Below the pieces are notes generated by a model. The model saw nothing but the letters and a program-made list of their open reading frames with translations, did not search any database and had not been told where the DNA came from. From Candidatus Nanopelagicaceae bacterium (lineage in GTDB: Bacteria; Actinomycetota; Actinomycetes; Nanopelagicales; Nanopelagicaceae), in contig VEQG01000002.1 of the NCBI GenBank assembly GCA_018883345.1, positions 33,708 through 97,707 on the forward strand: 64,000 bases of DNA, read 5' to 3'. Both the position numbers and the translations under genes were made by a program. Positions within the stretch are counted from its first letter, which is position 1. The number at the start of each line of letters is the position of its first letter. This document shows, piece after piece, positions 1 through 64,000 of the stretch.

Positions 1-1
1 A

Positions 2-574
2 ATTGGCACTCCGCACCGCTTTGATGGCAGATTTGAAAGATGGCGTCCAGATTTAGCAACGCAATCATGGAGAGAGCAGACATCTTCGGCTCAAGGCGGG
101 GGATTACTTCTTGATCTGCAGTCACATTTAGTATCAACTGCAATTGATTGTTTCGGACCAGCAAAATTGCAATATGCCAAAATCCAATCAGTTCGCGGCG
201 CTTCCGATGATGATGTGCTTTTGGTCTTAGAACACGAAAGTGGATGCATCTCCTCGCTTGCGGCAAGTGCGATTTCTGGTGCGCCTGGACCAAGAGTTAG
301 GTTGTTGGGCGATAAAGGCGCATTAGTGGTCAAGGAATTAGATCCACAAGAAGCTTTGCTCCGCTCTGGCAATTTTGTTGATGGAGATAAACGTGCAAAA
401 GTTGAGCTACATAAAGGCTCTGAAATTACAGAAGTTTCAGCAGTGCCCGGTAATTATCAAGCATTCTATGAACTTATGTTTGATTTCTTAAAAGGAAATG
501 GTCCAATTCCGGTTTCGAAGACATTAGCATTGCAAGTAGCCGAAATTATTGATCAGGCAAGGAATTTTAAATGA
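2..574 (+). CDS. Gfo/Idh/MocA-family oxidoreductase, C-terminal part (5' truncated by window edge)
   Basis: Frame 2 is open from base 2 (IGTPHRFDGRFERWRPDLATQSWREQTSSAQGGGLLLDLQSHLVS...), upstream of the listed ATG at 167; C-terminal style of Gfo/Idh dehydrogenases. Confidence 0.7.
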   Translation: MGTPHRFDGRFERWRPDLATQSWREQTSSAQGGGLLLDLQSHLVSTAIDCFGPAKLQYAKIQSVRGASDDDVLLVLEHESGCISSLAASAISGAPGPRVRLLGDKGALVVKELDPQEALLRSGNFVDGDKRAKVELHKGSEITEVSAVPGNYQAFYELMFDFLKGNGPIPVSKTLALQVAEIIDQARNFK

Positions 575-1731
575 GCACGGTGGTTATTGGCGCTGGCTTA
601 GCCGGTTTAAATGCGGCGTTGACTCTAGAAAAAGCGGGTAGAGAAGTTATATTGCTTGAAGCATCAGATCGCGCAGGAGGCAGAGTTGCAACCGATGTGG
701 TTGATGGGTTTCTACTTGATAGAGGATTTCAATTAATTAATGCCAATTATCCTGAATTAAAGCAATTAGAAGTTATTGAGAAAATTGATTTTGTTGAAGC
801 ACCAAGAGCTGTAGCTATAACTATCGAAGGAAAGGAGAATTTCTTAGGCGATCCACGTCATCATTTAAGCAGCGCCTTAAATACAAGTACCGGTTCGCTA
901 AAAGAGAAAATTGGATTAATTAGTTACCTGACTAAATCTCCAAAGTCTGGAATTTCGGTTGCGGCACAACTTCAGTCTCTCGGCAAAACCTACGATCGAG
1001 TACTCAGGCCTTTTTTAACTGGAGTCTTTCTATGTGATCCATCAGAGGTAGAGGCTTCAGTGGGTAAAGAGTTAATCAATTCGTTTGTGACCGGCCGACC
1101 AGGTTTACCAGCTAATGGTGCAGGTGCATTAGCAGCAGCACTTGCCGCCGGCGTTTCAGATATTAGATTAGATGTACGAGTAGATGCCATCAAGGATGGA
1201 TACCTAAAAACAAGCGATGGAAAAGTAGAGTTCGATTCTTTGATTGTTGCTACAGATGCAAATATAGCCGCACAACTTTTGGATATTGAAGAAGTGCCAC
1301 CTATGGTTGGCTGCACAACTTGGTACCACGTACCTGATGCCTCACCTTCTGATAAGCCATATTTATTATTAGATGGAATGCAGGCTGGTCCAGTGGTTAA
1401 TTCGATTGTAATTAGCAATATGGTTGAAAATTATGCTCCAGTAGGTCGTCAATTAGTCTCAACCACGACTATTCAACGCGCTTCGGAATCAGAAGTGCGT
1501 CGCCATCTATCTGCAATGTGGGGAACAAGTACTCAATATTGGGAGTTGCTGGCTAAATATGAGATCCCGGCTGCGCTACCACTTGCAAGAGTTGGCAAGC
1601 GATTGGCAAATAATGTTCGCATTGATAAGAATATTTTCGTTGCTGGTGATTGGCGCGAATCGCCTTCACAAAATGGAGCGCTTAAATCTGGTAGAAGAGC
1701 AGCTGAAACTTTAATCAGTCAGCGCATCTAG
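571..1731 (+). CDS. FAD-dependent amine oxidase / phytoene-desaturase-like oxidoreductase
   Basis: N-terminal GAGLAGLNAALTLEKAGREVILLEASDRAGGR dinucleotide-binding motif; C-terminal FVAGDW..SPSQNGALKSGRRAAE FAD motif; 4-nt overlap with upstream ORF. Confidence 0.85.
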   Translation: MSTVVIGAGLAGLNAALTLEKAGREVILLEASDRAGGRVATDVVDGFLLDRGFQLINANYPELKQLEVIEKIDFVEAPRAVAITIEGKENFLGDPRHHLSSALNTSTGSLKEKIGLISYLTKSPKSGISVAAQLQSLGKTYDRVLRPFLTGVFLCDPSEVEASVGKELINSFVTGRPGLPANGAGALAAALAAGVSDIRLDVRVDAIKDGYLKTSDGKVEFDSLIVATDANIAAQLLDIEEVPPMVGCTTWYHVPDASPSDKPYLLLDGMQAGPVVNSIVISNMVENYAPVGRQLVSTTTIQRASESEVRRHLSAMWGTSTQYWELLAKYEIPAALPLARVGKRLANNVRIDKNIFVAGDWRESPSQNGALKSGRRAAETLISQRI

Positions 1732-2592
1732 CGCTGGTCCGATATGTGGGAAATCAAAATTAAATCCTGCATCCTGCAATACACCAGGTAGAACTTTCTT
1801 CGACCCAAGAATTTCGGTACTAAATCCGCCCAAAGCAGCTTTTAGTGCAAAGGCTGGTGCGGGAAAAAGCGCAGGACGACGTAATGCACGAGCTAAAGCT
1901 GAGGTAAATTCTTGATTAGTAACAGGATTTGGTGAAGTTAAATTAACTGCTCCGGAGATTTGGTCATTCTCCATTAAGAATTCAATTGCGCGAAGATGAT
2001 CATGCAGAGTAATCCAAGACCACCATTGCTTGCCATTGCCAAGCTTTCCGCCCAATCCGAAACGAAATAACGGAAGCATTCTGCCAAGTGCGCCGCCAGT
2101 TGGATCCAAAACCAAACCGGTGCGAATCTTCACGGTGCGTACATCGCTAGCTAAATCTGCTGCAGCTTCCCATTCGCGACAAACAGCAGCTAGAAAATCA
2201 TCGCCGCCACGATCGCTTTCGACAACAGCACGATTTCCGGTTTCGCCATACCAACCGATGGCAGAAGAAGAGATAAATACCTTTGGTTTTACTTGTGCAA
2301 CTGCATTTGCAATAGTGGTGGTGCCAAGTAGACGTGAATTTAGAATTTCTGATTTATATTTCTTGGTCCATCGCTTGTCGCCCACTCCAGCTCCAGCTAA
2401 ATGAATAACTGCATCAACGCCAGCGAGAGAATCTAAATCAATTTCAGATTGCGCTGGATTCCAGAAGATTTCCTCAGGAGAGACCGTAGGGCGGCGGACA
2501 AGTCTTTGCACGGTGTAGCCATCGCTCTTTAACTTTCCGACTAGCGCAGTTCCGATCAGTCCAGAAGCGCCGGTGATGGCTATACGTTGCAA
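1711..2592 (-). CDS. TIGR01777-family NAD-dependent epimerase/dehydratase
   Basis: RIAITGASGLIGTALVGKL Rossmann motif, VIHLAGAGVGDKRWT, SSSAIGWYG. Confidence 0.85.
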   Translation of the reverse strand: MQRIAITGASGLIGTALVGKLKSDGYTVQRLVRRPTVSPEEIFWNPAQSEIDLDSLAGVDAVIHLAGAGVGDKRWTKKYKSEILNSRLLGTTTIANAVAQVKPKVFISSSAIGWYGETGNRAVVESDRGGDDFLAAVCREWEAAADLASDVRTVKIRTGLVLDPTGGALGRMLPLFRFGLGGKLGNGKQWWSWITLHDHLRAIEFLMENDQISGAVNLTSPNPVTNQEFTSALARALRRPALFPAPAFALKAALGGFSTEILGSKKVLPGVLQDAGFNFDFPHIGPALDALTD

Positions 2593-2595
2593 GAT

Positions 2596-4302
2596 TTAAA
2601 GTCCTAACTCTGCTTCAAAGTTGCCAGATTCAAGACGATCTTTAAGAGTAACCAAGAATCGCGCAGCATCTGCGCCATCTACGATTCGATGATCGTATGA
2701 AAGAGCAAGATAAACCATTGATCTAATTGCGATGGTTTCGCCACCGTCAGCACCTTTAACAACCATAGGACGTTTTACAACTGAACCTAGTCCAAGAATT
2801 GCGACCTGTGGTTGATTAATAATTGGAGTATCAAATAGCGCGCCACGGGAACCGGTATTTGTTAATGTAAATGTGCCGCCACCTAATTCATCTGGCGTTA
2901 CTTTGTTATCACGGGTGCGTGCGGCCAAATCTGAAATCTTTCTCGCGATGCCACCCATATTTAAGTCACCAGCGTTATGAATTACCGGAACTAATAAACC
3001 TCGTTCGGTATCAACTGCAACACCAAGATGCTCTGCACCGTGGTAAACAATATTTTCGCCATCAATAGATGCATTAACCACCGGATGCTGCTTTAAAGCT
3101 TCGCAGACTGCTACTGCAAAGAATGGAAGGAACGAAAGCTTCACACCTTCGCGGGCCTCGAAATTCGCTTTTGCCTTATCGCGAAGTCGAGCAATCTTTG
3201 TAACATCTACTTCAACAACAGTGGTCAATTGTGCTGAAACTTGTAGAGATTCAACCATTCGCGCTGCAATAACTTTACGCAAACGAGACATCGGAACAGT
3301 TGTGCCACGAAGTGGAGATGCTGCAACCGGAGTTTTTGGTGCAGTTGATGTCGAAGTAGCTGCCGGAGCAGGGCTGGCAACTGCAGCTGGAGATGCAGGT
3401 CGAGCTGCCGCTTCAATATCTTCTTTGCGGATACGTCCACCAACACCGGTGCCTTTAACATTTGCAAGGTTTACACCAAGTTCTGATGCCAATTTTCTAA
3501 CAATTGGAGTTACATATGCATCTGCTGGTTGCGTAACGTTAGCGGCCGCAGAAACAGGTGCTGGCGGTGCAACCGGAGTCACCGGAGCAGCTGCAGCCAC
3601 AACTGGTGCAACTGGAGTAACTGGTGCAACTGGAGTAACTGGTGCAACAGGAGCAACGGGTGCTGGAGTAGAAACTGGAGCAGCAGTTGCAGGTGCAGAT
3701 CCGGAAACTCCAATTACTGCAAGGCGCGCACCAACTGCAACAGTGGTATCAGCCGGAACTTCAATTGCGGTAATCACGCCAGCGACTGGCGATGGAATTT
3801 CGGTATCGACTTTATCTGTGGAAACTTCCAAAAGTGGTTCATCAATTGCAATTGAATCACCAACGTTCTTTAGCCAACGAGTAACAGTTCCTTCAGTAAC
3901 AGATTCACCCAAAGCAGGCATGGTCACAACAGTCCCATTTCCATTTCCGCTTGCAGCTACTGGTGCAGCTACTGGTGCAGCAGTAGCTGCAACTGGTTCT
4001 GGTGTTGTAACAACTGGTGCTGCAACCGGAGCTGGTGTTGCAGCAACTGGAGCAGCAGCAGCTCCATCTGCGCTGATGATTGCTAACTCAGTTCCGACCG
4101 CAACAGTTTGATCTGGTCCGACTATGATTTTTTGCAACACACCAGCGGCAGGGGATGGAATCTCGGTATCAACTTTGTCGGTAGAAACTTCAAGAAGTGG
4201 TTCGTCGACTGCAACTACGTCGCCTTCATTCTTGAGCCAACGTGTAACAGTGCCTTCGGTAACTGATTCGCCAAGTGCTGGCATTGTTACTGAAAATGTC
4301 AT
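2596..4302 (-). CDS. sucB: 2-oxoglutarate dehydrogenase E2 (dihydrolipoamide succinyltransferase) with two lipoyl domains
   Basis: Two lipoyl domains ([33 protein letters not shown] twice), Ala/Pro linker, peripheral subunit-binding domain ([33 protein letters not shown]), catalytic [15 protein letters not shown]. Confidence 0.95.
3601..3654. repeat. Three tandem copies of an 18-bp unit encoding part of the E2 Ala/Pro/Val linker
   Basis: aactggtgcaactggagt x2 followed by aactggtgcaacaggagc. Confidence 0.8.
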
Positions 4303-4344
4303 CTAACCGTTTCCTTTGTTCGTCAGTTGCTTATTATCTAAAAA

Positions 4345-5709
4345 TTAACCGTGTGCGTGAAGCGGCTTGCCAGCTAAAGCCAAGAAAGCCTCTCCCATAG
4401 CCTCATTCATTGTTGGGTGAGCGTGTACAAACGGCGCGACATCTTGTGCATTTGCTTCCCAGTTATAAATAACTTGCGCTTCGCCGATTAATTCGCCGAC
4501 GCGAGCTCCAACCATGTGAATACCCAAAACCGGGCCACCTTTTTGCTGAACTAGTTTGATTGAGCCTGCGGTTTTTAAGATCTGCGATTTTCCATTTCCA
4601 GCGAGGTCATAAGAAATTTCTTCAACATCGTAACCACGTTCTTTTGCAGTTGCAGACGAAAGTCCAACTGAAGCTACTTCAGGTTCGGAATATGTAACAC
4701 GAGGAACGCCATCGTAATTAATAGGACGTGGGTTTAGACCAGCAATCTCTTCAGCAACCAAGATTCCTTCTTGGAATCCAACGTGTGCAAGTTGCAGTGT
4801 TGGAATCAAATCGCCTACCGCCCAAACGCCTGGCACATTGGTTCGGCACTTGTTATCAACCAATACATAACCACGATCCATGGTGATGCCCTGCTCTTCA
4901 TATCCAATTCCCGCCGAAACTGGACCACGGCCAACTGCGACCAAAAGTACCTCGGCAGTAAAAGACTTACCATTCTCTAAATTGACGGTGACAGAATCGG
5001 CATTGACAGTATGAGATTGATATTTGCTACCAACTTCAAATTCAATTTTACGTTTACGGAAAGCGCGCTCTAATTGCTTGGAAGAAGTTTCATCTTCAAG
5101 TGCAATCAATCTTGGAAGGCCCTCAATAATGGTGACATCTGAACCGAAAGATTTCCAGACCGAGGCAAATTCGCAACCAATAACTCCGCCACCAAGAACA
5201 ATTGCGCTCTTTGGAACATAATCCATCTTAAGTGCTTGATCAGAAGTGATTACGCGCTGACCATCAATATCTAATCCAGGTAATGTTTTTGCATAAGAAC
5301 CCGTCGCTAGAACGACATTCTTACCGGTGTATTGCACACCATTTACTTCAACAGTATTAGGGGAGACCAACTTTCCCCAACCTTCAACATAAGTTACGCC
5401 GTGAGCTTTTATTAAACCTGAGAGACCTTTATAAAGTCTTGAAATCACACCATCTTTATATGCATTAACGCCATTCATATCTATTGAGTTGAATGTGGCT
5501 GAGACACCGAAGTCGCCAGCATGGCGCGCGCTATCTGCGACCTCTCCAGCATGAAGTAGCGCCTTAGTTGGGATGCAACCGCGATGAAGACAGGTGCCAC
5601 CAACTTTATCTGCTTCGATTAAAGCAACTGATAGTCCGAGGCTGGTTGCGCGTAGCGCACATGCGTAGCCACCAGAACCGCCACCCAGAATTACAACGTC
5701 ATATGACAT
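4345..5709 (-). CDS. lpdA: Dihydrolipoyl dehydrogenase
   Basis: GGGSGGYACALRA, GGTCLHRGCIPTKALLHAGE redox-active disulfide, C-terminal HAHPTMNEAMGEA. Confidence 0.95.
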   Translation of the reverse strand: MSYDVVILGGGSGGYACALRATSLGLSVALIEADKVGGTCLHRGCIPTKALLHAGEVADSARHAGDFGVSATFNSIDMNGVNAYKDGVISRLYKGLSGLIKAHGVTYVEGWGKLVSPNTVEVNGVQYTGKNVVLATGSYAKTLPGLDIDGQRVITSDQALKMDYVPKSAIVLGGGVIGCEFASVWKSFGSDVTIIEGLPRLIALEDETSSKQLERAFRKRKIEFEVGSKYQSHTVNADSVTVNLENGKSFTAEVLLVAVGRGPVSAGIGYEEQGITMDRGYVLVDNKCRTNVPGVWAVGDLIPTLQLAHVGFQEGILVAEEIAGLNPRPINYDGVPRVTYSEPEVASVGLSSATAKERGYDVEEISYDLAGNGKSQILKTAGSIKLVQQKGGPVLGIHMVGARVGELIGEAQVIYNWEANAQDVAPFVHAHPTMNEAMGEAFLALAGKPLHAHG

Positions 5710-5818
5710 CTATTTCTCCAAGTACTTAGGAAACTCTTTACGATTCCAACATATGAAAATATCTTGATTTCGTACGGGGCTATCCTGCCACTTGCGCTTG
5801 TTTATGGGTAATCGGGAG

Positions 5819-7249
5819 CTACTTAGCCATTTCAATCAATGAGCGAACCGATATGCCGGTAGCGCCTACAGGGGTATATCCATGGGCTTTTCCAGTATTC
5901 AATTCGACGCCGGCAATATCCAGATGTAACCAAGGTAACTCATCATTGATGAATTCCTTCAAGAAGAGACCGGCCACTAATGCGCCACCCATTCGCTCGC
6001 CAATATTGGCGATATCGGCAATTGGAGTATCGAGTGATGTGCGCAGTTCTTCCGGAAGTGGCAGTTGCCAAAATTGTTCTCCAGTGGAATCTGTTACATC
6101 TAAGAACTCTGCGCAAAGATCATCGTTATTAGTCATTACTGCAGAATAACGAGTTCCGAGCGCCACAACTTTTGCGCCAGTCAAAGTTGCAACATCAATC
6201 ATTGCATCTAGATTTTTGTTCTCTTGCGCCTTAACCATTGCATCGGCAAGCACTAAACGACCTTCGGCATCTGGGTTTAGTACCTCGACAGTTTTTCCAC
6301 CATAAATTGTTATTACATCTGATGGGCGAGTAGCGGTATCTGAGACCATGTTCTCAGCAAGTGCTGCCCAAGCGTCGATTGCAATAGGTAATTTCAATTC
6401 CGCAATTGCCATCAATGCACTAACTACGGAAGCAGCACCGGTCATATCAGCTTTCATTTCATCCATGTTGAGCGCAGGTTTTAGCGCTAAGCCACCTGTA
6501 TCAAATGTGATGCCTTTGCCAACATATGCATATGTGCGTTCTGCTTTAGCAGGCTTATAGGAAAGGTGAACCAATCTCGGTGGGTTGGCCGAACCTTGAC
6601 CAACACCGATTAGTCCGCCAAAACCTTGGGATTTCAATTGCTTCTCATCCCATACTTTTATTTTTACGCCAGCTACTTTCTTCGCTTTTTCATTTACCAA
6701 TTCGGCAAACTTTTTAGGATTTAAATAGCTCGGCGGCATGTTTACTAAGTCGCGTGTGAAATGCGTCCATCTCGTAACTATCTCAACTTCTTTAAGCAAT
6801 TTGCTATCGCCATCTGCATCGATATAAATCTCTGAAAGTGGAGCTTTCTGATCTTTTTTGGAATGCCCGCGGAAATCGACAAAAGAATAGGAACCTAACG
6901 CTGCACCTTCAGCCATCGCTCTGGCATCATTATCGATAGCAAATATCGCGCTCTTGTGGCCATGCAAACTCTGAGCAGCAATGCCAGCGGCTCTACGAAT
7001 GGTTTCAGAAGAATATTCTTTCGCTGCCTTGCCCAGACCGGAGAATAGAATCAGCTTAGTTGAGGTGCCAGGTAATTTAATTACTTCATCAGCCTTGCCG
7101 GTTGCTCCAATATCGGTAAGTGACTGCAAGATTTCCCGCTCATCTAATTTGAGGGTCGAGACAATCTCTAAACCTTTCGCCCCTTTGGCTAAACCAACGA
7201 CTAGAGCATCGCAATTCACTGACTTTTCGAGGTATTTAAGTTTGAGCAT
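5819..7249 (-). CDS. pepA: Leucyl aminopeptidase (M17)
   Basis: NPDAEGRLVLADA signature; likely start is MLKLKYLEKSV at 7249 rather than the longer ORF start at 7294. Confidence 0.9.
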   Translation of the reverse strand: MLKLKYLEKSVNCDALVVGLAKGAKGLEIVSTLKLDEREILQSLTDIGATGKADEVIKLPGTSTKLILFSGLGKAAKEYSSETIRRAAGIAAQSLHGHKSAIFAIDNDARAMAEGAALGSYSFVDFRGHSKKDQKAPLSEIYIDADGDSKLLKEVEIVTRWTHFTRDLVNMPPSYLNPKKFAELVNEKAKKVAGVKIKVWDEKQLKSQGFGGLIGVGQGSANPPRLVHLSYKPAKAERTYAYVGKGITFDTGGLALKPALNMDEMKADMTGAASVVSALMAIAELKLPIAIDAWAALAENMVSDTATRPSDVITIYGGKTVEVLNPDAEGRLVLADAMVKAQENKNLDAMIDVATLTGAKVVALGTRYSAVMTNNDDLCAEFLDVTDSTGEQFWQLPLPEELRTSLDTPIADIANIGERMGGALVAGLFLKEFINDELPWLHLDIAGVELNTGKAHGYTPVGATGISVRSLIEMAK

Positions 7250-7261
7250 TTGGCAAGAGTA
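7250..7261 (-). promoter_or_regulatory. Putative leaderless promoter -10 (TACTCT-N6-ATG) of pepA
   Basis: Minus strand TACTCT TGCCAA ATG. Confidence 0.5.
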
Positions 7262-7266
7262 TTGGA

Positions 7267-7278
7267 TAACCTGCTCCC
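7267..7278 (+). promoter_or_regulatory. Putative leaderless promoter -10 (TAACCT-N6-ATG) of gcvT
   Basis: TAACCT GCTCCC ATG. Confidence 0.5.
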
Positions 7279-8358
7279 ATGAAACATTCACCACTTGATG
7301 AAAAGCATAAATCTTTAGGTGCGAAGATGGCGGATTTCGGCGGCTGGGAAATGCCGATCGAATACCCAGGTGGTGGCGTGCTAGCCGAACATGATGCGGT
7401 TCGTACCCGTGTCGGAATTTTTGATGTTTCTCATTTAGGCAAGATTTCGATTAAAGGTAATGGCGCTAAAGATTTCATCAACAGCGTTCTTACCAATGAT
7501 TTAAATAAAATTTCAAATGGCGAGGCGCAATACAACTTACTTTGCAATGACAAAGGGGGAGTAATTGATGACATCATCGCATACCGCAATAGCGAAGATG
7601 ATATTTTCTTGGTACCAAATGCAGCCAACTGCGCCAAAGTTTATGAAGTCTTGAAATCACAGGCACCTGCGGGGCTTGAGATCAAAAACCTCCATGAAGA
7701 GTATGCCGTCATTGCAGTGCAAGGACCGAAATCAAAAGCACTACTTGAGAGCGTTGGCCTAAACCTGGGCATGGATTACATGGCATTTAGCCATGGCGAA
7801 ATTAGTGGCAACCAAGTGATTGTTTGTCGTACTGGCTATTCCGGCGAGCTTGGATATGAGGTGCTACCAAAATGGGGAGAAGCTGGAAAAGTTTGGGATG
7901 ACATTGTCTCTAATTTAGGCGATGGCTTAGTCTGCGGACTTGGCGCAAGAGACACCTTACGAACGGAAATGGGATACCCATTGCATGGCAATGAATTGTC
8001 AGAAGCGATATCCGCAAATGTTGGTGGGGCGGCCTGGGCTATTGCATACGATAAAGATAAATTTAATGGCGATAGCGCACTTCGTTCAGAGAAAGAGGCC
8101 GGAATACCTCGCAGACTTCGCGGACTAAAATTAAAAGATCGCGGTATCCCTCGTGGGCATATGTCGATTTTGGTAGATGGCAAAGTTGTAGGAGAAACCA
8201 CTTCTGGCACATTCTCTCCAACTCTAAAAGTTGGCATTGCACTTGGCTTAGTTGATACGGCTTACAAACTTGGCGATCAAGTCACTATTGATGTTCGTGG
8301 TCGCGAACTAGCGGCTGAAATTGTGAAGCTGCCAATGGTTCAACCAAACGTTAAGTAA
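7279..8358 (+). CDS. gcvT: Glycine cleavage system T protein (aminomethyltransferase)
   Basis: MADFGGWEMPIEYPGGGVLAEHDAVRTRVGIFDVSHLGKI, GYTGE-type motif (CRTGYSGELGYEV), LGARDTLRTEMGYPLHGNEL. Confidence 0.95.
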   Translation: MKHSPLDEKHKSLGAKMADFGGWEMPIEYPGGGVLAEHDAVRTRVGIFDVSHLGKISIKGNGAKDFINSVLTNDLNKISNGEAQYNLLCNDKGGVIDDIIAYRNSEDDIFLVPNAANCAKVYEVLKSQAPAGLEIKNLHEEYAVIAVQGPKSKALLESVGLNLGMDYMAFSHGEISGNQVIVCRTGYSGELGYEVLPKWGEAGKVWDDIVSNLGDGLVCGLGARDTLRTEMGYPLHGNELSEAISANVGGAAWAIAYDKDKFNGDSALRSEKEAGIPRRLRGLKLKDRGIPRGHMSILVDGKVVGETTSGTFSPTLKVGIALGLVDTAYKLGDQVTIDVRGRELAAEIVKLPMVQPNVK

Positions 8359-9118
8359 ATTTAATTTCACTGGCAAAAGATGCTTTGCGCGCAGCTCGCT
8401 GCAACGTTTTAAGAACTCCGGGTCCGATCGCAAGAATTAATAGCGCAGTGAAAATCGCCCGCGGCACATTCCAGGCCATAGATGATGCAAAGTGGTAAGT
8501 AATAAATCTTTCAAAGTTCTCTACAACCGCGGCGCCAGGAACGTATGAGAGTTGAGTTTTAGGTCCAAATGCCCAAGGCCAAAATTGCAGATCCATCAAG
8601 AAACCAAAGAACTCTGCGAGCAATAGCGATGCCAATGCCAATAATTGAATTTGAAATCTCTTAAATTTCGGTAGCGAACCGGCTATCAAGCCAATCCAAC
8701 CAGCTGCAAATACTTGATAAGGCAACCAAGGTCCGAAGCCGCCAGTCAAAAAGGCTGATAGCAGCATTGATTGCACGCCAAGTAAGAAACCAAAACTGGC
8801 ACCGAATACATAGCTTGCCAAAATCAAAAGAAACCACATTGGTTCGATTCCTGCGGCTCCGGCGCCAAGCGGTCGTAGCGCAGCAATAATTGCACTTAAC
8901 ACTGCAAGGAGCGCTAAAGATTTTGCATCGAGGTTGGCTTGGCCAATTAGTGAGAGTAAGAGCAGGAGCGCAAGCGGTGTAGCTAGCCAAAAGAAAAAGC
9001 TACTTCGATTTTCATCGCTTATAAATGGCCAGAAAAAACCCAATGCGCTAATAATTGAAGTCGCAACTAATGCAAGAGCTTTAAATTTTCTAAAACGGAA
9101 AATCTCACCAGTTTTCAT
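8351..9118 (-). CDS. ECF transporter S component, CbrT-like (predicted cobalamin uptake)
   Basis: Hydrophobic multi-TM protein with ALRPLGAGAAGIEPMWFLLILASYVFGASFGFLLG; next to ECF A and T genes; cobalamin riboswitch at operon head; likely start at MKTGEIFR (9118). Confidence 0.8.
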   Translation of the reverse strand: MKTGEIFRFRKFKALALVATSIISALGFFWPFISDENRSSFFFWLATPLALLLLLSLIGQANLDAKSLALLAVLSAIIAALRPLGAGAAGIEPMWFLLILASYVFGASFGFLLGVQSMLLSAFLTGGFGPWLPYQVFAAGWIGLIAGSLPKFKRFQIQLLALASLLLAEFFGFLMDLQFWPWAFGPKTQLSYVPGAAVVENFERFITYHFASSMAWNVPRAIFTALLILAIGPGVLKTLQRAARKASFASEIKFT

Positions 9119-10668
9119 TCGGCCGCCTTTAGGACATCCGAAATCGTAAGCCACTTGCGCGGAGACATCACTTTGGTAACTTGCGGCGCAAAGGACGGGG
9201 AAGCAAGCAAAACGTCCAGAGCATTTCCGTCAGCAACAAGTTCGCCTTCAGCAAGAATGATGATCCTTGAGGCAAGTTCAGCAACCAACTCAACATCGTG
9301 AGTAGCAATAAATACCGCGGCGCCATTTGTAGCGCTTTCGGTAAGCAATCTAATTAGTAGTGATTTACTTTCGTAATCAAGTCCTCTAGTTGGTTCGTCT
9401 AAAACCAAAAGATCTGGCTTTGGTGCAAGCACAATTGCTAGTACCAAAGCGAGCCGTTGACCTTCCGAGAGGTCACGTGGATGCGAATTCAATTTAACAG
9501 CAGGGGCTAATTCTTCAAGCAAACTTGCGGTGGTGCCAGACTTTAACCCGTTGTCACGATCAGTTTGTTCGCACTCGGCAGTTACACTCTGGTGATAGAG
9601 CAAATCATTGGCATCCTGCGGAATGTAGCCAATTCGCTTTGCGAAGTTGTTGATATTGCCTTTATACGAAGCCACATTTAGCAAGGCCTTAATTAATGAG
9701 CTCTTACCAGCGCCATTTCGACCCATAAGCGCAATAATTTCGCCTGCCTTTATTTTTAAGTTTATAGGCTGCAGCGCAATGTTGTTTTCATAAGCCACTG
9801 AGAGATTTTCGGTTTCGATTAGATTTCTACCATAAACCTCGGGGGTTACTTCAAGTTCTTTCCCATTATTACGAATTGCTTCGGTGTTTTTTCTTAAATC
9901 TCTTACTGAAAGCGAGATTTGTGGAAGCTTTAAAGCACGTGCAAGTTTTACGATAGGCGGAGCAATTTTTGAGTCCTTAAGAATTTCTTCAGGCTTACCG
10001 ATTCTTGTTTGGCCATTAGCGCTAATCTCTATAACCGAATCGACATATCCAATAACTCGTTCTAAACGATGTTCGGCAATTATTACCGTGATTCCAAGGT
10101 CGTGCACTAATCTCTGCAAAATAGCCAGCACCTCTTCAGCTGCTACTGGATCCAAAGCGCTAGTAGGTTCATCTAGCACCAGTATTTTCGGATGCAAGAC
10201 CATCGCCGCCGCGATCGCTACGCGTTGCTGTTCGCCACCGGAAAGCGTTGCAATCTTTCGGTTTCTGATTTGATTCAAGCTAAGCAGATCGATAACTTCC
10301 TCGATTCGCTTACGCATGGTCTCTTCGGGAAGATTTAGCGCTTCCATTGAGAATGCAAGTTCATCTTCGACAATGTCAGTGACGAAACCATTAATTGGGT
10401 TTTGCCCGACAATTCCGATTAATTCAGCTAATTGTCCTGGTCTAACTGTGCGCGTTGAAATTCCACCTACTTCAACGCTGCCAGCCAAAATGCCACCAGT
10501 GTGGTGGGGGACTAGACCATTTATTAGACGAAGCACCGAGCTCTTACCAATTCCGGTCTCGCCAATTAAAAGTACAAATTCACCTTCACCAATTTCGAAA
10601 TTTAATTTATCGAGAATGGTCCGTTCCGCAGTTGGGTATATGAGCGAAACATTCTGGAATTTGATCAT
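9115..10668 (-). CDS. ECF transporter ATPase, two fused ABC domains
   Basis: Two Walker A motifs (GETGIGKSS, GRNGAGKSS), two signature motifs (LSGGEQQRVAI, LSEGQRLALVL), two Walker B motifs. Confidence 0.92.
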   Translation of the reverse strand: MIKFQNVSLIYPTAERTILDKLNFEIGEGEFVLLIGETGIGKSSVLRLINGLVPHHTGGILAGSVEVGGISTRTVRPGQLAELIGIVGQNPINGFVTDIVEDELAFSMEALNLPEETMRKRIEEVIDLLSLNQIRNRKIATLSGGEQQRVAIAAAMVLHPKILVLDEPTSALDPVAAEEVLAILQRLVHDLGITVIIAEHRLERVIGYVDSVIEISANGQTRIGKPEEILKDSKIAPPIVKLARALKLPQISLSVRDLRKNTEAIRNNGKELEVTPEVYGRNLIETENLSVAYENNIALQPINLKIKAGEIIALMGRNGAGKSSLIKALLNVASYKGNINNFAKRIGYIPQDANDLLYHQSVTAECEQTDRDNGLKSGTTASLLEELAPAVKLNSHPRDLSEGQRLALVLAIVLAPKPDLLVLDEPTRGLDYESKSLLIRLLTESATNGAAVFIATHDVELVAELASRIIILAEGELVADGNALDVLLASPSFAPQVTKVMSPRKWLTISDVLKAAE

Positions 10669-11399
10669 ATTGATACCGCCAAGAAGAGAATTGAAGAAGA
10701 GATCATCAATAGGTCGCGGAACATAAACTTCTGTGGCCGATATTTACTTCTTTTTCTGGAAACACCATATCCGCGTGAGTCCATCGCAGCTGCAAGATCC
10801 AAAGCGCGCGCCAGTGAATCCTCGAGTAATGGCATAGCTATCTGTCTCCAGGAAAGGAATCTTTTGGTATTGATACCACGCATCTTTTGCGCAATTCGGA
10901 TTCGCTTTAGATTGGCTACTAATTGTGGAGTCAAAGAGGTGGCAATAACCAAAACCATAGCCACTTCGTAAAACATTGGCGGCATCGCTCTTAATAGTGC
11001 TCGGGGATTGGTTAGGGCAGTTGCAGCTCCGAATAAAATAATGATGCTTGCAATAGTTAAGCTCTCTATTGCCGCTGATGAAATTCGCTCCCTAGTAACT
11101 GGCCCGCCCAAAGTTATTCCCGCCATCCAATTAGGAAGCGGTATTTGCGGAATATTAAATAGTGTGGTGCCAGGAACTGGAACTCCAATTACCACGCCAA
11201 TGAAAACTCTAAAACCTATGACGACAAGAGCCAATTTCATTGCCCATTGAAAGCTATCAGCCCAAGGTCCATCTGATTTGAATTGATAAACAATTAAAGA
11301 AGTCGCTATAACCACACCGATGGTCACCCATGGATTTTGCAGGCGCACCAAAGTGGTGGCTAGGAGTGCGCTCCATAGCCACCAAGTCAGTGGGTGCAA
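10665..11399 (-). CDS. ECF transporter T component (EcfT/CbiQ family)
   Basis: Multi-TM protein with C-terminal ALDLAAAMDSRGYG motif typical of EcfT; 4-nt overlap with ATPase gene. Confidence 0.88.
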   Translation of the reverse strand: MHPLTWWLWSALLATTLVRLQNPWVTIGVVIATSLIVYQFKSDGPWADSFQWAMKLALVVIGFRVFIGVVIGVPVPGTTLFNIPQIPLPNWMAGITLGGPVTRERISSAAIESLTIASIIILFGAATALTNPRALLRAMPPMFYEVAMVLVIATSLTPQLVANLKRIRIAQKMRGINTKRFLSWRQIAMPLLEDSLARALDLAAAMDSRGYGVSRKRSKYRPQKFMFRDLLMISSSILFLAVSI

Positions 11400-11410
11400 A
11401 TTCTTAATGT

Positions 11411-11953
11411 TTACTTTTTCTTAGCTAATGATTTAGGGGTCTGGATTTCCGTGCTGCACTCTTTTGCTGGAAAATTATTAAGCCCACAGACAAAGCCTTC
11501 AGCAGAGGTGCGCACCGGCACTACTTTGCTCAAGATATCCAAGCCGTTAGTACCGGCTTTCACACTTACGCATTGTCTAATAGTTTGTTGGACGCTCTCG
11601 CCTTTAGGTGCAATTGAGCGTAAACCGAATTCAACTACAACACCAATTCGCGCCATGCCTGCTTGGGGTTTTACACCTGCGCAGATAGCTTTGAAATTTG
11701 GCTTGAGCGTTGGATTGCCGGTGTCAACGGTGTCACTTGAAAATGAGAACTTCCAGCCTTCGATCGCGCCATCTTTAGGAGTCGAACCGGCTGGTCCAGT
11801 CAATGCGTAATTCCAAGTATTAGATCCTGGCGCGGCTTGGAAGTATCCCCAATAGCGCCAACCTTTTTCGGTGGCTGCGCTAGCTGGATTAATTGAAAAC
11901 GTAAGTAATAGTGTGACAGTTGTTAGTGATGTGAGTGAAAAGAATTTCTTCAC
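11411..11953 (-). CDS. Secreted protein, possibly SCO2322-like, first gene of the ECF operon
   Basis: Sec signal peptide (MKKFFSLTSLTTVTLLLTFSINPASA); GWRYWGYFQAAPGSNTWNYALTGPAGSTPKDGAIEGWKF; resembles from memory a secreted family next to ECF genes in Streptomyces; GTG start. Confidence 0.65.
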   Translation of the reverse strand: MKKFFSLTSLTTVTLLLTFSINPASAATEKGWRYWGYFQAAPGSNTWNYALTGPAGSTPKDGAIEGWKFSFSSDTVDTGNPTLKPNFKAICAGVKPQAGMARIGVVVEFGLRSIAPKGESVQQTIRQCVSVKAGTNGLDILSKVVPVRTSAEGFVCGLNNFPAKECSTEIQTPKSLAKKK

Positions 11954-12006
11954 AGTTAAGTTCCTTAAATTTCAGGGAGACTTACTGGGCTTACCAAGAA
12001 ACTAAT

Positions 12007-12055
12007 AAAAAAGTCGTTCAGTTAATATTCAAAAATTGAATAATCAGTGAACGAC
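12007..12055 (-). terminator. Intrinsic terminator (riboswitch expression platform)
   Basis: Minus strand GTCGTTCA...ATTCAA/TTGAAT...TGAACGAC hairpin followed by TTTTTT, between the cobalamin aptamer and the 11953 start. Confidence 0.85.
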
Positions 12056-12074
12056 ATATCTGCAAGTCTTTTGA

Positions 12075-12190
12075 CTAAAGCCCCGCAATCCTCGGCGGGT
12101 GGTCGATTCTTTCAAAAACAGGTAATCCGGCTTTAACGGTTGCGGGTCAGCGTTGGATTCGCACCAAACTTCCCCTGTTTTTGAAATATT
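12075..12190 (-). ncRNA. Cobalamin (AdoCbl/B12) riboswitch
   Basis: Minus strand: TTTCAAAAACAGGGGAAGTTTGGTGCGAATCCAACGCTGACCCGCAACCGTTAAAGCCGGATTACCTGTTTTTGAAA; matches GGTG-AATCC-CCCGCAAC core plus B12-box-like GCCGGATTACCTG; 13-bp closing helix (12110-12122 / 12174-12186); downstream CCCGC-CGAGGATT-GCGGG hairpin. Confidence 0.92.
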
Positions 12191-12266
12191 AAGTTGTAGG
12201 CTGGATACAACCATATAAAGGTCTAGGTAGCAAGAATCTGGCAAGGTAGACAGGGGAGAGTGTCTT

Positions 12267-13268
12267 ATGGAATACCGCAAACTCGGAAATTCGGGAATGT
12301 ATGTATCTGAAATCGCTTTTGGAAATTGGATCACGCACGGTTCTCAAGTCGAACAAGATTCTGCCATTAAGTGCGTTCGTACTGCATTGGATTGTGGGAT
12401 TACCACATTAGATACTGCAGATGTTTATGCTGCGACTAAGGCCGAAAGCGTGCTCGGTAAGGCGCTAAAAGGTGTTCGCAGAGAATCTTATGAATTGTTT
12501 ACCAAAGTTTATTGGCCAACTGGTTCGGGCAAAAACGATCGCGGGTTATCGCGCAAACACATCATGGAATCGGTGCACGCATCATTGAAGCGATTAAACA
12601 CTGACCATATCGATCTATATCAATTTCATCGCTTTGATTATGAAACACCACTAGAAGAATCTCTTAGCGCCTTTGATGACTTAATCCGTCAAGGAAAGGT
12701 CATGTATATCGGGTTCTCTGAATGGAACGCAAAGCAAATTTCCGCAGCCGTTAAAATTCAAAAAGAGCTCGGATATAACCGCTTTGTCTCAAGCCAGCCG
12801 CAGTATTCAGCGCTATGGAGAGTTATTGAGAAAGAGGTTGATCCAATTTGTCGAGACCACGGCATCGGACAAATTGTTTGGTCGCCAATTGCGCAAGGCG
12901 TGCTTACCGGAAAATATCTACCTGGCAAGAAAGCTCCAGCTGGCTCAAGAGCTACCGATAAGAAAGGTGGCGCCGGAATGATTGATCGCTGGATGCGAGA
13001 TGACGTGCTAACTGCAGTGCAGAATTTACGTCCGATTGCTGAAGGCGAAGGACTAACCATGGGCCAACTCGCTATTGCCTGGGTATTGCAGAATCCAAAT
13101 GTTTCCTCAGCAATTATTGGCGCTACCAAACCGGCTCAAATAAAAGAGAATGTAAAGGCAAGCGGCGTGAAACTAAGTAGCCAAACAATGGCTGCAATTG
13201 ATAAAGCGCTTGGTAATTTAATCGAAAGAGACCCAGAGAAAACTATTTCTCCAAATCCTCGTGCTTAA
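12267..13268 (+). CDS. Aldo/keto reductase
   Basis: MEYRKLGNSGMYVSEIAFGNW, DTADVY, HIDLYQFHRFD, GFSEWNA. Confidence 0.93.
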   Translation: MEYRKLGNSGMYVSEIAFGNWITHGSQVEQDSAIKCVRTALDCGITTLDTADVYAATKAESVLGKALKGVRRESYELFTKVYWPTGSGKNDRGLSRKHIMESVHASLKRLNTDHIDLYQFHRFDYETPLEESLSAFDDLIRQGKVMYIGFSEWNAKQISAAVKIQKELGYNRFVSSQPQYSALWRVIEKEVDPICRDHGIGQIVWSPIAQGVLTGKYLPGKKAPAGSRATDKKGGAGMIDRWMRDDVLTAVQNLRPIAEGEGLTMGQLAIAWVLQNPNVSSAIIGATKPAQIKENVKASGVKLSSQTMAAIDKALGNLIERDPEKTISPNPRA

Positions 13269-13838
13269 TTAGAAGTTCTTTTCGCCGCGCTTGATTTGAG
13301 GTTTTGGAGCACGCATTCTTCGCATTTGAGTTGAACGAAGAAATCCGTAAAGCGCCAAACCTTTGGTGCTCTCATTTGGGAATTTCTCTGCAACGCGACG
13401 CTTGATACGTCGACCCAAGAACCAGCCATCAATAATTGCCACAAACATAATTGTGTACATTGCAAGAATAGAGAAGATGGCAATAGTTTGATTACGGGTC
13501 ATCGAAACTAGAAGTACTACGAAGATAAATGGAAGGAAAAACTCTCCAACGTTGATTCTTGAGTCAACAATATTGCGAACATACTTACGGACTGGGCCAC
13601 GATCGCGCGAAGGAAGTGCGCTCTCGTCGCCTCTTAAGAAGGCATTACGTTGGGCAATTCTTTGAACTCGCGCTTCGGCTTTTGCTGCTTTCTTCTCTTC
13701 CTTAGTCTTTGCAGGAGCAAGGGAAGCACCTCGCTTGACCGTCACCTCTTTGCGCTTAGGGGTCGGACGACCCTTACCTGTCGCACTTGGATTCGTTGGA
13801 ACCTTCTCAGCCTTCTCAGCCTTCTCTGTCATGGGCAT
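13269..13838 (-). CDS. DUF3043-like actinobacterial membrane protein
   Basis: Basic, Lys/Ala-rich N-terminus with GKGRPTPKRKE, then RDRGPVRKYVRNIVDSR and two TM segments; start may be 13832. Confidence 0.75.
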   Translation of the reverse strand: MPMTEKAEKAEKVPTNPSATGKGRPTPKRKEVTVKRGASLAPAKTKEEKKAAKAEARVQRIAQRNAFLRGDESALPSRDRGPVRKYVRNIVDSRINVGEFFLPFIFVVLLVSMTRNQTIAIFSILAMYTIMFVAIIDGWFLGRRIKRRVAEKFPNESTKGLALYGFLRSTQMRRMRAPKPQIKRGEKNF

Positions 13839-13898
13839 ATTCTTATTACAAGAAGCGTTATTGTCTAAACCAAAAGAAATTAAGGAGTAACATTCGAC

Positions 13899-13940
13899 TT
13901 ACCTGGCCCTGGGTCTTTGTATTGATACCAGGCCAAGTAA
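13899..13940 (+). promoter_or_regulatory. Imperfect hairpin in erpA 5' leader
   Basis: TTACCTGGCCCTGG...CCAGGCCAAGTAA inverted repeat immediately upstream of erpA. Confidence 0.4.
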
Positions 13941-13965
13941 TCAACGGATATCAACGGAGAGAGAA

Positions 13966-14301
13966 ATGACAACAGATACCGGCATCAGTCTTACTGAAGT
14001 AGCCAGCGCAAAGGTGGCAAGCCTTTTGGCTCAAGAGGGTCGCGATGACCTATACCTTCGCGTGGCGGTCCAACCAGGTGGATGTTCAGGCCTTCGTTAC
14101 CAGCTCTATTTCGATGATCGCGCTATGGATGATGATGTTGAGCGCTCTTTCGGTACCGTGAAGGTCAAAGTCGACAAGATGAGCGATCCATATCTGGCAG
14201 GCGCAACTATCGATTTCGTGGACACTATCGAGAAGCAGGGCTTCACAATCGACAATCCAAATGCCCAGGGCTCATGTGCCTGCGGCGATTCATTCCACTA
14301 G
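13966..14301 (+). CDS. erpA: Iron-sulfur cluster insertion/A-type carrier (ErpA/HesB family)
   Basis: LRVAVQPGGCSGLRYQLYFDD and GSCACGDSFH cysteine motifs. Confidence 0.93.
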   Translation: MTTDTGISLTEVASAKVASLLAQEGRDDLYLRVAVQPGGCSGLRYQLYFDDRAMDDDVERSFGTVKVKVDKMSDPYLAGATIDFVDTIEKQGFTIDNPNAQGSCACGDSFH

Positions 14302-14308
14302 TCCCGAT

Positions 14309-14369
14309 AATTCCCGGCGTTACCCAATAATTGTGAGTGACCGCACCACGCGGGAATTCAGCCTTTTTT
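14309..14369 (+). terminator. Possible terminator / leader hairpin between erpA and ctaC
   Basis: AATTCCCG (14309-14316) pairs with CGGGAATT (14351-14358), followed by TTTTTT (14364-14369); long loop. Confidence 0.4.
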
Positions 14370-14380
14370 ACGCTTAACAC

Positions 14381-14392
14381 TAAGATTTGCCC
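14381..14392 (+). promoter_or_regulatory. Putative leaderless promoter (TAAGAT-N6-ATG) of ctaC
   Basis: TAAGAT TTGCCC ATG(14393). Confidence 0.55.
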
Positions 14393-15151
14393 ATGCAATT
14401 TCGCTCTAAGCGAGGGGCCAAAGCGCTCCTTGGCGCACTCTTTGTATTCGGCGCCCTACTCCTAACCGGCTGTGAGAATGGCTCGGTTTATGGATATGAA
14501 TCTGATTTATCAAGTGTTAACGAAACCTCGTGGCATCTATGGCGCGGAGCTTGGCTAGCAGCTGGCGCAGTAGGAATTTTTACCGCTGCGTTAATTCTCT
14601 GGCCAGTATTACGTCATCGTCGCAAAGAGGGCGATCCACAATATCCAAAGCAGACTCAATACAACGTACCAGCTGAAGTTGCATACACACTTATTCCATT
14701 TGTAATTGTGGCAGTTCTCTTTTACTTCACTGCTCGTGATCAAGCTGTGATTACCGCAAAGGAACCTTCGCAAGTTCAACACACAATTGATGTAACAGGT
14801 TTCCAATGGTCATGGCAATTTGGCCATCAAGATGGCGGAAAAGATGCGGTTGTAACAGGTACACCTGCACAACCACCAACATTGGTACTTCCGCAAGGCG
14901 AGCGAGTTGCTTTTAATATTTATTCGCCGGATGTGGTTCATGGTTTCTGGATTCCAGCGTTCATGATTCAAATTCAAAATATTCCAGGCGTAACTAACCG
15001 TATTGAATTTACGGCAAACAAACTCGGGGAGTACCCAGGTCGTTGCAACATTCTCTGCGGACGTAATCACTCACAGATGGTTTTCAAAGTAAAAGTTGTA
15101 ACTCCTGAAGAGTACGACACCTATGTTGAATCACTAAAGGCGGGCGCATAA
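14393..15151 (+). CDS. ctaC: Cytochrome c oxidase subunit II
   Basis: Lipobox LLTGC, two TMs, CuA motif [14 protein letters not shown]. Confidence 0.93.
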
Positions 15152-16812
15152 TGACAACTTACGCACAACCACCAGTAACTCAAATTACGCGTGCACCGCT
15201 ACCACCGACTTCTAAAGGTCGATTATTTGTAAAGTGGATTACCTCAACTGATCACAAGACGATCGGTTACATGTACCTAATAACCACATTCGTATGGTTC
15301 TTAATTGGCGGTTTATTAGCGCTCTTTTTACGTGCAGAGCTAGCTCGTCCAGGCATGCAATTCCTGTCTAACGAGCAGTACAACCAGATTTTCACAATGC
15401 ATGGCACCATCATGCTTTTGATGTTCGCAACACCATTGTTTGTTGGTTTTGCAAACGTAATCATGCCGCTACAAATCGGCGCAGCTGACGTTGCCTTCCC
15501 AAGATTAAATATGTTCTCGTTCTGGCTATTCCTCTTCGGTGGAATTATGGCTACCGCGGGATTTTTAACTCCTGGTGGCGCAGCTTCATTTGGTTGGACT
15601 GCATATGCGCCGCTAGCAAATGCAGAGTATTCACCAGGTATCGGTGCAGATCTATGGATTGTCGGTTTGGCAATGGGTGGTCTTGGCACAATTCTTGGTG
15701 GCGTAAATTTCATTACAACAATTTTCACAATGCGCGCACCGGGCATGACGATGTTCCGTATGTCGATCTTCTCCTGGAACGTTTTGCTTACCTCAATCTT
15801 GGTACTGCTTGCCTTTCCACCACTTGCAGCAGCTTTCTTAGCGCTTGAATCAGATCGCTTATTTGGTACACATATTTTCGATCCAGCCAATGGTGGCGCA
15901 ATGCTTTGGCAGCATCTCTTCTGGTTCTTCGGACATCCAGAGGTTTACATTCTTGCGCTGCCGTTCTTTGGCGTCATCACTGAAATCTTGCCAGTCTTTA
16001 GCCGAAAGCCAGTCTTTGGTTATAAAGGTTTGATTGCCGCAACAATTGCAATCGCCGCGCTATCTGTTTCAGTTTGGGCGCACCACTTGTTTGCAACAGG
16101 ACAAGTTCTACTTCCATTCTTCTCATTCATGACATTCTTAATTGGTGTTCCAACTGGTGTTAAGTTCTTTAACTGGATTGGCACAATGTGGCGCGGTTCA
16201 ATATCAATGGATACGCCAATGCTTTGGTCAGTCGGATTCCTAATTACTTTCTTATTCGGTGGTTTGACCGGAATTATTTTGGCTTCACCACCATTGGATT
16301 TCGCAGTATCTGCTTCATATTTCGTGGTGGCGCACTTCCACTACGTGCTATTCGGAACTGTGGTCTTTGCGATGTTTGGCGGCTTCTATTTCTGGTGGCC
16401 AAAGATGACCGGAAAGATGTTAAACGAGCGTCTAGGCAAGATTCACTTCTGGACACTTTTCTTCGGATTCCACTTAACTTTCTTGGTTCAGCACTGGTTG
16501 GGCATCAAGGGAATGTCACGTCGTTATGCAGATTACCTCTCTACTGACGGCTTCACTGATTTGAATATGCTTTCAACGGTAGGTTCATTCCTGTTGGCGC
16601 TATCTATGATTCCATTCTTCGTAAACGTTTGGATAACTCGTAAATCACCTAAGGTTGAATCAAATGATCCATGGGGTTACGGACAGTCACTTGAATGGGC
16701 AACTACATGTCCACCTCCACGTCACAATTTCTACTCAATGCCACGCATTCGTTCTGAAAGACCAGCGTGGGATGTAAATCATCCAGAAGCACCGATTGAA
16801 GGACATCATTAA
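15151..16812 (+). CDS. ctaD: Cytochrome c oxidase subunit I
   Basis: [47 protein letters not shown]. Confidence 0.97.
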
Positions 16813-16814
16813 TA

Positions 16815-17219
16815 ATGAAAACTAATTGGGTTCTCTTTACCGGTATCGGACTTTTCTATTCATTGATGGCGGCGATCTACTGGGTCATCGGCGGCGAACC
16901 AGTAGGTATCGCTTGTTTGATTCTTAGTGCTGCGCTTGCATTCATGGTCGGCTTTTACGTCTGGTTTACTCAACGTAAGATTGGTGAAATTCTCCCAGAA
17001 GATAATTTAGAGGCAGAGATTTCAGATGGAGCCGGCGAATTAGGTTTCTATTCACCACATTCTTGGTGGCCACTTCCAGTTGCAGCTTTTGCGGTCTTAG
17101 CTGGACTTGGCTTAATTATTGGTTGGTGGCTAACTGCTATCGCAGCGGGCGGTTTGATTATTTCAATCGTCGGCTTTGTAACCGAATACGAACAGCCAGA
17201 AGTTTCAGCACATCACTAA
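16815..17219 (+). CDS. ctaF: Cytochrome c oxidase subunit IV (actinobacterial CtaF)
   Basis: MKTNWVLFTGIGLFYSLMAAIYW, four TMs, position after ctaD. Confidence 0.88.
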   Translation: MKTNWVLFTGIGLFYSLMAAIYWVIGGEPVGIACLILSAALAFMVGFYVWFTQRKIGEILPEDNLEAEISDGAGELGFYSPHSWWPLPVAAFAVLAGLGLIIGWWLTAIAAGGLIISIVGFVTEYEQPEVSAHH

Positions 17220-18054
17220 TTTATTCGAGGTAGTTTTTCTGGGGCTAGTACAAGGCCTTACAGAATTCCTTCCTATTTCCTCAAGCGCTCATCTTCGAAT
17301 CGTTGGTGAGTTCTTGCCTAATGCCAAAGATCCTGGGGCAGCTTTCACTGCGATCACTCAGATAGGTACTGAACTAGCTGTCTTGATCTACTTCCGCCGA
17401 GAGATTTTGTCGATTGTCAGAAATTGGACTGCTTTCAATATTCTTCGAAAGCGCAATCTAAATTCAGAGGCTCGTGCTGATAACAAAATGGGTTGGATGA
17501 TAATCATTGGCTCAATCCCAATTTTTTGCTTGGGCTTTCTATTTCAAGACTCAATTAAAACTACCTTCCGCTCACTTACCTTAGTTGCCCTGATGTTAAT
17601 AATCTTCGGTTTGATTCTTGGATTGGCAGATTATGTCGGCGATAATCAAAAGGGGAGCAGGGATTTAAATGTAAAGGAAGCTTTAATGCTGGGATTCGCG
17701 CAATCTTTAGCATTGATTCCTGGAGTTTCAAGATCTGGTGCGACCATTGCAGCAGGTCGTTTATTGGGTTTTAATCGTAGCGCTGCAACTAAATTTTCAT
17801 TCTTTTTGGCCATTCCTGCAGTTTTAGGATCTGGCCTTTATCAGTTGTATCAAGTCATCAGCGATCCGACAACTGAAGTTTATTCATTGGGCGAAACGTT
17901 CATAGCAACAACCATCGCCTTTGCAGTTGGCTATGCAGTTATAGCGTGGCTGATGAAGTACATATCAAAGAAGAGTTTTCAACCATTTGTTATTTATCGT
18001 CTGATTTTAGGTAGTGCTATTTTGATTGCAGTTGCTACTAATTTTCTAAATTAA
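17212..18054 (+). CDS. uppP: Undecaprenyl-diphosphatase; N-terminal start uncertain and non-canonical
   Basis: In-frame upstream extension reads (I)TNLFEVVFLGLVQGLTEFLPISSSAHLRIVGEFLPNAKDPGAAF; catalytic TEFLPISSSAH lies upstream of first TTG at 17314; PGVSRSGATIAAG motif. Confidence 0.88.
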   Translation: MTNLFEVVFLGLVQGLTEFLPISSSAHLRIVGEFLPNAKDPGAAFTAITQIGTELAVLIYFRREILSIVRNWTAFNILRKRNLNSEARADNKMGWMIIIGSIPIFCLGFLFQDSIKTTFRSLTLVALMLIIFGLILGLADYVGDNQKGSRDLNVKEALMLGFAQSLALIPGVSRSGATIAAGRLLGFNRSAATKFSFFLAIPAVLGSGLYQLYQVISDPTTEVYSLGETFIATTIAFAVGYAVIAWLMKYISKKSFQPFVIYRLILGSAILIAVATNFLN

Positions 18055-18085
18055 AAACCCCCTGGCAAATAACCAAGGGGTTTTT
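18053..18085. terminator. Bidirectional intrinsic terminator between convergent uppP and qcrB
   Basis: AAAAACCCCCTGGCAAATAACCAAGGGGTTTTT. Confidence 0.85.
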
Positions 18086-18098
18086 AAGAGTTAACTTT

Positions 18099-19685
18099 CT
18101 AGTGATGCGAGTTATCTTCGAGTTCCTTAGCGCTTGGCTTTGGAATCTGGACTGCATTAGCTGCTGACCAATTTGCGCGAAGTTTGGCGCGTAATCTGCC
18201 TGGGCGGCTAACGCCATTTGCATCTACCTCAGGAAGCTCTAGCGCGCCTGCTTGTTCATGTGAAGTCAAAGTCCAGAGCTCTTCTTTTGAAAGCGGCTCA
18301 TGTATTTCTACGAATTCACCATGAGGCAGACGAACCAAACGTCCGGTCTCGCGACCATGAAGCACCAACTCGCGGTCTGCTCGTTGTAGCGATAGGCAAA
18401 TGCGCTTAGTTATAAAGAAAGTCAGAATTGGCAAGACAATAATTCCGATTCGGGTAAACCACATGATGTGATTTATTGAGGAATCAAAGTGAGTAGCAAT
18501 TAGATCATTTCCACCATTTAGCAAAGCTACAAAGAAGAACATCATTACCGCTGCGCCAATCGCAGTACGGTTAGGGACGTTGCGTGGACGATCTAGCAAG
18601 TGATGCTCACGCTTATCTCCAGTGATCCAACTTTCAATCCATGGGTAGAGCGCCATTGGAGTAAAGATCAAACCAGGAATAATTAAACCTGGCAGCAAAA
18701 TATTCCAAGAGATGGTGTAACCAAAGGCATGTGTTTCAAGTGGCGGCGCCATTCGAACCAAACCATCAATCCATCCCATGTAGAAGTCAGGTTGAGAACC
18801 AGCAGAAATTTGACCAGGTGTATACGGGCCATATAACCAAACTGGGTTAATTGATGCCACGGCTCCTAGTAGGGCAGTAATACCGAATACGATGAAGAAG
18901 AATCCACCAGCTTTTGCCATATAAATAGGCATCAATGGATAACCAACTACATTTTTCTCGGTTCGTCCAGGGCCAGGGTACTGAGTGTGCTTCTGATACC
19001 AAACCAACATCAAGTGCGCAGTAATTAACGCCAAGAAAATTCCTGGAAGTAAAAGCACGTGCACTGTATAGATGCGCGGAATAAATGCTTCACCAGGAAA
19101 TGGGCCACCGAAAACAAAGAATGCTAAGTAGCTACCAACAACTGGGAACGCTTGAATAATTGCTTCAGTAATACGAATACCAGTTCCTGAAAGTAGATCA
19201 TCAGGTAATGAGTATCCAAGGAAGCCTTCGATAATTCCAAGAGTTAGTAAGCCGATGCCAATAACCCAGTTGAATTCACGTGGTTTGCGGAATGCTCCGG
19301 TGAAGAAGACGCGAAGCATATGCAGAATCATTCCCGCCATGAAGATCAGAGCAGCCCAGTGATGGATCTGGCGCATTAATAGACCGCCGCGTACATCAAA
19401 TGAAAGATGTAGTGTTGATTCGTATGCCGCCGACATCTTTAAACCTTTAAGTGGTTCGTAAGAGCCGTTATAGATAACTTCTTTAGCTGAAGGATCAAAC
19501 CAGAAAGTAAGAAAGACACCGGTGGCTAAAAGAATAATGAATGAGTAGAGCACGATTTCACCGAGCATGAATGACCAGTGATCAGGGAAGACTTTGGTTA
19601 AATTCTTCTTAAGCCATTTTGCGGCTCCGGTACGTTCGTCGACGTAGTTAGCTATCGCTGCTGGAACTTTTTCTTTAGCACTCAT
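18099..19685 (-). CDS. qcrB: Cytochrome bc1 complex cytochrome b subunit
   Basis: HHWAALIFMAGMILHMLRVFFTGAFRKPRE, GYSLPDDLLSGTGIRI, PGPG motif. Confidence 0.96.
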   Translation of the reverse strand: MSAKEKVPAAIANYVDERTGAAKWLKKNLTKVFPDHWSFMLGEIVLYSFIILLATGVFLTFWFDPSAKEVIYNGSYEPLKGLKMSAAYESTLHLSFDVRGGLLMRQIHHWAALIFMAGMILHMLRVFFTGAFRKPREFNWVIGIGLLTLGIIEGFLGYSLPDDLLSGTGIRITEAIIQAFPVVGSYLAFFVFGGPFPGEAFIPRIYTVHVLLLPGIFLALITAHLMLVWYQKHTQYPGPGRTEKNVVGYPLMPIYMAKAGGFFFIVFGITALLGAVASINPVWLYGPYTPGQISAGSQPDFYMGWIDGLVRMAPPLETHAFGYTISWNILLPGLIIPGLIFTPMALYPWIESWITGDKREHHLLDRPRNVPNRTAIGAAVMMFFFVALLNGGNDLIATHFDSSINHIMWFTRIGIIVLPILTFFITKRICLSLQRADRELVLHGRETGRLVRLPHGEFVEIHEPLSKEELWTLTSHEQAGALELPEVDANGVSRPGRLRAKLRANWSAANAVQIPKPSAKELEDNSHH

Positions 19686-20689
19686 TTGCTATCACGCTCC
19701 CAATAACTTGGACCAACAGATTCGGTAAATGGTTGTTTAGCAATTAGGTAGCCCTCGGAATCTACTGTGATTGCTAATTGCGGTAGTGGTCTTGCAGCTG
19801 GACCGAAGATAACCTTCGCAGCACGTGTCACATCAAAAGTTGATTGATGGCAAGGACAGAGCAGGTGATGCGTTGATTGTTCGTACAACGCAACTGCGCA
19901 ACCCATATGTGAGCAAATCTTTGAAAAAGCGATGATGCCTTCGTAAGTCCATGAGAGTCGCTCCGCATCAAGATTGAAATCTTCTGGACGTAATCTGATA
20001 AGCAGTACTGGATCTTTGGCAATGTCATTTAATGAACGATGCTCCGGGTGATCCACCTCAGGAAGAGTTTGAACTACTGCGCCAACTTCCAGTTCGGAGG
20101 CTTTAATTGGGCGATCACCTGGATCGGTAACTAGGCGAGTTCCTGCTTTCCAAGAGGTTTTTTCAAGCTCTTTTTCAGGCAATGGGCCTAAATCGCGAAG
20201 CATAATGATTGGACCTAAACCAACTAGGCCAAGGGCTGCACCAAGTGTTCGTTTAATTAATGGACGACGACCAATTCCAGCCGCCGCTGCCTGTGTCTTA
20301 ACTGTTTCAACAAATTCTTTACGATCTTCATCGGCAGATCTAAATTCATGACGTTGTGCAACGACTTCAGTATCTGGCATCAATTGACGAGCCCAGGCAA
20401 CTGCACCTAAACCAATAAATAAAAATGCGCCAGCGAGACCTAAGCCAAGAAGTAATTGTTGAATATTCATATTTCCAAGTAATGGAATGAATGCAAATAC
20501 ATCTTTCTTGATGAAGAAATAGCTGTAGATGAAGAGAATTGTGCTTAAAGCAGAGAGTGCAAATAGGGAAGCGACTTGGCGTTCTGCGCGCTTCTCCGCT
20601 TTTGGATCTTCATCTGCACGACGATGAACGTGTTCTGGTAGGCCAGGATTTTCTACTGGATTTCCCATTGGGTTTAATTCCTTTGACAC
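19682..20689 (-). CDS. qcrA: Cytochrome bc1 complex Rieske iron-sulfur subunit
   Basis: CSHMGCAVALYEQSTHHLLCPCHQSTFD Rieske motifs; N-terminal TMs. Confidence 0.95.
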   Translation of the reverse strand: MSKELNPMGNPVENPGLPEHVHRRADEDPKAEKRAERQVASLFALSALSTILFIYSYFFIKKDVFAFIPLLGNMNIQQLLLGLGLAGAFLFIGLGAVAWARQLMPDTEVVAQRHEFRSADEDRKEFVETVKTQAAAAGIGRRPLIKRTLGAALGLVGLGPIIMLRDLGPLPEKELEKTSWKAGTRLVTDPGDRPIKASELEVGAVVQTLPEVDHPEHRSLNDIAKDPVLLIRLRPEDFNLDAERLSWTYEGIIAFSKICSHMGCAVALYEQSTHHLLCPCHQSTFDVTRAAKVIFGPAARPLPQLAITVDSEGYLIAKQPFTESVGPSYWERDSK

Positions 20690-20690
20690 G

Positions 20691-21482
20691 TTATCTCGCT
20701 TTCGATGCTAGCCAGACTGCAATTCCAATCAACAGTCCAAGTCCAAAAATCCAACCAAAAAGACCTTCAGTTACGGGACCAACGCGACCAAGTGCAATTC
20801 CACCTTGCGCAGGTTCTTGCTCTGCATTCTTGATCCATTTGATAATTGAAAGTTTCTCTTCAGGTGTAAGAGTCTTATCTGAGAAAACTGGCATTGCTTG
20901 CGGTCCAGTAATCATTGCTTCATAGATATGTACTGGTTCAACGCCCATCAAAGTTGGTGCATATTTACCTTTAGTAAGTGCACCACCTTGCGCTGCGAAG
21001 TTATGGCACATTGCGCAGTTGGTTCGGAATAGCTCTCCACCTTCTGCCAAATTTCCATCGCGTTCGTAATTTAATTGTTCGTCAGTTGGAATTGCAGGGC
21101 CAGGCGCTAAGGATGCGACATATGCAGCCAGCGCCGCAGTCTCTTCAGCGTCATAAACTGGTGTTTTACGCATAGCTTGGACAGACATATCTGCCATTGG
21201 CATACGACCAGTTGCTACTTGGAAATCTACTGATGCTGCGCCAACTCCAATTAGTGATGGCGCAATGTCAGAACCTTCCGCATTTAAACCATGGCATGAA
21301 GAGCAACCTTTAAGGAAAATCTCACGACCTTCTTCGATCTGAGCTGATCTTGATTCTGCAGTTGGCTGGCTTTTGCTTTCAGCGCTTGCCGAGAGAGCTG
21401 AGAATGTTGAACCTACCGAAATCAATGCAAGCAGTAGAAGTACCGGTGATGCGAACCGAGCTTTGCGAAAACGCGAAATCAT
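20691..21482 (-). CDS. qcrC: Cytochrome bc1 complex diheme cytochrome c
   Basis: Two CxxCH motifs (CSSCH, CAMCH), C-terminal TM anchor. Confidence 0.95.
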   Translation of the reverse strand: MISRFRKARFASPVLLLLALISVGSTFSALSASAESKSQPTAESRSAQIEEGREIFLKGCSSCHGLNAEGSDIAPSLIGVGAASVDFQVATGRMPMADMSVQAMRKTPVYDAEETAALAAYVASLAPGPAIPTDEQLNYERDGNLAEGGELFRTNCAMCHNFAAQGGALTKGKYAPTLMGVEPVHIYEAMITGPQAMPVFSDKTLTPEEKLSIIKWIKNAEQEPAQGGIALGRVGPVTEGLFGWIFGLGLLIGIAVWLASKAR

Positions 21483-21500
21483 TTTGTTCTATACCGATCC

Positions 21501-22142
21501 TTACTTAATTAAATAGATTGCTGAGAAAAGTGCGATCCAAACAACGTCTACGAAGTGCCAGTAGTAAGAAACCACGATTGCAGTTGTTGCTTGAGAATGT
21601 CCGAAACGTCTTGCCTTTGCTACGCGAATCATGACCAGAAGGAAGGCGATTAATCCACCGGTCACGTGAAGACCGTGAAATCCAGTTGCTAAGTAGAAAA
21701 CAGAACCATAGGCATTGGAAGAAAGAGTTAAGCCCTCTTCAACTAGATGCGCATATTCATACACCTGACCGGCAATAAAGAAAGCACCCATTAAGAATGT
21801 GAGTGTGAACCATTCACGCATTCCCCATTTGCCAATTTGTAATAACGAACCGCTACGACGTGGTTGGAATCGCTCAGCAGCGAATACTCCGAATTGGCAG
21901 GTGAGAGAAGATAGAACCAACACGGTGGTATTGATTGCTGCGAATGGAATATTGAGAATCTCAGTTGACTCAAACCAAATCTCAGGGCCCTGTACTGCAC
22001 GAGTTGTGAAATACATGGCAAAGAGCGCAGCGAAGAACATCAATTCAGAAGAGAGCCAAACGATGGTTCCGACTGCAACGAGATTTGGGCGATTTACCTG
22101 ATGGCCGCCCACGGTGCTTGTCGCATTTGAAGCATTAGACAT
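21501..22142 (-). CDS. ctaE: Cytochrome c oxidase subunit III
   Basis: [52 protein letters not shown]; start likely MSNASNAT at 22142. Confidence 0.95.
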
Positions 22143-22155
22143 GGGGGGAATTATC
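22143..22155 (-). promoter_or_regulatory. Putative leaderless promoter (GATAAT-N7-ATG) of ctaE
   Basis: Minus strand GATAAT TCCCCCC ATG. Confidence 0.5.
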
Positions 22156-22280
22156 GCGGAAATGACGCTTAAACTCACATCTTTAAGCTTCAAAACCCCA
22201 GGAATTACCACTCAAACTTGGTGAAACGGCTCACCTGAGAAATGCGCCATTTTGGGTCAAAACGAGCAGGGTTGGGGTCC

Positions 22281-22292
22281 TAGAATTGCCGT
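22281..22292 (+). promoter_or_regulatory. Putative leaderless promoter (TAGAAT-N6-ATG)
   Basis: TAGAAT TGCCGT ATG(22293). Confidence 0.55.
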
Positions 22293-22703
22293 ATGAACGC
22301 ACGCGTACTCATCTACTCAGATGATTCATCAGTTCGTGGTGCCATCAAGGCAGCCTTGGGCTCAAAGCTAGCTGCTGATCTGCCAATCGAAACCATTGAA
22401 TTTGCAACTGCGGATGCGCTTCGCCAATATGTCGACCAAACCGATACCAAAGGCCAAGTTCGCGCCGATCTATTTATTTTAGATGGCGAGGCAGTTCCAG
22501 AAGGCGGAATCGGAGTGGCTCGCCAATTGAAAGACGAAGTATTTAATTGCCCACCATCAATCGTCTTGATTGCTCGTCAATCTGATTCTTGGTTGGCAGC
22601 ATGGTCAAGAGCAGAAGCATCGCTGCAACATCCTGTCGATGCCTTTGCATTAGCTAAGACAGCTACCGAACTTCTACGCGCTCGTTTCTTAGCGAACGCT
22701 TAA
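22293..22703 (+). CDS. Stand-alone response-regulator receiver-like protein (degenerate)
   Basis: RVLIYSDDSSVRGAIKAAL, ADLFILDGEAVPEGGIGVARQLKDE; no output domain. Confidence 0.65.
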   Translation: MNARVLIYSDDSSVRGAIKAALGSKLAADLPIETIEFATADALRQYVDQTDTKGQVRADLFILDGEAVPEGGIGVARQLKDEVFNCPPSIVLIARQSDSWLAAWSRAEASLQHPVDAFALAKTATELLRARFLANA

Positions 22704-22726
22704 TTAAATTTCTTAAGGGCGCAAGT

Positions 22727-23764
22727 ATGTCTTGGAATCGCGCTTTTGAGCTTCTTGATAATTATTTAGATTTACCGACAGAGTTAGTGCGCGAATTGAT
22801 GCGCGATATTTTGGAGGGACGTGCCAACCCGGAGGATTTAAAGCGGTTCTTACTTGCCCTTAAGGAAAAAGGTGAGACCTCCGACGAGGTAGGAGCTTTA
22901 GTTGCTGAGATGTACGAGCACTCTGCTCCGATAAATATCTCGCAACGAGCAGTAGATATTGTCGGTACTGGTGGCGATAAATTTAACACCATCAACATTT
23001 CAACGATGTCAGCAATTGTTGCAGCAGCAGCTGGCGCGGTGGTCGTAAAACATGGCAACCGTGCCGCATCCTCAAAGTCTGGTTCAGCGGATTTACTTGA
23101 GGCGCTGGGAGTTGCAATAAATCTAGATGGCAAATTGGTTGAGGAATGCGTTGCTGAACTTCGAATCGGATTTTGTTTTGCACCGAATTTTCATCCATCG
23201 ATGCGCCATGCAGCTCCGGTGCGTAAAGAGCTTGGCGTTCCAACCGTGTTTAATATTTTGGGGCCATTAGCTAATCCAGCCAAACCGAAGTCAGCTGCAA
23301 TTGGCGTAGCTAACGATCGGATGCACTTGGTTATGGCGCAAGTACTGGGAGATCGCGGTGTGGATGGTTTTGTTTTCCGTGGCGATGATGGCTTGGATGA
23401 GTTGACGTTAACAACCACCACCCAAGTGTTAACAATAGGAAATGGGGAGATTGAATCAGGTCTAATCGACCCACCAAATTTTGGTATTTCCTATTCACCA
23501 ATTGAGAAATTAGTAGGAGGCGAAGCATCAGATAATGCCAAAATCGCCCTGGCGGTTTTTGCAGGAGAAAAGGGCGCTCCACGAGATGCCACAATTTTAA
23601 ATTCTGCAGCGGCTATAGCTGCATATAACAATGACGCAGAATTGGATTTAGCCACTCGTTTCGAAGAGGGAATTGCCGCCGCTATGGAAGCGATTGATTC
23701 TGGTGCGGCACTTGATTTATTAAATCGCTGGGTTAAATTGACTCAAGCGATAGCGAAATCATAA
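22727..23764 (+). CDS. trpD: Anthranilate phosphoribosyltransferase
   Basis: DIVGTGGDKFNTINISTMSAIVAAAAGAVVVKHGNRAASSKSGSADLLEALG. Confidence 0.96.
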   Translation: MSWNRAFELLDNYLDLPTELVRELMRDILEGRANPEDLKRFLLALKEKGETSDEVGALVAEMYEHSAPINISQRAVDIVGTGGDKFNTINISTMSAIVAAAAGAVVVKHGNRAASSKSGSADLLEALGVAINLDGKLVEECVAELRIGFCFAPNFHPSMRHAAPVRKELGVPTVFNILGPLANPAKPKSAAIGVANDRMHLVMAQVLGDRGVDGFVFRGDDGLDELTLTTTTQVLTIGNGEIESGLIDPPNFGISYSPIEKLVGGEASDNAKIALAVFAGEKGAPRDATILNSAAAIAAYNNDAELDLATRFEEGIAAAMEAIDSGAALDLLNRWVKLTQAIAKS

Positions 23765-25449
23765 TTAGAGATACGGGCGGCTTGCGAGTTAGGTCCGAAG
23801 AGGGCGTAAGAGTATTCGCCTTCAACTTTTACCAATCTAACGCCTTCGCTCTCTAAGTAATTTAGGATCAACTCAACTTCTTCATAATTTACTTGTTGCA
23901 GAAAGCCATTATTCAGAACCTGTTCAGCGATTAATTCAAGAGACTCAATTGCCGAAGCCGCAGATGTAGTTGGAGTCGAGATGTTGGTAGCCGCGAGCCG
24001 TCCATATTTGATCGAAGCAAATTCCCAATAATCTCCCGCCGGCTTTGCGACTATTAATTCTGGAATTTTCGCAATTGAATTTAGCCTTTCGATTCGGGCT
24101 GCCGCACGTAGTAAGTACGAATAGCGATCCCGCACCTCAATTGCTTCCTCAAATTTTTCCAATAGGGAAAGTTCTGCCATCTTTGAATTTGAGAAGTCAT
24201 GCATGGTTCGAAAATCGACCTCTAAAAGATTTTGATATTTAGAAATCAAGTCATTGTAAGAGGCGATGGATTGATGTCCGATACATGGGGCGCCACACTT
24301 ATTGATCTCAAAGAGGATGCAGGGTGGCGCTGTTTTTATGCTCTTTTCAGTAATTTTTGGTTTGCACTGACGAATTGGCAGATATTCATGAATCGCGGCG
24401 ATTGCAGACTCGATAGCGGCGCCACCAGCGATTGGCCCGATAACTCCAGCTGGATCAACCGGTGCACCCTTTGAAATAACCAATCTCGGGAATGTTTCAT
24501 CGGTTAATTTAATCCAAGCAACTCGCTCGGGATTTCTGGAGCGACGGTTATACCTAGGTTGCGCTCCTTGAATTAGTCGAAGTTCGCGAACCTGCGCCTC
24601 TAGTGCGGTTGGGGTGATTATGCAGTCGATGCGCTCGGTTATTTGAATCATCTCTCGTATGCGTTTACGAGTCTCACCTGCAGTGAAATATGTTCTTACT
24701 CGCGATTTAAGATTCTTAGAGGTGCCGACATACAGCGGATCTCCTTTGGCGTCTTTGAAGATATAAACACCCGGTGAAGCTGGAATATTTGCGGCTAAAT
24801 GCTTCTTTGCAGCTTGAGCTTTGGTAATTCGATTAGAAAATTCTTTAAGTTCTTCCAGAGTAAATATCCCGAACGAACCTAATCTTTCGATGAGACCATG
24901 AAATACAGATACTGTGGCACGAACATCATCCAGAGCTCTGTGAGTGGGTGCAGTATCGGTGCGAAAAAATTGAGAGAGCGTTTCTAGTTTGTAGTTTCGA
25001 ACTTCATCCTTAGTTAATACTTGGCGTGCAATTTTCACGGTGTCCAACACTTGATATTTAGGGAAGTTATATCCAAGTGCGGTGGCAGCTGCGCGCAAGA
25101 ATCCGATATCAAAAGGTGCGTTATGTGCTACGAGAACGGTTTCGGATTCATTTCCAAGAAATTCAAGTAGTTGCGGAAAGACTTCTTCGATCTTTGGAGC
25201 TGGTAATAACATCGCCTCGGTTATCCCAGTCAGAACCGTTATAAAAGGCGGTAAGGGAACGCCTGGGTTAACTAAAGTTTGAAATTCACCGATTACCTGG
25301 CCACCGCAGACCTTTTGTGCGCCAATCTCGGTTATGGCATTTAAACCTGGCGAACCTCCTGTGGTTTCGAGGTCAACGATTACAAAGGTAGTGGCAGCAA
25401 GAGGGCGCCCTAAATCATCAAAGCTTGCCTGCCATGACACCTCATTCAC
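23743..25449 (-). CDS. DEDD exonuclease (DnaQ-like) fused to GIY-YIG/UvrC-like nuclease
   Basis: FVIVDLETTGGSPGLNAITEIGAQ exonuclease I motif, VAHNAPFDIGFL; then PGVYIFKDAKGDPLYVGTSKNLKSRVRTYF GIY-YIG; GTG start. Confidence 0.92.
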   Translation of the reverse strand: MNEVSWQASFDDLGRPLAATTFVIVDLETTGGSPGLNAITEIGAQKVCGGQVIGEFQTLVNPGVPLPPFITVLTGITEAMLLPAPKIEEVFPQLLEFLGNESETVLVAHNAPFDIGFLRAAATALGYNFPKYQVLDTVKIARQVLTKDEVRNYKLETLSQFFRTDTAPTHRALDDVRATVSVFHGLIERLGSFGIFTLEELKEFSNRITKAQAAKKHLAANIPASPGVYIFKDAKGDPLYVGTSKNLKSRVRTYFTAGETRKRIREMIQITERIDCIITPTALEAQVRELRLIQGAQPRYNRRSRNPERVAWIKLTDETFPRLVISKGAPVDPAGVIGPIAGGAAIESAIAAIHEYLPIRQCKPKITEKSIKTAPPCILFEINKCGAPCIGHQSIASYNDLISKYQNLLEVDFRTMHDFSNSKMAELSLLEKFEEAIEVRDRYSYLLRAAARIERLNSIAKIPELIVAKPAGDYWEFASIKYGRLAATNISTPTTSAASAIESLELIAEQVLNNGFLQQVNYEEVELILNYLESEGVRLVKVEGEYSYALFGPNSQAARISNYDFAIA

Positions 25450-25462
25450 AATCTGAAGAGTA
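25450..25462 (-). promoter_or_regulatory. Putative leaderless promoter (TACTCT-N7-GTG) of the DEDD exonuclease gene
   Basis: Minus strand TACTCT TCAGATT GTG. Confidence 0.5.
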
Positions 25463-25472
25463 AATTAAAGCC
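25461..25472 (+). promoter_or_regulatory. Putative leaderless promoter (TAAATT-N6-ATG) of the hydrolase gene
   Basis: TAAATT AAAGCC ATG(25473). Confidence 0.55.
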
Positions 25473-26225
25473 ATGACAACTGCACCTCATGGATGGTTAT
25501 CGGATTTTGCGGCTGATGGAAGTGGCCCAAATGCAAAAACAGGAATTGTGCTTGTACATGGTTTTACGGGTTCACCAGCTGCGATGCGCCCGTGGGCGCA
25601 TTTCTTGAATGATCGTGGTTACACAGTGAGAGTGCCTCGTCTGCCTGGTCACGGCACTAATTGGCAAGATTTAAATGAAGTTTCTTGGCAAGAGTGGCCA
25701 GATCGTGCAAGCAAAGATGTTGAAGAGCTTCTTGCAAAATGCGATCGAGTTTACGTATTCGCACTCTCCATGGGTGGGGCAACTTCGATTCAAGTTGCCC
25801 ATAGATTCGGAGAGAAAATCGCCGGTTTAGTTTTTGTTAATCCGATGATTACTATCAAAGGTCCGGCGCAATATTTTCTGCCATTAATTTCCAAATTTGT
25901 ACCAAAATTAAAGGCAGTTGGAGGAGATATCAAACGTCCAGGTTCGAGTGAGTGGTCATACGATGCATTGCCATTAAAGGGCGTGGTACAGCTTAGAAAA
26001 TTGCTTAAAGATTCAAGGGCAAAACTTCCTGAAATCAAGGCACCATTCATGATTTTTCACTCTAAAGATGACCATGTACTTCCGGTTTATAACACTGATA
26101 TTTACATGAATGAGATTGGTTCAACGCAAAAGCAACGGATTGAATTAATTAATAGTTACCATGTCGCAACTGTTGATTATGATGCTGACATAATTTTTGA
26201 AAATTCGTTATTGATGTTGGCTTAA
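25473..26225 (+). CDS. Alpha/beta hydrolase (carboxylesterase/monoacylglycerol lipase-like)
   Basis: GIVLVHGFTGSPAAMRPWAHFLNDRGYTVRVPRLPGHGT; nucleophile elbow ALSMGG; FHSKDDHVLP. Confidence 0.9.
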   Translation: MTTAPHGWLSDFAADGSGPNAKTGIVLVHGFTGSPAAMRPWAHFLNDRGYTVRVPRLPGHGTNWQDLNEVSWQEWPDRASKDVEELLAKCDRVYVFALSMGGATSIQVAHRFGEKIAGLVFVNPMITIKGPAQYFLPLISKFVPKLKAVGGDIKRPGSSEWSYDALPLKGVVQLRKLLKDSRAKLPEIKAPFMIFHSKDDHVLPVYNTDIYMNEIGSTQKQRIELINSYHVATVDYDADIIFENSLLMLA

Positions 26226-26413
26226 TTCCAACGATTATCAATTTCTGGATCTCGACGAACCAAAATTTTCCAAATTTCATCAGGCTCAAAACCGGTCGCT
26301 AGAGCTGCTTCAATAGTCATCGAACCGAGTTCGGTAATGGAAACATCTTTGGCGAAAGTTTCTGCATTGGGATAAACCTGATTGAGCCGGTTCCAGAATT
26401 CACTAATTCGCAT
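26222..26413 (-). CDS. DUF3046-like small protein
   Basis: MRISEFWNRLNQVYP...MTIEAALATGFEPDEIWKILVRR pattern of the small actinobacterial family. Confidence 0.75.
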   Translation of the reverse strand: MRISEFWNRLNQVYPNAETFAKDVSITELGSMTIEAALATGFEPDEIWKILVRRDPEIDNRWN

Positions 26414-27041
26414 TGGTCATCGCCAATCCAATTGCGAGCACGGCTATGCCAACCGCGCTAATCGCGGTAAGTGCCCGCCTGATTCCGGGTTTTTGGATCC
26501 ATTTGGAAGACTTATCAACCACGGTAATCATTAGCGAATACCAGGACATAGAAATTACTGCCCAAACGCAGGAGAGGATAAAGATTCCCCAACCAAGGTT
26601 AAATGTTTGGGGTACAAATTGTGGAACTAATCCGACGCTAAAGACCGCTGCTTTAACGTTGGTTAAATTAGTGGTAATTCCAATTCGAAAAGCCGGACCA
26701 AAAGCTTTAGCCCTTTCGCCTGATTCATATTCAAACTTTCCAGCCTGATTCTTTAACTGCAATAGCGTTTGAATTGATAGCAGAGTCAAATAAGCAACTC
26801 CCGCCCATTTCAAAATATTAAACGCGGTTTCTGAAGCTTGAAAAATTGCCGACAACCCGACGCTACTTAAGATTCCCCAGATAAATAGGCCAGTGGTGTT
26901 TCCAATTATCGAATAGAACGCTGCTTGTTTCCCACTTAGAATTGATTGACGTAACACCATAGCAACTCCTTGACCTGGAACCGCAACGATAACAAGCACC
27001 GTAAGCGCATATGCAGGGAGGACTTGCAGTAAATCAATCAC
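26403..27041 (-). CDS. LysE-family amino-acid/homoserine exporter
   Basis: VAVPGQGVAMVLRQSILSGKQAAFYSIIGNTTGL; six-TM pattern; GTG start. Confidence 0.85.
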   Translation of the reverse strand: MIDLLQVLPAYALTVLVIVAVPGQGVAMVLRQSILSGKQAAFYSIIGNTTGLFIWGILSSVGLSAIFQASETAFNILKWAGVAYLTLLSIQTLLQLKNQAGKFEYESGERAKAFGPAFRIGITTNLTNVKAAVFSVGLVPQFVPQTFNLGWGIFILSCVWAVISMSWYSLMITVVDKSSKWIQKPGIRRALTAISAVGIAVLAIGLAMTNAN

Positions 27042-27054
27042 GCGGCCGAAAGTA
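27042..27054 (-). promoter_or_regulatory. Putative leaderless promoter (TACTTT-N7-GTG) of the LysE gene
   Basis: Minus strand TACTTT CGGCCGC GTG. Confidence 0.5.
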
Positions 27055-27061
27055 TCAGGTT

Positions 27062-27073
27062 TAAGATAAGAAA
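27062..27073 (+). promoter_or_regulatory. Putative leaderless promoter (TAAGAT-N6-ATG)
   Basis: TAAGAT AAGAAA ATG(27074). Confidence 0.5.
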
Positions 27074-27301
27074 ATGAGTAAAGGTAAAGCTTTCGAATGG
27101 ATGGGCGTAGTTACCGCTATCGCTTATTCCTTGTTGGTGGCATCAAACACGGGTCTTGAATTTATTGGTTTTACGCTCTTGCTACTTAGTTCTTTTTTGA
27201 TCGGAATCTGGGCCTATCTAGGTAAACATCGTGGGATTCTCTTCTTGCAATTCTTTTATGCCACCGCCGGCATTATCGGAATGATCCGTTGGTACAACTA
27301 A
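27074..27301 (+). CDS. Small membrane protein, unknown function
   Basis: 75 aa with about three hydrophobic segments. Confidence 0.6.
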   Translation: MSKGKAFEWMGVVTAIAYSLLVASNTGLEFIGFTLLLLSSFLIGIWAYLGKHRGILFLQFFYATAGIIGMIRWYN

Positions 27302-27316
27302 TTTGAAGTAAGTCTT

Positions 27317-28339
27317 TCAAGGATGAATGATGGTGATTCCATCTTGTATCTGACTATCCATCTCTTGCAGGGCCTTTGGAGCTTCTTCAAGAGTAATTCT
27401 CTTCTTAATAAACTTACTTGGGTCCAACTTACCGCTCTCAATCATCGAAAGCATTGCTGGATAATCTCTTGCGGCCATGCCATGTGAACCGATAATTTCA
27501 AGTTCCCATGCAATTACTCGAGCCATCGCAATTGGCGTTAAGCCAGATTCTGAGAGCAGGAGCCCTAATTGGATGTGCTTGCCAAGTCGTCGTAGGGACT
27601 TGATAGAAAGTTCTGCGGTCACTTGGCTGCCCAGGGCATCAACAGAGATATCGGCGCCACCAAGTGATTGAATTTCAGATACCGCAACCTCGCTTTGAAG
27701 AAGATAATCTGCACCAAGTTGACGCGCATTTTCTAGGGCAATTTCATTAACATCAACGGCCGCAACTTTTGCGCCAAATGCTTTGGCAATTGCCACCGCA
27801 GATAAACCAACTCCACCGCAACCATAAATTGCTACTAAATCTCCGGAATTTAAATTACCTCTGGCGGTCAAACCTCGAAATGCGGTTGCAAAACGACAAC
27901 CTAAAGCTGCGGCAGTTTCGAAAGTAATGGCATCGGGTAGTTTGATTAGATTGAAATCGGCATTTCTGATTTCCACAAATTCTGCAAAGCTGCCGAAATG
28001 AGTAAATCCAGGCTGCGTCTGTACTTCACAAACTTGTGCATTTCCAGACTTGCACCATTGACATGTTCCGCAACCATTTACAAAGGGGACTGTTACTCGA
28101 TCACCAATTTGGAAACCTTTAACTCGGCTGCCTATTTGTGCAACAGTGCCAGCTAACTCATGGCCAGGTACGTGAGGTAATTTGATATCCGAATCGTGAC
28201 CAACATATCCATGCCAATCACTTCTGCACAATCCAGTCGCCGCCACCTTTACCAGAACTGAATTTGGTGCAGGGTAAGGGATTTCAAGATCACGAACCTC
28301 AATCGGACCCTTAAAAGTTTCGAAATAAACAGCGCGCAT
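27317..28339 (-). CDS. Zinc-dependent medium-chain alcohol dehydrogenase
   Basis: GLCRSDWHGYVGHD, PHVPGHELAGTVAQIG, CGTCQWCKSGNAQVC; start likely MRAVYFETF (28339). Confidence 0.92.
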   Translation of the reverse strand: MRAVYFETFKGPIEVRDLEIPYPAPNSVLVKVAATGLCRSDWHGYVGHDSDIKLPHVPGHELAGTVAQIGSRVKGFQIGDRVTVPFVNGCGTCQWCKSGNAQVCEVQTQPGFTHFGSFAEFVEIRNADFNLIKLPDAITFETAAALGCRFATAFRGLTARGNLNSGDLVAIYGCGGVGLSAVAIAKAFGAKVAAVDVNEIALENARQLGADYLLQSEVAVSEIQSLGGADISVDALGSQVTAELSIKSLRRLGKHIQLGLLLSESGLTPIAMARVIAWELEIIGSHGMAARDYPAMLSMIESGKLDPSKFIKKRITLEEAPKALQEMDSQIQDGITIIHP

Positions 28340-28351
28340 AAAGGGAGTATA
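28340..28351 (-). promoter_or_regulatory. Putative leaderless promoter (TATACT-N6-ATG) of the alcohol dehydrogenase
   Basis: Minus strand TATACT CCCTTT ATG. Confidence 0.6.
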
Positions 28352-28355
28352 TGTA

Positions 28356-28367
28356 TACCTTTCTCTC
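28356..28367 (+). promoter_or_regulatory. Putative leaderless promoter (TACCTT-N6-ATG) of the MOSC gene
   Basis: TACCTT TCTCTC ATG (alternative register TATACC-N8). Confidence 0.5.
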
Positions 28368-29000
28368 ATGGCGCAAACAGCTAAAGTGTTAACAGTCAAT
28401 GTCGCAGCAGTGGTACATGAAGGCGCGTGGACCGGAAGCGAAGGAAAAACTGGAATTGATAAACGTCCCGTTAATGGCGCTATTAGATTTACGGACAATG
28501 GATTGGCCGGCGATGTAGTAGTTGATAAAAAACATCACGGCGGTTTTGATAAAGCGGTTTATGCATATGCCTCCGAAGATGCCAGATGGTGGGAGCGCCA
28601 AATTGGAGTAGAGATTAATAACGGCGCATTTGGTGAGAATTTAACTACCGAAGGTATTGATGTAAATGGTGCGCTTATTGGCGAACGATGGAGGATTGGC
28701 AACGTGCTTTTAGAAGTCTCTGAACCAAGAATTCCATGTCGAGTTTTTGCCGGTTTTTGGGATCGTCCAACCTTGATTAAGGACTTTACCGCTGCCTTAA
28801 GACCAGGTTCATATCTAAGAATCATCGAAGAAGGTGAAATTAAAGCAGGGGATTTGATTCGTGTTGAGTTTAAACCACAACACGAAGTAACAATCAGGGA
28901 TTTATTCGCTGCCAAATCTGGTGAGCGTGGGAAGATTACGCAGTTAAAGGAAGTCACGCAGCTCTCAGAATCGTATAAAGATTGGTTAGCTAAACTATAA
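28368..29000 (+). CDS. MOSC domain protein (YiiM-like)
   Basis: KHHGGFDKAVYAYASEDARWWE, GAFGENLTTEGID, SEPRIPCRVFA. Confidence 0.92.
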   Translation: MAQTAKVLTVNVAAVVHEGAWTGSEGKTGIDKRPVNGAIRFTDNGLAGDVVVDKKHHGGFDKAVYAYASEDARWWERQIGVEINNGAFGENLTTEGIDVNGALIGERWRIGNVLLEVSEPRIPCRVFAGFWDRPTLIKDFTAALRPGSYLRIIEEGEIKAGDLIRVEFKPQHEVTIRDLFAAKSGERGKITQLKEVTQLSESYKDWLAKL

Positions 29001-29008
29001 GGAGCCAG

Positions 29009-29650
29009 ATGAGCAAGAAGATTTTTGCAGAATTCCTAGGAACGTTCACCCTAATATTCTTAGGAGTTGGAGCAATAGTTTCTGGAAAAGCGGATTTGAT
29101 TGGAGTGGCTTTTGCTCACGGTCTTGCCATCTTTGTCATGGTATCTGCACTAGCCGGAATTTCTGGTGCTCATTTCAATCCAGCAGTTTCAGCTGCGATG
29201 CTTATAACAAAGAGAATTGATGTAAAGGAATTTCTAATATATGTGGCATCGCAAATGTCTGGTGCCGCAGTTGCGTCGCTAGCGCTTTGCTATATCTATG
29301 GCAAAGAAAACGGTTATGGACTACCTGCAATTGCATCTGAAACCACCATTGGCGCCGGTTTCCTAGTTGAAGTAATCGGCACCGCATTTTTACTGTTTGT
29401 AATTTTCGGAGTTGCGGTTGATAAGCGAAGCAGCATTTCGAAATTGGCCGGATTACCAATTGGTTTGACGATAACGGCAATTATTTTCTCAGTTGGTCCA
29501 ATCACAGGTGCGGCGCTCAATCCAGCGCGCTGGTTTGGTCCAGCCCTAATTTCCGGAGATTGGAGCAATGCGTGGCTCTATATCTTTGCCCCAATTTTAG
29601 GTGGCGTCATGGCAGCAGTTACCTACCAAAGCATCGCAAAGCCTGAGTAA
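29009..29650 (+). CDS. Aquaporin / MIP family channel
   Basis: AEFLGTFTLIFLGVGA, two NPA motifs (HFNPAVS, ALNPARWFGPAL). Confidence 0.93.
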   Translation: MSKKIFAEFLGTFTLIFLGVGAIVSGKADLIGVAFAHGLAIFVMVSALAGISGAHFNPAVSAAMLITKRIDVKEFLIYVASQMSGAAVASLALCYIYGKENGYGLPAIASETTIGAGFLVEVIGTAFLLFVIFGVAVDKRSSISKLAGLPIGLTITAIIFSVGPITGAALNPARWFGPALISGDWSNAWLYIFAPILGGVMAAVTYQSIAKPE

Positions 29651-29659
29651 GGAAAGATT

Positions 29660-30190
29660 ATGAATAAAGTTGTACACCTAATCGAAGTTATCCTTTTTAG
29701 ATCAAGATGGCTGTTGGCGCCACTTTATGTCGGCTTAGTTGGCGCGCTTGGATTACTGGGCTATCGCTTTCTTATGGAATTTTGGCATCTAGTCACAGAT
29801 ATCGGGCATATGGATTCACATGAATTCACCCTTGCACTATTGGCGTTACTTGATCTGACTTTGCTATCAAATCTGATTCTGATGGTGATATTTGCAGGTT
29901 ATGAGAATTTCGTATCGCGGATTGACGAGGCAAGAAATTCAGATGATCGGCCACATTGGATGGGAACCATTGATTTCAGCGGTTTAAAAATTAAACTGAT
30001 CGGATCCTTAGTTGCTATTTCAGTGATTGAACTCTTAAAGGACTTCATAGAACTTTCCGGGCAAGACATGGTTCATGACGGAACTAAGTGGAGAATTTAC
30101 ATTCACCTTACCTTTGTAATTTCAGGCGTGCTCTTCGCGCTAATGGATTGGTTGGCAGAGCAGCGTAAATTTGAAGGAACACACAAGTAA
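29660..30190 (+). CDS. UPF0114/YqhA-family membrane protein
   Basis: EVILFRSRWLLAPLYVGL, LALLDLTLLSNLILMVIFAGYENFVSRID. Confidence 0.88.
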   Translation: MNKVVHLIEVILFRSRWLLAPLYVGLVGALGLLGYRFLMEFWHLVTDIGHMDSHEFTLALLALLDLTLLSNLILMVIFAGYENFVSRIDEARNSDDRPHWMGTIDFSGLKIKLIGSLVAISVIELLKDFIELSGQDMVHDGTKWRIYIHLTFVISGVLFALMDWLAEQRKFEGTHK

Positions 30191-30195
30191 TTCAA

Positions 30196-31365
30196 TTGCT
30201 TAATTCCAGGAATAAAGTTGGCCTGCCAATTTATTTGGCTGCTCTGAACATGCGCGCTGGCCTAGTTTTAGTAGGGCCATTGATTCCAATTCTAAAAAAC
30301 TACTTCAATTTAAGTAACTCGGCTTTATCAATTTTGGCGGGGCTGCCAATTCTCTGTTTTGCCGCGACTAGTTTAGTAATGTCGAAAGTTGCCAAACTTG
30401 GCTCCAGCAATCGAATTATTAAATTAGCACTTACCGCCTTAACCATCGCAATGATTGGCAGAGCGACCACTGGCTTAATTGGGCTCTATTTCTTTGCGCT
30501 CTGCATGGGTTTAGCAATTGCAGTTATGAACTATGAACTTCCAGCATGGGTAAAAGAACATGCCCCTAATGATTCTGGATACTTAACAGGGGTTTACGTA
30601 ACCATAATGGGATTAGCGGCGGCGGTTTCAGTAGCGATTTCAGTTCCGTTAGCGGAAATAAATTCACTCTCTTGGCGTATGTCGATGCTCCCATGGATTG
30701 CAATCTCGACCTTAGCAACGCTCTATTGGTGGTTAAAAAAAGATAATTCGAAACAGAACGATAGTTTTGAAGTACCAGTTTTTTGGCGATCTAAAGCATT
30801 TAAGAATCCGATTGCTTGGGCCTTAGTGCTCTTCTTTGGTTTGGAATCAATGACTTTCTATGCAACTGCCACTTGGTTTCCAACTATTCTTACGACTAAA
30901 GGTTTTACCTTAAGTAGCGCTGCAATTGCGCTCTCGTTGTCGGGAATCATCGGTTCGGCAGTCGGAGTTATTTTTCCTCATTACTTTGAAAAATCCGGAA
31001 GCCAGAGAGCTATGCTGATCGGAACTTCGCTATTTACCGCTCTTTCGTTCTTCATGGTCACGCTTCAGACCGGATGGGTGCTTTTTATCTGGCTCTCACT
31101 TTCGAACATTGGCATCTCAATTGCTTTCCCGTTAGCACTAATGATGGCTGGTTTAAAATCCAACAGCCCAGAAGCGACCAGAAATCTCTCTACAATGATG
31201 CAAGCATTCGGGTACTCGATAAGTGCAACCGGACCTTATTTCATGGCAAAGTTGCATGAAATATCAGATAGCTGGGATATCGCTATGTATGGCGTGGTAG
31301 TCATTTGCTTGTTACAAGCTGGTGCAAGTTATATCGTTGGCAAACCAAGCAAGATTGATTACTAG
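30196..31365 (+). CDS. MFS transporter, CynX/NimT-like
   Basis: 12-TM profile, NMRAGLVLVGPLIPIL, TTG start. Confidence 0.85.
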   Translation: MLNSRNKVGLPIYLAALNMRAGLVLVGPLIPILKNYFNLSNSALSILAGLPILCFAATSLVMSKVAKLGSSNRIIKLALTALTIAMIGRATTGLIGLYFFALCMGLAIAVMNYELPAWVKEHAPNDSGYLTGVYVTIMGLAAAVSVAISVPLAEINSLSWRMSMLPWIAISTLATLYWWLKKDNSKQNDSFEVPVFWRSKAFKNPIAWALVLFFGLESMTFYATATWFPTILTTKGFTLSSAAIALSLSGIIGSAVGVIFPHYFEKSGSQRAMLIGTSLFTALSFFMVTLQTGWVLFIWLSLSNIGISIAFPLALMMAGLKSNSPEATRNLSTMMQAFGYSISATGPYFMAKLHEISDSWDIAMYGVVVICLLQAGASYIVGKPSKIDY

Positions 31366-31376
31366 CGGAGGCGCTC

Positions 31377-31937
31377 TTGAAATACGATCATATTTTTGTC
31401 CTAAGTCCTGGTCGTTCTGGATCCAAAACGTTTGCTGAAGCTTGCAAGCACTTAACCAATTACACCTCAGCGCATGAATCACGCGGTGGCAAGATTGGCG
31501 AAGATCGTTTCAATTTCCCGATTTCGCATATTGAAGCTGACAATCGATTAACTTGGTTTTTAGGAAGTATGGCTGAACGTTTTGATGACAAGAACGTTTT
31601 ATATGTACATTTAAGTAGAGATTTCACTCAAACTGTCGATAGCTTTGTCCATCGTCTTAGAAATAGTGATTATCGATCTTCAATAATTAGAGCCTTCGCT
31701 CACGGAATTTTAATGAAACCAGGAGATTGGACCCCTGAAGAGGAAGTGGAACTTTGTCGGCTATATGTGCAAACGATTCATTCAAACGTTACGGAGTTCT
31801 TACACAATCGGCCTCATAAGTTAGTGCAACTTGGTGATGGTGGCACTTCATTTAATTCCTTTATTGATTCAATCTCACCAGAAGGAGATATTGATCTAGT
31901 AAAAAGAACTTGGTTAGAAGTTCATAATGCTAGGTAG
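31377..31937 (+). CDS. Short sulfotransferase-like P-loop protein
   Basis: FVLSPGRSGSKTFAEA 5'-PSB-like loop; YVHLSRDFTQTVDSFVHRL; TTG start. Confidence 0.6.
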   Translation: MKYDHIFVLSPGRSGSKTFAEACKHLTNYTSAHESRGGKIGEDRFNFPISHIEADNRLTWFLGSMAERFDDKNVLYVHLSRDFTQTVDSFVHRLRNSDYRSSIIRAFAHGILMKPGDWTPEEEVELCRLYVQTIHSNVTEFLHNRPHKLVQLGDGGTSFNSFIDSISPEGDIDLVKRTWLEVHNAR

Positions 31938-31940
31938 CTA

Positions 31941-32732
31941 TTAGCCAAAGGATTTGCGATATTTGCGTAAGGCCAATGGCACAAAGATGGCAGAGATCAA
32001 AACTATATAAATAAGTGAAGTAATCAGGGGTTGTTCACTTGGGAATGACCCCGCGGTAACTCCAAATTGGTTTTCGACACCAAATAGTTCACGACAACCC
32101 GCAACCATTGTTGAAACTGGGTTCCATTCAGCCACGTATTGAAGTGGCTTAGGCATTCCTGTTGTTGGAGCGAACGCATTCGATAAGAAGGTAAGCGGGA
32201 AAGTTACTAAGAAACTTACATTTTGGACTACCCGAAAATCACGAGCAGAGAGGCCGACAATTGCCCCAATCCAGGAAAGTGAGTAGCCAAAGAAGAGCAG
32301 GAAGAGAAAACCTAGAAGAATTTGGAAAGCGCCAGTACTTGGCCGCCAACCAACAATAAAGCCAGTAATTCCCATAACCGTTAACACAACTACGTTAAGT
32401 AACGCATCACCTAAAGTTCTACCCACTACAAAGGCTGATTGCGAAATTGGCAATGACCGGAATCGATCAATTAATCCCTTTTGCATATCTTCGGCGATAC
32501 CAGATGCGGTACTGGCCAATGTAAATGCAACTGTTTGAACGAAGATACCGGGCATTAAAAGTTGAACGTATCCGCCAGGCTGTCCGGTGTCGATGGATCC
32601 ACCAAACACATAACGAAATAGCAGCACAAACATAACCGGTTGAATTGTTGAGAAAATCAAGACCTCTGGAACTCTGGTCAGAAGTCGAAGTTGTCTTTGT
32701 GTAATTATCAGAGCATCAGAGATTGCGCTCAT
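31941..32732 (-). CDS. ABC-2 type transporter permease (DrrB-like)
   Basis: Six-TM, ITQRQLRLLTRVPEVLIFSTIQPVMFVLLFRYVFGG. Confidence 0.9.
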   Translation of the reverse strand: MSAISDALIITQRQLRLLTRVPEVLIFSTIQPVMFVLLFRYVFGGSIDTGQPGGYVQLLMPGIFVQTVAFTLASTASGIAEDMQKGLIDRFRSLPISQSAFVVGRTLGDALLNVVVLTVMGITGFIVGWRPSTGAFQILLGFLFLLFFGYSLSWIGAIVGLSARDFRVVQNVSFLVTFPLTFLSNAFAPTTGMPKPLQYVAEWNPVSTMVAGCRELFGVENQFGVTAGSFPSEQPLITSLIYIVLISAIFVPLALRKYRKSFG

Positions 32733-33679
32733 TTACTTTCCTCCGCCTTATGTCCGGTTAGTGCCAAAAAGACATCGTCTAAAGATGGTCGTTTTAGCGC
32801 AATATCAAGGGGATTAATTCCAACTGCGCTCAAAGAATTAATAACTTCCACTAGCGCAGCAGTTCCGGTTGAAACCGGCGCAGAGATTGAATTTAGAGAT
32901 TCATCTACTTCCGCTTTTACATTCACAATTTCTTCGATTATCGATTTGGAGCGAACCAAATCTCTTGCTTCAACCACTATCTCTAAATGTTCGCCGCCTA
33001 TTCGGCGTTTTAATTCGTCGGCAGTGCCGCGCGCAATAACCTTGCCGGTGTCAATTACGGCGATTTCATTAGCAAGATGATCTGCTTCTTCAAGATATTG
33101 AGTAGTAAGAAGCAGGGTAGTGCCATCTTGCACCAATTCCTTAATTACACCCCACATATCTTGGCGACCCCTTGGGTCCAAACCAGTAGTCGGCTCATCT
33201 AGAAAGAGCACCTTGGGTTTAACAATTAACGAAGCCGCTAGATCAAGTCGTCTGCGCATACCGCCTGAATAGGTTTTTATTGGGCGCTTAGCAGCTTCAG
33301 TTAAGTTAAAGCGCTCAAGTAATTCTTCGGCTCGCTTGATAGATGACTTTGCGCCAAGGTGGTAAAGCTTTCCAAACATAACTAAGTTGTCGTACCCGGT
33401 TAGGATTTCATCTACTGCAGCATATTGGCCAGATAAACCAATAACTTTGCGCACTTCATCTGGTTTAGATAGAACGTCAATTCCGCCAACGGTAGCTTTA
33501 CCTGAATCAGGTTTTAGCAATGTAGCCAGTATTCGAACTGTTGTGGTCTTACCCGCTCCATTCGGGCCTAATATTCCTAGAACAGTTCCTTGCTCAACAT
33601 CTAATGAGAGCCCATCTAGCGCTCGAACTTTTCCATTGTTGTAAGTCTTTACTAAGTTTTCGGCAACAACTGCTTTCAT
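32729..33679 (-). CDS. ABC transporter ATP-binding protein (DrrA-like)
   Basis: GPNGAGKTTTVRIL, YSGGMRRRLDLA, LFLDEPTTGLDPRGR. Confidence 0.95.
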   Translation of the reverse strand: MKAVVAENLVKTYNNGKVRALDGLSLDVEQGTVLGILGPNGAGKTTTVRILATLLKPDSGKATVGGIDVLSKPDEVRKVIGLSGQYAAVDEILTGYDNLVMFGKLYHLGAKSSIKRAEELLERFNLTEAAKRPIKTYSGGMRRRLDLAASLIVKPKVLFLDEPTTGLDPRGRQDMWGVIKELVQDGTTLLLTTQYLEEADHLANEIAVIDTGKVIARGTADELKRRIGGEHLEIVVEARDLVRSKSIIEEIVNVKAEVDESLNSISAPVSTGTAALVEVINSLSAVGINPLDIALKRPSLDDVFLALTGHKAEESK

Positions 33680-33705
33680 TGAAAGCTCCTAGCTACTCTT
33701 ATATG

Positions 33706-33777
33706 TGGACGATACTGGGATCGAACCAGTGACCCCTTCCATGTCAAGGAAGTGCTCTACCGCTGAGCCAATCGTCC
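33706..33777 (-). tRNA. tRNA-Val(GAC)
   Basis: Minus strand cloverleaf GGACGATTGGCTCAGCGGTAGAGCACTTCCTTGACATGGAAGGGGTCACTGGTTCGATCCCAGTATCGTCCA; anticodon GAC. Confidence 0.95.
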
Positions 33778-33808
33778 GGGTCGGGGCAGGAGTTAAATAA
33801 TATCCTAA

Positions 33809-34156
33809 TTAATCGTGGCGGCCGTAATCGTCTTCTAGACGCTCAATGTCATCTTCACCGAAATAAGTTCCGGTTTGGACTTCAATAAAAAGCATCGGAA
33901 CCTTCCCGCTATTTCCGATTCGGTGTAACTGATTTGCTTGCACGGTAACGGTATCTCCAGCTTCAACAGTGATGATCTTGTCATCAATTTGAACTTCTGC
34001 TGTTCCGTAGACGACGTACCAATGTTCGCTTCTAAATTTATGACGCTGCAACGAAAGACGTTTACCAGGATCGACCCATATTGATTTAACTTTGTGAGTT
34101 GGAAGATCTTGAAGTACTTCGTAGCGACCCCATGGTCGATTTGGTCCATCAGTCAT
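33809..34156 (-). CDS. Cupin, mannose-6-phosphate isomerase type II-like
   Basis: RPWGRYEVL...KSIWVDPGKRLSLQRHKFRSEHWYVVYGTAEVQIDDK. Confidence 0.88.
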   Translation of the reverse strand: MTDGPNRPWGRYEVLQDLPTHKVKSIWVDPGKRLSLQRHKFRSEHWYVVYGTAEVQIDDKIITVEAGDTVTVQANQLHRIGNSGKVPMLFIEVQTGTYFGEDDIERLEDDYGRHD

Positions 34157-34208
34157 AGTTGAAGTTTATTTCTCCTTTTGGAAAAGGGAAGAAAGAGAAA
34201 GAACTTGA

Positions 34209-34247
34209 TCTCTATCCTTTTTCTCTATCCTTTTTCTTTAACCTTTT
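34209..34247. repeat. Short tandem repeat, 3 x 13 bp (TCTCTATCCTTTT)
   Basis: TCTCTATCCTTTT TCTCTATCCTTTT TCTTTAACCTTTT between tRNA-Cys and the cupin gene. Confidence 0.75.
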
Positions 34248-34261
34248 TTGCATATTGAAAA

Positions 34262-34335
34262 TGGAGGTGGAAACGGGATTTGAACCCGTGTAGAGGGATT
34301 TGCAGTCCCTTGCCTCGCCTCTCGGCCATTCCACC
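34262..34335 (-). tRNA. tRNA-Cys(GCA), CCA encoded
   Basis: GGTGGAATGGCCGAGAGGCGAGGCAAGGGACTGCAAATCCCTCTACACGGGTTCAAATCCCGTTTCCACCTCCA; anticodon GCA, discriminator U. Confidence 0.95.
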
Positions 34336-34369
34336 AATGGTAAAAAATTTAAAGTGCCCCAGAAATAAA

Positions 34370-34445
34370 TGGAGCGGACGACGGGGTTCGAACCCGCGAC
34401 CTGAACCTTGGCAAGGTTCCGCGCTACCAACTGCGCTACGTCCGC
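34370..34445 (-). tRNA. tRNA-Gly(GCC), CCA encoded
   Basis: GCGGACGTAGCGCAGTTGGTAGCGCGGAACCTTGCCAAGGTTCAGGTCGCGGGTTCGAACCCCGTCGTCCGCTCCA; anticodon GCC. Confidence 0.95.
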
Positions 34446-34508
34446 AAACTTGCGAGGCAAAATCTAGCCTAAGAGGCAAGGGCAGCGCAAAAAGAGATAC
34501 GAAGGGAC

Positions 34509-34521
34509 TAAATTCGCCTGT
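34509..34521 (+). promoter_or_regulatory. Putative leaderless promoter (TAAATT-N7-ATG) of pabB-like gene
   Basis: TAAATT CGCCTGT ATG(34522). Confidence 0.5.
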
Positions 34522-35535
34522 ATGGAGAGCGGATATTTCTGGATGGGAGGGCAATTAGCAACCAATTTAATTGCCACCACAAATAATCCTGCCGATATTG
34601 ATGATGGCTTCTGGGCAATCTCAACAACTTTTGATGGTGCATTTACCGGTGCAAAGTTTGGCAAGGTGGAAGCTTTTGATTGGGATAAGAAATATGTTCC
34701 GCTAAAAGCAGCATCTGTAAGCGATTCAGCTACTAATTCCATAAATTGGATTTCGACTCATTCCAAAGATAGTTACTGCAAATTAGTTGAAAACTTACGT
34801 TCTGAAATCGCGCTAGGCAATGTCTACCAAGTGAATGCCTGTCGTGTGCTCACATTGATAAGCGATGAAAGTATTGAAGGGTTGGTTGCGGGATTCATAA
34901 ATAGTAACCCGGCCCGCTACGCAGGTTACTTAAGAATTCCAGGGCTAGAGATCGCCTCAGCTTCCCCCGAAACCTTCTTACATCGCGAAGGAAATCTCAT
35001 TAAAACATCGCCAATAAAGGGAACACGAAAATTGGGTAGTTCTGGTTCTTTCCCCGAAAAAGATGAATCGGAAAATGTGATGATTGTTGATTTAATGCGA
35101 AATGATTTAGGGCGTATCTGCCTAAAGGATTCAATTACCGTGCCACGGCTTCTTGATATAGAAATTCTTCCTGGGTTAGAGCATTTGGTAAGTGACGTGC
35201 AAGGAAAATTAATTCCGGGCGTTACATGGAACGAAATCTTAAATGCCACATTGCCGCCTGGCTCTGTAAGCGGTGCGCCAAAAAGTTCGGCAATTAAGTT
35301 AATTAATAAGTATGAAGCAATTGATCGTGGTCCGTATTGCGGAGCATTCGGATGGATTCATGGAGATCGCGCGGATTTAGCAGTAGCAATTCGCACCTTC
35401 TGGAGCGATGGCTCAAAGATTAAATTTGGCACCGGTGCTGGCATCACTTGGTCAAGTAATGCCGAAGCAGAGTGGGAAGAGACAGAATTAAAAGCGGCTA
35501 GATTGATGGCAATTGCAGGAGGCCACTTGCTATGA
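34522..35535 (+). CDS. pabB: Chorismate-binding aminodeoxychorismate synthase component I
   Basis: GNVYQVNACRVLT, SPETFLHREGNLIKTSPIKGTRKLG, MIVDLMRNDLGRI, PGSVSGAPK. Confidence 0.92.
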   Translation: MESGYFWMGGQLATNLIATTNNPADIDDGFWAISTTFDGAFTGAKFGKVEAFDWDKKYVPLKAASVSDSATNSINWISTHSKDSYCKLVENLRSEIALGNVYQVNACRVLTLISDESIEGLVAGFINSNPARYAGYLRIPGLEIASASPETFLHREGNLIKTSPIKGTRKLGSSGSFPEKDESENVMIVDLMRNDLGRICLKDSITVPRLLDIEILPGLEHLVSDVQGKLIPGVTWNEILNATLPPGSVSGAPKSSAIKLINKYEAIDRGPYCGAFGWIHGDRADLAVAIRTFWSDGSKIKFGTGAGITWSSNAEAEWEETELKAARLMAIAGGHLL

Positions 35536-36245
35536 AAAATATTGGTGATACTTGGGCAAAAGGAAGCGGAATTTTTGAAACGATTCGCGTAGAAGATGGC
35601 TTGATATTCGCTTTACATCGACACCATTGTCGTGCAAAAGAGGCGGCCGAAAAATTAGGTTTTGAGATACCGAGTGAGGATTTCGTAGCGCAACAGAGCT
35701 ATCAACTGGTAAAGGCTGAGGAATTCAAATTAGCTCGACTTAGATGGCATTTTGATAAGGCAGGCGAATTCACAATCTCATACGTGCCCTTCGAAGATCC
35801 AACAGCTCCTGCCAAATTAAAGATTATTGATAAACGTTCATCAGATTATGAAATCAAAAACAAGGAGTACCCGTACCAAAATCTCCAAATGCTAGAGAAA
35901 GTAAAAACCGAGGGATTTGATGACGGAATTATTGTTACTGAAGATGGAAATTTGGCCGAAACCACTATCGCCTCCTTGCTCTTAAAAATCGACGGCACCT
36001 GGGTGACACCACCACTATCTAGCGGTATCTTGAACGGAATTGTAAGAGCGTTAGTTTTAGAAGCCGGTTTGGCTAAAGTTCGACGAATAGCATTATCAGA
36101 CATTACGAAAGTTGAATCTGGTTTATTACTTACTTCATTGAGAAATGCCCAGAATATCGGTGAAATTAGCGGTCGAAAACTAATAATAGATCTTGAAAAG
36201 TGCGCGGAGATACATAAATTATTGAACGAATTTAAAGGTCGTTAG
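35532..36245 (+). CDS. pabC: Class IV aminotransferase / aminodeoxychorismate lyase
   Basis: GIFETIRVEDGLIFALHRHHCRAKEAAEKLGF; GFDDGIIVTEDGNLAETTIASLL; overlaps pabB. Confidence 0.85.
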   Translation: MKNIGDTWAKGSGIFETIRVEDGLIFALHRHHCRAKEAAEKLGFEIPSEDFVAQQSYQLVKAEEFKLARLRWHFDKAGEFTISYVPFEDPTAPAKLKIIDKRSSDYEIKNKEYPYQNLQMLEKVKTEGFDDGIIVTEDGNLAETTIASLLLKIDGTWVTPPLSSGILNGIVRALVLEAGLAKVRRIALSDITKVESGLLLTSLRNAQNIGEISGRKLIIDLEKCAEIHKLLNEFKGR

Positions 36246-36246
36246 G

Positions 36247-36258
36247 TAGACTTTCGCC
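36247..36258 (+). promoter_or_regulatory. Putative leaderless promoter (TAGACT-N6-ATG) of thrS
   Basis: TAGACT TTCGCC ATG(36259). Confidence 0.55.
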
Positions 36259-38256
36259 ATGTCTGAAATCTCAATAAAAGTTGATGGTCAACCACGAAAC
36301 ATCGCAGCGGACCAGAAACCAACCCATATTTTCGCGGACCAGAAAGAGATTGTGGTCTGCCGAGTAAATGGTGAGTTAAGAGATTTATGGACTGACTTAA
36401 AGAATGGCGATGAAGTAGAAGGCGTATCAATCTCATCAACAGATGGATTAAATGTTTTACGTCATTCAACGGCTCACGTAATGGCCCAAGCAGTGCAACT
36501 AGTTTTCTCGCAAACTCGCCTAGGCATCGGACCGCCAATTAAAGATGGTTTCTATTACGACTTTGACCCGGAGCGCCCTTTTAATCCTGACGATTTAGAG
36601 AAACTAGAAAGTGCAATGCGCAAGATCATCAAAGACGGTCAGCGTTTTCGACGTCGCGTGACAAATGAAACTGATGCGCTCAAAGAATTGGCGCATGAGC
36701 CATATAAGTGCGAACTAATTGGAATCAAGGCAAGCCCAGAAGATGCGGCAGATGAATCGTCAGTAGAAGTTGGTGGTTCAGAATTAACTATCTACGACAA
36801 TCTAGGTCGTGATGGACAGCCGGTTTGGTCCGATTTATGTCGAGGTCCTCATCTACCTTCCACAAAACATATTCCCGCATTTAAATTGATGCGCACCGCG
36901 GCGGCATATTGGAGAGGTTCTGAAAAGAATCCGATGTTGCAGAGAATCTACGGAACTGCTTGGCCATCTCAAGAGGAACTACAGTCATATTTAGAGCTAT
37001 TGGCAGAAGCAGAGAAGCGCGACCATCGTCGACTTGGAAATGAATTAGATCTCTTCTCGTTTCCTGACGAAATAGGATCTGGTTTAGCGGTCTTTCACCC
37101 AAAGGGTGGCGTAATTCGTATGGCGATGGAGGATTACTCAAGAAAACGTCATATCGAAGAGGGTTACCAATTTGTTTATTCACCACATTTGACCAAGTCA
37201 ACGCTCTTCGAAGTTTCCGGCCATCTGGATTGGTATTCAGAAGGTATGTATCCACCAATGATTATGGATGAAGAACTTCATGCAGACGGCACGATTAAGA
37301 AGCCTGGCCAGAAGTACTACATGAAGCCTATGAATTGTCCAATGCATATTTTGATTTACAAATCTCGCGGACGTTCTTATAGAGAATTACCACTTAGAGC
37401 ATTCGAATTTGGCACTGTTTATCGCTATGAAAAATCTGGTGTGGTGCACGGCTTAACTCGTGCTCGAGGCTTTACGCAGGATGATGCTCATATTTTCTGC
37501 ACCAAAGAGCAGATGGCTGGTGAATTGGATTCACTATTAACTTTCGTACTTAATCTTTTGCGTGATTATGGCCTAGAAGATTTCTATCTTGAGCTATCTA
37601 CGAAGAATGCTGAAAAGTATGTCGGTTCAGATGAAGACTGGGATGCTGCTACAGAAACGTTAAGAAAAGCAGCAGAAGCTCAGAATTTGGAACTCGTGAT
37701 GGATCCAGGTGGCGCAGCTTTTTATGGACCAAAGATTTCGGTGCAAGCTAAAGATGCGATTGGTCGCACTTGGCAGATGTCTACTATTCAAGTTGATTTC
37801 CAATTGCCACAACGATTTGAAATGGAATATCAGGCAAGCGATGGTTCTCGTCAAAGTCCAGTGATGATTCACCGCGCGCTCTTTGGTTCTATCGAAAGAT
37901 TCTTTGGCGTTTTGACCGAACATTATGCTGGCGCATTCCCGCCATGGTTGGCCCCAGTTCAAGTTATGGCGATTCCAGTTGCTGATGCCTTTGCACCATA
38001 TCTACAAGATATTGTCGCAAAGCTGCGGTCAGAAGGCATTAGAGCAGAGATTGATTTGTCAGATGATCGCATGCAGAAGAAAGTGCGTAACGCACAGATG
38101 GAAAAGATTCCATTTATGCTAATTGCCGGAGAAGAAGATCAAGCAAATAGAGCGGTCTCTTTCAGATTCCGTGATGGTTCTCAGAAAAACGGCATTCCAA
38201 TTGACCAAGCAATCACCGAAATTCTGCAAACAATTAAAGACCGCAAGCAGGTTTAA
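36259..38256 (+). CDS. thrS: Threonyl-tRNA synthetase
   Basis: TGS domain start, [41 protein letters not shown]. Confidence 0.97.
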
Positions 38257-38784
38257 ATGGAGTATCTAGAGGGCGGCGTAGGAATGCCAGATGCTTGGCA
38301 ACGGCTATGGGCTCCACATCGCTTGGGTTATATTCGCGGCGAAAATAGACCGTTAGATTCAAACAATGTTCCATGCCCCTTCTGCGAAATTCCAAAAAAA
38401 GCAGATCGCGACGGGTTAGTGGTTTTTCGTGGCCAAGAGGCGTATGTGGTGATGAATCTATATCCATACAACCCTGGCCATTTGTTGATTTGCGCTTTCC
38501 GACATGTGCCAGATTTAACCGAATTGAGCGACTCAGAACGAAATGAAATTTCATATTTAACCGCTCATGCAATGAAGACATTGCGAAAAGTATCTAATCC
38601 TGCTGGCTTTAATTTAGGTATGAATCAAGGCGCAATTAGCGGTGCTGGCGTAGCCGCTCATATCCATCAACATGTTGTGCCGCGATGGTCTGGAGATGCG
38701 AATTTCATGCCAATTATCGGTCAAACAAAAGTGCTTCCACAATTATTAACTGACACCAGGGATGCGCTAGCTCAAGCTTGGTAA
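38257..38784 (+). CDS. HIT-family protein (Ap4A phosphorylase/hydrolase-like)
   Basis: CPFCEIP, HIHQHVVPRW. Confidence 0.93.
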   Translation: MEYLEGGVGMPDAWQRLWAPHRLGYIRGENRPLDSNNVPCPFCEIPKKADRDGLVVFRGQEAYVVMNLYPYNPGHLLICAFRHVPDLTELSDSERNEISYLTAHAMKTLRKVSNPAGFNLGMNQGAISGAGVAAHIHQHVVPRWSGDANFMPIIGQTKVLPQLLTDTRDALAQAW

Positions 38785-39351
38785 TTGGTTTAGATATTTC
38801 TTAACGATATCGACGCCCAATTCAAATTCTGGATTGTTTATCAGCACTGGAATAGCTGGAAAAAAGATTCCAGAAGCAAAGCCATCAGCACCCACTGCAT
38901 CTAGCTGCGTTAAGTACTCTTCACGAAATTCCGATACCAATTCGAAATGTTCCGGATCGGCATCAACTAATTCTCCAGTACGGTAGTTATTGATTTTCAT
39001 TGATTCTAAATCGATTAATGCACAGGGAGATCCATCATCATCGTGCAACACTAAGTAAGGCGTCGCCACGTCATCAAGCAATCTTTTGGCTAGCATTACT
39101 GCATCATCGAAATCTTGTAACCCCTCATCAAAGCCAGTTACAACCAAAATTCGCGGCATTAGCAATTCATCGTAGGCGTGCCATAAATCTATTGTGTTTT
39201 GATCAAGACCAGAGCTGGCATTTATTACAAAGATTGCAGCAGTTATCTCTGCTTCGACTTCCTTGGAAACGCTTGCGCTCAAAGCCTTTGAAAGTGCGGT
39301 GGTGGCAGCACTTGGATGACCATATAAGCGCCAGATGTTTCCATTTTCCAT
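38767..39351 (-). CDS. Degenerate EF-G-like G-domain protein (pseudo-GTPase candidate)
   Basis: GHPSAATTALSKALSAS resembles an eroded P-loop; AAIFVINASSGLDQNTIDLWHAYDELLMPRILVVTGFD, FDDAVMLAKRLL, ALIDLESMKINNY, DADPEHFELVSEFREEYLTQL track the G and G' region of actinobacterial EF-G-like proteins; no switch II DTPG. Confidence 0.6.
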   Translation of the reverse strand: MENGNIWRLYGHPSAATTALSKALSASVSKEVEAEITAAIFVINASSGLDQNTIDLWHAYDELLMPRILVVTGFDEGLQDFDDAVMLAKRLLDDVATPYLVLHDDDGSPCALIDLESMKINNYRTGELVDADPEHFELVSEFREEYLTQLDAVGADGFASGIFFPAIPVLINNPEFELGVDIVKKYLNQLPSLS

Positions 39352-39364
39352 GGGCGAAAGCCTA
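39352..39364 (-). promoter_or_regulatory. Putative leaderless promoter (TAGGCT-N7-ATG) of the EF-G-like gene
   Basis: Minus strand TAGGCT TTCGCCC ATG. Confidence 0.55.
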
Positions 39365-39374
39365 CGATGTACCT
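39363..39374 (+). promoter_or_regulatory. Putative leaderless promoter (TACGAT-N6-GTG) of pgsA
   Basis: TACGAT GTACCT GTG(39375). Confidence 0.55.
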
Positions 39375-39971
39375 GTGATTAGTTCGCGAATGAAACCAGC
39401 TGTAGTCAAAGTGATTACTCCATTTTGTCGAGGACTACTTAAGCTGGGCGTAACTCCCGACATGATGACCATTTTTGGCACAGCAATAGTGGTGCTTGGT
39501 TCATGGCTGCTCCTTGCCCAAGGAAGATTAGTTGCGGCACTTTTCGTTATCGGCTTAGCGCTCCTTACCGATTTACTTGATGGAACCATGGCCCGTATTT
39601 CCGATCAAGGAGCAAGCAACTGGGGTAATTTTCTAGATTCAACTTTAGATCGTATTTCAGATGCGGCTGTGTTATTAGGACTTTCTTATTATTTATATTC
39701 GCAGGGTGATGAGCTCTTTATAGTCTGCATGGTCACGATTGCAGTGTCATCAATAGTTCCATATGCCAGGGCAAAGGCTGAAAGTTTAAATATAGAGTGC
39801 AAAGGTGGCTTTGCAGAACGTACTGAGCGACTCGTGTTGCTGGCATTTTTCGGGGTCTTACATTTACTTGGGATTACCTGGGCGTTGGATGCAGGTATCT
39901 GGATATTGTTAATACTTTCAACATTTACCGTGTATCAACGAATGGCAATAGTTTGGAGAGCCACTAGGTGA
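39375..39971 (+). CDS. pgsA: CDP-alcohol phosphatidyltransferase (phosphatidylinositol phosphate synthase-like)
   Basis: DLLDGTMARISDQGASNWGNFLDSTLDRISDA (CDP-alcohol phosphotransferase motif); start likely GTG 39375 or ATG 39390, not the TTG at 39000. Confidence 0.9.
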   Translation: MISSRMKPAVVKVITPFCRGLLKLGVTPDMMTIFGTAIVVLGSWLLLAQGRLVAALFVIGLALLTDLLDGTMARISDQGASNWGNFLDSTLDRISDAAVLLGLSYYLYSQGDELFIVCMVTIAVSSIVPYARAKAESLNIECKGGFAERTERLVLLAFFGVLHLLGITWALDAGIWILLILSTFTVYQRMAIVWRATR

Positions 39972-40783
39972 GTGCATACGCCTATCTAATAGGTTGGCGC
40001 CTGGTTCGTCTTTTGCCGGAAAAGTTGGCTTACCGAATTTTCCAAGCTATCGGTGACTATGTTTACGGAAAAGATGGCAAAAGCATTAAGCGCTTGCGCA
40101 ACAATATGGCGAAAGTTTCTAGCCTAAGCGGGCAGGAGCTAGAGAATCTGACAAAAAATGCAATACGTTCATATATGCGCTATTGGTGTGACACGTTTCG
40201 ATTACCGGACTGGAGTAAAGAGAAGATAATTCGCAATGTCGAATTAGTGAATTCTGAAGTTCTAACAAATCCTCTCGACAAAGGTCGTGGAGTAGTAGTT
40301 GCACTTCCGCACTCTGGAAATTGGGATCATGCGGCAGCCTACTTTTTGGGTTGCGGTTATAAAGCCGTAACTGTGGCAGAGAGATTAAAGCCAGAGCAGG
40401 TGTTTCAAGCGTTTTTGAAATATCGCGAACAAATAGGTTTAGAAGTGCTCTCAACAGATATGCGCACGCTTCCAACTTTGGTAGAACGGGCCAAAAACGG
40501 TTATATCGTCGCCTTGGTTGCAGATAGAGATTTAAGTAGTAGCGGTCAAGAAGTTAATTTTTTTGGTGAAATTGCAAAGATGCCAGTTGGTCCGGTCGCA
40601 ATTGCAAGAAAAGCGGAAGTTGATTTAGTCGGAGCATTTATAGAATACACTTCAAATTCGATTCGTATCTACTTCGAAAAACTTACACTCGATGTCCAAT
40701 CGCAAGCAGATTTCTTCGAATCCCAAATCAGACGCAATCCAGTTGATTGGCATATGCTGCAAAGGATTTGGATTAATGATTGA
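39968..40783 (+). CDS. Phosphatidylinositol mannoside acyltransferase-like (LpxL/HtrB family)
   Basis: GRGVVVALPHSGNWDHAAAYF, VADRDLSSSGQEVNFFGEIAKMPVGPVAIARK; between pgsA and pimA. Confidence 0.9.
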   Translation: MSAYAYLIGWRLVRLLPEKLAYRIFQAIGDYVYGKDGKSIKRLRNNMAKVSSLSGQELENLTKNAIRSYMRYWCDTFRLPDWSKEKIIRNVELVNSEVLTNPLDKGRGVVVALPHSGNWDHAAAYFLGCGYKAVTVAERLKPEQVFQAFLKYREQIGLEVLSTDMRTLPTLVERAKNGYIVALVADRDLSSSGQEVNFFGEIAKMPVGPVAIARKAEVDLVGAFIEYTSNSIRIYFEKLTLDVQSQADFFESQIRRNPVDWHMLQRIWIND

Positions 40784-41942
40784 TAAGCCATTAAATATTG
40801 GAATTGTCTGTCCGTATGGTTGGGATGCACCTGGTGGCGTACAAGCGCACATATCTGATTTAAGACAATTCTTAGTAAACAAAGGACATAAAGTTTCAGT
40901 TCTCGCTCCGACTGGAGACGAACAATCGTTACCGGAATGGGTGGTAGATGCTGGTAAGCCATTGGCAATCCCATATAACGGTGCAGTGGCGCGAGTGCTT
41001 TTTGGACCCATCGCCTTTGCAAAAGTTAAACAATGGATAGCTGAGAATAATTTTGATCTACTTCATTTGCACGAGCCAGCAATTCCAAGCATCTCACTTC
41101 TTGCATGCTGGGCAGCAGAAGGTCCAATGGTCGGCACTTTCCACGTATCTGCCAAGAAGCAGAAAGCAAGTTTTGCCATTGTGCCAATTCTGGAACCGGT
41201 CATAGAAAAATTATCCGCGCGCATTGCGGTAAGTGAAGCTGCCCGAGAAACATTAAAAGCACATTTAGAAACTGATGCCGTAGTGATACCTAATGGAATA
41301 TATACAAAGCGAATGATTGGAAAAGTGCGTCCAGAATGGAGCGGAGAGACACTCGGGTTCATGGGACGTTTTAATGAACCCAGGAAAGGCTTGAAAGTAC
41401 TTATCGACGCGCTACCAATAATTAGTAGATTTATGCCTAACGTGAGAGTGCTGGTAGCAGGACCGGGTGAACCCGAGGAATTTCTTGGAGAGATTGATCC
41501 ACAGCTACGAAATCGCATTGAATTTCTTGGCAAGTTAAGTGAAGAAGAGAAGGCCGACTTTATGTCTTCAGTCGGTGCATATATTGGTCCAAATACTGGT
41601 GGCGAGTCGTTTGGAATTATTTTGGCAGAAGCTTTGGCAGGTGGCGCTGCAGTCGTGGCATCAGACATTCCTGCTTTTGCAGCGGTGTTAGAAAATGGAA
41701 AATATGGCAAATTATTTAGATCTGAAGATTCCACAGACTTGGCAAAGGTAGTTATTGATTTACTTAGAGATCGAACCGCTAGAGATCAGATGGCAAAAGA
41801 TGGTCAGAAATATGCACAGAAATTTGATTGGGATGTTGTAGCTAAAGATATCTTTGAAGTTTATGAGATGGCGATTGTCGGTAACGGTAAAGTTGGTTTA
41901 GCGTCAGAGAATCGTCCATGGAATAGGATCTGGAATAAATAA
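40776..41942 (+). CDS. pimA: GT4 glycosyltransferase, phosphatidylinositol mannosyltransferase PimA-like
   Basis: MIDKPLNIGIVCPYGWDAPGGVQAHI, GRFNEPRKGLKVLIDALP, ESFGIILAEALAGGAAVVASDI. Confidence 0.92.
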   Translation: MIDKPLNIGIVCPYGWDAPGGVQAHISDLRQFLVNKGHKVSVLAPTGDEQSLPEWVVDAGKPLAIPYNGAVARVLFGPIAFAKVKQWIAENNFDLLHLHEPAIPSISLLACWAAEGPMVGTFHVSAKKQKASFAIVPILEPVIEKLSARIAVSEAARETLKAHLETDAVVIPNGIYTKRMIGKVRPEWSGETLGFMGRFNEPRKGLKVLIDALPIISRFMPNVRVLVAGPGEPEEFLGEIDPQLRNRIEFLGKLSEEEKADFMSSVGAYIGPNTGGESFGIILAEALAGGAAVVASDIPAFAAVLENGKYGKLFRSEDSTDLAKVVIDLLRDRTARDQMAKDGQKYAQKFDWDVVAKDIFEVYEMAIVGNGKVGLASENRPWNRIWNK

Positions 41943-42436
41943 TGTCGCAGACCGCTATTTATATTGCACTTTTAGTGCTCTTTCTTTGGTATTTGTCTTT
42001 TACGGCCTCGCGGCTAGATCGTCTCCATCACCGTGTCGAAACAAGTTGGGCGGCATTGGATAGCTTGCTGCAGAGGCGTGCTGCGATTGCATTAGAGATT
42101 GCGCACTCATCTTTTGCCGATCCGGGACTAGCTTTGATCTTGAATCAAGCCGCGCATTTAGCCCGGGAAGCTGATATTTCTGAAAGATCAGATGCGGAGA
42201 GCGGGCTAACCGGAGCGCTCGGGCTATTACTAATGAATGTACATGAAAATACTGATGATGCACTTCTAAAGGAATTAAGTGAGGTCACGGACCGGATAAG
42301 GGTTGCCGTTAAGCTGCACGTCGAAGCCGTAAATCGAACTCAGTTACTAAGAAGAAAATTTATTGTAAAAGTATTTAGATTAGCCGGTCGCGCACCGCTA
42401 CCGAGTATTCACAAGTTTGAAGATGATGCTATCTAA
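41942..42436 (+). CDS. LemA-like membrane-anchored protein
   Basis: N-terminal TM followed by RLDRLHHRVETSWAALDSLLQRRAAIALEIA. Confidence 0.6.
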   Translation: MSQTAIYIALLVLFLWYLSFTASRLDRLHHRVETSWAALDSLLQRRAAIALEIAHSSFADPGLALILNQAAHLAREADISERSDAESGLTGALGLLLMNVHENTDDALLKELSEVTDRIRVAVKLHVEAVNRTQLLRRKFIVKVFRLAGRAPLPSIHKFEDDAI

Positions 42437-43379
42437 CAGGAAGTTGCTCGCTGCTGCCATAACCCTACTTTTATTATCTGCTTGCAGCTCAGGTGGGGGA
42501 AATTCGATAACCGGTGAAGAAGTACCAGCATCACCAATAGTGGTCGTAAAGATCGATGATACAAATGAGGCTCATCCTCAAGTTGGAATTGATAAAGCTA
42601 ATTTAGTTTATATCGAACAAGTAGAAGGTGGCCTGGTCAGATTGGCCGCTTTGTTCTCCAGTAATTTGCCGGATTACATCGGGCCAGTTCGAAGCGCCAG
42701 AATTTCTGATATTGATTTATTAGCCCAATTTGGCAAAGTTGCCTTCTTTTATTCGGGTGCACAATCGAAGTTATACCCAGTCATCAAAGAGGCAAATCTC
42801 TTTGATATTGGAGCAATGCATGAATCACCGAAAATTTATACTCGAGATCCAAATCGATATGCACCATATGACATGGTTTTGTACGGTCCCGAAGTTAAAA
42901 AGCGAATCGCTGATTTGGATGTGGCGACCACAAAAGATTTCGGTCTCTCATTTGGCGAATTGGTAAATAAGGGAAGAAAAATCTCTTCAGTAAAAGTTAA
43001 TTGGCCAGCTGCCAGCTATTCAGCAATTTGGAATGGTACGAGCTGGGATCTATTACATAACGGCAAACCAGATGTTACGAGTGATGGAATTCAAATTTCC
43101 CCAACTACTTTTGTAATCCAAAATGTTGTGATTACGGACTCTGAATATAAGGACAAATTAGGTGGCGTGACTCCGTTATCGATAACTGTGGGCGAGGGCA
43201 CAGGCTGGGTTTTACGCGATGGATTTGCAATAAAGGCGAAATGGAATCGTCCCGATGCATCATCTGGAACAACTTGGAGTGATTTAGAAGGAAATGTAAT
43301 AAAGATGGCGGCAGGGCAAGTATGGGTTGCGCTCACGGACCAGGAACCCGAATTTACGGCTCCGCCAAGTAAGAAGTAG
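42417..43379 (+). CDS. DUF3048 (YerB-like) lipoprotein
   Basis: Lipobox [66 protein letters not shown]. Confidence 0.88.
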
Positions 43380-43389
43380 AATTCGGCGC
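43377..43389 (+). promoter_or_regulatory. Putative leaderless promoter (TAGAAT-N7-ATG) of pdxS
   Basis: TAGAAT TCGGCGC ATG(43390); the TAG doubles as the stop codon of the upstream gene. Confidence 0.5.
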
Positions 43390-44277
43390 ATGGCTGAATA
43401 CACAGGTACAGCGCGCGTAAAGCGCGGAATGGCAGAGATGCTCAAGGGCGGCGTAATTATGGATGTCGTCGATTCAGAGCAAGCAAAAATTGCTGAAGAT
43501 GCTGGCGCAGTTGCCGTAATGGCGCTTGAACGTGTTCCTGCCGATATTCGTGCACAAGGTGGCGTTGCACGTATGTCAGATCCAGACATGATCGAAAAGA
43601 TTAAGAAGGCCGTTTCAATTCCAGTTATGGCCAAGGCACGCATCGGCCATTTTGCGGAAGCGCAAATATTGGAATCCCTTGGCGTTGACTACATCGACGA
43701 ATCAGAAGTTTTAACTCCTGCTGATTATTCAAACCACATTGATAAATGGGATTTTAAAGTTCCATTTGTATGTGGTGCAACAAATCTCGGAGAAGCACTT
43801 CGTCGTATCAATGAGGGCGCTGCAATGATTCGTTCCAAGGGCGAGGCTGGTACCGGTGATGTTTCAAACGCGGTAACACATATGCGCACTATTGGTTCGG
43901 AAATACGTCGTTTGACTTCGATGCGCGAAGATGAGCTTTATGTAGCTGCAAAAGAGTTGGCAGCTCCTTATGAATTAGTAAAGGAAGTTGCAGCAACCGG
44001 CAAACTTCCAGTCGTACTTTTCACAGCTGGCGGAATCGCTACACCAGCAGATGCTTCATTGATGATGCAATTGGGTGCAGACGGAGTCTTCATTGGTTCT
44101 GGTATTTTCAAATCAGGCAATCCTGCGCAACGTGCTTCTGCTTGTGTTAAAGCAACAACTTTCTACACAGATGCAAAAGTAGTTGCCGATGTTTCGCGTG
44201 GTCTAGGTGATGCAATGGTTGGAATTAACGTTGCAGATATTCCGGTGCCACATCGATTGGCAGAACGCGGCTGGTAA
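43390..44277 (+). CDS. pdxS: Pyridoxal 5'-phosphate synthase, synthase subunit
   Basis: [10 protein letters not shown]-like [49 protein letters not shown]. Confidence 0.97.
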
Positions 44278-44853
44278 ATGCGCGTTGGCGTACTTGCGCT
44301 ACAAGGTGATTTTCGCGAACACATTGCAGCCTTAAGCGCAATAGGCGTTGAAGCTATTGCAGTCAAAACTGCTGAAGAAATTAATTCAGTGGATGCGTTA
44401 GTCCTACCTGGTGGCGAATCCACTACGATCGCAAAACTGGCGCGAATCTTTGAGGTATTTGATTTAATAAAGCAGAAAATTAAAGATGGATTGCCGGTTT
44501 ACGGCTCATGTGCAGGGTTGATCTTGCTCTCAAATAAGATTCTTGATGGAATTGAAGGTCAAGAAACTTTCGGTGGTTTAAATGTTATTGCTAGACGCAA
44601 TGCCTTCGGTAGACAGGTTGATTCCTTTGAAGGTGAAATCGACTTCAAAGGAGTTGGAAAACTAAATAGCGTGTTCATAAGAGCTCCTTGGGTTGAAGAG
44701 GTGGGCACTGAGGTTGAAGTTCTAGCTTCTTCACATGGTCATCCAGTTGCAGTACGCCAAGGAAAGATTCTTGCGACATCATTTCATCCAGAATTGACCG
44801 ATAATCACGCGGTGCACCGGTACTTCGTTGAAGAGATTTGTAAGGCTCGCTAA
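44278..44853 (+). CDS. pdxT: Pyridoxal 5'-phosphate synthase, glutaminase subunit
   Basis: VGVLALQGDFREHI, LPGGESTTIAKL, YGSCAGLILLS, TSFHPELT. Confidence 0.96.
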   Translation: MRVGVLALQGDFREHIAALSAIGVEAIAVKTAEEINSVDALVLPGGESTTIAKLARIFEVFDLIKQKIKDGLPVYGSCAGLILLSNKILDGIEGQETFGGLNVIARRNAFGRQVDSFEGEIDFKGVGKLNSVFIRAPWVEEVGTEVEVLASSHGHPVAVRQGKILATSFHPELTDNHAVHRYFVEEICKAR

Positions 44854-44943
44854 GATTTACTCTAGAATTTATTGAGCTTATTGATTCAAATGAAGTTCGT
44901 GAATTGTCAGCAAATTAGTTGAAATAAGGTTGGGTGTTATCAG

Positions 44944-45705
44944 ATGTCAGGCCATTCCAAATGGGCGACCACCAAGCATAAGAAGGCAATCATCGATGCC
45001 AGACGCGCTAAAAGTTTTGCGAAATTAACAAAAGCAATTGAAGTTGCCGCCCGTAATGGTGGAGCTGATGTTTCAGGTAACCCAGCACTTTATGATGCCA
45101 TTCAAAAAGCTAAGAAGACTTCGGTTCCTAACGACAATATTGATAGAGCGGTAAAACGCGGAGCTGGTCTTGAAGATGGCGCGGCGACTTACGAAACAAT
45201 TATGTATGAAGGTTACGGCCCAGCTGGCGTTGCCATCATGATTGAATGTTTAACAGATAATCGAAATCGCGCCGCATCCGAAGTCCGAGTTGCCGTAACT
45301 CGTAACGGCGGCAACATGGCAGATCCTGGTTCAGTCTCGTATCTGTTCAATCGTAAAGGCGTGGTGGTGGTACCAAAGAGTTCCGGTGCGACAGAGGACT
45401 CGCTTATGGAAGCCACTTTGGAGGCGGGAGCTGAAGAGATTAAAGATTTGGGTGAAACTTTTGAAATTATCTCTGAGGCCTCAGATTTAGTAGCAGTCCG
45501 TACTGCTTTACAGAGCGCAAATATTGATTATGACTCTGCAGATTCATCATTCCTACCAAGCATGTCAATTCCAGTTACAGACCCTGAAACCGCGAAGAAG
45601 CTATTTGATCTGATAGATGCGATTGAAGATTCCGATGAGGTACAAAATGTCTACGGAAACTTCGATGTCTCAGATGAAGTCATGGAAAAGGCAGCGAGCC
45701 TCTAA
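44944..45705 (+). CDS. YebC/PmpR-family transcriptional regulator/translation factor
   Basis: [40 protein letters not shown]. Confidence 0.95.
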
Positions 45706-45726
45706 CCATTACGAAGCCCATTAATT

Positions 45727-45738
45727 TAGGCTTTTGAC
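45727..45738 (+). promoter_or_regulatory. Putative leaderless promoter (TAGGCT-N6-ATG) of ruvC
   Basis: TAGGCT TTTGAC ATG(45739). Confidence 0.55.
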
Positions 45739-46272
45739 ATGCGCGTGCTTGCAATCGATCCGGGTTTGACCCGTTGCGGCATCGGAGTCATAGATTCAAC
45801 AAAGATGTCACTTATTGCAGTTGGCGTCCTTAAGAGTTCTCCCGAATTACCTATCGAGCAGCGCCTGCTAGAAATCGATGCGCAAATTAGAGAATGGGTT
45901 GCCTTGCACGATCCAGATGTCATAGCCATCGAACGAGTTTTTTCTCAAGCGAATCTACGAACCGTTATGGGTACCGCGCAAGTTGCAGGTATTGCTTTGC
46001 TTGCGGCAGCCCAAGTGGGAAAGAAAGTTGTTATGCATACCCCTTCTGAAGTAAAAGCGGCAGTGACGGGAAGTGGTCGCGCTAAGAAGGATCAAGTAGC
46101 ACAGATGGTGCAGCGAATTTTAAAACTGGAAACTATTCCAAAGCCAGTAGATGCAACGGATGCGCTAGCACTTGCTATTTGCCACGTTTGGCGCGGTGCA
46201 GGAAATGACCGAGTTGCTGCGGCAGTCACCAAAGAGAAGAAACGTCTTTTAACTCTAAGGGGTGCTGGATGA
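45739..46272 (+). CDS. ruvC: Holliday junction resolvase RuvC
   Basis: VLAIDPGLTRCGIGVID, AIERVFSQANLRTVMGTAQVAG. Confidence 0.96.
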   Translation: MRVLAIDPGLTRCGIGVIDSTKMSLIAVGVLKSSPELPIEQRLLEIDAQIREWVALHDPDVIAIERVFSQANLRTVMGTAQVAGIALLAAAQVGKKVVMHTPSEVKAAVTGSGRAKKDQVAQMVQRILKLETIPKPVDATDALALAICHVWRGAGNDRVAAAVTKEKKRLLTLRGAG

Positions 46273-46889
46273 TCGCCACCCTATTTGGAACAGTTCGAGC
46301 ATTGAAATTAGATCAAGCAGTTATTGATGTAAATGGGGTTGGTTACTTAATCCACATCACGGCGCAGACATCGAGCAAGTTGAGCGTAGGTCGCGACTAT
46401 CAAGTGTTTACTTCGCTGGCGGTACGCGAAGACTCCATGACTCTATATGCCTTTACCGAGAATGATGAACGTGAACTTTTCGAATTAGTCCAAACTGTTT
46501 CTGGCATAGGTCCAAAGGTGGCTCTCGCAATTACTGCCGCAATGAGTATTGAAGATTTGGCCAGCGCAGTAAATACGAAGGATGAAGCCGCAATAGCTGC
46601 CGTCCAAGGTATTGGTAAAAAAGGCGCCCAACGTTTGATTTTAGAGTTAAGTGGAAAATTAGATTTTTCTCATCCAGCCGCATTGGCAAGTGGTTTTTCA
46701 TGGCGAGATCAATTGATCGATGCATTGACTGGACTTGGATTTTCCAGAAAGCAAGCCGAACAAGCAATTAATGAGATTGCGGCAAATCGTGATGCAAAAG
46801 CACTGCAGGATTTAAGTGTGAATTCACCATCAGAGTTACTCAAGTTAGCTCTAGCTCATGCAAATACCCAAAAAGGTTTAGGTAAATGA
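46269..46889 (+). CDS. ruvA: Holliday junction branch migration protein RuvA
   Basis: [36 protein letters not shown]. Confidence 0.95.
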
Positions 46890-47902
46890 GCGAGCGACTA
46901 GTTTCGCCCAATGCTGGCAATGAAGAGAGCGCCACTGAATTTGCGCTCCGTCCTAAATCTTTAACAGATTTTGTTGGCCAACAAAGAGTACGTGATCAAA
47001 TTAATGTGCTTTTGCAATCTGCTAAAAGTCGGGGAGTAGCAGCGGATCATATGTTGCTATCGGGTCCGCCCGGATTAGGAAAAACCACGTTAGCGTTTAT
47101 TCTCGCTGAAGAATTAGGTTCACCAATTAGAATTTCAAGCGGTCCGGCGATTACTCATGCTGGTGATTTAGCAGCGATTCTTTCATCACTTTCAGAAGGC
47201 GAAATTCTCTTCTTGGATGAAATTCATCGTTTGACCAGACCAGCTGAGGAATTGCTCTACTTGGCAATGGAGGATTTTCGAGTAGATGTAGTAGTAGGTA
47301 AAGGTCCAGGGGCTACCGCGATTCCACTTGAGCTTCCGAAATTTACTTTAGTGGGAGCTACTACGCGCGCTGGTCTGTTGCCGCCGCCACTTAGAGATCG
47401 CTTCGGATTTACTGCACATATGGAGTTTTATGAAACCGACGAACTGGCGAAAATTATTGAAAGATCGGCCAAATTGCTCGATGTAGAAATTGATGGCAAA
47501 GCGATTGCCGAAATTGCTGGACGATCTCGTGGTACGCCGCGCATTGCCAATAGATTGTTACGCAGAGTTAGAGATTTCGCGCTTGTTAAGAAAATCAAAA
47601 GCATTGATCTAGAAAGTGCGCAAGCTGCTTTGGAGATGTACGAGGTAGATCTAATTGGTCTAGATAGATTAGATAGAGCAGTTCTTCAAGCATTGGTGGA
47701 ACGATTTAATGGTGGCCCAGTTGGGCTATCGACATTAGCGATTGCAGTTGGCGAAGAGGTAGAAACCGTTGAATCGGTGGCAGAACCATTTCTTGTTAGA
47801 CAAGGATTAATGGCAAGGACGGCACGCGGCAGAGTGGCAACCCCAGCCGGATTTAGTCATTTGGGCCACAGCGCACCACAAGGGTGGAGCCTCTTTGATT
47901 AA
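46886..47902 (+). CDS. ruvB: Holliday junction branch migration helicase RuvB
   Basis: [65 protein letters not shown]. Confidence 0.97.
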
Positions 47903-47939
47903 CGCTTCGCAAATTTAGGCAAAGTTCGCTCCCAACGCC

Positions 47940-47953
47940 TAAACTCTCGCCCT
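47940..47953 (+). promoter_or_regulatory. Putative leaderless promoter (TAAACT-N8-ATG) of secD
   Basis: TAAACT CTCGCCCT ATG(47954). Confidence 0.45.
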
Positions 47954-49450
47954 ATGTCTACGAATACACAGGGAGCGAAAGGTCAGCGCCCGGTTAGAAC
48001 TCTCATCATATTGATGTTGGTCTTAATCATCGGCTCCGCGACTGCAGTGCTCACAAAAGCCACCACAATTAACCTAGGTTTAGATTTGCGAGGTGGTACC
48101 AGCGTAACTTTGCAGCCAAGAATTTCAGATGGCGATACCGGAAAAGTTACCAGTGAAGCAATCGATCAAGCAGTCTCAATTATTCGTAGTCGCGTAAATT
48201 CCCTGGGCGTTGCTGAATCTGAAGTAACCGCACAAGGTAGTGGCACAAATCGACAGATTGTTATTTCAGTTCCAGGTAGTACTGGCCGACGAATTGTTGA
48301 GTTAGTCGGTAATACCGCTGAACTTCGTTTCCGCCAAGTTCTGGCTGAATCTGCTTCGGGCGCTGCAGCTGGCACAGGTGAAGCAACTCCGGTTGCTGGG
48401 GTTAGCCCAGAAATCAACGCTGCATATGCAGCAATTGATTGCACAACTAATGCCGCAAGACAGAATTTGGGTGGCGATACTCCAGAGCAAACTATTGTTA
48501 CCTGCGCTCGAAACTCAGCTACCAAGTACATTCTTGGACCTGCAGAGGTTGTGGGTCGTGAAGTTTCAAAGGCGTCAGCTGGATTAGATACTCAAGCGGG
48601 CAATGTTTGGACAGTTGCGCTCACCTTTGATAACGACGGTACTAAGAAGTTTGGTGCACTTACACAACGAGTGACATCTCTTGCAGCGCCACAAAATCAG
48701 GTTGCGATTGTTTTGGACGGATTAGTAGTTTCGGCTCCACGAATTAACGAAGCAATTGTTTCTGGTAACGCACAAATCACCGGATCATTTACTCAAGTCG
48801 AAGCTTCTGATTTAGCCAATGTGCTTAAGTACGGATCACTTCCATTAGCTTTTGATCGCGGCGAAGTGCAGCAGATTTCTCCTACTCTTGGTGAAAATCA
48901 ATTACATGCTGGTCTGCTCGCAGGCGGCCTTGGTTTATTCCTAGTACTTCTTTATATGTTCGCTTTTTACCGAGGATTGGGAATCGTTTCAGCAGGATCC
49001 CTACTTATGGCGATGGCGTTTACGTATGTGACTTTTGCCTTACTTGGTGAAACTATCGGATTTACACTAACTCTTGCAGGTATTGCCGGCGCCATTGTTT
49101 CGATTGGTATTACTGCTGACTCATTTATCGTCTTCTTCGAGCGTATTCGCGACGAAATTCGCGAAGGTCGCTCGCTACGTTCAGCAGTTGAAACCGGTTG
49201 GGTCCGTGCACGTCGCACAATTTTGGTGGCGGACTTCGTTTCAATTCTTGCCGCCGCTTTGCTTTACTTCTTTGCAGTTGGTGGAGTTCGTGGATTCGCA
49301 TTTGCACTGGGCATTGCAACATTCATTGACCTTTTGGTGGTCTTCTTCTTCACCAAGCCACTGATGACAATATTAGGTCGAACTAAGTTCTATAACTCAG
49401 GCAGCGCGATTACTGGTGTTTCGCGTAAGAGCCTTGGATTGGAGGCGTAA
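47954..49450 (+). CDS. secD: Protein translocase subunit SecD
   Basis: LGLDLRGGTSVTLQP, IVSIGITADSFIVFFERIRDEIREGRSLRSAVETGW. Confidence 0.95.
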   Translation: MSTNTQGAKGQRPVRTLIILMLVLIIGSATAVLTKATTINLGLDLRGGTSVTLQPRISDGDTGKVTSEAIDQAVSIIRSRVNSLGVAESEVTAQGSGTNRQIVISVPGSTGRRIVELVGNTAELRFRQVLAESASGAAAGTGEATPVAGVSPEINAAYAAIDCTTNAARQNLGGDTPEQTIVTCARNSATKYILGPAEVVGREVSKASAGLDTQAGNVWTVALTFDNDGTKKFGALTQRVTSLAAPQNQVAIVLDGLVVSAPRINEAIVSGNAQITGSFTQVEASDLANVLKYGSLPLAFDRGEVQQISPTLGENQLHAGLLAGGLGLFLVLLYMFAFYRGLGIVSAGSLLMAMAFTYVTFALLGETIGFTLTLAGIAGAIVSIGITADSFIVFFERIRDEIREGRSLRSAVETGWVRARRTILVADFVSILAAALLYFFAVGGVRGFAFALGIATFIDLLVVFFFTKPLMTILGRTKFYNSGSAITGVSRKSLGLEA

Positions 49451-49452
49451 AG

Positions 49453-50508
49453 ATGTCTAAGTTATCTGGTCTAGGTGGTCGCCTTTACTCTGGTGAAACT
49501 TCAATAGATGTAATTGGCAAGAAGAAACGTTGGTACGCCTTTTCGGGATTATTGATTCTCTTATCAATTGGCGCACTTACCTTGCAAGGGTTACATCTTG
49601 GCATTGAATTCAAAGGTGGCGCTTCATACACCGTTACTAAGGCTGGTGCGAGTTTGGATCCAGCTTTCGAAGCGGTTGATGCGGCAGGCATTCCTGGCGA
49701 ACCAATTATTCAATCAGTTGGTAATGATCAAATCAGAATTCAAACTGGTTCATTGTCTGGTGCGGAATCAATCGCACTTCAAGATCAATTAGCTGCAAAA
49801 TACCAAGTAACCGTCGATTCGATTGACACACAAATTGTTGGACCATCGTGGGGTAAAGAAATTACTCGTAAGGCTCTTTATGGCTTGATTGGCTTCATCG
49901 TAGTGGTCTTGCTCTATCTTGCGATGGCATTCGAACCAAAGATGGCGATAGCAGCGATTATTGCAGTGCTTCATGACGTCTTTATTACTGTAGGAATTTA
50001 TGCCTTAGTTGGTTTTGATGTGACTCCAGCTACCGTTATCGGCTTCCTAACAATCCTTGGCTATTCGCTTTATGACACGGTCGTGGTCTTCGATAAAGTT
50101 CGAGAGAACACACGTTCGATTACTGCAACTGGCAAGAGCACTTACTCAGATGCTGCAAATTTAGCGGTTAATCAAACCTTGGTTCGTTCGATGAACACAT
50201 CTCTTATTGCGCTGCTGCCTGTTGGATCTATTCTCTTTGTTGGAGCTGGTCTTTTAGGCGCGGGCACTTTGAAAGATCTATCACTTGCTTTGTTCATTGG
50301 CTTGGCTGCTGGTACTTATTCTTCGATCTTTATTGCGCCTCCGATTCTGGCAACTCTTCGCGAACGTGAACCAGCTATGCAAGCACTTGCAAAGAGAGTT
50401 GCGGCACGTAACGGTAGTGCGCCAGCAGAAGTTGCTGTAGGTGTGGTTCCATCAGCAATTGCACGTGGACCACGTAATCAACCAAAGCGCAAAAACCGTC
50501 GTAAATAA
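49453..50508 (+). CDS. secF: Protein translocase subunit SecF
   Basis: LGIEFKGGASYTV, GYSLYDTVVVFDKVREN. Confidence 0.95.
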   Translation: MSKLSGLGGRLYSGETSIDVIGKKKRWYAFSGLLILLSIGALTLQGLHLGIEFKGGASYTVTKAGASLDPAFEAVDAAGIPGEPIIQSVGNDQIRIQTGSLSGAESIALQDQLAAKYQVTVDSIDTQIVGPSWGKEITRKALYGLIGFIVVVLLYLAMAFEPKMAIAAIIAVLHDVFITVGIYALVGFDVTPATVIGFLTILGYSLYDTVVVFDKVRENTRSITATGKSTYSDAANLAVNQTLVRSMNTSLIALLPVGSILFVGAGLLGAGTLKDLSLALFIGLAAGTYSSIFIAPPILATLREREPAMQALAKRVAARNGSAPAEVAVGVVPSAIARGPRNQPKRKNRRK

Positions 50509-50519
50509 TCTGTGATGTC

Positions 50520-52679
50520 ATGACGGACCTAATTGCCCCGGTAATCGCAGAGGTCCGTCTACATCATCCAGCTATTAATGCGGAGGATATCCAACGCGCA
50601 TTTCTGGTTGCAGAAGATGCTCATTCCGGCCAACAGCGAAAATCTGGCGAGCCCTACATAACCCATCCAGTGGCGGTAGCAGGAATTCTCGCCGAGCTAG
50701 GCTTGGATAAAGCAACCATAATTGCTGCGCTTTTACATGACACCGTTGAAGATACTCCTTACAACTTAACTCAACTAAAGAGTGATTTCGGCGATGAAGT
50801 TGCCTCATTAGTCGATGGCGTTACTAAATTAGATAAGTTAACTTACGGCGAAAATGCTGAAGCTGAAACCGTTCGAAAAATGGTTGTAGCGATGTCGCGT
50901 GACATTAGAGTCTTAGTGGTAAAACTTGCCGATCGTTTACATAACGCCCGCACCTGGGAATATGTCGCTCCTGAATCGGCGCAACGCAAAGCTCGAGAAA
51001 CCATTGATATTTATGCGCCATTAGCTCACCGACTTGGTATGAACGCTGTTAAGTGGGAATTAGAAGATCTCTCTTTTAAAGTACTCGAACCTAAAAAGTA
51101 TGACGAAATAGCGCGTCTGGTTGCCGAACGTAATCCGATGCGAGAAAAGATGACTGAGGAGGTCATTAAGACATTAACAGAGGATCTTGCTCGTGATGGG
51201 GTAGATGCTTTTGTTACTGGTAGACAGAAACACTATTTCAGTGTTTATCAAAAGATGCGAGTTCGCGGCCGTGAATTTAATGAGATCTATGATCTAGTTG
51301 GCGTCAGGGTCTTGGTCGAAAATGTTCGCGACTGTTATGCAGTTTTAGGTTCAATCCACGCGAGATGGAGTCCAGTACCAGGGCGCTTTAAGGATTACAT
51401 CGCAATGCCGAAGTTCAATCTTTATCAATCTCTTCACACCACTGTGATTGGCCCAAATGGTAAAGCTTTAGAAATTCAAATTCGAACCCACGAAATGCAT
51501 GCACGCGCAGAGTTTGGTATCGCGGCACACTGGAAATATAAAAAGGGTGATAAGAGCGCTAGCGAAACTCCGGAAATGCTCTGGCTGCAACAACTTCACG
51601 CTTGGCAACAAGAGACCCAAGATCCTTCTGAATTCTTAGATTCGCTTCGCTTCGATTTAGGAAGTCCTGAAGTTTATGTATTCACCCCAAAGGGAAAGGT
51701 GGTCGCGCTTCCTGGTGGTTCAACTCCGGTTGATTTTGCTTATACAGTGCATACAGAAATCGGAAATAAGACAGTTGGCGCCAAAGTGAATGGCCGTTTG
51801 ATTCCGCTAGAGACCAAATTAAATAATGGTGATGTTATTGAAATTGTTACCAACAAGAATCCGCAGGCTGGTCCTAGTAGAGACTGGCTCAATTTCGTGG
51901 CAAGTCCTAGAGCTCGAAATAAGATCAAAGCATGGTTTACTCGTGAAAGACGCGAAGAGGCGATTGATGCAGGGCGAGAATCTATTGCCAGACAAATGCG
52001 CAAAGCCGGCCTTCCGCTACAGAAAATTTTTGCTGGTCAGTCACTTCTTGAACTAGCTCACGATCTTCGTTATCCAGATATCGATTCACTCTACGCCGCG
52101 GTGGGCGATGGACATATCTCGGCAGCTGCAGTAATTGATAAATTGCAGATTTTGTTAGGCGTTGAGGATTCTCATCCGGAACCAACTATGGAATTACCCT
52201 CCAATGAAACAATTGCTCGCCGAACCTCGAGCGCGATAGAAGTAGAGGGCATAGATGACGTTGTTGTAAAACTTGCTCGTTGCTGCACACCAGTTCCAGG
52301 GGATGCCATCATGGGATTTGTAACCAGGGGAAATGGCGTGAGCGTGCATCGCACTGACTGCGTTAATGCCGAAGACTTACAGAAGCATCAAGGTGACCGA
52401 GTTGTTCTTGTTAAGTGGTTACAAGGCGCAGCATCAATCTTTTTGGTGAAGATTCAGGTCGAAGCTTTGGATAGAGCAAGATTGTTATCCGACGTTACAA
52501 GAGCCCTTTCAGATGCTCAGGTGAACATTCTTAATGCCGAAGTCAGCACTTCAAAAGATCGGATTGCGCTCTCCAGATTTACTTTCGAAATGGCAGATGC
52601 AACACATTTAGATTCAGTATTAGCTGCAGTGCGACAAGTTGAAGGCGTTTACGACGTTTATCGTATTACCAACAATTAA
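50520..52679 (+). CDS. rel: Bifunctional (p)ppGpp synthetase/hydrolase (RelA/SpoT)
   Basis: HD domain (ALLHDTVEDT), synthetase YQSLHTTVIGP, TGS and ACT domains. Confidence 0.96.
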   Translation: MTDLIAPVIAEVRLHHPAINAEDIQRAFLVAEDAHSGQQRKSGEPYITHPVAVAGILAELGLDKATIIAALLHDTVEDTPYNLTQLKSDFGDEVASLVDGVTKLDKLTYGENAEAETVRKMVVAMSRDIRVLVVKLADRLHNARTWEYVAPESAQRKARETIDIYAPLAHRLGMNAVKWELEDLSFKVLEPKKYDEIARLVAERNPMREKMTEEVIKTLTEDLARDGVDAFVTGRQKHYFSVYQKMRVRGREFNEIYDLVGVRVLVENVRDCYAVLGSIHARWSPVPGRFKDYIAMPKFNLYQSLHTTVIGPNGKALEIQIRTHEMHARAEFGIAAHWKYKKGDKSASETPEMLWLQQLHAWQQETQDPSEFLDSLRFDLGSPEVYVFTPKGKVVALPGGSTPVDFAYTVHTEIGNKTVGAKVNGRLIPLETKLNNGDVIEIVTNKNPQAGPSRDWLNFVASPRARNKIKAWFTRERREEAIDAGRESIARQMRKAGLPLQKIFAGQSLLELAHDLRYPDIDSLYAAVGDGHISAAAVIDKLQILLGVEDSHPEPTMELPSNETIARRTSSAIEVEGIDDVVVKLARCCTPVPGDAIMGFVTRGNGVSVHRTDCVNAEDLQKHQGDRVVLVKWLQGAASIFLVKIQVEALDRARLLSDVTRALSDAQVNILNAEVSTSKDRIALSRFTFEMADATHLDSVLAAVRQVEGVYDVYRITNN

Positions 52680-53986
52680 TTAAATTCCGCTAAACCTTTT
52701 TGAGCTTCAGATAACCAAGACCTACGCGCTTCAGCTGCAGCCTTTGCCTCTTCTGCTTTCTTGGTATTTCCGGCTGCACTTGCCTTAGCGGCAGCCTCTT
52801 CGTAAGCGGCAATTGCTTTAGTTAATTGCTCAACTACATCATTCGCTCGAGCTTTAGCGGCCGGATCGCTGCGGCGCCATTTTTCAGCTTCAGCCTCTTT
52901 GATTGCATCTGAAACTTTATCTACGCGAGCATCTAACGCAGCACGTTTGGTGCGATCGGTCATACCAATCTTGCTCCATTCGCCCATGAGTTCGCGAAAT
53001 TCTTTACGTGCTTTATCTAAATCGGTAATTGGCAAAATCGCTTCGATTTTCGGAAGTAGAGCTTCACGTTTAGCTAAATTCTCAACCATTGTGCCTTCGC
53101 GCTTTTCTAAATCCGCATTCTTTGCTGCGAAGAAGGCATCTTGTGCGCTCTTAAATCTAGCCCAAAGTTTCGCATCATCTGATGCCTTGCCACGGCCAGC
53201 TGCCTTCCATTGATCCATCAGAGCCTTGTATGCACGGGCAGTGGTAACCCAATCAGTTGAATTCGCGAGCGCTTCCGCTTTTTCGACAAGAGCTTTTTTA
53301 GTTGAAGAAACGGACTTCTGTGTCGCATCGAGTGACGCGAAGTGAGTACGTCGTCGCTTGTCAAACTTATTTCGAGAAGCAGAGAATCTCTTCCAGAGTT
53401 CGGTATCTGCTTTCTTATCTAAGCGGGGCGCAGTCTTCCATTGATCAAGTAACTCTTTAAGACGCTCACCGGTTGCTTTCCAGTTCTCAGAATCTGCAAG
53501 AGATTCAGCTTCATTAACAATGTTCTCTTTTTGAATTAGAGCATCAGCTCGGCGGGCTTCGCGTTCAGCTCTCTCTAGAGCCTTCTTCGCTTCATATTGC
53601 GCCCGATTGCCTTCGATGATTTCAGGAAGTTGATTTAAAGATGCATGAAGTGCTTCCAAGTCGCCAACTACATTGCTATCGATGATGGTCTGGCGTAGTT
53701 TATTTACAGCTTCGTGTGCATCGGTTGGGACCATGGCGCCACTTCTAATACGCGCTCCAAGGATTGCAACTTCCGATGCAAGCGCTTCAAATTTACGAAC
53801 GAAATATTGCAAGGCCTCTTCTGCGCTCTTGCCAGGATATGAACCGACCGCTTTATCGCCATAAGGAGTGCGAACAAAAACTGTTCCATCTTCTGCCACG
53901 TAGCCGAATTTTGCAGGATCTCCGATCAATGCAGTTGCTGCAGATGGATTGATATTTGAAGCTACTTGTGATGGATTCTCTGACAT
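52676..53986 (-). CDS. DUF349 repeat protein
   Basis: Repeated WK..GR..... LW.RF..A...F motifs (ERLKELLDQWKTAPRLDKKADTELWKRFSASRNKFDKRR; RAYKALMDQWKAAGRGKASDDAKLWARFKSAQDAFF). Confidence 0.9.
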   Translation of the reverse strand: MSENPSQVASNINPSAATALIGDPAKFGYVAEDGTVFVRTPYGDKAVGSYPGKSAEEALQYFVRKFEALASEVAILGARIRSGAMVPTDAHEAVNKLRQTIIDSNVVGDLEALHASLNQLPEIIEGNRAQYEAKKALERAEREARRADALIQKENIVNEAESLADSENWKATGERLKELLDQWKTAPRLDKKADTELWKRFSASRNKFDKRRRTHFASLDATQKSVSSTKKALVEKAEALANSTDWVTTARAYKALMDQWKAAGRGKASDDAKLWARFKSAQDAFFAAKNADLEKREGTMVENLAKREALLPKIEAILPITDLDKARKEFRELMGEWSKIGMTDRTKRAALDARVDKVSDAIKEAEAEKWRRSDPAAKARANDVVEQLTKAIAAYEEAAAKASAAGNTKKAEEAKAAAEARRSWLSEAQKGLAEFN

Positions 53987-54110
53987 TCCTTACTCCTTAA
54001 TTTGCACTTCAGAACTTTTTTAGCCCTGTCGTTGTTGGTCACCTCACTTGCAGAGACACATAGTGCGATTCATATTGCGAGTTTGGTGACGGCGGTTAGG
54101 TCAGAAAGGC

Positions 54111-54122
54111 TACCCTCATGCC
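54111..54122 (+). promoter_or_regulatory. Putative leaderless promoter (TACCCT-N6-ATG) of MBL hydrolase gene
   Basis: TACCCT CATGCC ATG(54123). Confidence 0.45.
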
Positions 54123-54773
54123 ATGCTGGTTACCAACTTTCAGGCTCAGGCCTTCGCCACCAACTGCTGGATTTTGAGCACGGGTCGAGGTCAAGAGTGC
54201 ATTGTGGTCGATCCAGGCATGCCCAATGTCTCTGAAGAGTTGGCGGAGAAGCTTCGAGAGTTTGATCTAAAACCCGTCGCAGTCCTGGTAACTCACGGAC
54301 ATTTGGATCACACATTCTCAGTGCAACCAATCTGCGATGGATATGAGATCCCTGCAATGATTCATAGTGATGACCGTGAACTGTTACTGCATCCAGAGCG
54401 GGCGCATGGCGCCGAATTCATAGCGCAACTTTCTGGTATTAAATGGGAAGAGCCCAGAGAAATAGTCGAATTGAAAGATAATCAAAATTTTGAATTAGTT
54501 GGTTTGAAATTTAGGGCAATTCACGCGCCGGGTCATACAAAAGGTTCAGTGATGTTCGAAGTAAATAGTGAAATCTTGATATCAGGAGATGTGCTCTTTG
54601 CAGGATCTATCGGTAGAACTGATCTGCCAGGTGGTTCCTGGAGCGCTATGCAGAAATCGTTACGTGAAAAGGTCCTGCCGCTACCTGATGTGATGCAAGT
54701 TCTGCCTGGACACGGTCCAGAAACATCAATTGGGCGCGAGAGAAAATACAATCAGTTCCTACAGAATCTGTAG
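54123..54773 (+). CDS. MBL-fold metallo-hydrolase (glyoxalase II-like)
   Basis: VLVTHGHLDHTFSV (HxHxDH), HAPGHTKGSVMF, SGDVLFAGSIGRTDLPGG. Confidence 0.93.
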   Translation: MLVTNFQAQAFATNCWILSTGRGQECIVVDPGMPNVSEELAEKLREFDLKPVAVLVTHGHLDHTFSVQPICDGYEIPAMIHSDDRELLLHPERAHGAEFIAQLSGIKWEEPREIVELKDNQNFELVGLKFRAIHAPGHTKGSVMFEVNSEILISGDVLFAGSIGRTDLPGGSWSAMQKSLREKVLPLPDVMQVLPGHGPETSIGRERKYNQFLQNL

Positions 54774-54829
54774 ATTTAAAAGTACCGACAAATAAGAGGT
54801 GCCGGTAGCGGGGGAGAAAGGTTAAGAGA

Positions 54830-56065
54830 ATGAACTTTCAAGCGCCTAAAGGTGTAAGTGAGTACATTCCGCCACGCTCTGCAATTTTTGAATTTGTTCG
54901 CGAGCAATTGTGCGCTCCTGCAAAATCAGCAGGATACAAGTACATGGAGCTTCCAGTTTTTGAAGATACTGGCTTATTCGCCAGAGGTGTTGGCGAATCA
55001 ACGGATATCGTCACTAAAGAGATGTACACCTTTGAAGACCGTGGAGGTAGATCAATAACCTTGCGCCCTGAAGGCACCGCCGGTGTGATGCGAGCTGTGA
55101 TCGAACATGGATTAGATCGCGGTCAATTGCCAGTAAAAGTTTTATATTCCGGTGCATATTTTCGAGCTGAACGGCCACAGAAAGGTCGCTATCGCCAGTT
55201 TTACCAAGTAGGTATCGAAGCAATTGGATTAAACGATCCGCTTATTGATGCTGAAGTTATTTGGCTTGCAGATCAAGCATTCAAAAATATTGGCCTGAAA
55301 AATTATCGATTGGAAATAACTTCTTTAGGAGATGCCGAATCCCGAGCAGCACATCGCAAGGATCTATTAAAGTTTTACGAAACTCTAAATTTGGATGAAG
55401 CGACAGCATCTCGTGCAAAACTAAACCCTTTGCGTCTGTTTGATGACAAGCGTCCTGAAATGGTTGAAGCGATGTCAAAGGCGCCAAAGCTTCTTGATTA
55501 TTTAAATGAGGATTCTAAACTTCATTTCGAAAAGGTACGGGCTTATCTAGATGCCCTCGGTGTTCAGTACGAAATCAATTCAAAATTGGTTCGCGGTTTC
55601 GATTATTACACCGGAACGACTTTTGAATTTATTCATTTGGGTCTTGGCGCGCAGTCAGCTATTGGCGGCGGCGGACGTTATGACAAATTAATGAGCGAAC
55701 TTGGTGGACAAGATTTATCAGGAATTGGTTGGGGATTAGGCGTTGATCGCACTTTACTTGCCGCTGAAGAAGAGGGCGTAATACCTGCCGATCTTGGCAA
55801 TGCGGACCTATTTATTATTCCACTTGGCACACAACTTGCAGCAATAAAAATTGCAGCAGAACTACGTTCTGCTGGGAAAGTTGTTGAGATTGCTTTTGGC
55901 GATCGTGGATTAAAAGGTGCTATGAAAGCGGCAGATAAATCTGGTGCGAAATATGTTCTGGTCCTAGGCGAAAACGAAGTTGAATCGGGCTCCGTGGAGC
56001 TAAAAACTATGTCATCTGGCGATGTAAAGAGCGTTAGAATTAGTGACCTAGTAAACGCAATTTAA
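54830..56065 (+). CDS. hisS: Histidyl-tRNA synthetase
   Basis: [53 protein letters not shown]. Confidence 0.96.
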
Positions 56066-56091
56066 GCAGATATCAGATATAAGGACTTCCA

Positions 56092-57837
56092 ATGCTTCGC
56101 ACACATAACGCAGGTGACTTGCGCGCCAGCCACGTAGGCCAGACTGTAACTCTTACAGGTTGGGTTGCACGTCGCCGAGATCATGGTGGTGTTGCGTTTA
56201 TTGACTTACGTGATGGTTCTGGTTGGTGCCAAGTAGTTATAAACGATGAAGCGACTGCTGGATCGCTACGTGCTGAATGGTGCCTAAAGGTTGTAGGCCA
56301 AGTTATTGCACGTCCATCAGGTTCTGAAAATACCAAATCAGCGACAGGCGCCATTGAAGTTGTAGCTACCGAAGTTCAGGTTTTATCCGCAGCTGCGCCA
56401 CTTCCGTTCCCAGTTGATTCCGGCGACGAAGCTGATATCTCTGAAGAAGTTCGCCTTCGTTATCGCTATTTAGATTTACGCCGCGAAAAGCCAGCAGCAA
56501 ACTTGCGACTTCGTTCAAAAGTGACCTCGGTAATTCGTCGAATCATGGAGCAAGAAGAATTTCATGAAATCGAAACCCCTTATTTGACTCGTTCCACCCC
56601 TGAAGGCGCACGAGATTTCTTAGTTCCGGTTCGTTTGCAACCTGGTTCTTGGTACGCCTTGCCGCAGTCTCCACAGCTCTTTAAGCAATTGCTGATGGTT
56701 GCTGGCATGGAGCGCTATTACCAAATTGCACGTTGTTTCCGTGATGAAGATTTTCGAGCTGATCGCCAACCAGAATTCACTCAGCTAGACATAGAAATGT
56801 CATTTATCGATCAGGAAGATATTTTGGCTTTAATTGAGAAATTATTGGCTCAGATTTGGCGTGAAGTAAAAGATTACGAAATCTCTCTTCCAATTCCACG
56901 TATGACTTATGCGGATGCGATGAATCGCTTTGGATCTGACAAACCTGATTTACGTTTCGGTTATGAATTAACTGAAATGACCGATTTTTTCAAAGATACA
57001 ACATTCCGAGTATTCCAAGCTCCTTATGTGGGCGCTGTTGTGATGCCTGGTGGTGCAGATTCGCCACGACGCGAACTTGATGGCTGGCAGGATTGGGCGA
57101 AAGCGCGCGGCGCGAAAGGCCTTGCATACATTCTTGTGCAAGAAGACGGAACACTTGCTGGACCAGTTGCAAAGAATCTTTCTGAAAGTGAAATCGCTCG
57201 TGTTGCAGCACAAGCAGGCGCGAAACCTGGAGATGCAATTTTCTTCGCAGCAGGCGATCGCAGTAATTCACAAGCGCTTCTTGGCGCAGTCCGATTAGAA
57301 ATTGGCAAGCGTCGCAATTTGATAGATGAAACTAAGTGGGAGTTCCTCTGGGTGGTTGATGCACCAATGTTCGAGCCAACAGATAACGGCGGTTGGACTG
57401 CTGTACATCATCCATTCACTGGTCCAAAGCCAGAATTCGCAAAATCATTTAAATCAGATCCAGCTTCCGCTTTGGCATATGCGTATGACATTGTTCTTAA
57501 CGGAACCGAACTTGGTGGTGGATCTATCCGTATCCATGATCAACAGATTCAACGCGACGTATTCGAAGTAATCGGTCTCACCGATGAAGAAGCTCAGAGT
57601 AAATTTGGATTCCTATTAGATGCGTTCCAGTACGGACCACCTCCGCACGGTGGATTAGCTATCGGCATTGATCGCCTCTGCGCATTACTTGCCGGCGCTG
57701 ATTCAATCCGTGAAGTCATCGCATTTCCTAAGACTGCCTCAGGTGGTGACCCATTAACTGGCGCACCAACACCAATTACTGCTGCACAACGTAAAGAGGC
57801 AGCTATTGATGCCAAACCAGAAGAGCCATCTAAATAA
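56092..57837 (+). CDS. aspS: Aspartyl-tRNA synthetase
   Basis: [69 protein letters not shown]. Confidence 0.97.
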
Positions 57838-58475
57838 TGTTTAAGCGCATTGCAGCTGCAACTATTGCACTTGTAATGCTTAGCGCCTGCACGCCATCAA
57901 AACAATACGAAGGCAGCAAGAGCGATGGCGCATTCTTCACGGTTCCAAATGGATGGCAAAAAGTAGATGGTACGGCCCTCAATAAAGTTGAAGCTAAGAA
58001 TGCAAACCAAGATGAGTTAGATCGTCTATCAATGGTCACTTATCAGGCTGGTTTTACAAAGGCTAAGAAAATCGATCCTAAAGATATCTTCCTTCTTGAA
58101 CCTACAAAAGATCCGGTTTTGTATGTTCGTATTAGAGATCTATTTCCAGAAGAGCGCAATGCAATCAGCCTAAATACTTTACGGAACTTAGTGCTTCCAA
58201 TAACGGATTACCTTGATGGCACTATTCCAAATGACCGAAAATTCGAACTTTACGATGACCAGGAAATCAACGAAGTTGGTGGCCGGGGGGTTTCCCTTCT
58301 TTATAGCTTCGATTACAACGGGGTAAATGAGACCGTTAATCAAGTGGCTTTAATGTCAAATGACCAGAATAAGATTTATGTATTCATTATTCGCTGCTCA
58401 ACAGAGTGCTATAACAAGAACATTGACGAAATCGATGAGATAGTGAATTCTTTTACTGTTAAAGGAGCAAAATGA
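57837..58475 (+). CDS. Putative lipoprotein, unknown function
   Basis: [18 protein letters not shown] lipobox; overlaps aspS stop by 1 nt. Confidence 0.7.
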   Translation: MFKRIAAATIALVMLSACTPSKQYEGSKSDGAFFTVPNGWQKVDGTALNKVEAKNANQDELDRLSMVTYQAGFTKAKKIDPKDIFLLEPTKDPVLYVRIRDLFPEERNAISLNTLRNLVLPITDYLDGTIPNDRKFELYDDQEINEVGGRGVSLLYSFDYNGVNETVNQVALMSNDQNKIYVFIIRCSTECYNKNIDEIDEIVNSFTVKGAK

Positions 58476-60700
58476 ACGACGCGAGTAGCCGTAAGAGAGA
58501 TTCTGAACGTCGAACTCGTGTTCATTTATCGTTCTTCGATAGAGTCAAATTTTTAATACTCTTTTCAGTTACGTATCTCGTTTTAGTGTGGGCGCTTTTA
58601 TCCGAAAACCCGCTTTATAGCTTTGCGGATGCAGCTGCGGAAGTAGCAAACCAGCGAGTTTGGTTATTCTGGCTAGCCGGAATAGAAGTGTTAAGACAAG
58701 TTCACTTCTTAATCTCAGAATTTATCTCGCCATATCATCGTCTATGGCAGTGGTACTTTAAAAGTGTAGACCGAGTTCTGCATCTGTTCTCTGATTGGAC
58801 TAGGTATCGACTATCTAGGGTAATCAAAGCGTTAATTTGGATTGCAATACTCTCAGTTATTTTGGGTGCAGTTTACGATCTTCCACCGGCGCAAGCTCTC
58901 TTTATGGCACCACAAGCACTTTGGAGCGCATTACCAATGATTGCGCAACTGCTTTTTGCAGTGGTCTTCGTGCTCATTCAATTTGTTGCGATTTTCTGGT
59001 TCTTAAGCCGTGGTGGTATTGACACATATTTTCCAGATGACATTAATACCCGATTTAGCGATGTTTGGGGACAAGATCACGTAGTCGAACGAATTCGCGA
59101 AAATTTACTCTTCTTAGAAGATCCAGAATCTATCGAACGTCATGGCGGTTATGTCCCAGGCGGATTGTTGCTTTGGGGTCCGCCAGGCACTGGAAAAACT
59201 CTGATGGCAGAAGCGATGGCCGGAGAAACTGGAAAGCCATTTATCTTTGTTGATCCAGGCGCATTTAACAATATGTTTTTCGGCGTTGGCGTACTTAAAG
59301 TTAAATCTCTTTTCCGTAAGTTAAGAAAATTAGCGCTTCGTTACGGTGGCGTAGTTGTATTTTTCGATGAAGCAGATGCCCTTGGAAATCGTGGAATCGT
59401 TACTACAGGTCAGCGGATGGAACCAGATAAGTGTCATGGTGGTAACTATTTATCTGAGAGCGCAAATAATCTTCTAACTCGCGAAAAATTTGTGGTTGGC
59501 GGTGCTGCTAACGGTGGCGGTGGTGGCATGGGCACGCTGCAAGCGCTTTTGACTGAGCTCTCTGGACTAAAGAAGCCACGGGGATTTTTTAATCGAATTA
59601 TTCGACGAACTTTAGGAATGCGTCCGAAGAATCCTCCTAAGTATCGAATATTGGTGGTTATGGCAACCAATATGCCGGAAGCACTAGATGAAGCATTGTT
59701 ACGTCCTGGACGTATCGATCGTATGTATCGAGTTGGTTATCCAAGCAAGAATGGACGCGTCCGTACCTATCAAGGATATTTAGATAAAGTTTCGCATAAT
59801 TTGTCTCCAGAAGAGATTGAAAAATTAGCGATCATGACCCCATATTCAACTGGCGCGACAATCAAAGACATGATTAACGAAGCCTTGATTATGGCAATCC
59901 GCGATGGCCGCGTTGCTATTACTTGGGCAGATGTGCTTCGCGCGAAGCAGCAGAAAGAGCTTGGACCTTCTGAAGATGTCGAATACATCGAACGAGAAAG
60001 ACATGCAATCGCAGTTCATGAAGCTTGCCATGCGGTTATTGCATATCGTGTTCGTCAGCATATGACAATTGATTTAGCAACTATTGAAAAGGGAAGTGAC
60101 TATCTAGGAATGGTTGCAAGTATCCCACCTGATGATCAATTCACAAGATGGAAGAGCGAATATCAATCAGATATTTTGGTATCACTTGCATCTCTAGCTG
60201 GAGAGCGCATGTTCTTTGAAGGAGATAATTCTTCAGGTGTTTCAGGAGACTTGGATTCGGCAACCACAATTGCAAGTTTGATGGAAGGTCATTGGGGAAT
60301 GGGTTCGACCATTTCATCACATGTTTCGAATAGGAGATTTGAAGTAGGAGCTCCTGGTGGTGGTCGCGGTAAGGATCAAGATGATCGCGAGCTACGTCGT
60401 GCTTTGTCGGATCGAATTGAAGATAATTTAAACCAGTTGCTTGAAAGAGCAGAGCAGTTACTGAAACAAAACAAGCGCGAAGTGCTGGCCTTGGCTCATG
60501 CTCTAGAGACCTACAAGACGCTACCTGGTGATGATGTAGTAGCTGTAATAAATTGCGAAGCGGGCACAATCGCTGATGGACGACCTTATGCTGATAACGC
60601 TTTTATCAAGCAAATTGAGGCTTATCACAAAGCTTGCGTTATTGCCCACAGAGAACATCGCGCACCGGAAATTCCGCTTCCAGTATTTAAACAGGGTTAA
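58472..60700 (+). CDS. Membrane-anchored FtsH-like AAA+ zinc metalloprotease
   Basis: N-terminal TMs; Walker A GPPGTGKTLMAEAMAGE; Walker B VVFFDEADALG; HEACH zinc motif; downstream SGVSGDLDSATTIAS third-ligand region. Confidence 0.88.
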   Translation: MNDASSRKRDSERRTRVHLSFFDRVKFLILFSVTYLVLVWALLSENPLYSFADAAAEVANQRVWLFWLAGIEVLRQVHFLISEFISPYHRLWQWYFKSVDRVLHLFSDWTRYRLSRVIKALIWIAILSVILGAVYDLPPAQALFMAPQALWSALPMIAQLLFAVVFVLIQFVAIFWFLSRGGIDTYFPDDINTRFSDVWGQDHVVERIRENLLFLEDPESIERHGGYVPGGLLLWGPPGTGKTLMAEAMAGETGKPFIFVDPGAFNNMFFGVGVLKVKSLFRKLRKLALRYGGVVVFFDEADALGNRGIVTTGQRMEPDKCHGGNYLSESANNLLTREKFVVGGAANGGGGGMGTLQALLTELSGLKKPRGFFNRIIRRTLGMRPKNPPKYRILVVMATNMPEALDEALLRPGRIDRMYRVGYPSKNGRVRTYQGYLDKVSHNLSPEEIEKLAIMTPYSTGATIKDMINEALIMAIRDGRVAITWADVLRAKQQKELGPSEDVEYIERERHAIAVHEACHAVIAYRVRQHMTIDLATIEKGSDYLGMVASIPPDDQFTRWKSEYQSDILVSLASLAGERMFFEGDNSSGVSGDLDSATTIASLMEGHWGMGSTISSHVSNRRFEVGAPGGGRGKDQDDRELRRALSDRIEDNLNQLLERAEQLLKQNKREVLALAHALETYKTLPGDDVVAVINCEAGTIADGRPYADNAFIKQIEAYHKACVIAHREHRAPEIPLPVFKQG

Positions 60701-60751
60701 TGTTGCTTATTAAACCGTAACGCTTTCCTAACTCTAGGGTTACAAGTTTGA

Positions 60752-60763
60752 TAAGGTGAGCAC
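60752..60763 (+). promoter_or_regulatory. Putative leaderless promoter (TAAGGT-N6-ATG) of DUF948 gene
   Basis: TAAGGT GAGCAC ATG(60764); TAAGGTGAG could alternatively act as a ribosome-binding site. Confidence 0.35.
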
Positions 60764-61117
60764 ATGGGACCAGGTGGAATTGCGACAATCATCGCGGCAT
60801 GTTCTTTGCTAGTAATTGCAGTAGCTATCGGATATGCCGTGATTAGGCTAGGTCGCCTAATCGACGAAGCTAAGGTGTCACTTAAGACCTTTACCGACGA
60901 AACTTCGCCATTGATTAAAGAATCTACTCGTACCGTCGAACTAGTAAACGGTCCGCTTGAGAGCATTAACAAGATTTCCAAGAATATCGAAACCATGTCT
61001 GACAAAATCACCGGAGCTACCGAATCATTTGTGGATAAAGGTGGCCCAGCAGTCAAGACTCTCGGCCTGATTGCATCGGCCGCATCAGCATCCAAGAAAC
61101 GCGGAAAGAGAAAATAA
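60764..61117 (+). CDS. DUF948 single-pass membrane protein
   Basis: GPGGIATIIAACSLLVIAVAIGYAVIRLGRLIDEAKVSLKTFTDETSPLIKESTRTVELVN; immediately upstream of alaS. Confidence 0.85.
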   Translation: MGPGGIATIIAACSLLVIAVAIGYAVIRLGRLIDEAKVSLKTFTDETSPLIKESTRTVELVNGPLESINKISKNIETMSDKITGATESFVDKGGPAVKTLGLIASAASASKKRGKRK

Positions 61118-63790
61118 TTGGAATCCGCCGATATTCGCGCACGATGGTTGCGCTTTTTTGAGTCTGGCAATCGAGAGAATTTACCTCACGTAGTTGTTCC
61201 CTCTGCATCACTAATTGCAGATGATCCAAACTTGTTGTTAGTAAACGCTGGCATGGTTCCTTTTAAGCCATTCTTCCTTGGCGAGGTTACGCCTCCATAC
61301 AAGCGAGCCACCTCGGTACAAAAATGCGTCAGAACTTTAGATATCGATGAAGTTGGAAAAACCACTCGTCATGCTTCTTTCTTCCAAATGTGCGGCAACT
61401 TTTCGTTTGGAGATTACTTCAAAGAGGGTGCGATATCGCTAGCTTGGGATTTGCTTACTCGTCCTGTAATTGATGGCGGTTATGGATTTCCCGAAAGCCG
61501 TCTTTGGGTAACAGTTTACGAAGACGATGATGAGGCAGCTGATATTTGGCATAAGAAAATAGGTGTACCTAAAGAGCGCATACAACGACGCGACATGAAC
61601 GATAACTACTGGTCTATGGGCGTTCCCGGACCATGTGGACCTTGTTCAGAGATTTATTACGATCGCGGACCAGAATATGGCCGTGATGGTGGACCGATTG
61701 CAGACGAAGAGCGTTACTTAGAGGTATGGAATTTAGTTTTCATGCAGTTCGAGCGCGGAGCTGGTGCCGGTAAAACTGATTATCCAATTCTCGGAGAACT
61801 GCCAAATAAGAATATTGATACTGGTCTAGGTTTAGAACGCATGGCGGCAATTTTGCAAGGTGTTGAGAATATTTATGAAATCGATACCACCAAAATTATT
61901 CTTGATAAGGCCGTGGATTTAACCGGTATCAAATATGGCTCTGCTGCTAAGAGCGACATCTCACTTCGTGTTATTGCTGACCACGCTCGCACTGCTGCGA
62001 TGCTTATTTGCGATGGCGTTACCCCAGGTAATGAAGGGCGCGGCTATGTACTTCGCAGAATGATGCGTCGAACAATCAGAAATATGCGTCTGCTTGGCTC
62101 TCAAGAACCGATCATCAAAGAATTAATTGACGCCTCGATCAAAGCTATGGGTCCTCAGTATCCAGAGTTGGTAACGGATCAAATTCGTATCCAAAAGGTT
62201 GCAATTGCTGAAGAAGAATCGTTCTTGCAAACTCTGAAATCTGGAACCCAAATTTTTGACACCGCAGCTAATGAAATCAAAGGCAGCGGCGGAAAAGTTC
62301 TTTCAGGCGATGCTGCCTTTAAGTTGCACGATACTTACGGTTTTCCGATTGATTTAACTTTGGAAATGGCTACCGAACAGGGTCTTGAAGTAGACGCTGA
62401 TGGTTTCCGCCGATTAATGAAAGAGCAGAAGGATCGAGCCAAAGCAGACTCCAAAGCAAAGAAAAGCGGACATACAGATTTAACTGAATATCGAAAGATT
62501 GCTGATGAAAGCGGCCTCTCTGAATTCATTGGTTATGCATCAACTGAATCCGAAGCAAAGGTGCGCGGACTTTTAGTTGACGGTAAGAGCTCAATGTCAG
62601 CATCCGAAGGGGATGAGATTGAGATAGTGCTTGATCGCACTCCTTTTTACGCCGAAGGCGGCGGACAATTAGCTGACGGCGGTTTGATAACGCTTGCCAA
62701 TGGAACCAAAATACAAATTGACGATGTTCAAGCGCCAGTTCCTTCTTTAAGCATTCACCGAGGTCGAGTGATTGTTGGTTCGGTAGAGGTGGGAAATGAA
62801 GTCCTCGCTACCATCGATTTAGAACGTAGAAGAGCAATTTCACGTGCACATAGCGCAACTCATATGGTGCATAAAGCTTTCCGTGAAATTCTTGGTGAAA
62901 CCGCAACGCAAGCAGGATCCGAAAATTCACCAGGACGTTTCCGATTCGATTTTCCTTCAACCGGAGCGGTGCCAGCTTCAGTATTAAATGACGTTGAAGC
63001 ACGAGTCAATTCATTATTACTTGAAGATTGGGAAGTTACCGCTGAAATCATGAGCCAAGATGATGCGAAAAAACTAGGCGCAATGGCGCTCTTTGGAGAG
63101 AAGTATGGCGATCGAGTTCGTGTAGTCAGCGTTGGTGATTGGGCGCGTGAACTATGTGGAGGCACACATGTTGCTCGCACTGGTCAATTAGGTGTTGTTA
63201 AATTGCTTTCGGAGTCATCGATCGGCGCAGGTGTAAGAAGAGTTGAAGCTTTAGTTGGTGCTGATGCTTATAAATTCCTTGCGCGAGAACATGTTTTGGT
63301 TAATCAATTAACAGATTTGATTAAGGGCGCTAAATCTGAAGAGTTGCCGGAACGTATCGCTGATCTAATAGCCAAATTGAAGGATGTCGAGAAAGAACTT
63401 GGACAAGTTAGATCTCAGCAAGCTTTGGCTCAAGTTTCAGGTTTACTTGAAACAGCTAAACAAGTTGGTGAATTTAAATTCCTGGCTGCCCAGATTGGGG
63501 ATGGAATTGGTGTTGAAGATTTGCGAACAATGGCGCTGGATATCAAGAATCGCTTAGGTGAATCTGTAGTTGCGCTTGCGAGCGTCGCATCGGACAAACC
63601 AATAATTGTTGTAGCAACTTCGGAGCTTCCTCGCAGCAAAGGTGCAAAAGCTGGAGCACTTGTAAAGATTGCATCTGGCGTACTTGGTGGTGGTGGCGGC
63701 GGTAAGGATGATTTCGCACAAGGTGGCGGAGTGAATATCTCTGAAATTCCTAACGCGCTTATCGCAATTGAAAAGGCGCTAGCCAACTGA
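61118..63790 (+). CDS. alaS: Alanyl-tRNA synthetase
   Basis: TTG start abutting the upstream stop; [54 protein letters not shown]. Confidence 0.97.
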
Positions 63791-64000
63791 TGTCTTTCGG
63801 CCGCCGACTGGGAATCGATTACGGCCAGGTAAGAGTTGGTTTGGCCATTTGCGACAACGAAGGGCTGGTAGCGACACCCTTAACCACGTTAAAGAATGAT
63901 AAATCGCTATTTAACAACCTTGAAAATATTATCGCTGAAAATAATGTGGTCGGAATATTCCTTGGAAAGCCTAAGCATCTGAGTGGGGTCGAGGGTGCGA
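63790..64000 (+). CDS. ruvX: YqgF/RuvX-family putative Holliday junction resolvase (3' truncated by window edge)
   Basis: ATG at 63790 overlapping the alaS stop (TGATG): [37 protein letters not shown]... Confidence 0.88.
   Translation, partial: MSFGRRLGIDYGQVRVGLAICDNEGLVATPLTTLKNDKSLFNNLENIIAENNVVGIFLGKPKHLSGVEGA

Follow-up and report, generated by a model that had tools for sequence, protein, structure and literature searches.

The 23-bp spacer between the start codons of two divergent genes in the 64,000-nucleotide stretch of Candidatus Nanopelagicaceae DNA analysed here (the window) is very probably, at about 85%, a bidirectional promoter of the known 23-bp class from which both mRNAs are predicted to be leaderless. 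By direct reading, the TA at 39363–39364 begins both of two opposed hexamers, which overlap with the key bases of each retained. Re-reading of the spacer found the sequence, coordinates and spacings given in an earlier note on this DNA (TACGAT-N6-GTG and TAGGCT-N7-ATG with a common TA) to be exact in every detail. The features of the locus are as follows.

39352–39374, no strand: divergent spacer of 23 bp between two start codons, read directly; sequence GGGCGAAAGCCTACGATGTACCT
39359–39368, no strand: AGCCTACGAT, putative shared bidirectional -10 core of the form ANNNTANNNT, common TA at 39363–39364, delimited by conservation
39363–39368, plus strand: TACGAT, predicted -10 element of the PIP synthase gene, N6 to the GTG at 39375; TANNNT lies N6–N9 before the aligned start in 135/135 loci
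39359–39364, minus strand: TAGGCT, predicted -10 element of the EF-G2 remnant gene, N7 to the ATG at 39351; in-frame starts at N5–N8
39369, plus strand: invariant G, first discriminator base, directly 3' of the plus-strand -10 element (135/135 loci)
39375–39971, plus strand: phosphatidylinositol-phosphate (PIP) synthase, a CDP-alcohol phosphatidyltransferase, GTG start (NF045883, PF01066); predicted leaderless, TSS ~39375
38767–39351, minus strand: EF-G2 remnant of 194 aa, GTPase-domain fold without the P-loop lysine (NF009377, AlphaFold2); predicted leaderless, TSS ~39351

In the proposed mechanism, housekeeping RNA polymerase would bind this minimal promoter in either orientation, with one TA step beginning TACGAT rightward and TAGGCT leftward. 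Transcription would start ~7 nt past the hexamer, at the first base of the start codon in both directions, so that both mRNAs would be leaderless and translated without a Shine-Dalgarno leader, from TSSs 24 bp apart. Polymerase usage, the TSS positions and leaderless translation are thus predictions from the DNA sequence. A -35 element was found in neither direction. The 23-mer is unique in the genome (a 1.4-Mb assembly, ~85% complete, in which the window is part of contig 54).

The plus-strand product scores above the curated cut-off of the NCBIfam model NF045883 PIPSynth (188.8 bits, cut-off 170) and matches Pfam PF01066. The gene had been labelled pgsA, a name that does not fit in its sense of PG-phosphate synthase. 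The minus-strand product is a remnant of EF-G2 and not a member of that family, scoring 53.8 bits against NCBIfam NF009377 EF-G2 (cut-off 890), with 194 aa as compared with 700 in the model. A Pfam search with this protein gave no match. Its AlphaFold2 model (pLDDT 94.7) has EF-G and related translational GTPases as best fold matches in the PDB, and the GK(S/T) P-loop lysine is missing, the motif reading GHPSAATT in the window protein and GHxSA, with no conserved lysine, in the Nanopelagicaceae consensus. An alignment of 37 members contains 17 invariant columns. As the remnant is present in 181 of 201 Nanopelagicaceae genomes and its ORF is intact (190–219 aa) in 107 loci, it is a maintained protein rather than a pseudogene; any nucleotide-free, ribosome-associated function resembling that of EF-G is a guess. 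The protein is ~200 aa long across the Nanopelagicaceae and ~345 aa in genus g5, a translational GTPase reduced stepwise.

Conservation of the core in the Nanopelagicaceae

The form ANNNTANNNT was found in register, 6–9 bases before the synthase start, at 135 of 141 distinct Nanopelagicaceae loci from 13 genera, and the exact 10-mer AGCCTACGAT at 125 of the 141. The ten non-consensus cores (seven ACTCTACGAT and one each of AGCCTAATAT, AGCATACGAT and AGAATACGAT) all retain ANNNTANNNT. Variation is confined to the NNN positions, with the skeleton A-NNN-TA-NNN-T constant, which is the pattern predicted by two TANNNT elements. The invariant stretch extends to 11 bp, AGCCTACGATG, as the G at 39369 does not vary either; the columns of this island carry 1.6–2.0 bits and nearly all flanking columns 0–0.8 bits. 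Fourfold-degenerate third positions of the synthase gene have a median identity of only 29% between loci, so that common descent alone is rejected as the cause of this conservation. The earlier note had held that loss of ANNNTANNNT from close relatives with the same gene pair would count against a shared core; it is kept at the great majority of loci, as above, but is absent in genera g5, g8 and g11. Collectively, these data support two putative leaderless -10 elements with one common TA.

TANNNT is a short motif, and the two hexamers might be coincidental, with both genes using leadered transcripts. The density of ANNNTANNNT in the window is 0.0017 per base, which puts the chance of an allowed register in one such spacer at ~0.3–0.5%, and the core is nearly invariant although silent sites in the Nanopelagicaceae are saturated. 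Coincidence is barely credible on these figures, and a chance origin was rejected on conservation (the 135 of 141 loci and the 11-bp island); judged from the aligned spacers, the core arrangement is not chance.

A second reading is that only the synthase promoter, TACGATG, is real, with AGCC as its upstream contact region and the minus-strand gene either transcribed from elsewhere or decaying. TACGAT plus G is indeed the most conserved part of the spacer; g5 retains it in the absence of AGCC, several outgroup families have it ahead of the synthase gene, and a subclade of genus g16 lacks a minus-strand start codon at the leaderless position. Against this, an in-frame ATG, GTG or TTG of the minus-strand gene lies 5–8 nt from the TAGGCT hexamer in 128 of 141 loci, and of the start codons at N5–N8, 130 are in frame and 6 off frame. 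Moreover, every AGCC variant retains the A that completes the minus-strand TANNNT, the minus-strand gene of g8 has its own TAAGGT-N6-GTG, and the minus-strand ORF is intact, with invariant columns, as described above. That both hexamers and both in-frame starts have been conserved is indirect support for the predicted divergent transcription. A lone synthase promoter is quite unlikely, and the two-promoter reading is preferred.

The g16 subclade (loci L017, L076, L077, L079, L191 and L195) keeps TAGGCT while the minus-strand start codon is missing from the leaderless position. L017 has GGA there, and its next in-frame candidate is a GTG ~24 nt further on.

Leaderless signals and overlapping -10 elements

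A leaderless signal is visible genome-wide. In 464 kb of Nanopelagicaceae sequence (the G066 sample plus the window), TANNNT before the called starts of 211 first-of-unit genes peaks at N6 (30 genes) and N7 (12 genes), most other positions having ~1–2; the two hexamers of the spacer, at N6 and N7, lie at these peaks and within the 6–8 nt expected of leaderless genes. A literature search for leaderless genes in the Nanopelagicales found nothing. At two control genes, thrS (30 loci) and ruvC (motif in 22 of 30 loci), the leaderless promoters have T-A-T fixed and a spacing of N6–N7 in most, with NNN variable: TAGGCT, TAACCT, TAGACT and others occur, TAGGCT being the commonest -10 at both. The NNN positions carry 1.64–2.0 bits in the core between the PIP synthase and EF-G2 remnant genes as compared with 0.58–1.58 bits at thrS, which places this core at the strict end of the range of predicted leaderless promoters and suggests that selection may act on something beyond the bare TANNNT skeleton.

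The same excess of information could point to the 11-mer being bound by a regulator or another sequence-specific factor, either instead of or alongside a function as two -10 elements. Each genome has about one copy of AGCCTACGATG, mostly here between the two genes, which gives no sign of a regulon; the 11-mer is not palindromic, its variants obey the -10 skeleton, and TAGGCT is a common -10 at the control genes as well. A regulon or operator reading of AGCCTACGATG was rejected, the sequence being essentially single-copy per genome, and a factor-binding site in place of, or in addition to, the paired -10 elements is very improbable.

Divergent pairs with TANNNT at N6–N8 before both genes number 38 in 1.264 Mb from four Nanopelagicaceae genomes (the window plus 400 kb from each of three relatives; genes were called by a simple codon-bias caller that misses some). 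The -10 elements overlap in 11 of these, eight with a common TA (offset 0) and three as TANNNTA (offset -5), and none of the 38 overlap at any other offset. Two of the eight offset-0 pairs are mutual orthologues at the EF-G2 remnant/PIP synthase locus. The remaining pairs are spread over offsets 6–71 at ~0.4 per offset; the Poisson probability of eight pairs at one offset is ~1e-8, and of seven ~2e-7. Control spacings or motifs gave nearly no overlaps in the Nanopelagicaceae genomes, and none of the 10 divergent leaderless pairs in the one high-GC outgroup genome used for pair statistics (74% GC) overlap.

A second common-TA pair lies in the window at 25449–25473, around GAAGAGTAAATT, where a 568-aa exonuclease with a GIY-YIG domain starts at GTG 25449 on the minus strand and an alpha/beta hydrolase at ATG 25473 on the plus strand; the common TA within 25450–25472 was not seen in the relatives read. 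The divergent pairs at 7249–7279 and 28339–28368 have separate, nearly abutting leaderless -10 elements (offsets 7 and 6, spacers of 28–29 bp). Fully overlapping -10 elements of the TANNNTA type (18-bp class) occur between divergent leaderless coding genes at L232:13531, L234:8327 and L275:19344, in two relatives. The earlier description of two leaderless coding genes on one -10 core as unusually extreme is therefore half right, given that the arrangement recurs at other Nanopelagicaceae gene pairs, including the second in the window, and that TSS classes of 10, 18 and 23 bp are known in E. coli.

Origin of the shared core

The relatives of the window belong to the Candidatus Nanopelagicaceae, tiny freshwater bacteria that include Candidatus Planktophila lacus. 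The pairing of the two genes is older than the family: outside the order, most of the outgroup families examined have a full-length EF-G2 gene, with an open frame mostly of ~720 aa or more, divergent to the synthase gene across a longer spacer, and no common -10 was seen between them in ~30 outgroup loci. The locus in the window thus resembles the EF-G2/PIP synthase pair of other Actinomycetes in having the same neighbours in the same orientation and differs from it in the remnant and the shared core. In several outgroup families (loci L129–L177), the minus strand upstream of full-length EF-G2 carries a recurring CTTGTGCC, followed ~15 bp later by GTGAAGG, which is possibly an older EF-G2 promoter.

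Within the Nanopelagicaceae, g5 and g14 are the first to branch in a thrS tree (support 0.95–0.97). The g5 remnant has 343–349 aa and the locus two separate promoters, with TACGAT already serving the synthase, and these promoters have apparently never merged. In g14, no match to the synthase or the remnant was found in the stretch adjoining thrS. Genus g8 has two separate predicted leaderless -10 elements, TAGAAT-N6-ATG for the synthase and the TAAGGT noted above for the minus-strand gene. In g11, which the tree places as nearest sister to the genus of the window, the synthase start is preceded by GGAGGGAG and the common core is lost. All other genera examined share the core. Sharing is thus not essential, as g8 and g11 have lost it.

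It appears that the arrangement arose in the Nanopelagicaceae by compaction of the ancestral divergent pair, in which EF-G2 would have been reduced to a remnant without a P-loop and the spacer shortened until the -10 elements fused. The simplest history would be truncation of EF-G2, compaction of the spacer, one fusion of both -10 elements and, later, two separations; this number of events is provisional, given the weak support for several internal branches of the thrS tree. Selection acting on both promoters would since have maintained the core, because nearly all of its bases sit in one -10 element and just upstream of the other.

Relation to known promoters and possible regulatory coupling

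Bidirectional promoters have been defined by divergent TSSs 7–25 bp apart (PMC10268837), and those of E. coli with a near-symmetrical -10 have preferred TSS spacings of 18, 10 and 23 bp (Warman and colleagues; PMC12825309). The spacer resembles these in having one -10 region for both strands, with a predicted spacing of 24 bp as taken from the start codons; geometrically, the shared-TA register corresponds to the 23-bp class, and TANNNTA, the register of other Nanopelagicaceae pairs, to the 18-bp class. The known cases come from TSS maps, and one of their transcripts is often antisense and non-coding, whereas here both products are coding, both mRNAs are predicted to be leaderless from the sequence, and the core is conserved across a family. 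About a fifth of the genes of Actinobacteria are on average leaderless, with TANNNT ~12 bp upstream of the start (PMC3160421), as are a quarter of those in M. tuberculosis (PMC3898074). Both genes of the spacer are like these in having TANNNT 6–8 nt ahead of the start codon and no recognizable -35. Juxtaposed divergent promoters are common in M. tuberculosis, where prpD (Rv1130) and the divergent regulator gene Rv1129c are both leaderless (PMC3160421; PMC3898074); unlike in such pairs, both predicted -10 elements here are physically the same DNA. Bidirectional promoters with a shared -10 are therefore known, and what is new is one with both products coding and predicted leaderless that is conserved across a family.

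Polymerase cannot occupy both orientations, so coupling of the two genes is possible. The shared TA might then have been kept as a selected switch, in addition to the proposed promoter function, with mutually exclusive binding fixing the ratio of PIP synthase to the P-loop-less EF-G2 remnant or lowering its noise, and the 10-bp core serving, in these streamlined genomes, as the complete control region of a two-gene module. Retention of the arrangement in 13 genera is consistent with this, as is the finding that strong one-way activation in E. coli represses the other direction and lowers noise (PMC12825309). However, basal firing at the five E. coli bidirectional promoters tested was too weak for the two directions to compete (PMC12825309), no functional link between the two genes is obvious, two genera have uncoupled them, and simple compaction accounts for the data. 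A selected switch is accordingly rated as unlikely. The earlier claim that mutual exclusion couples the two genes finds no counterpart in the sequence, and by the E. coli data regulatory coupling would not be the default.

As a bidirectional promoter, the spacer would show, in conserved form, the degree of compression that a bacterial regulatory region can reach: 23 bp, no predicted leaders and a 10-bp core for two promoters. Because the ancestral and intermediate states, as well as the merged and the secondarily separated ones, are still found in different lineages, the evolution of a bidirectional promoter may be traced stepwise. If sharing does impose competition for polymerase, the Nanopelagicaceae would offer natural shared and unshared versions of one gene pair for testing the importance of that competition.
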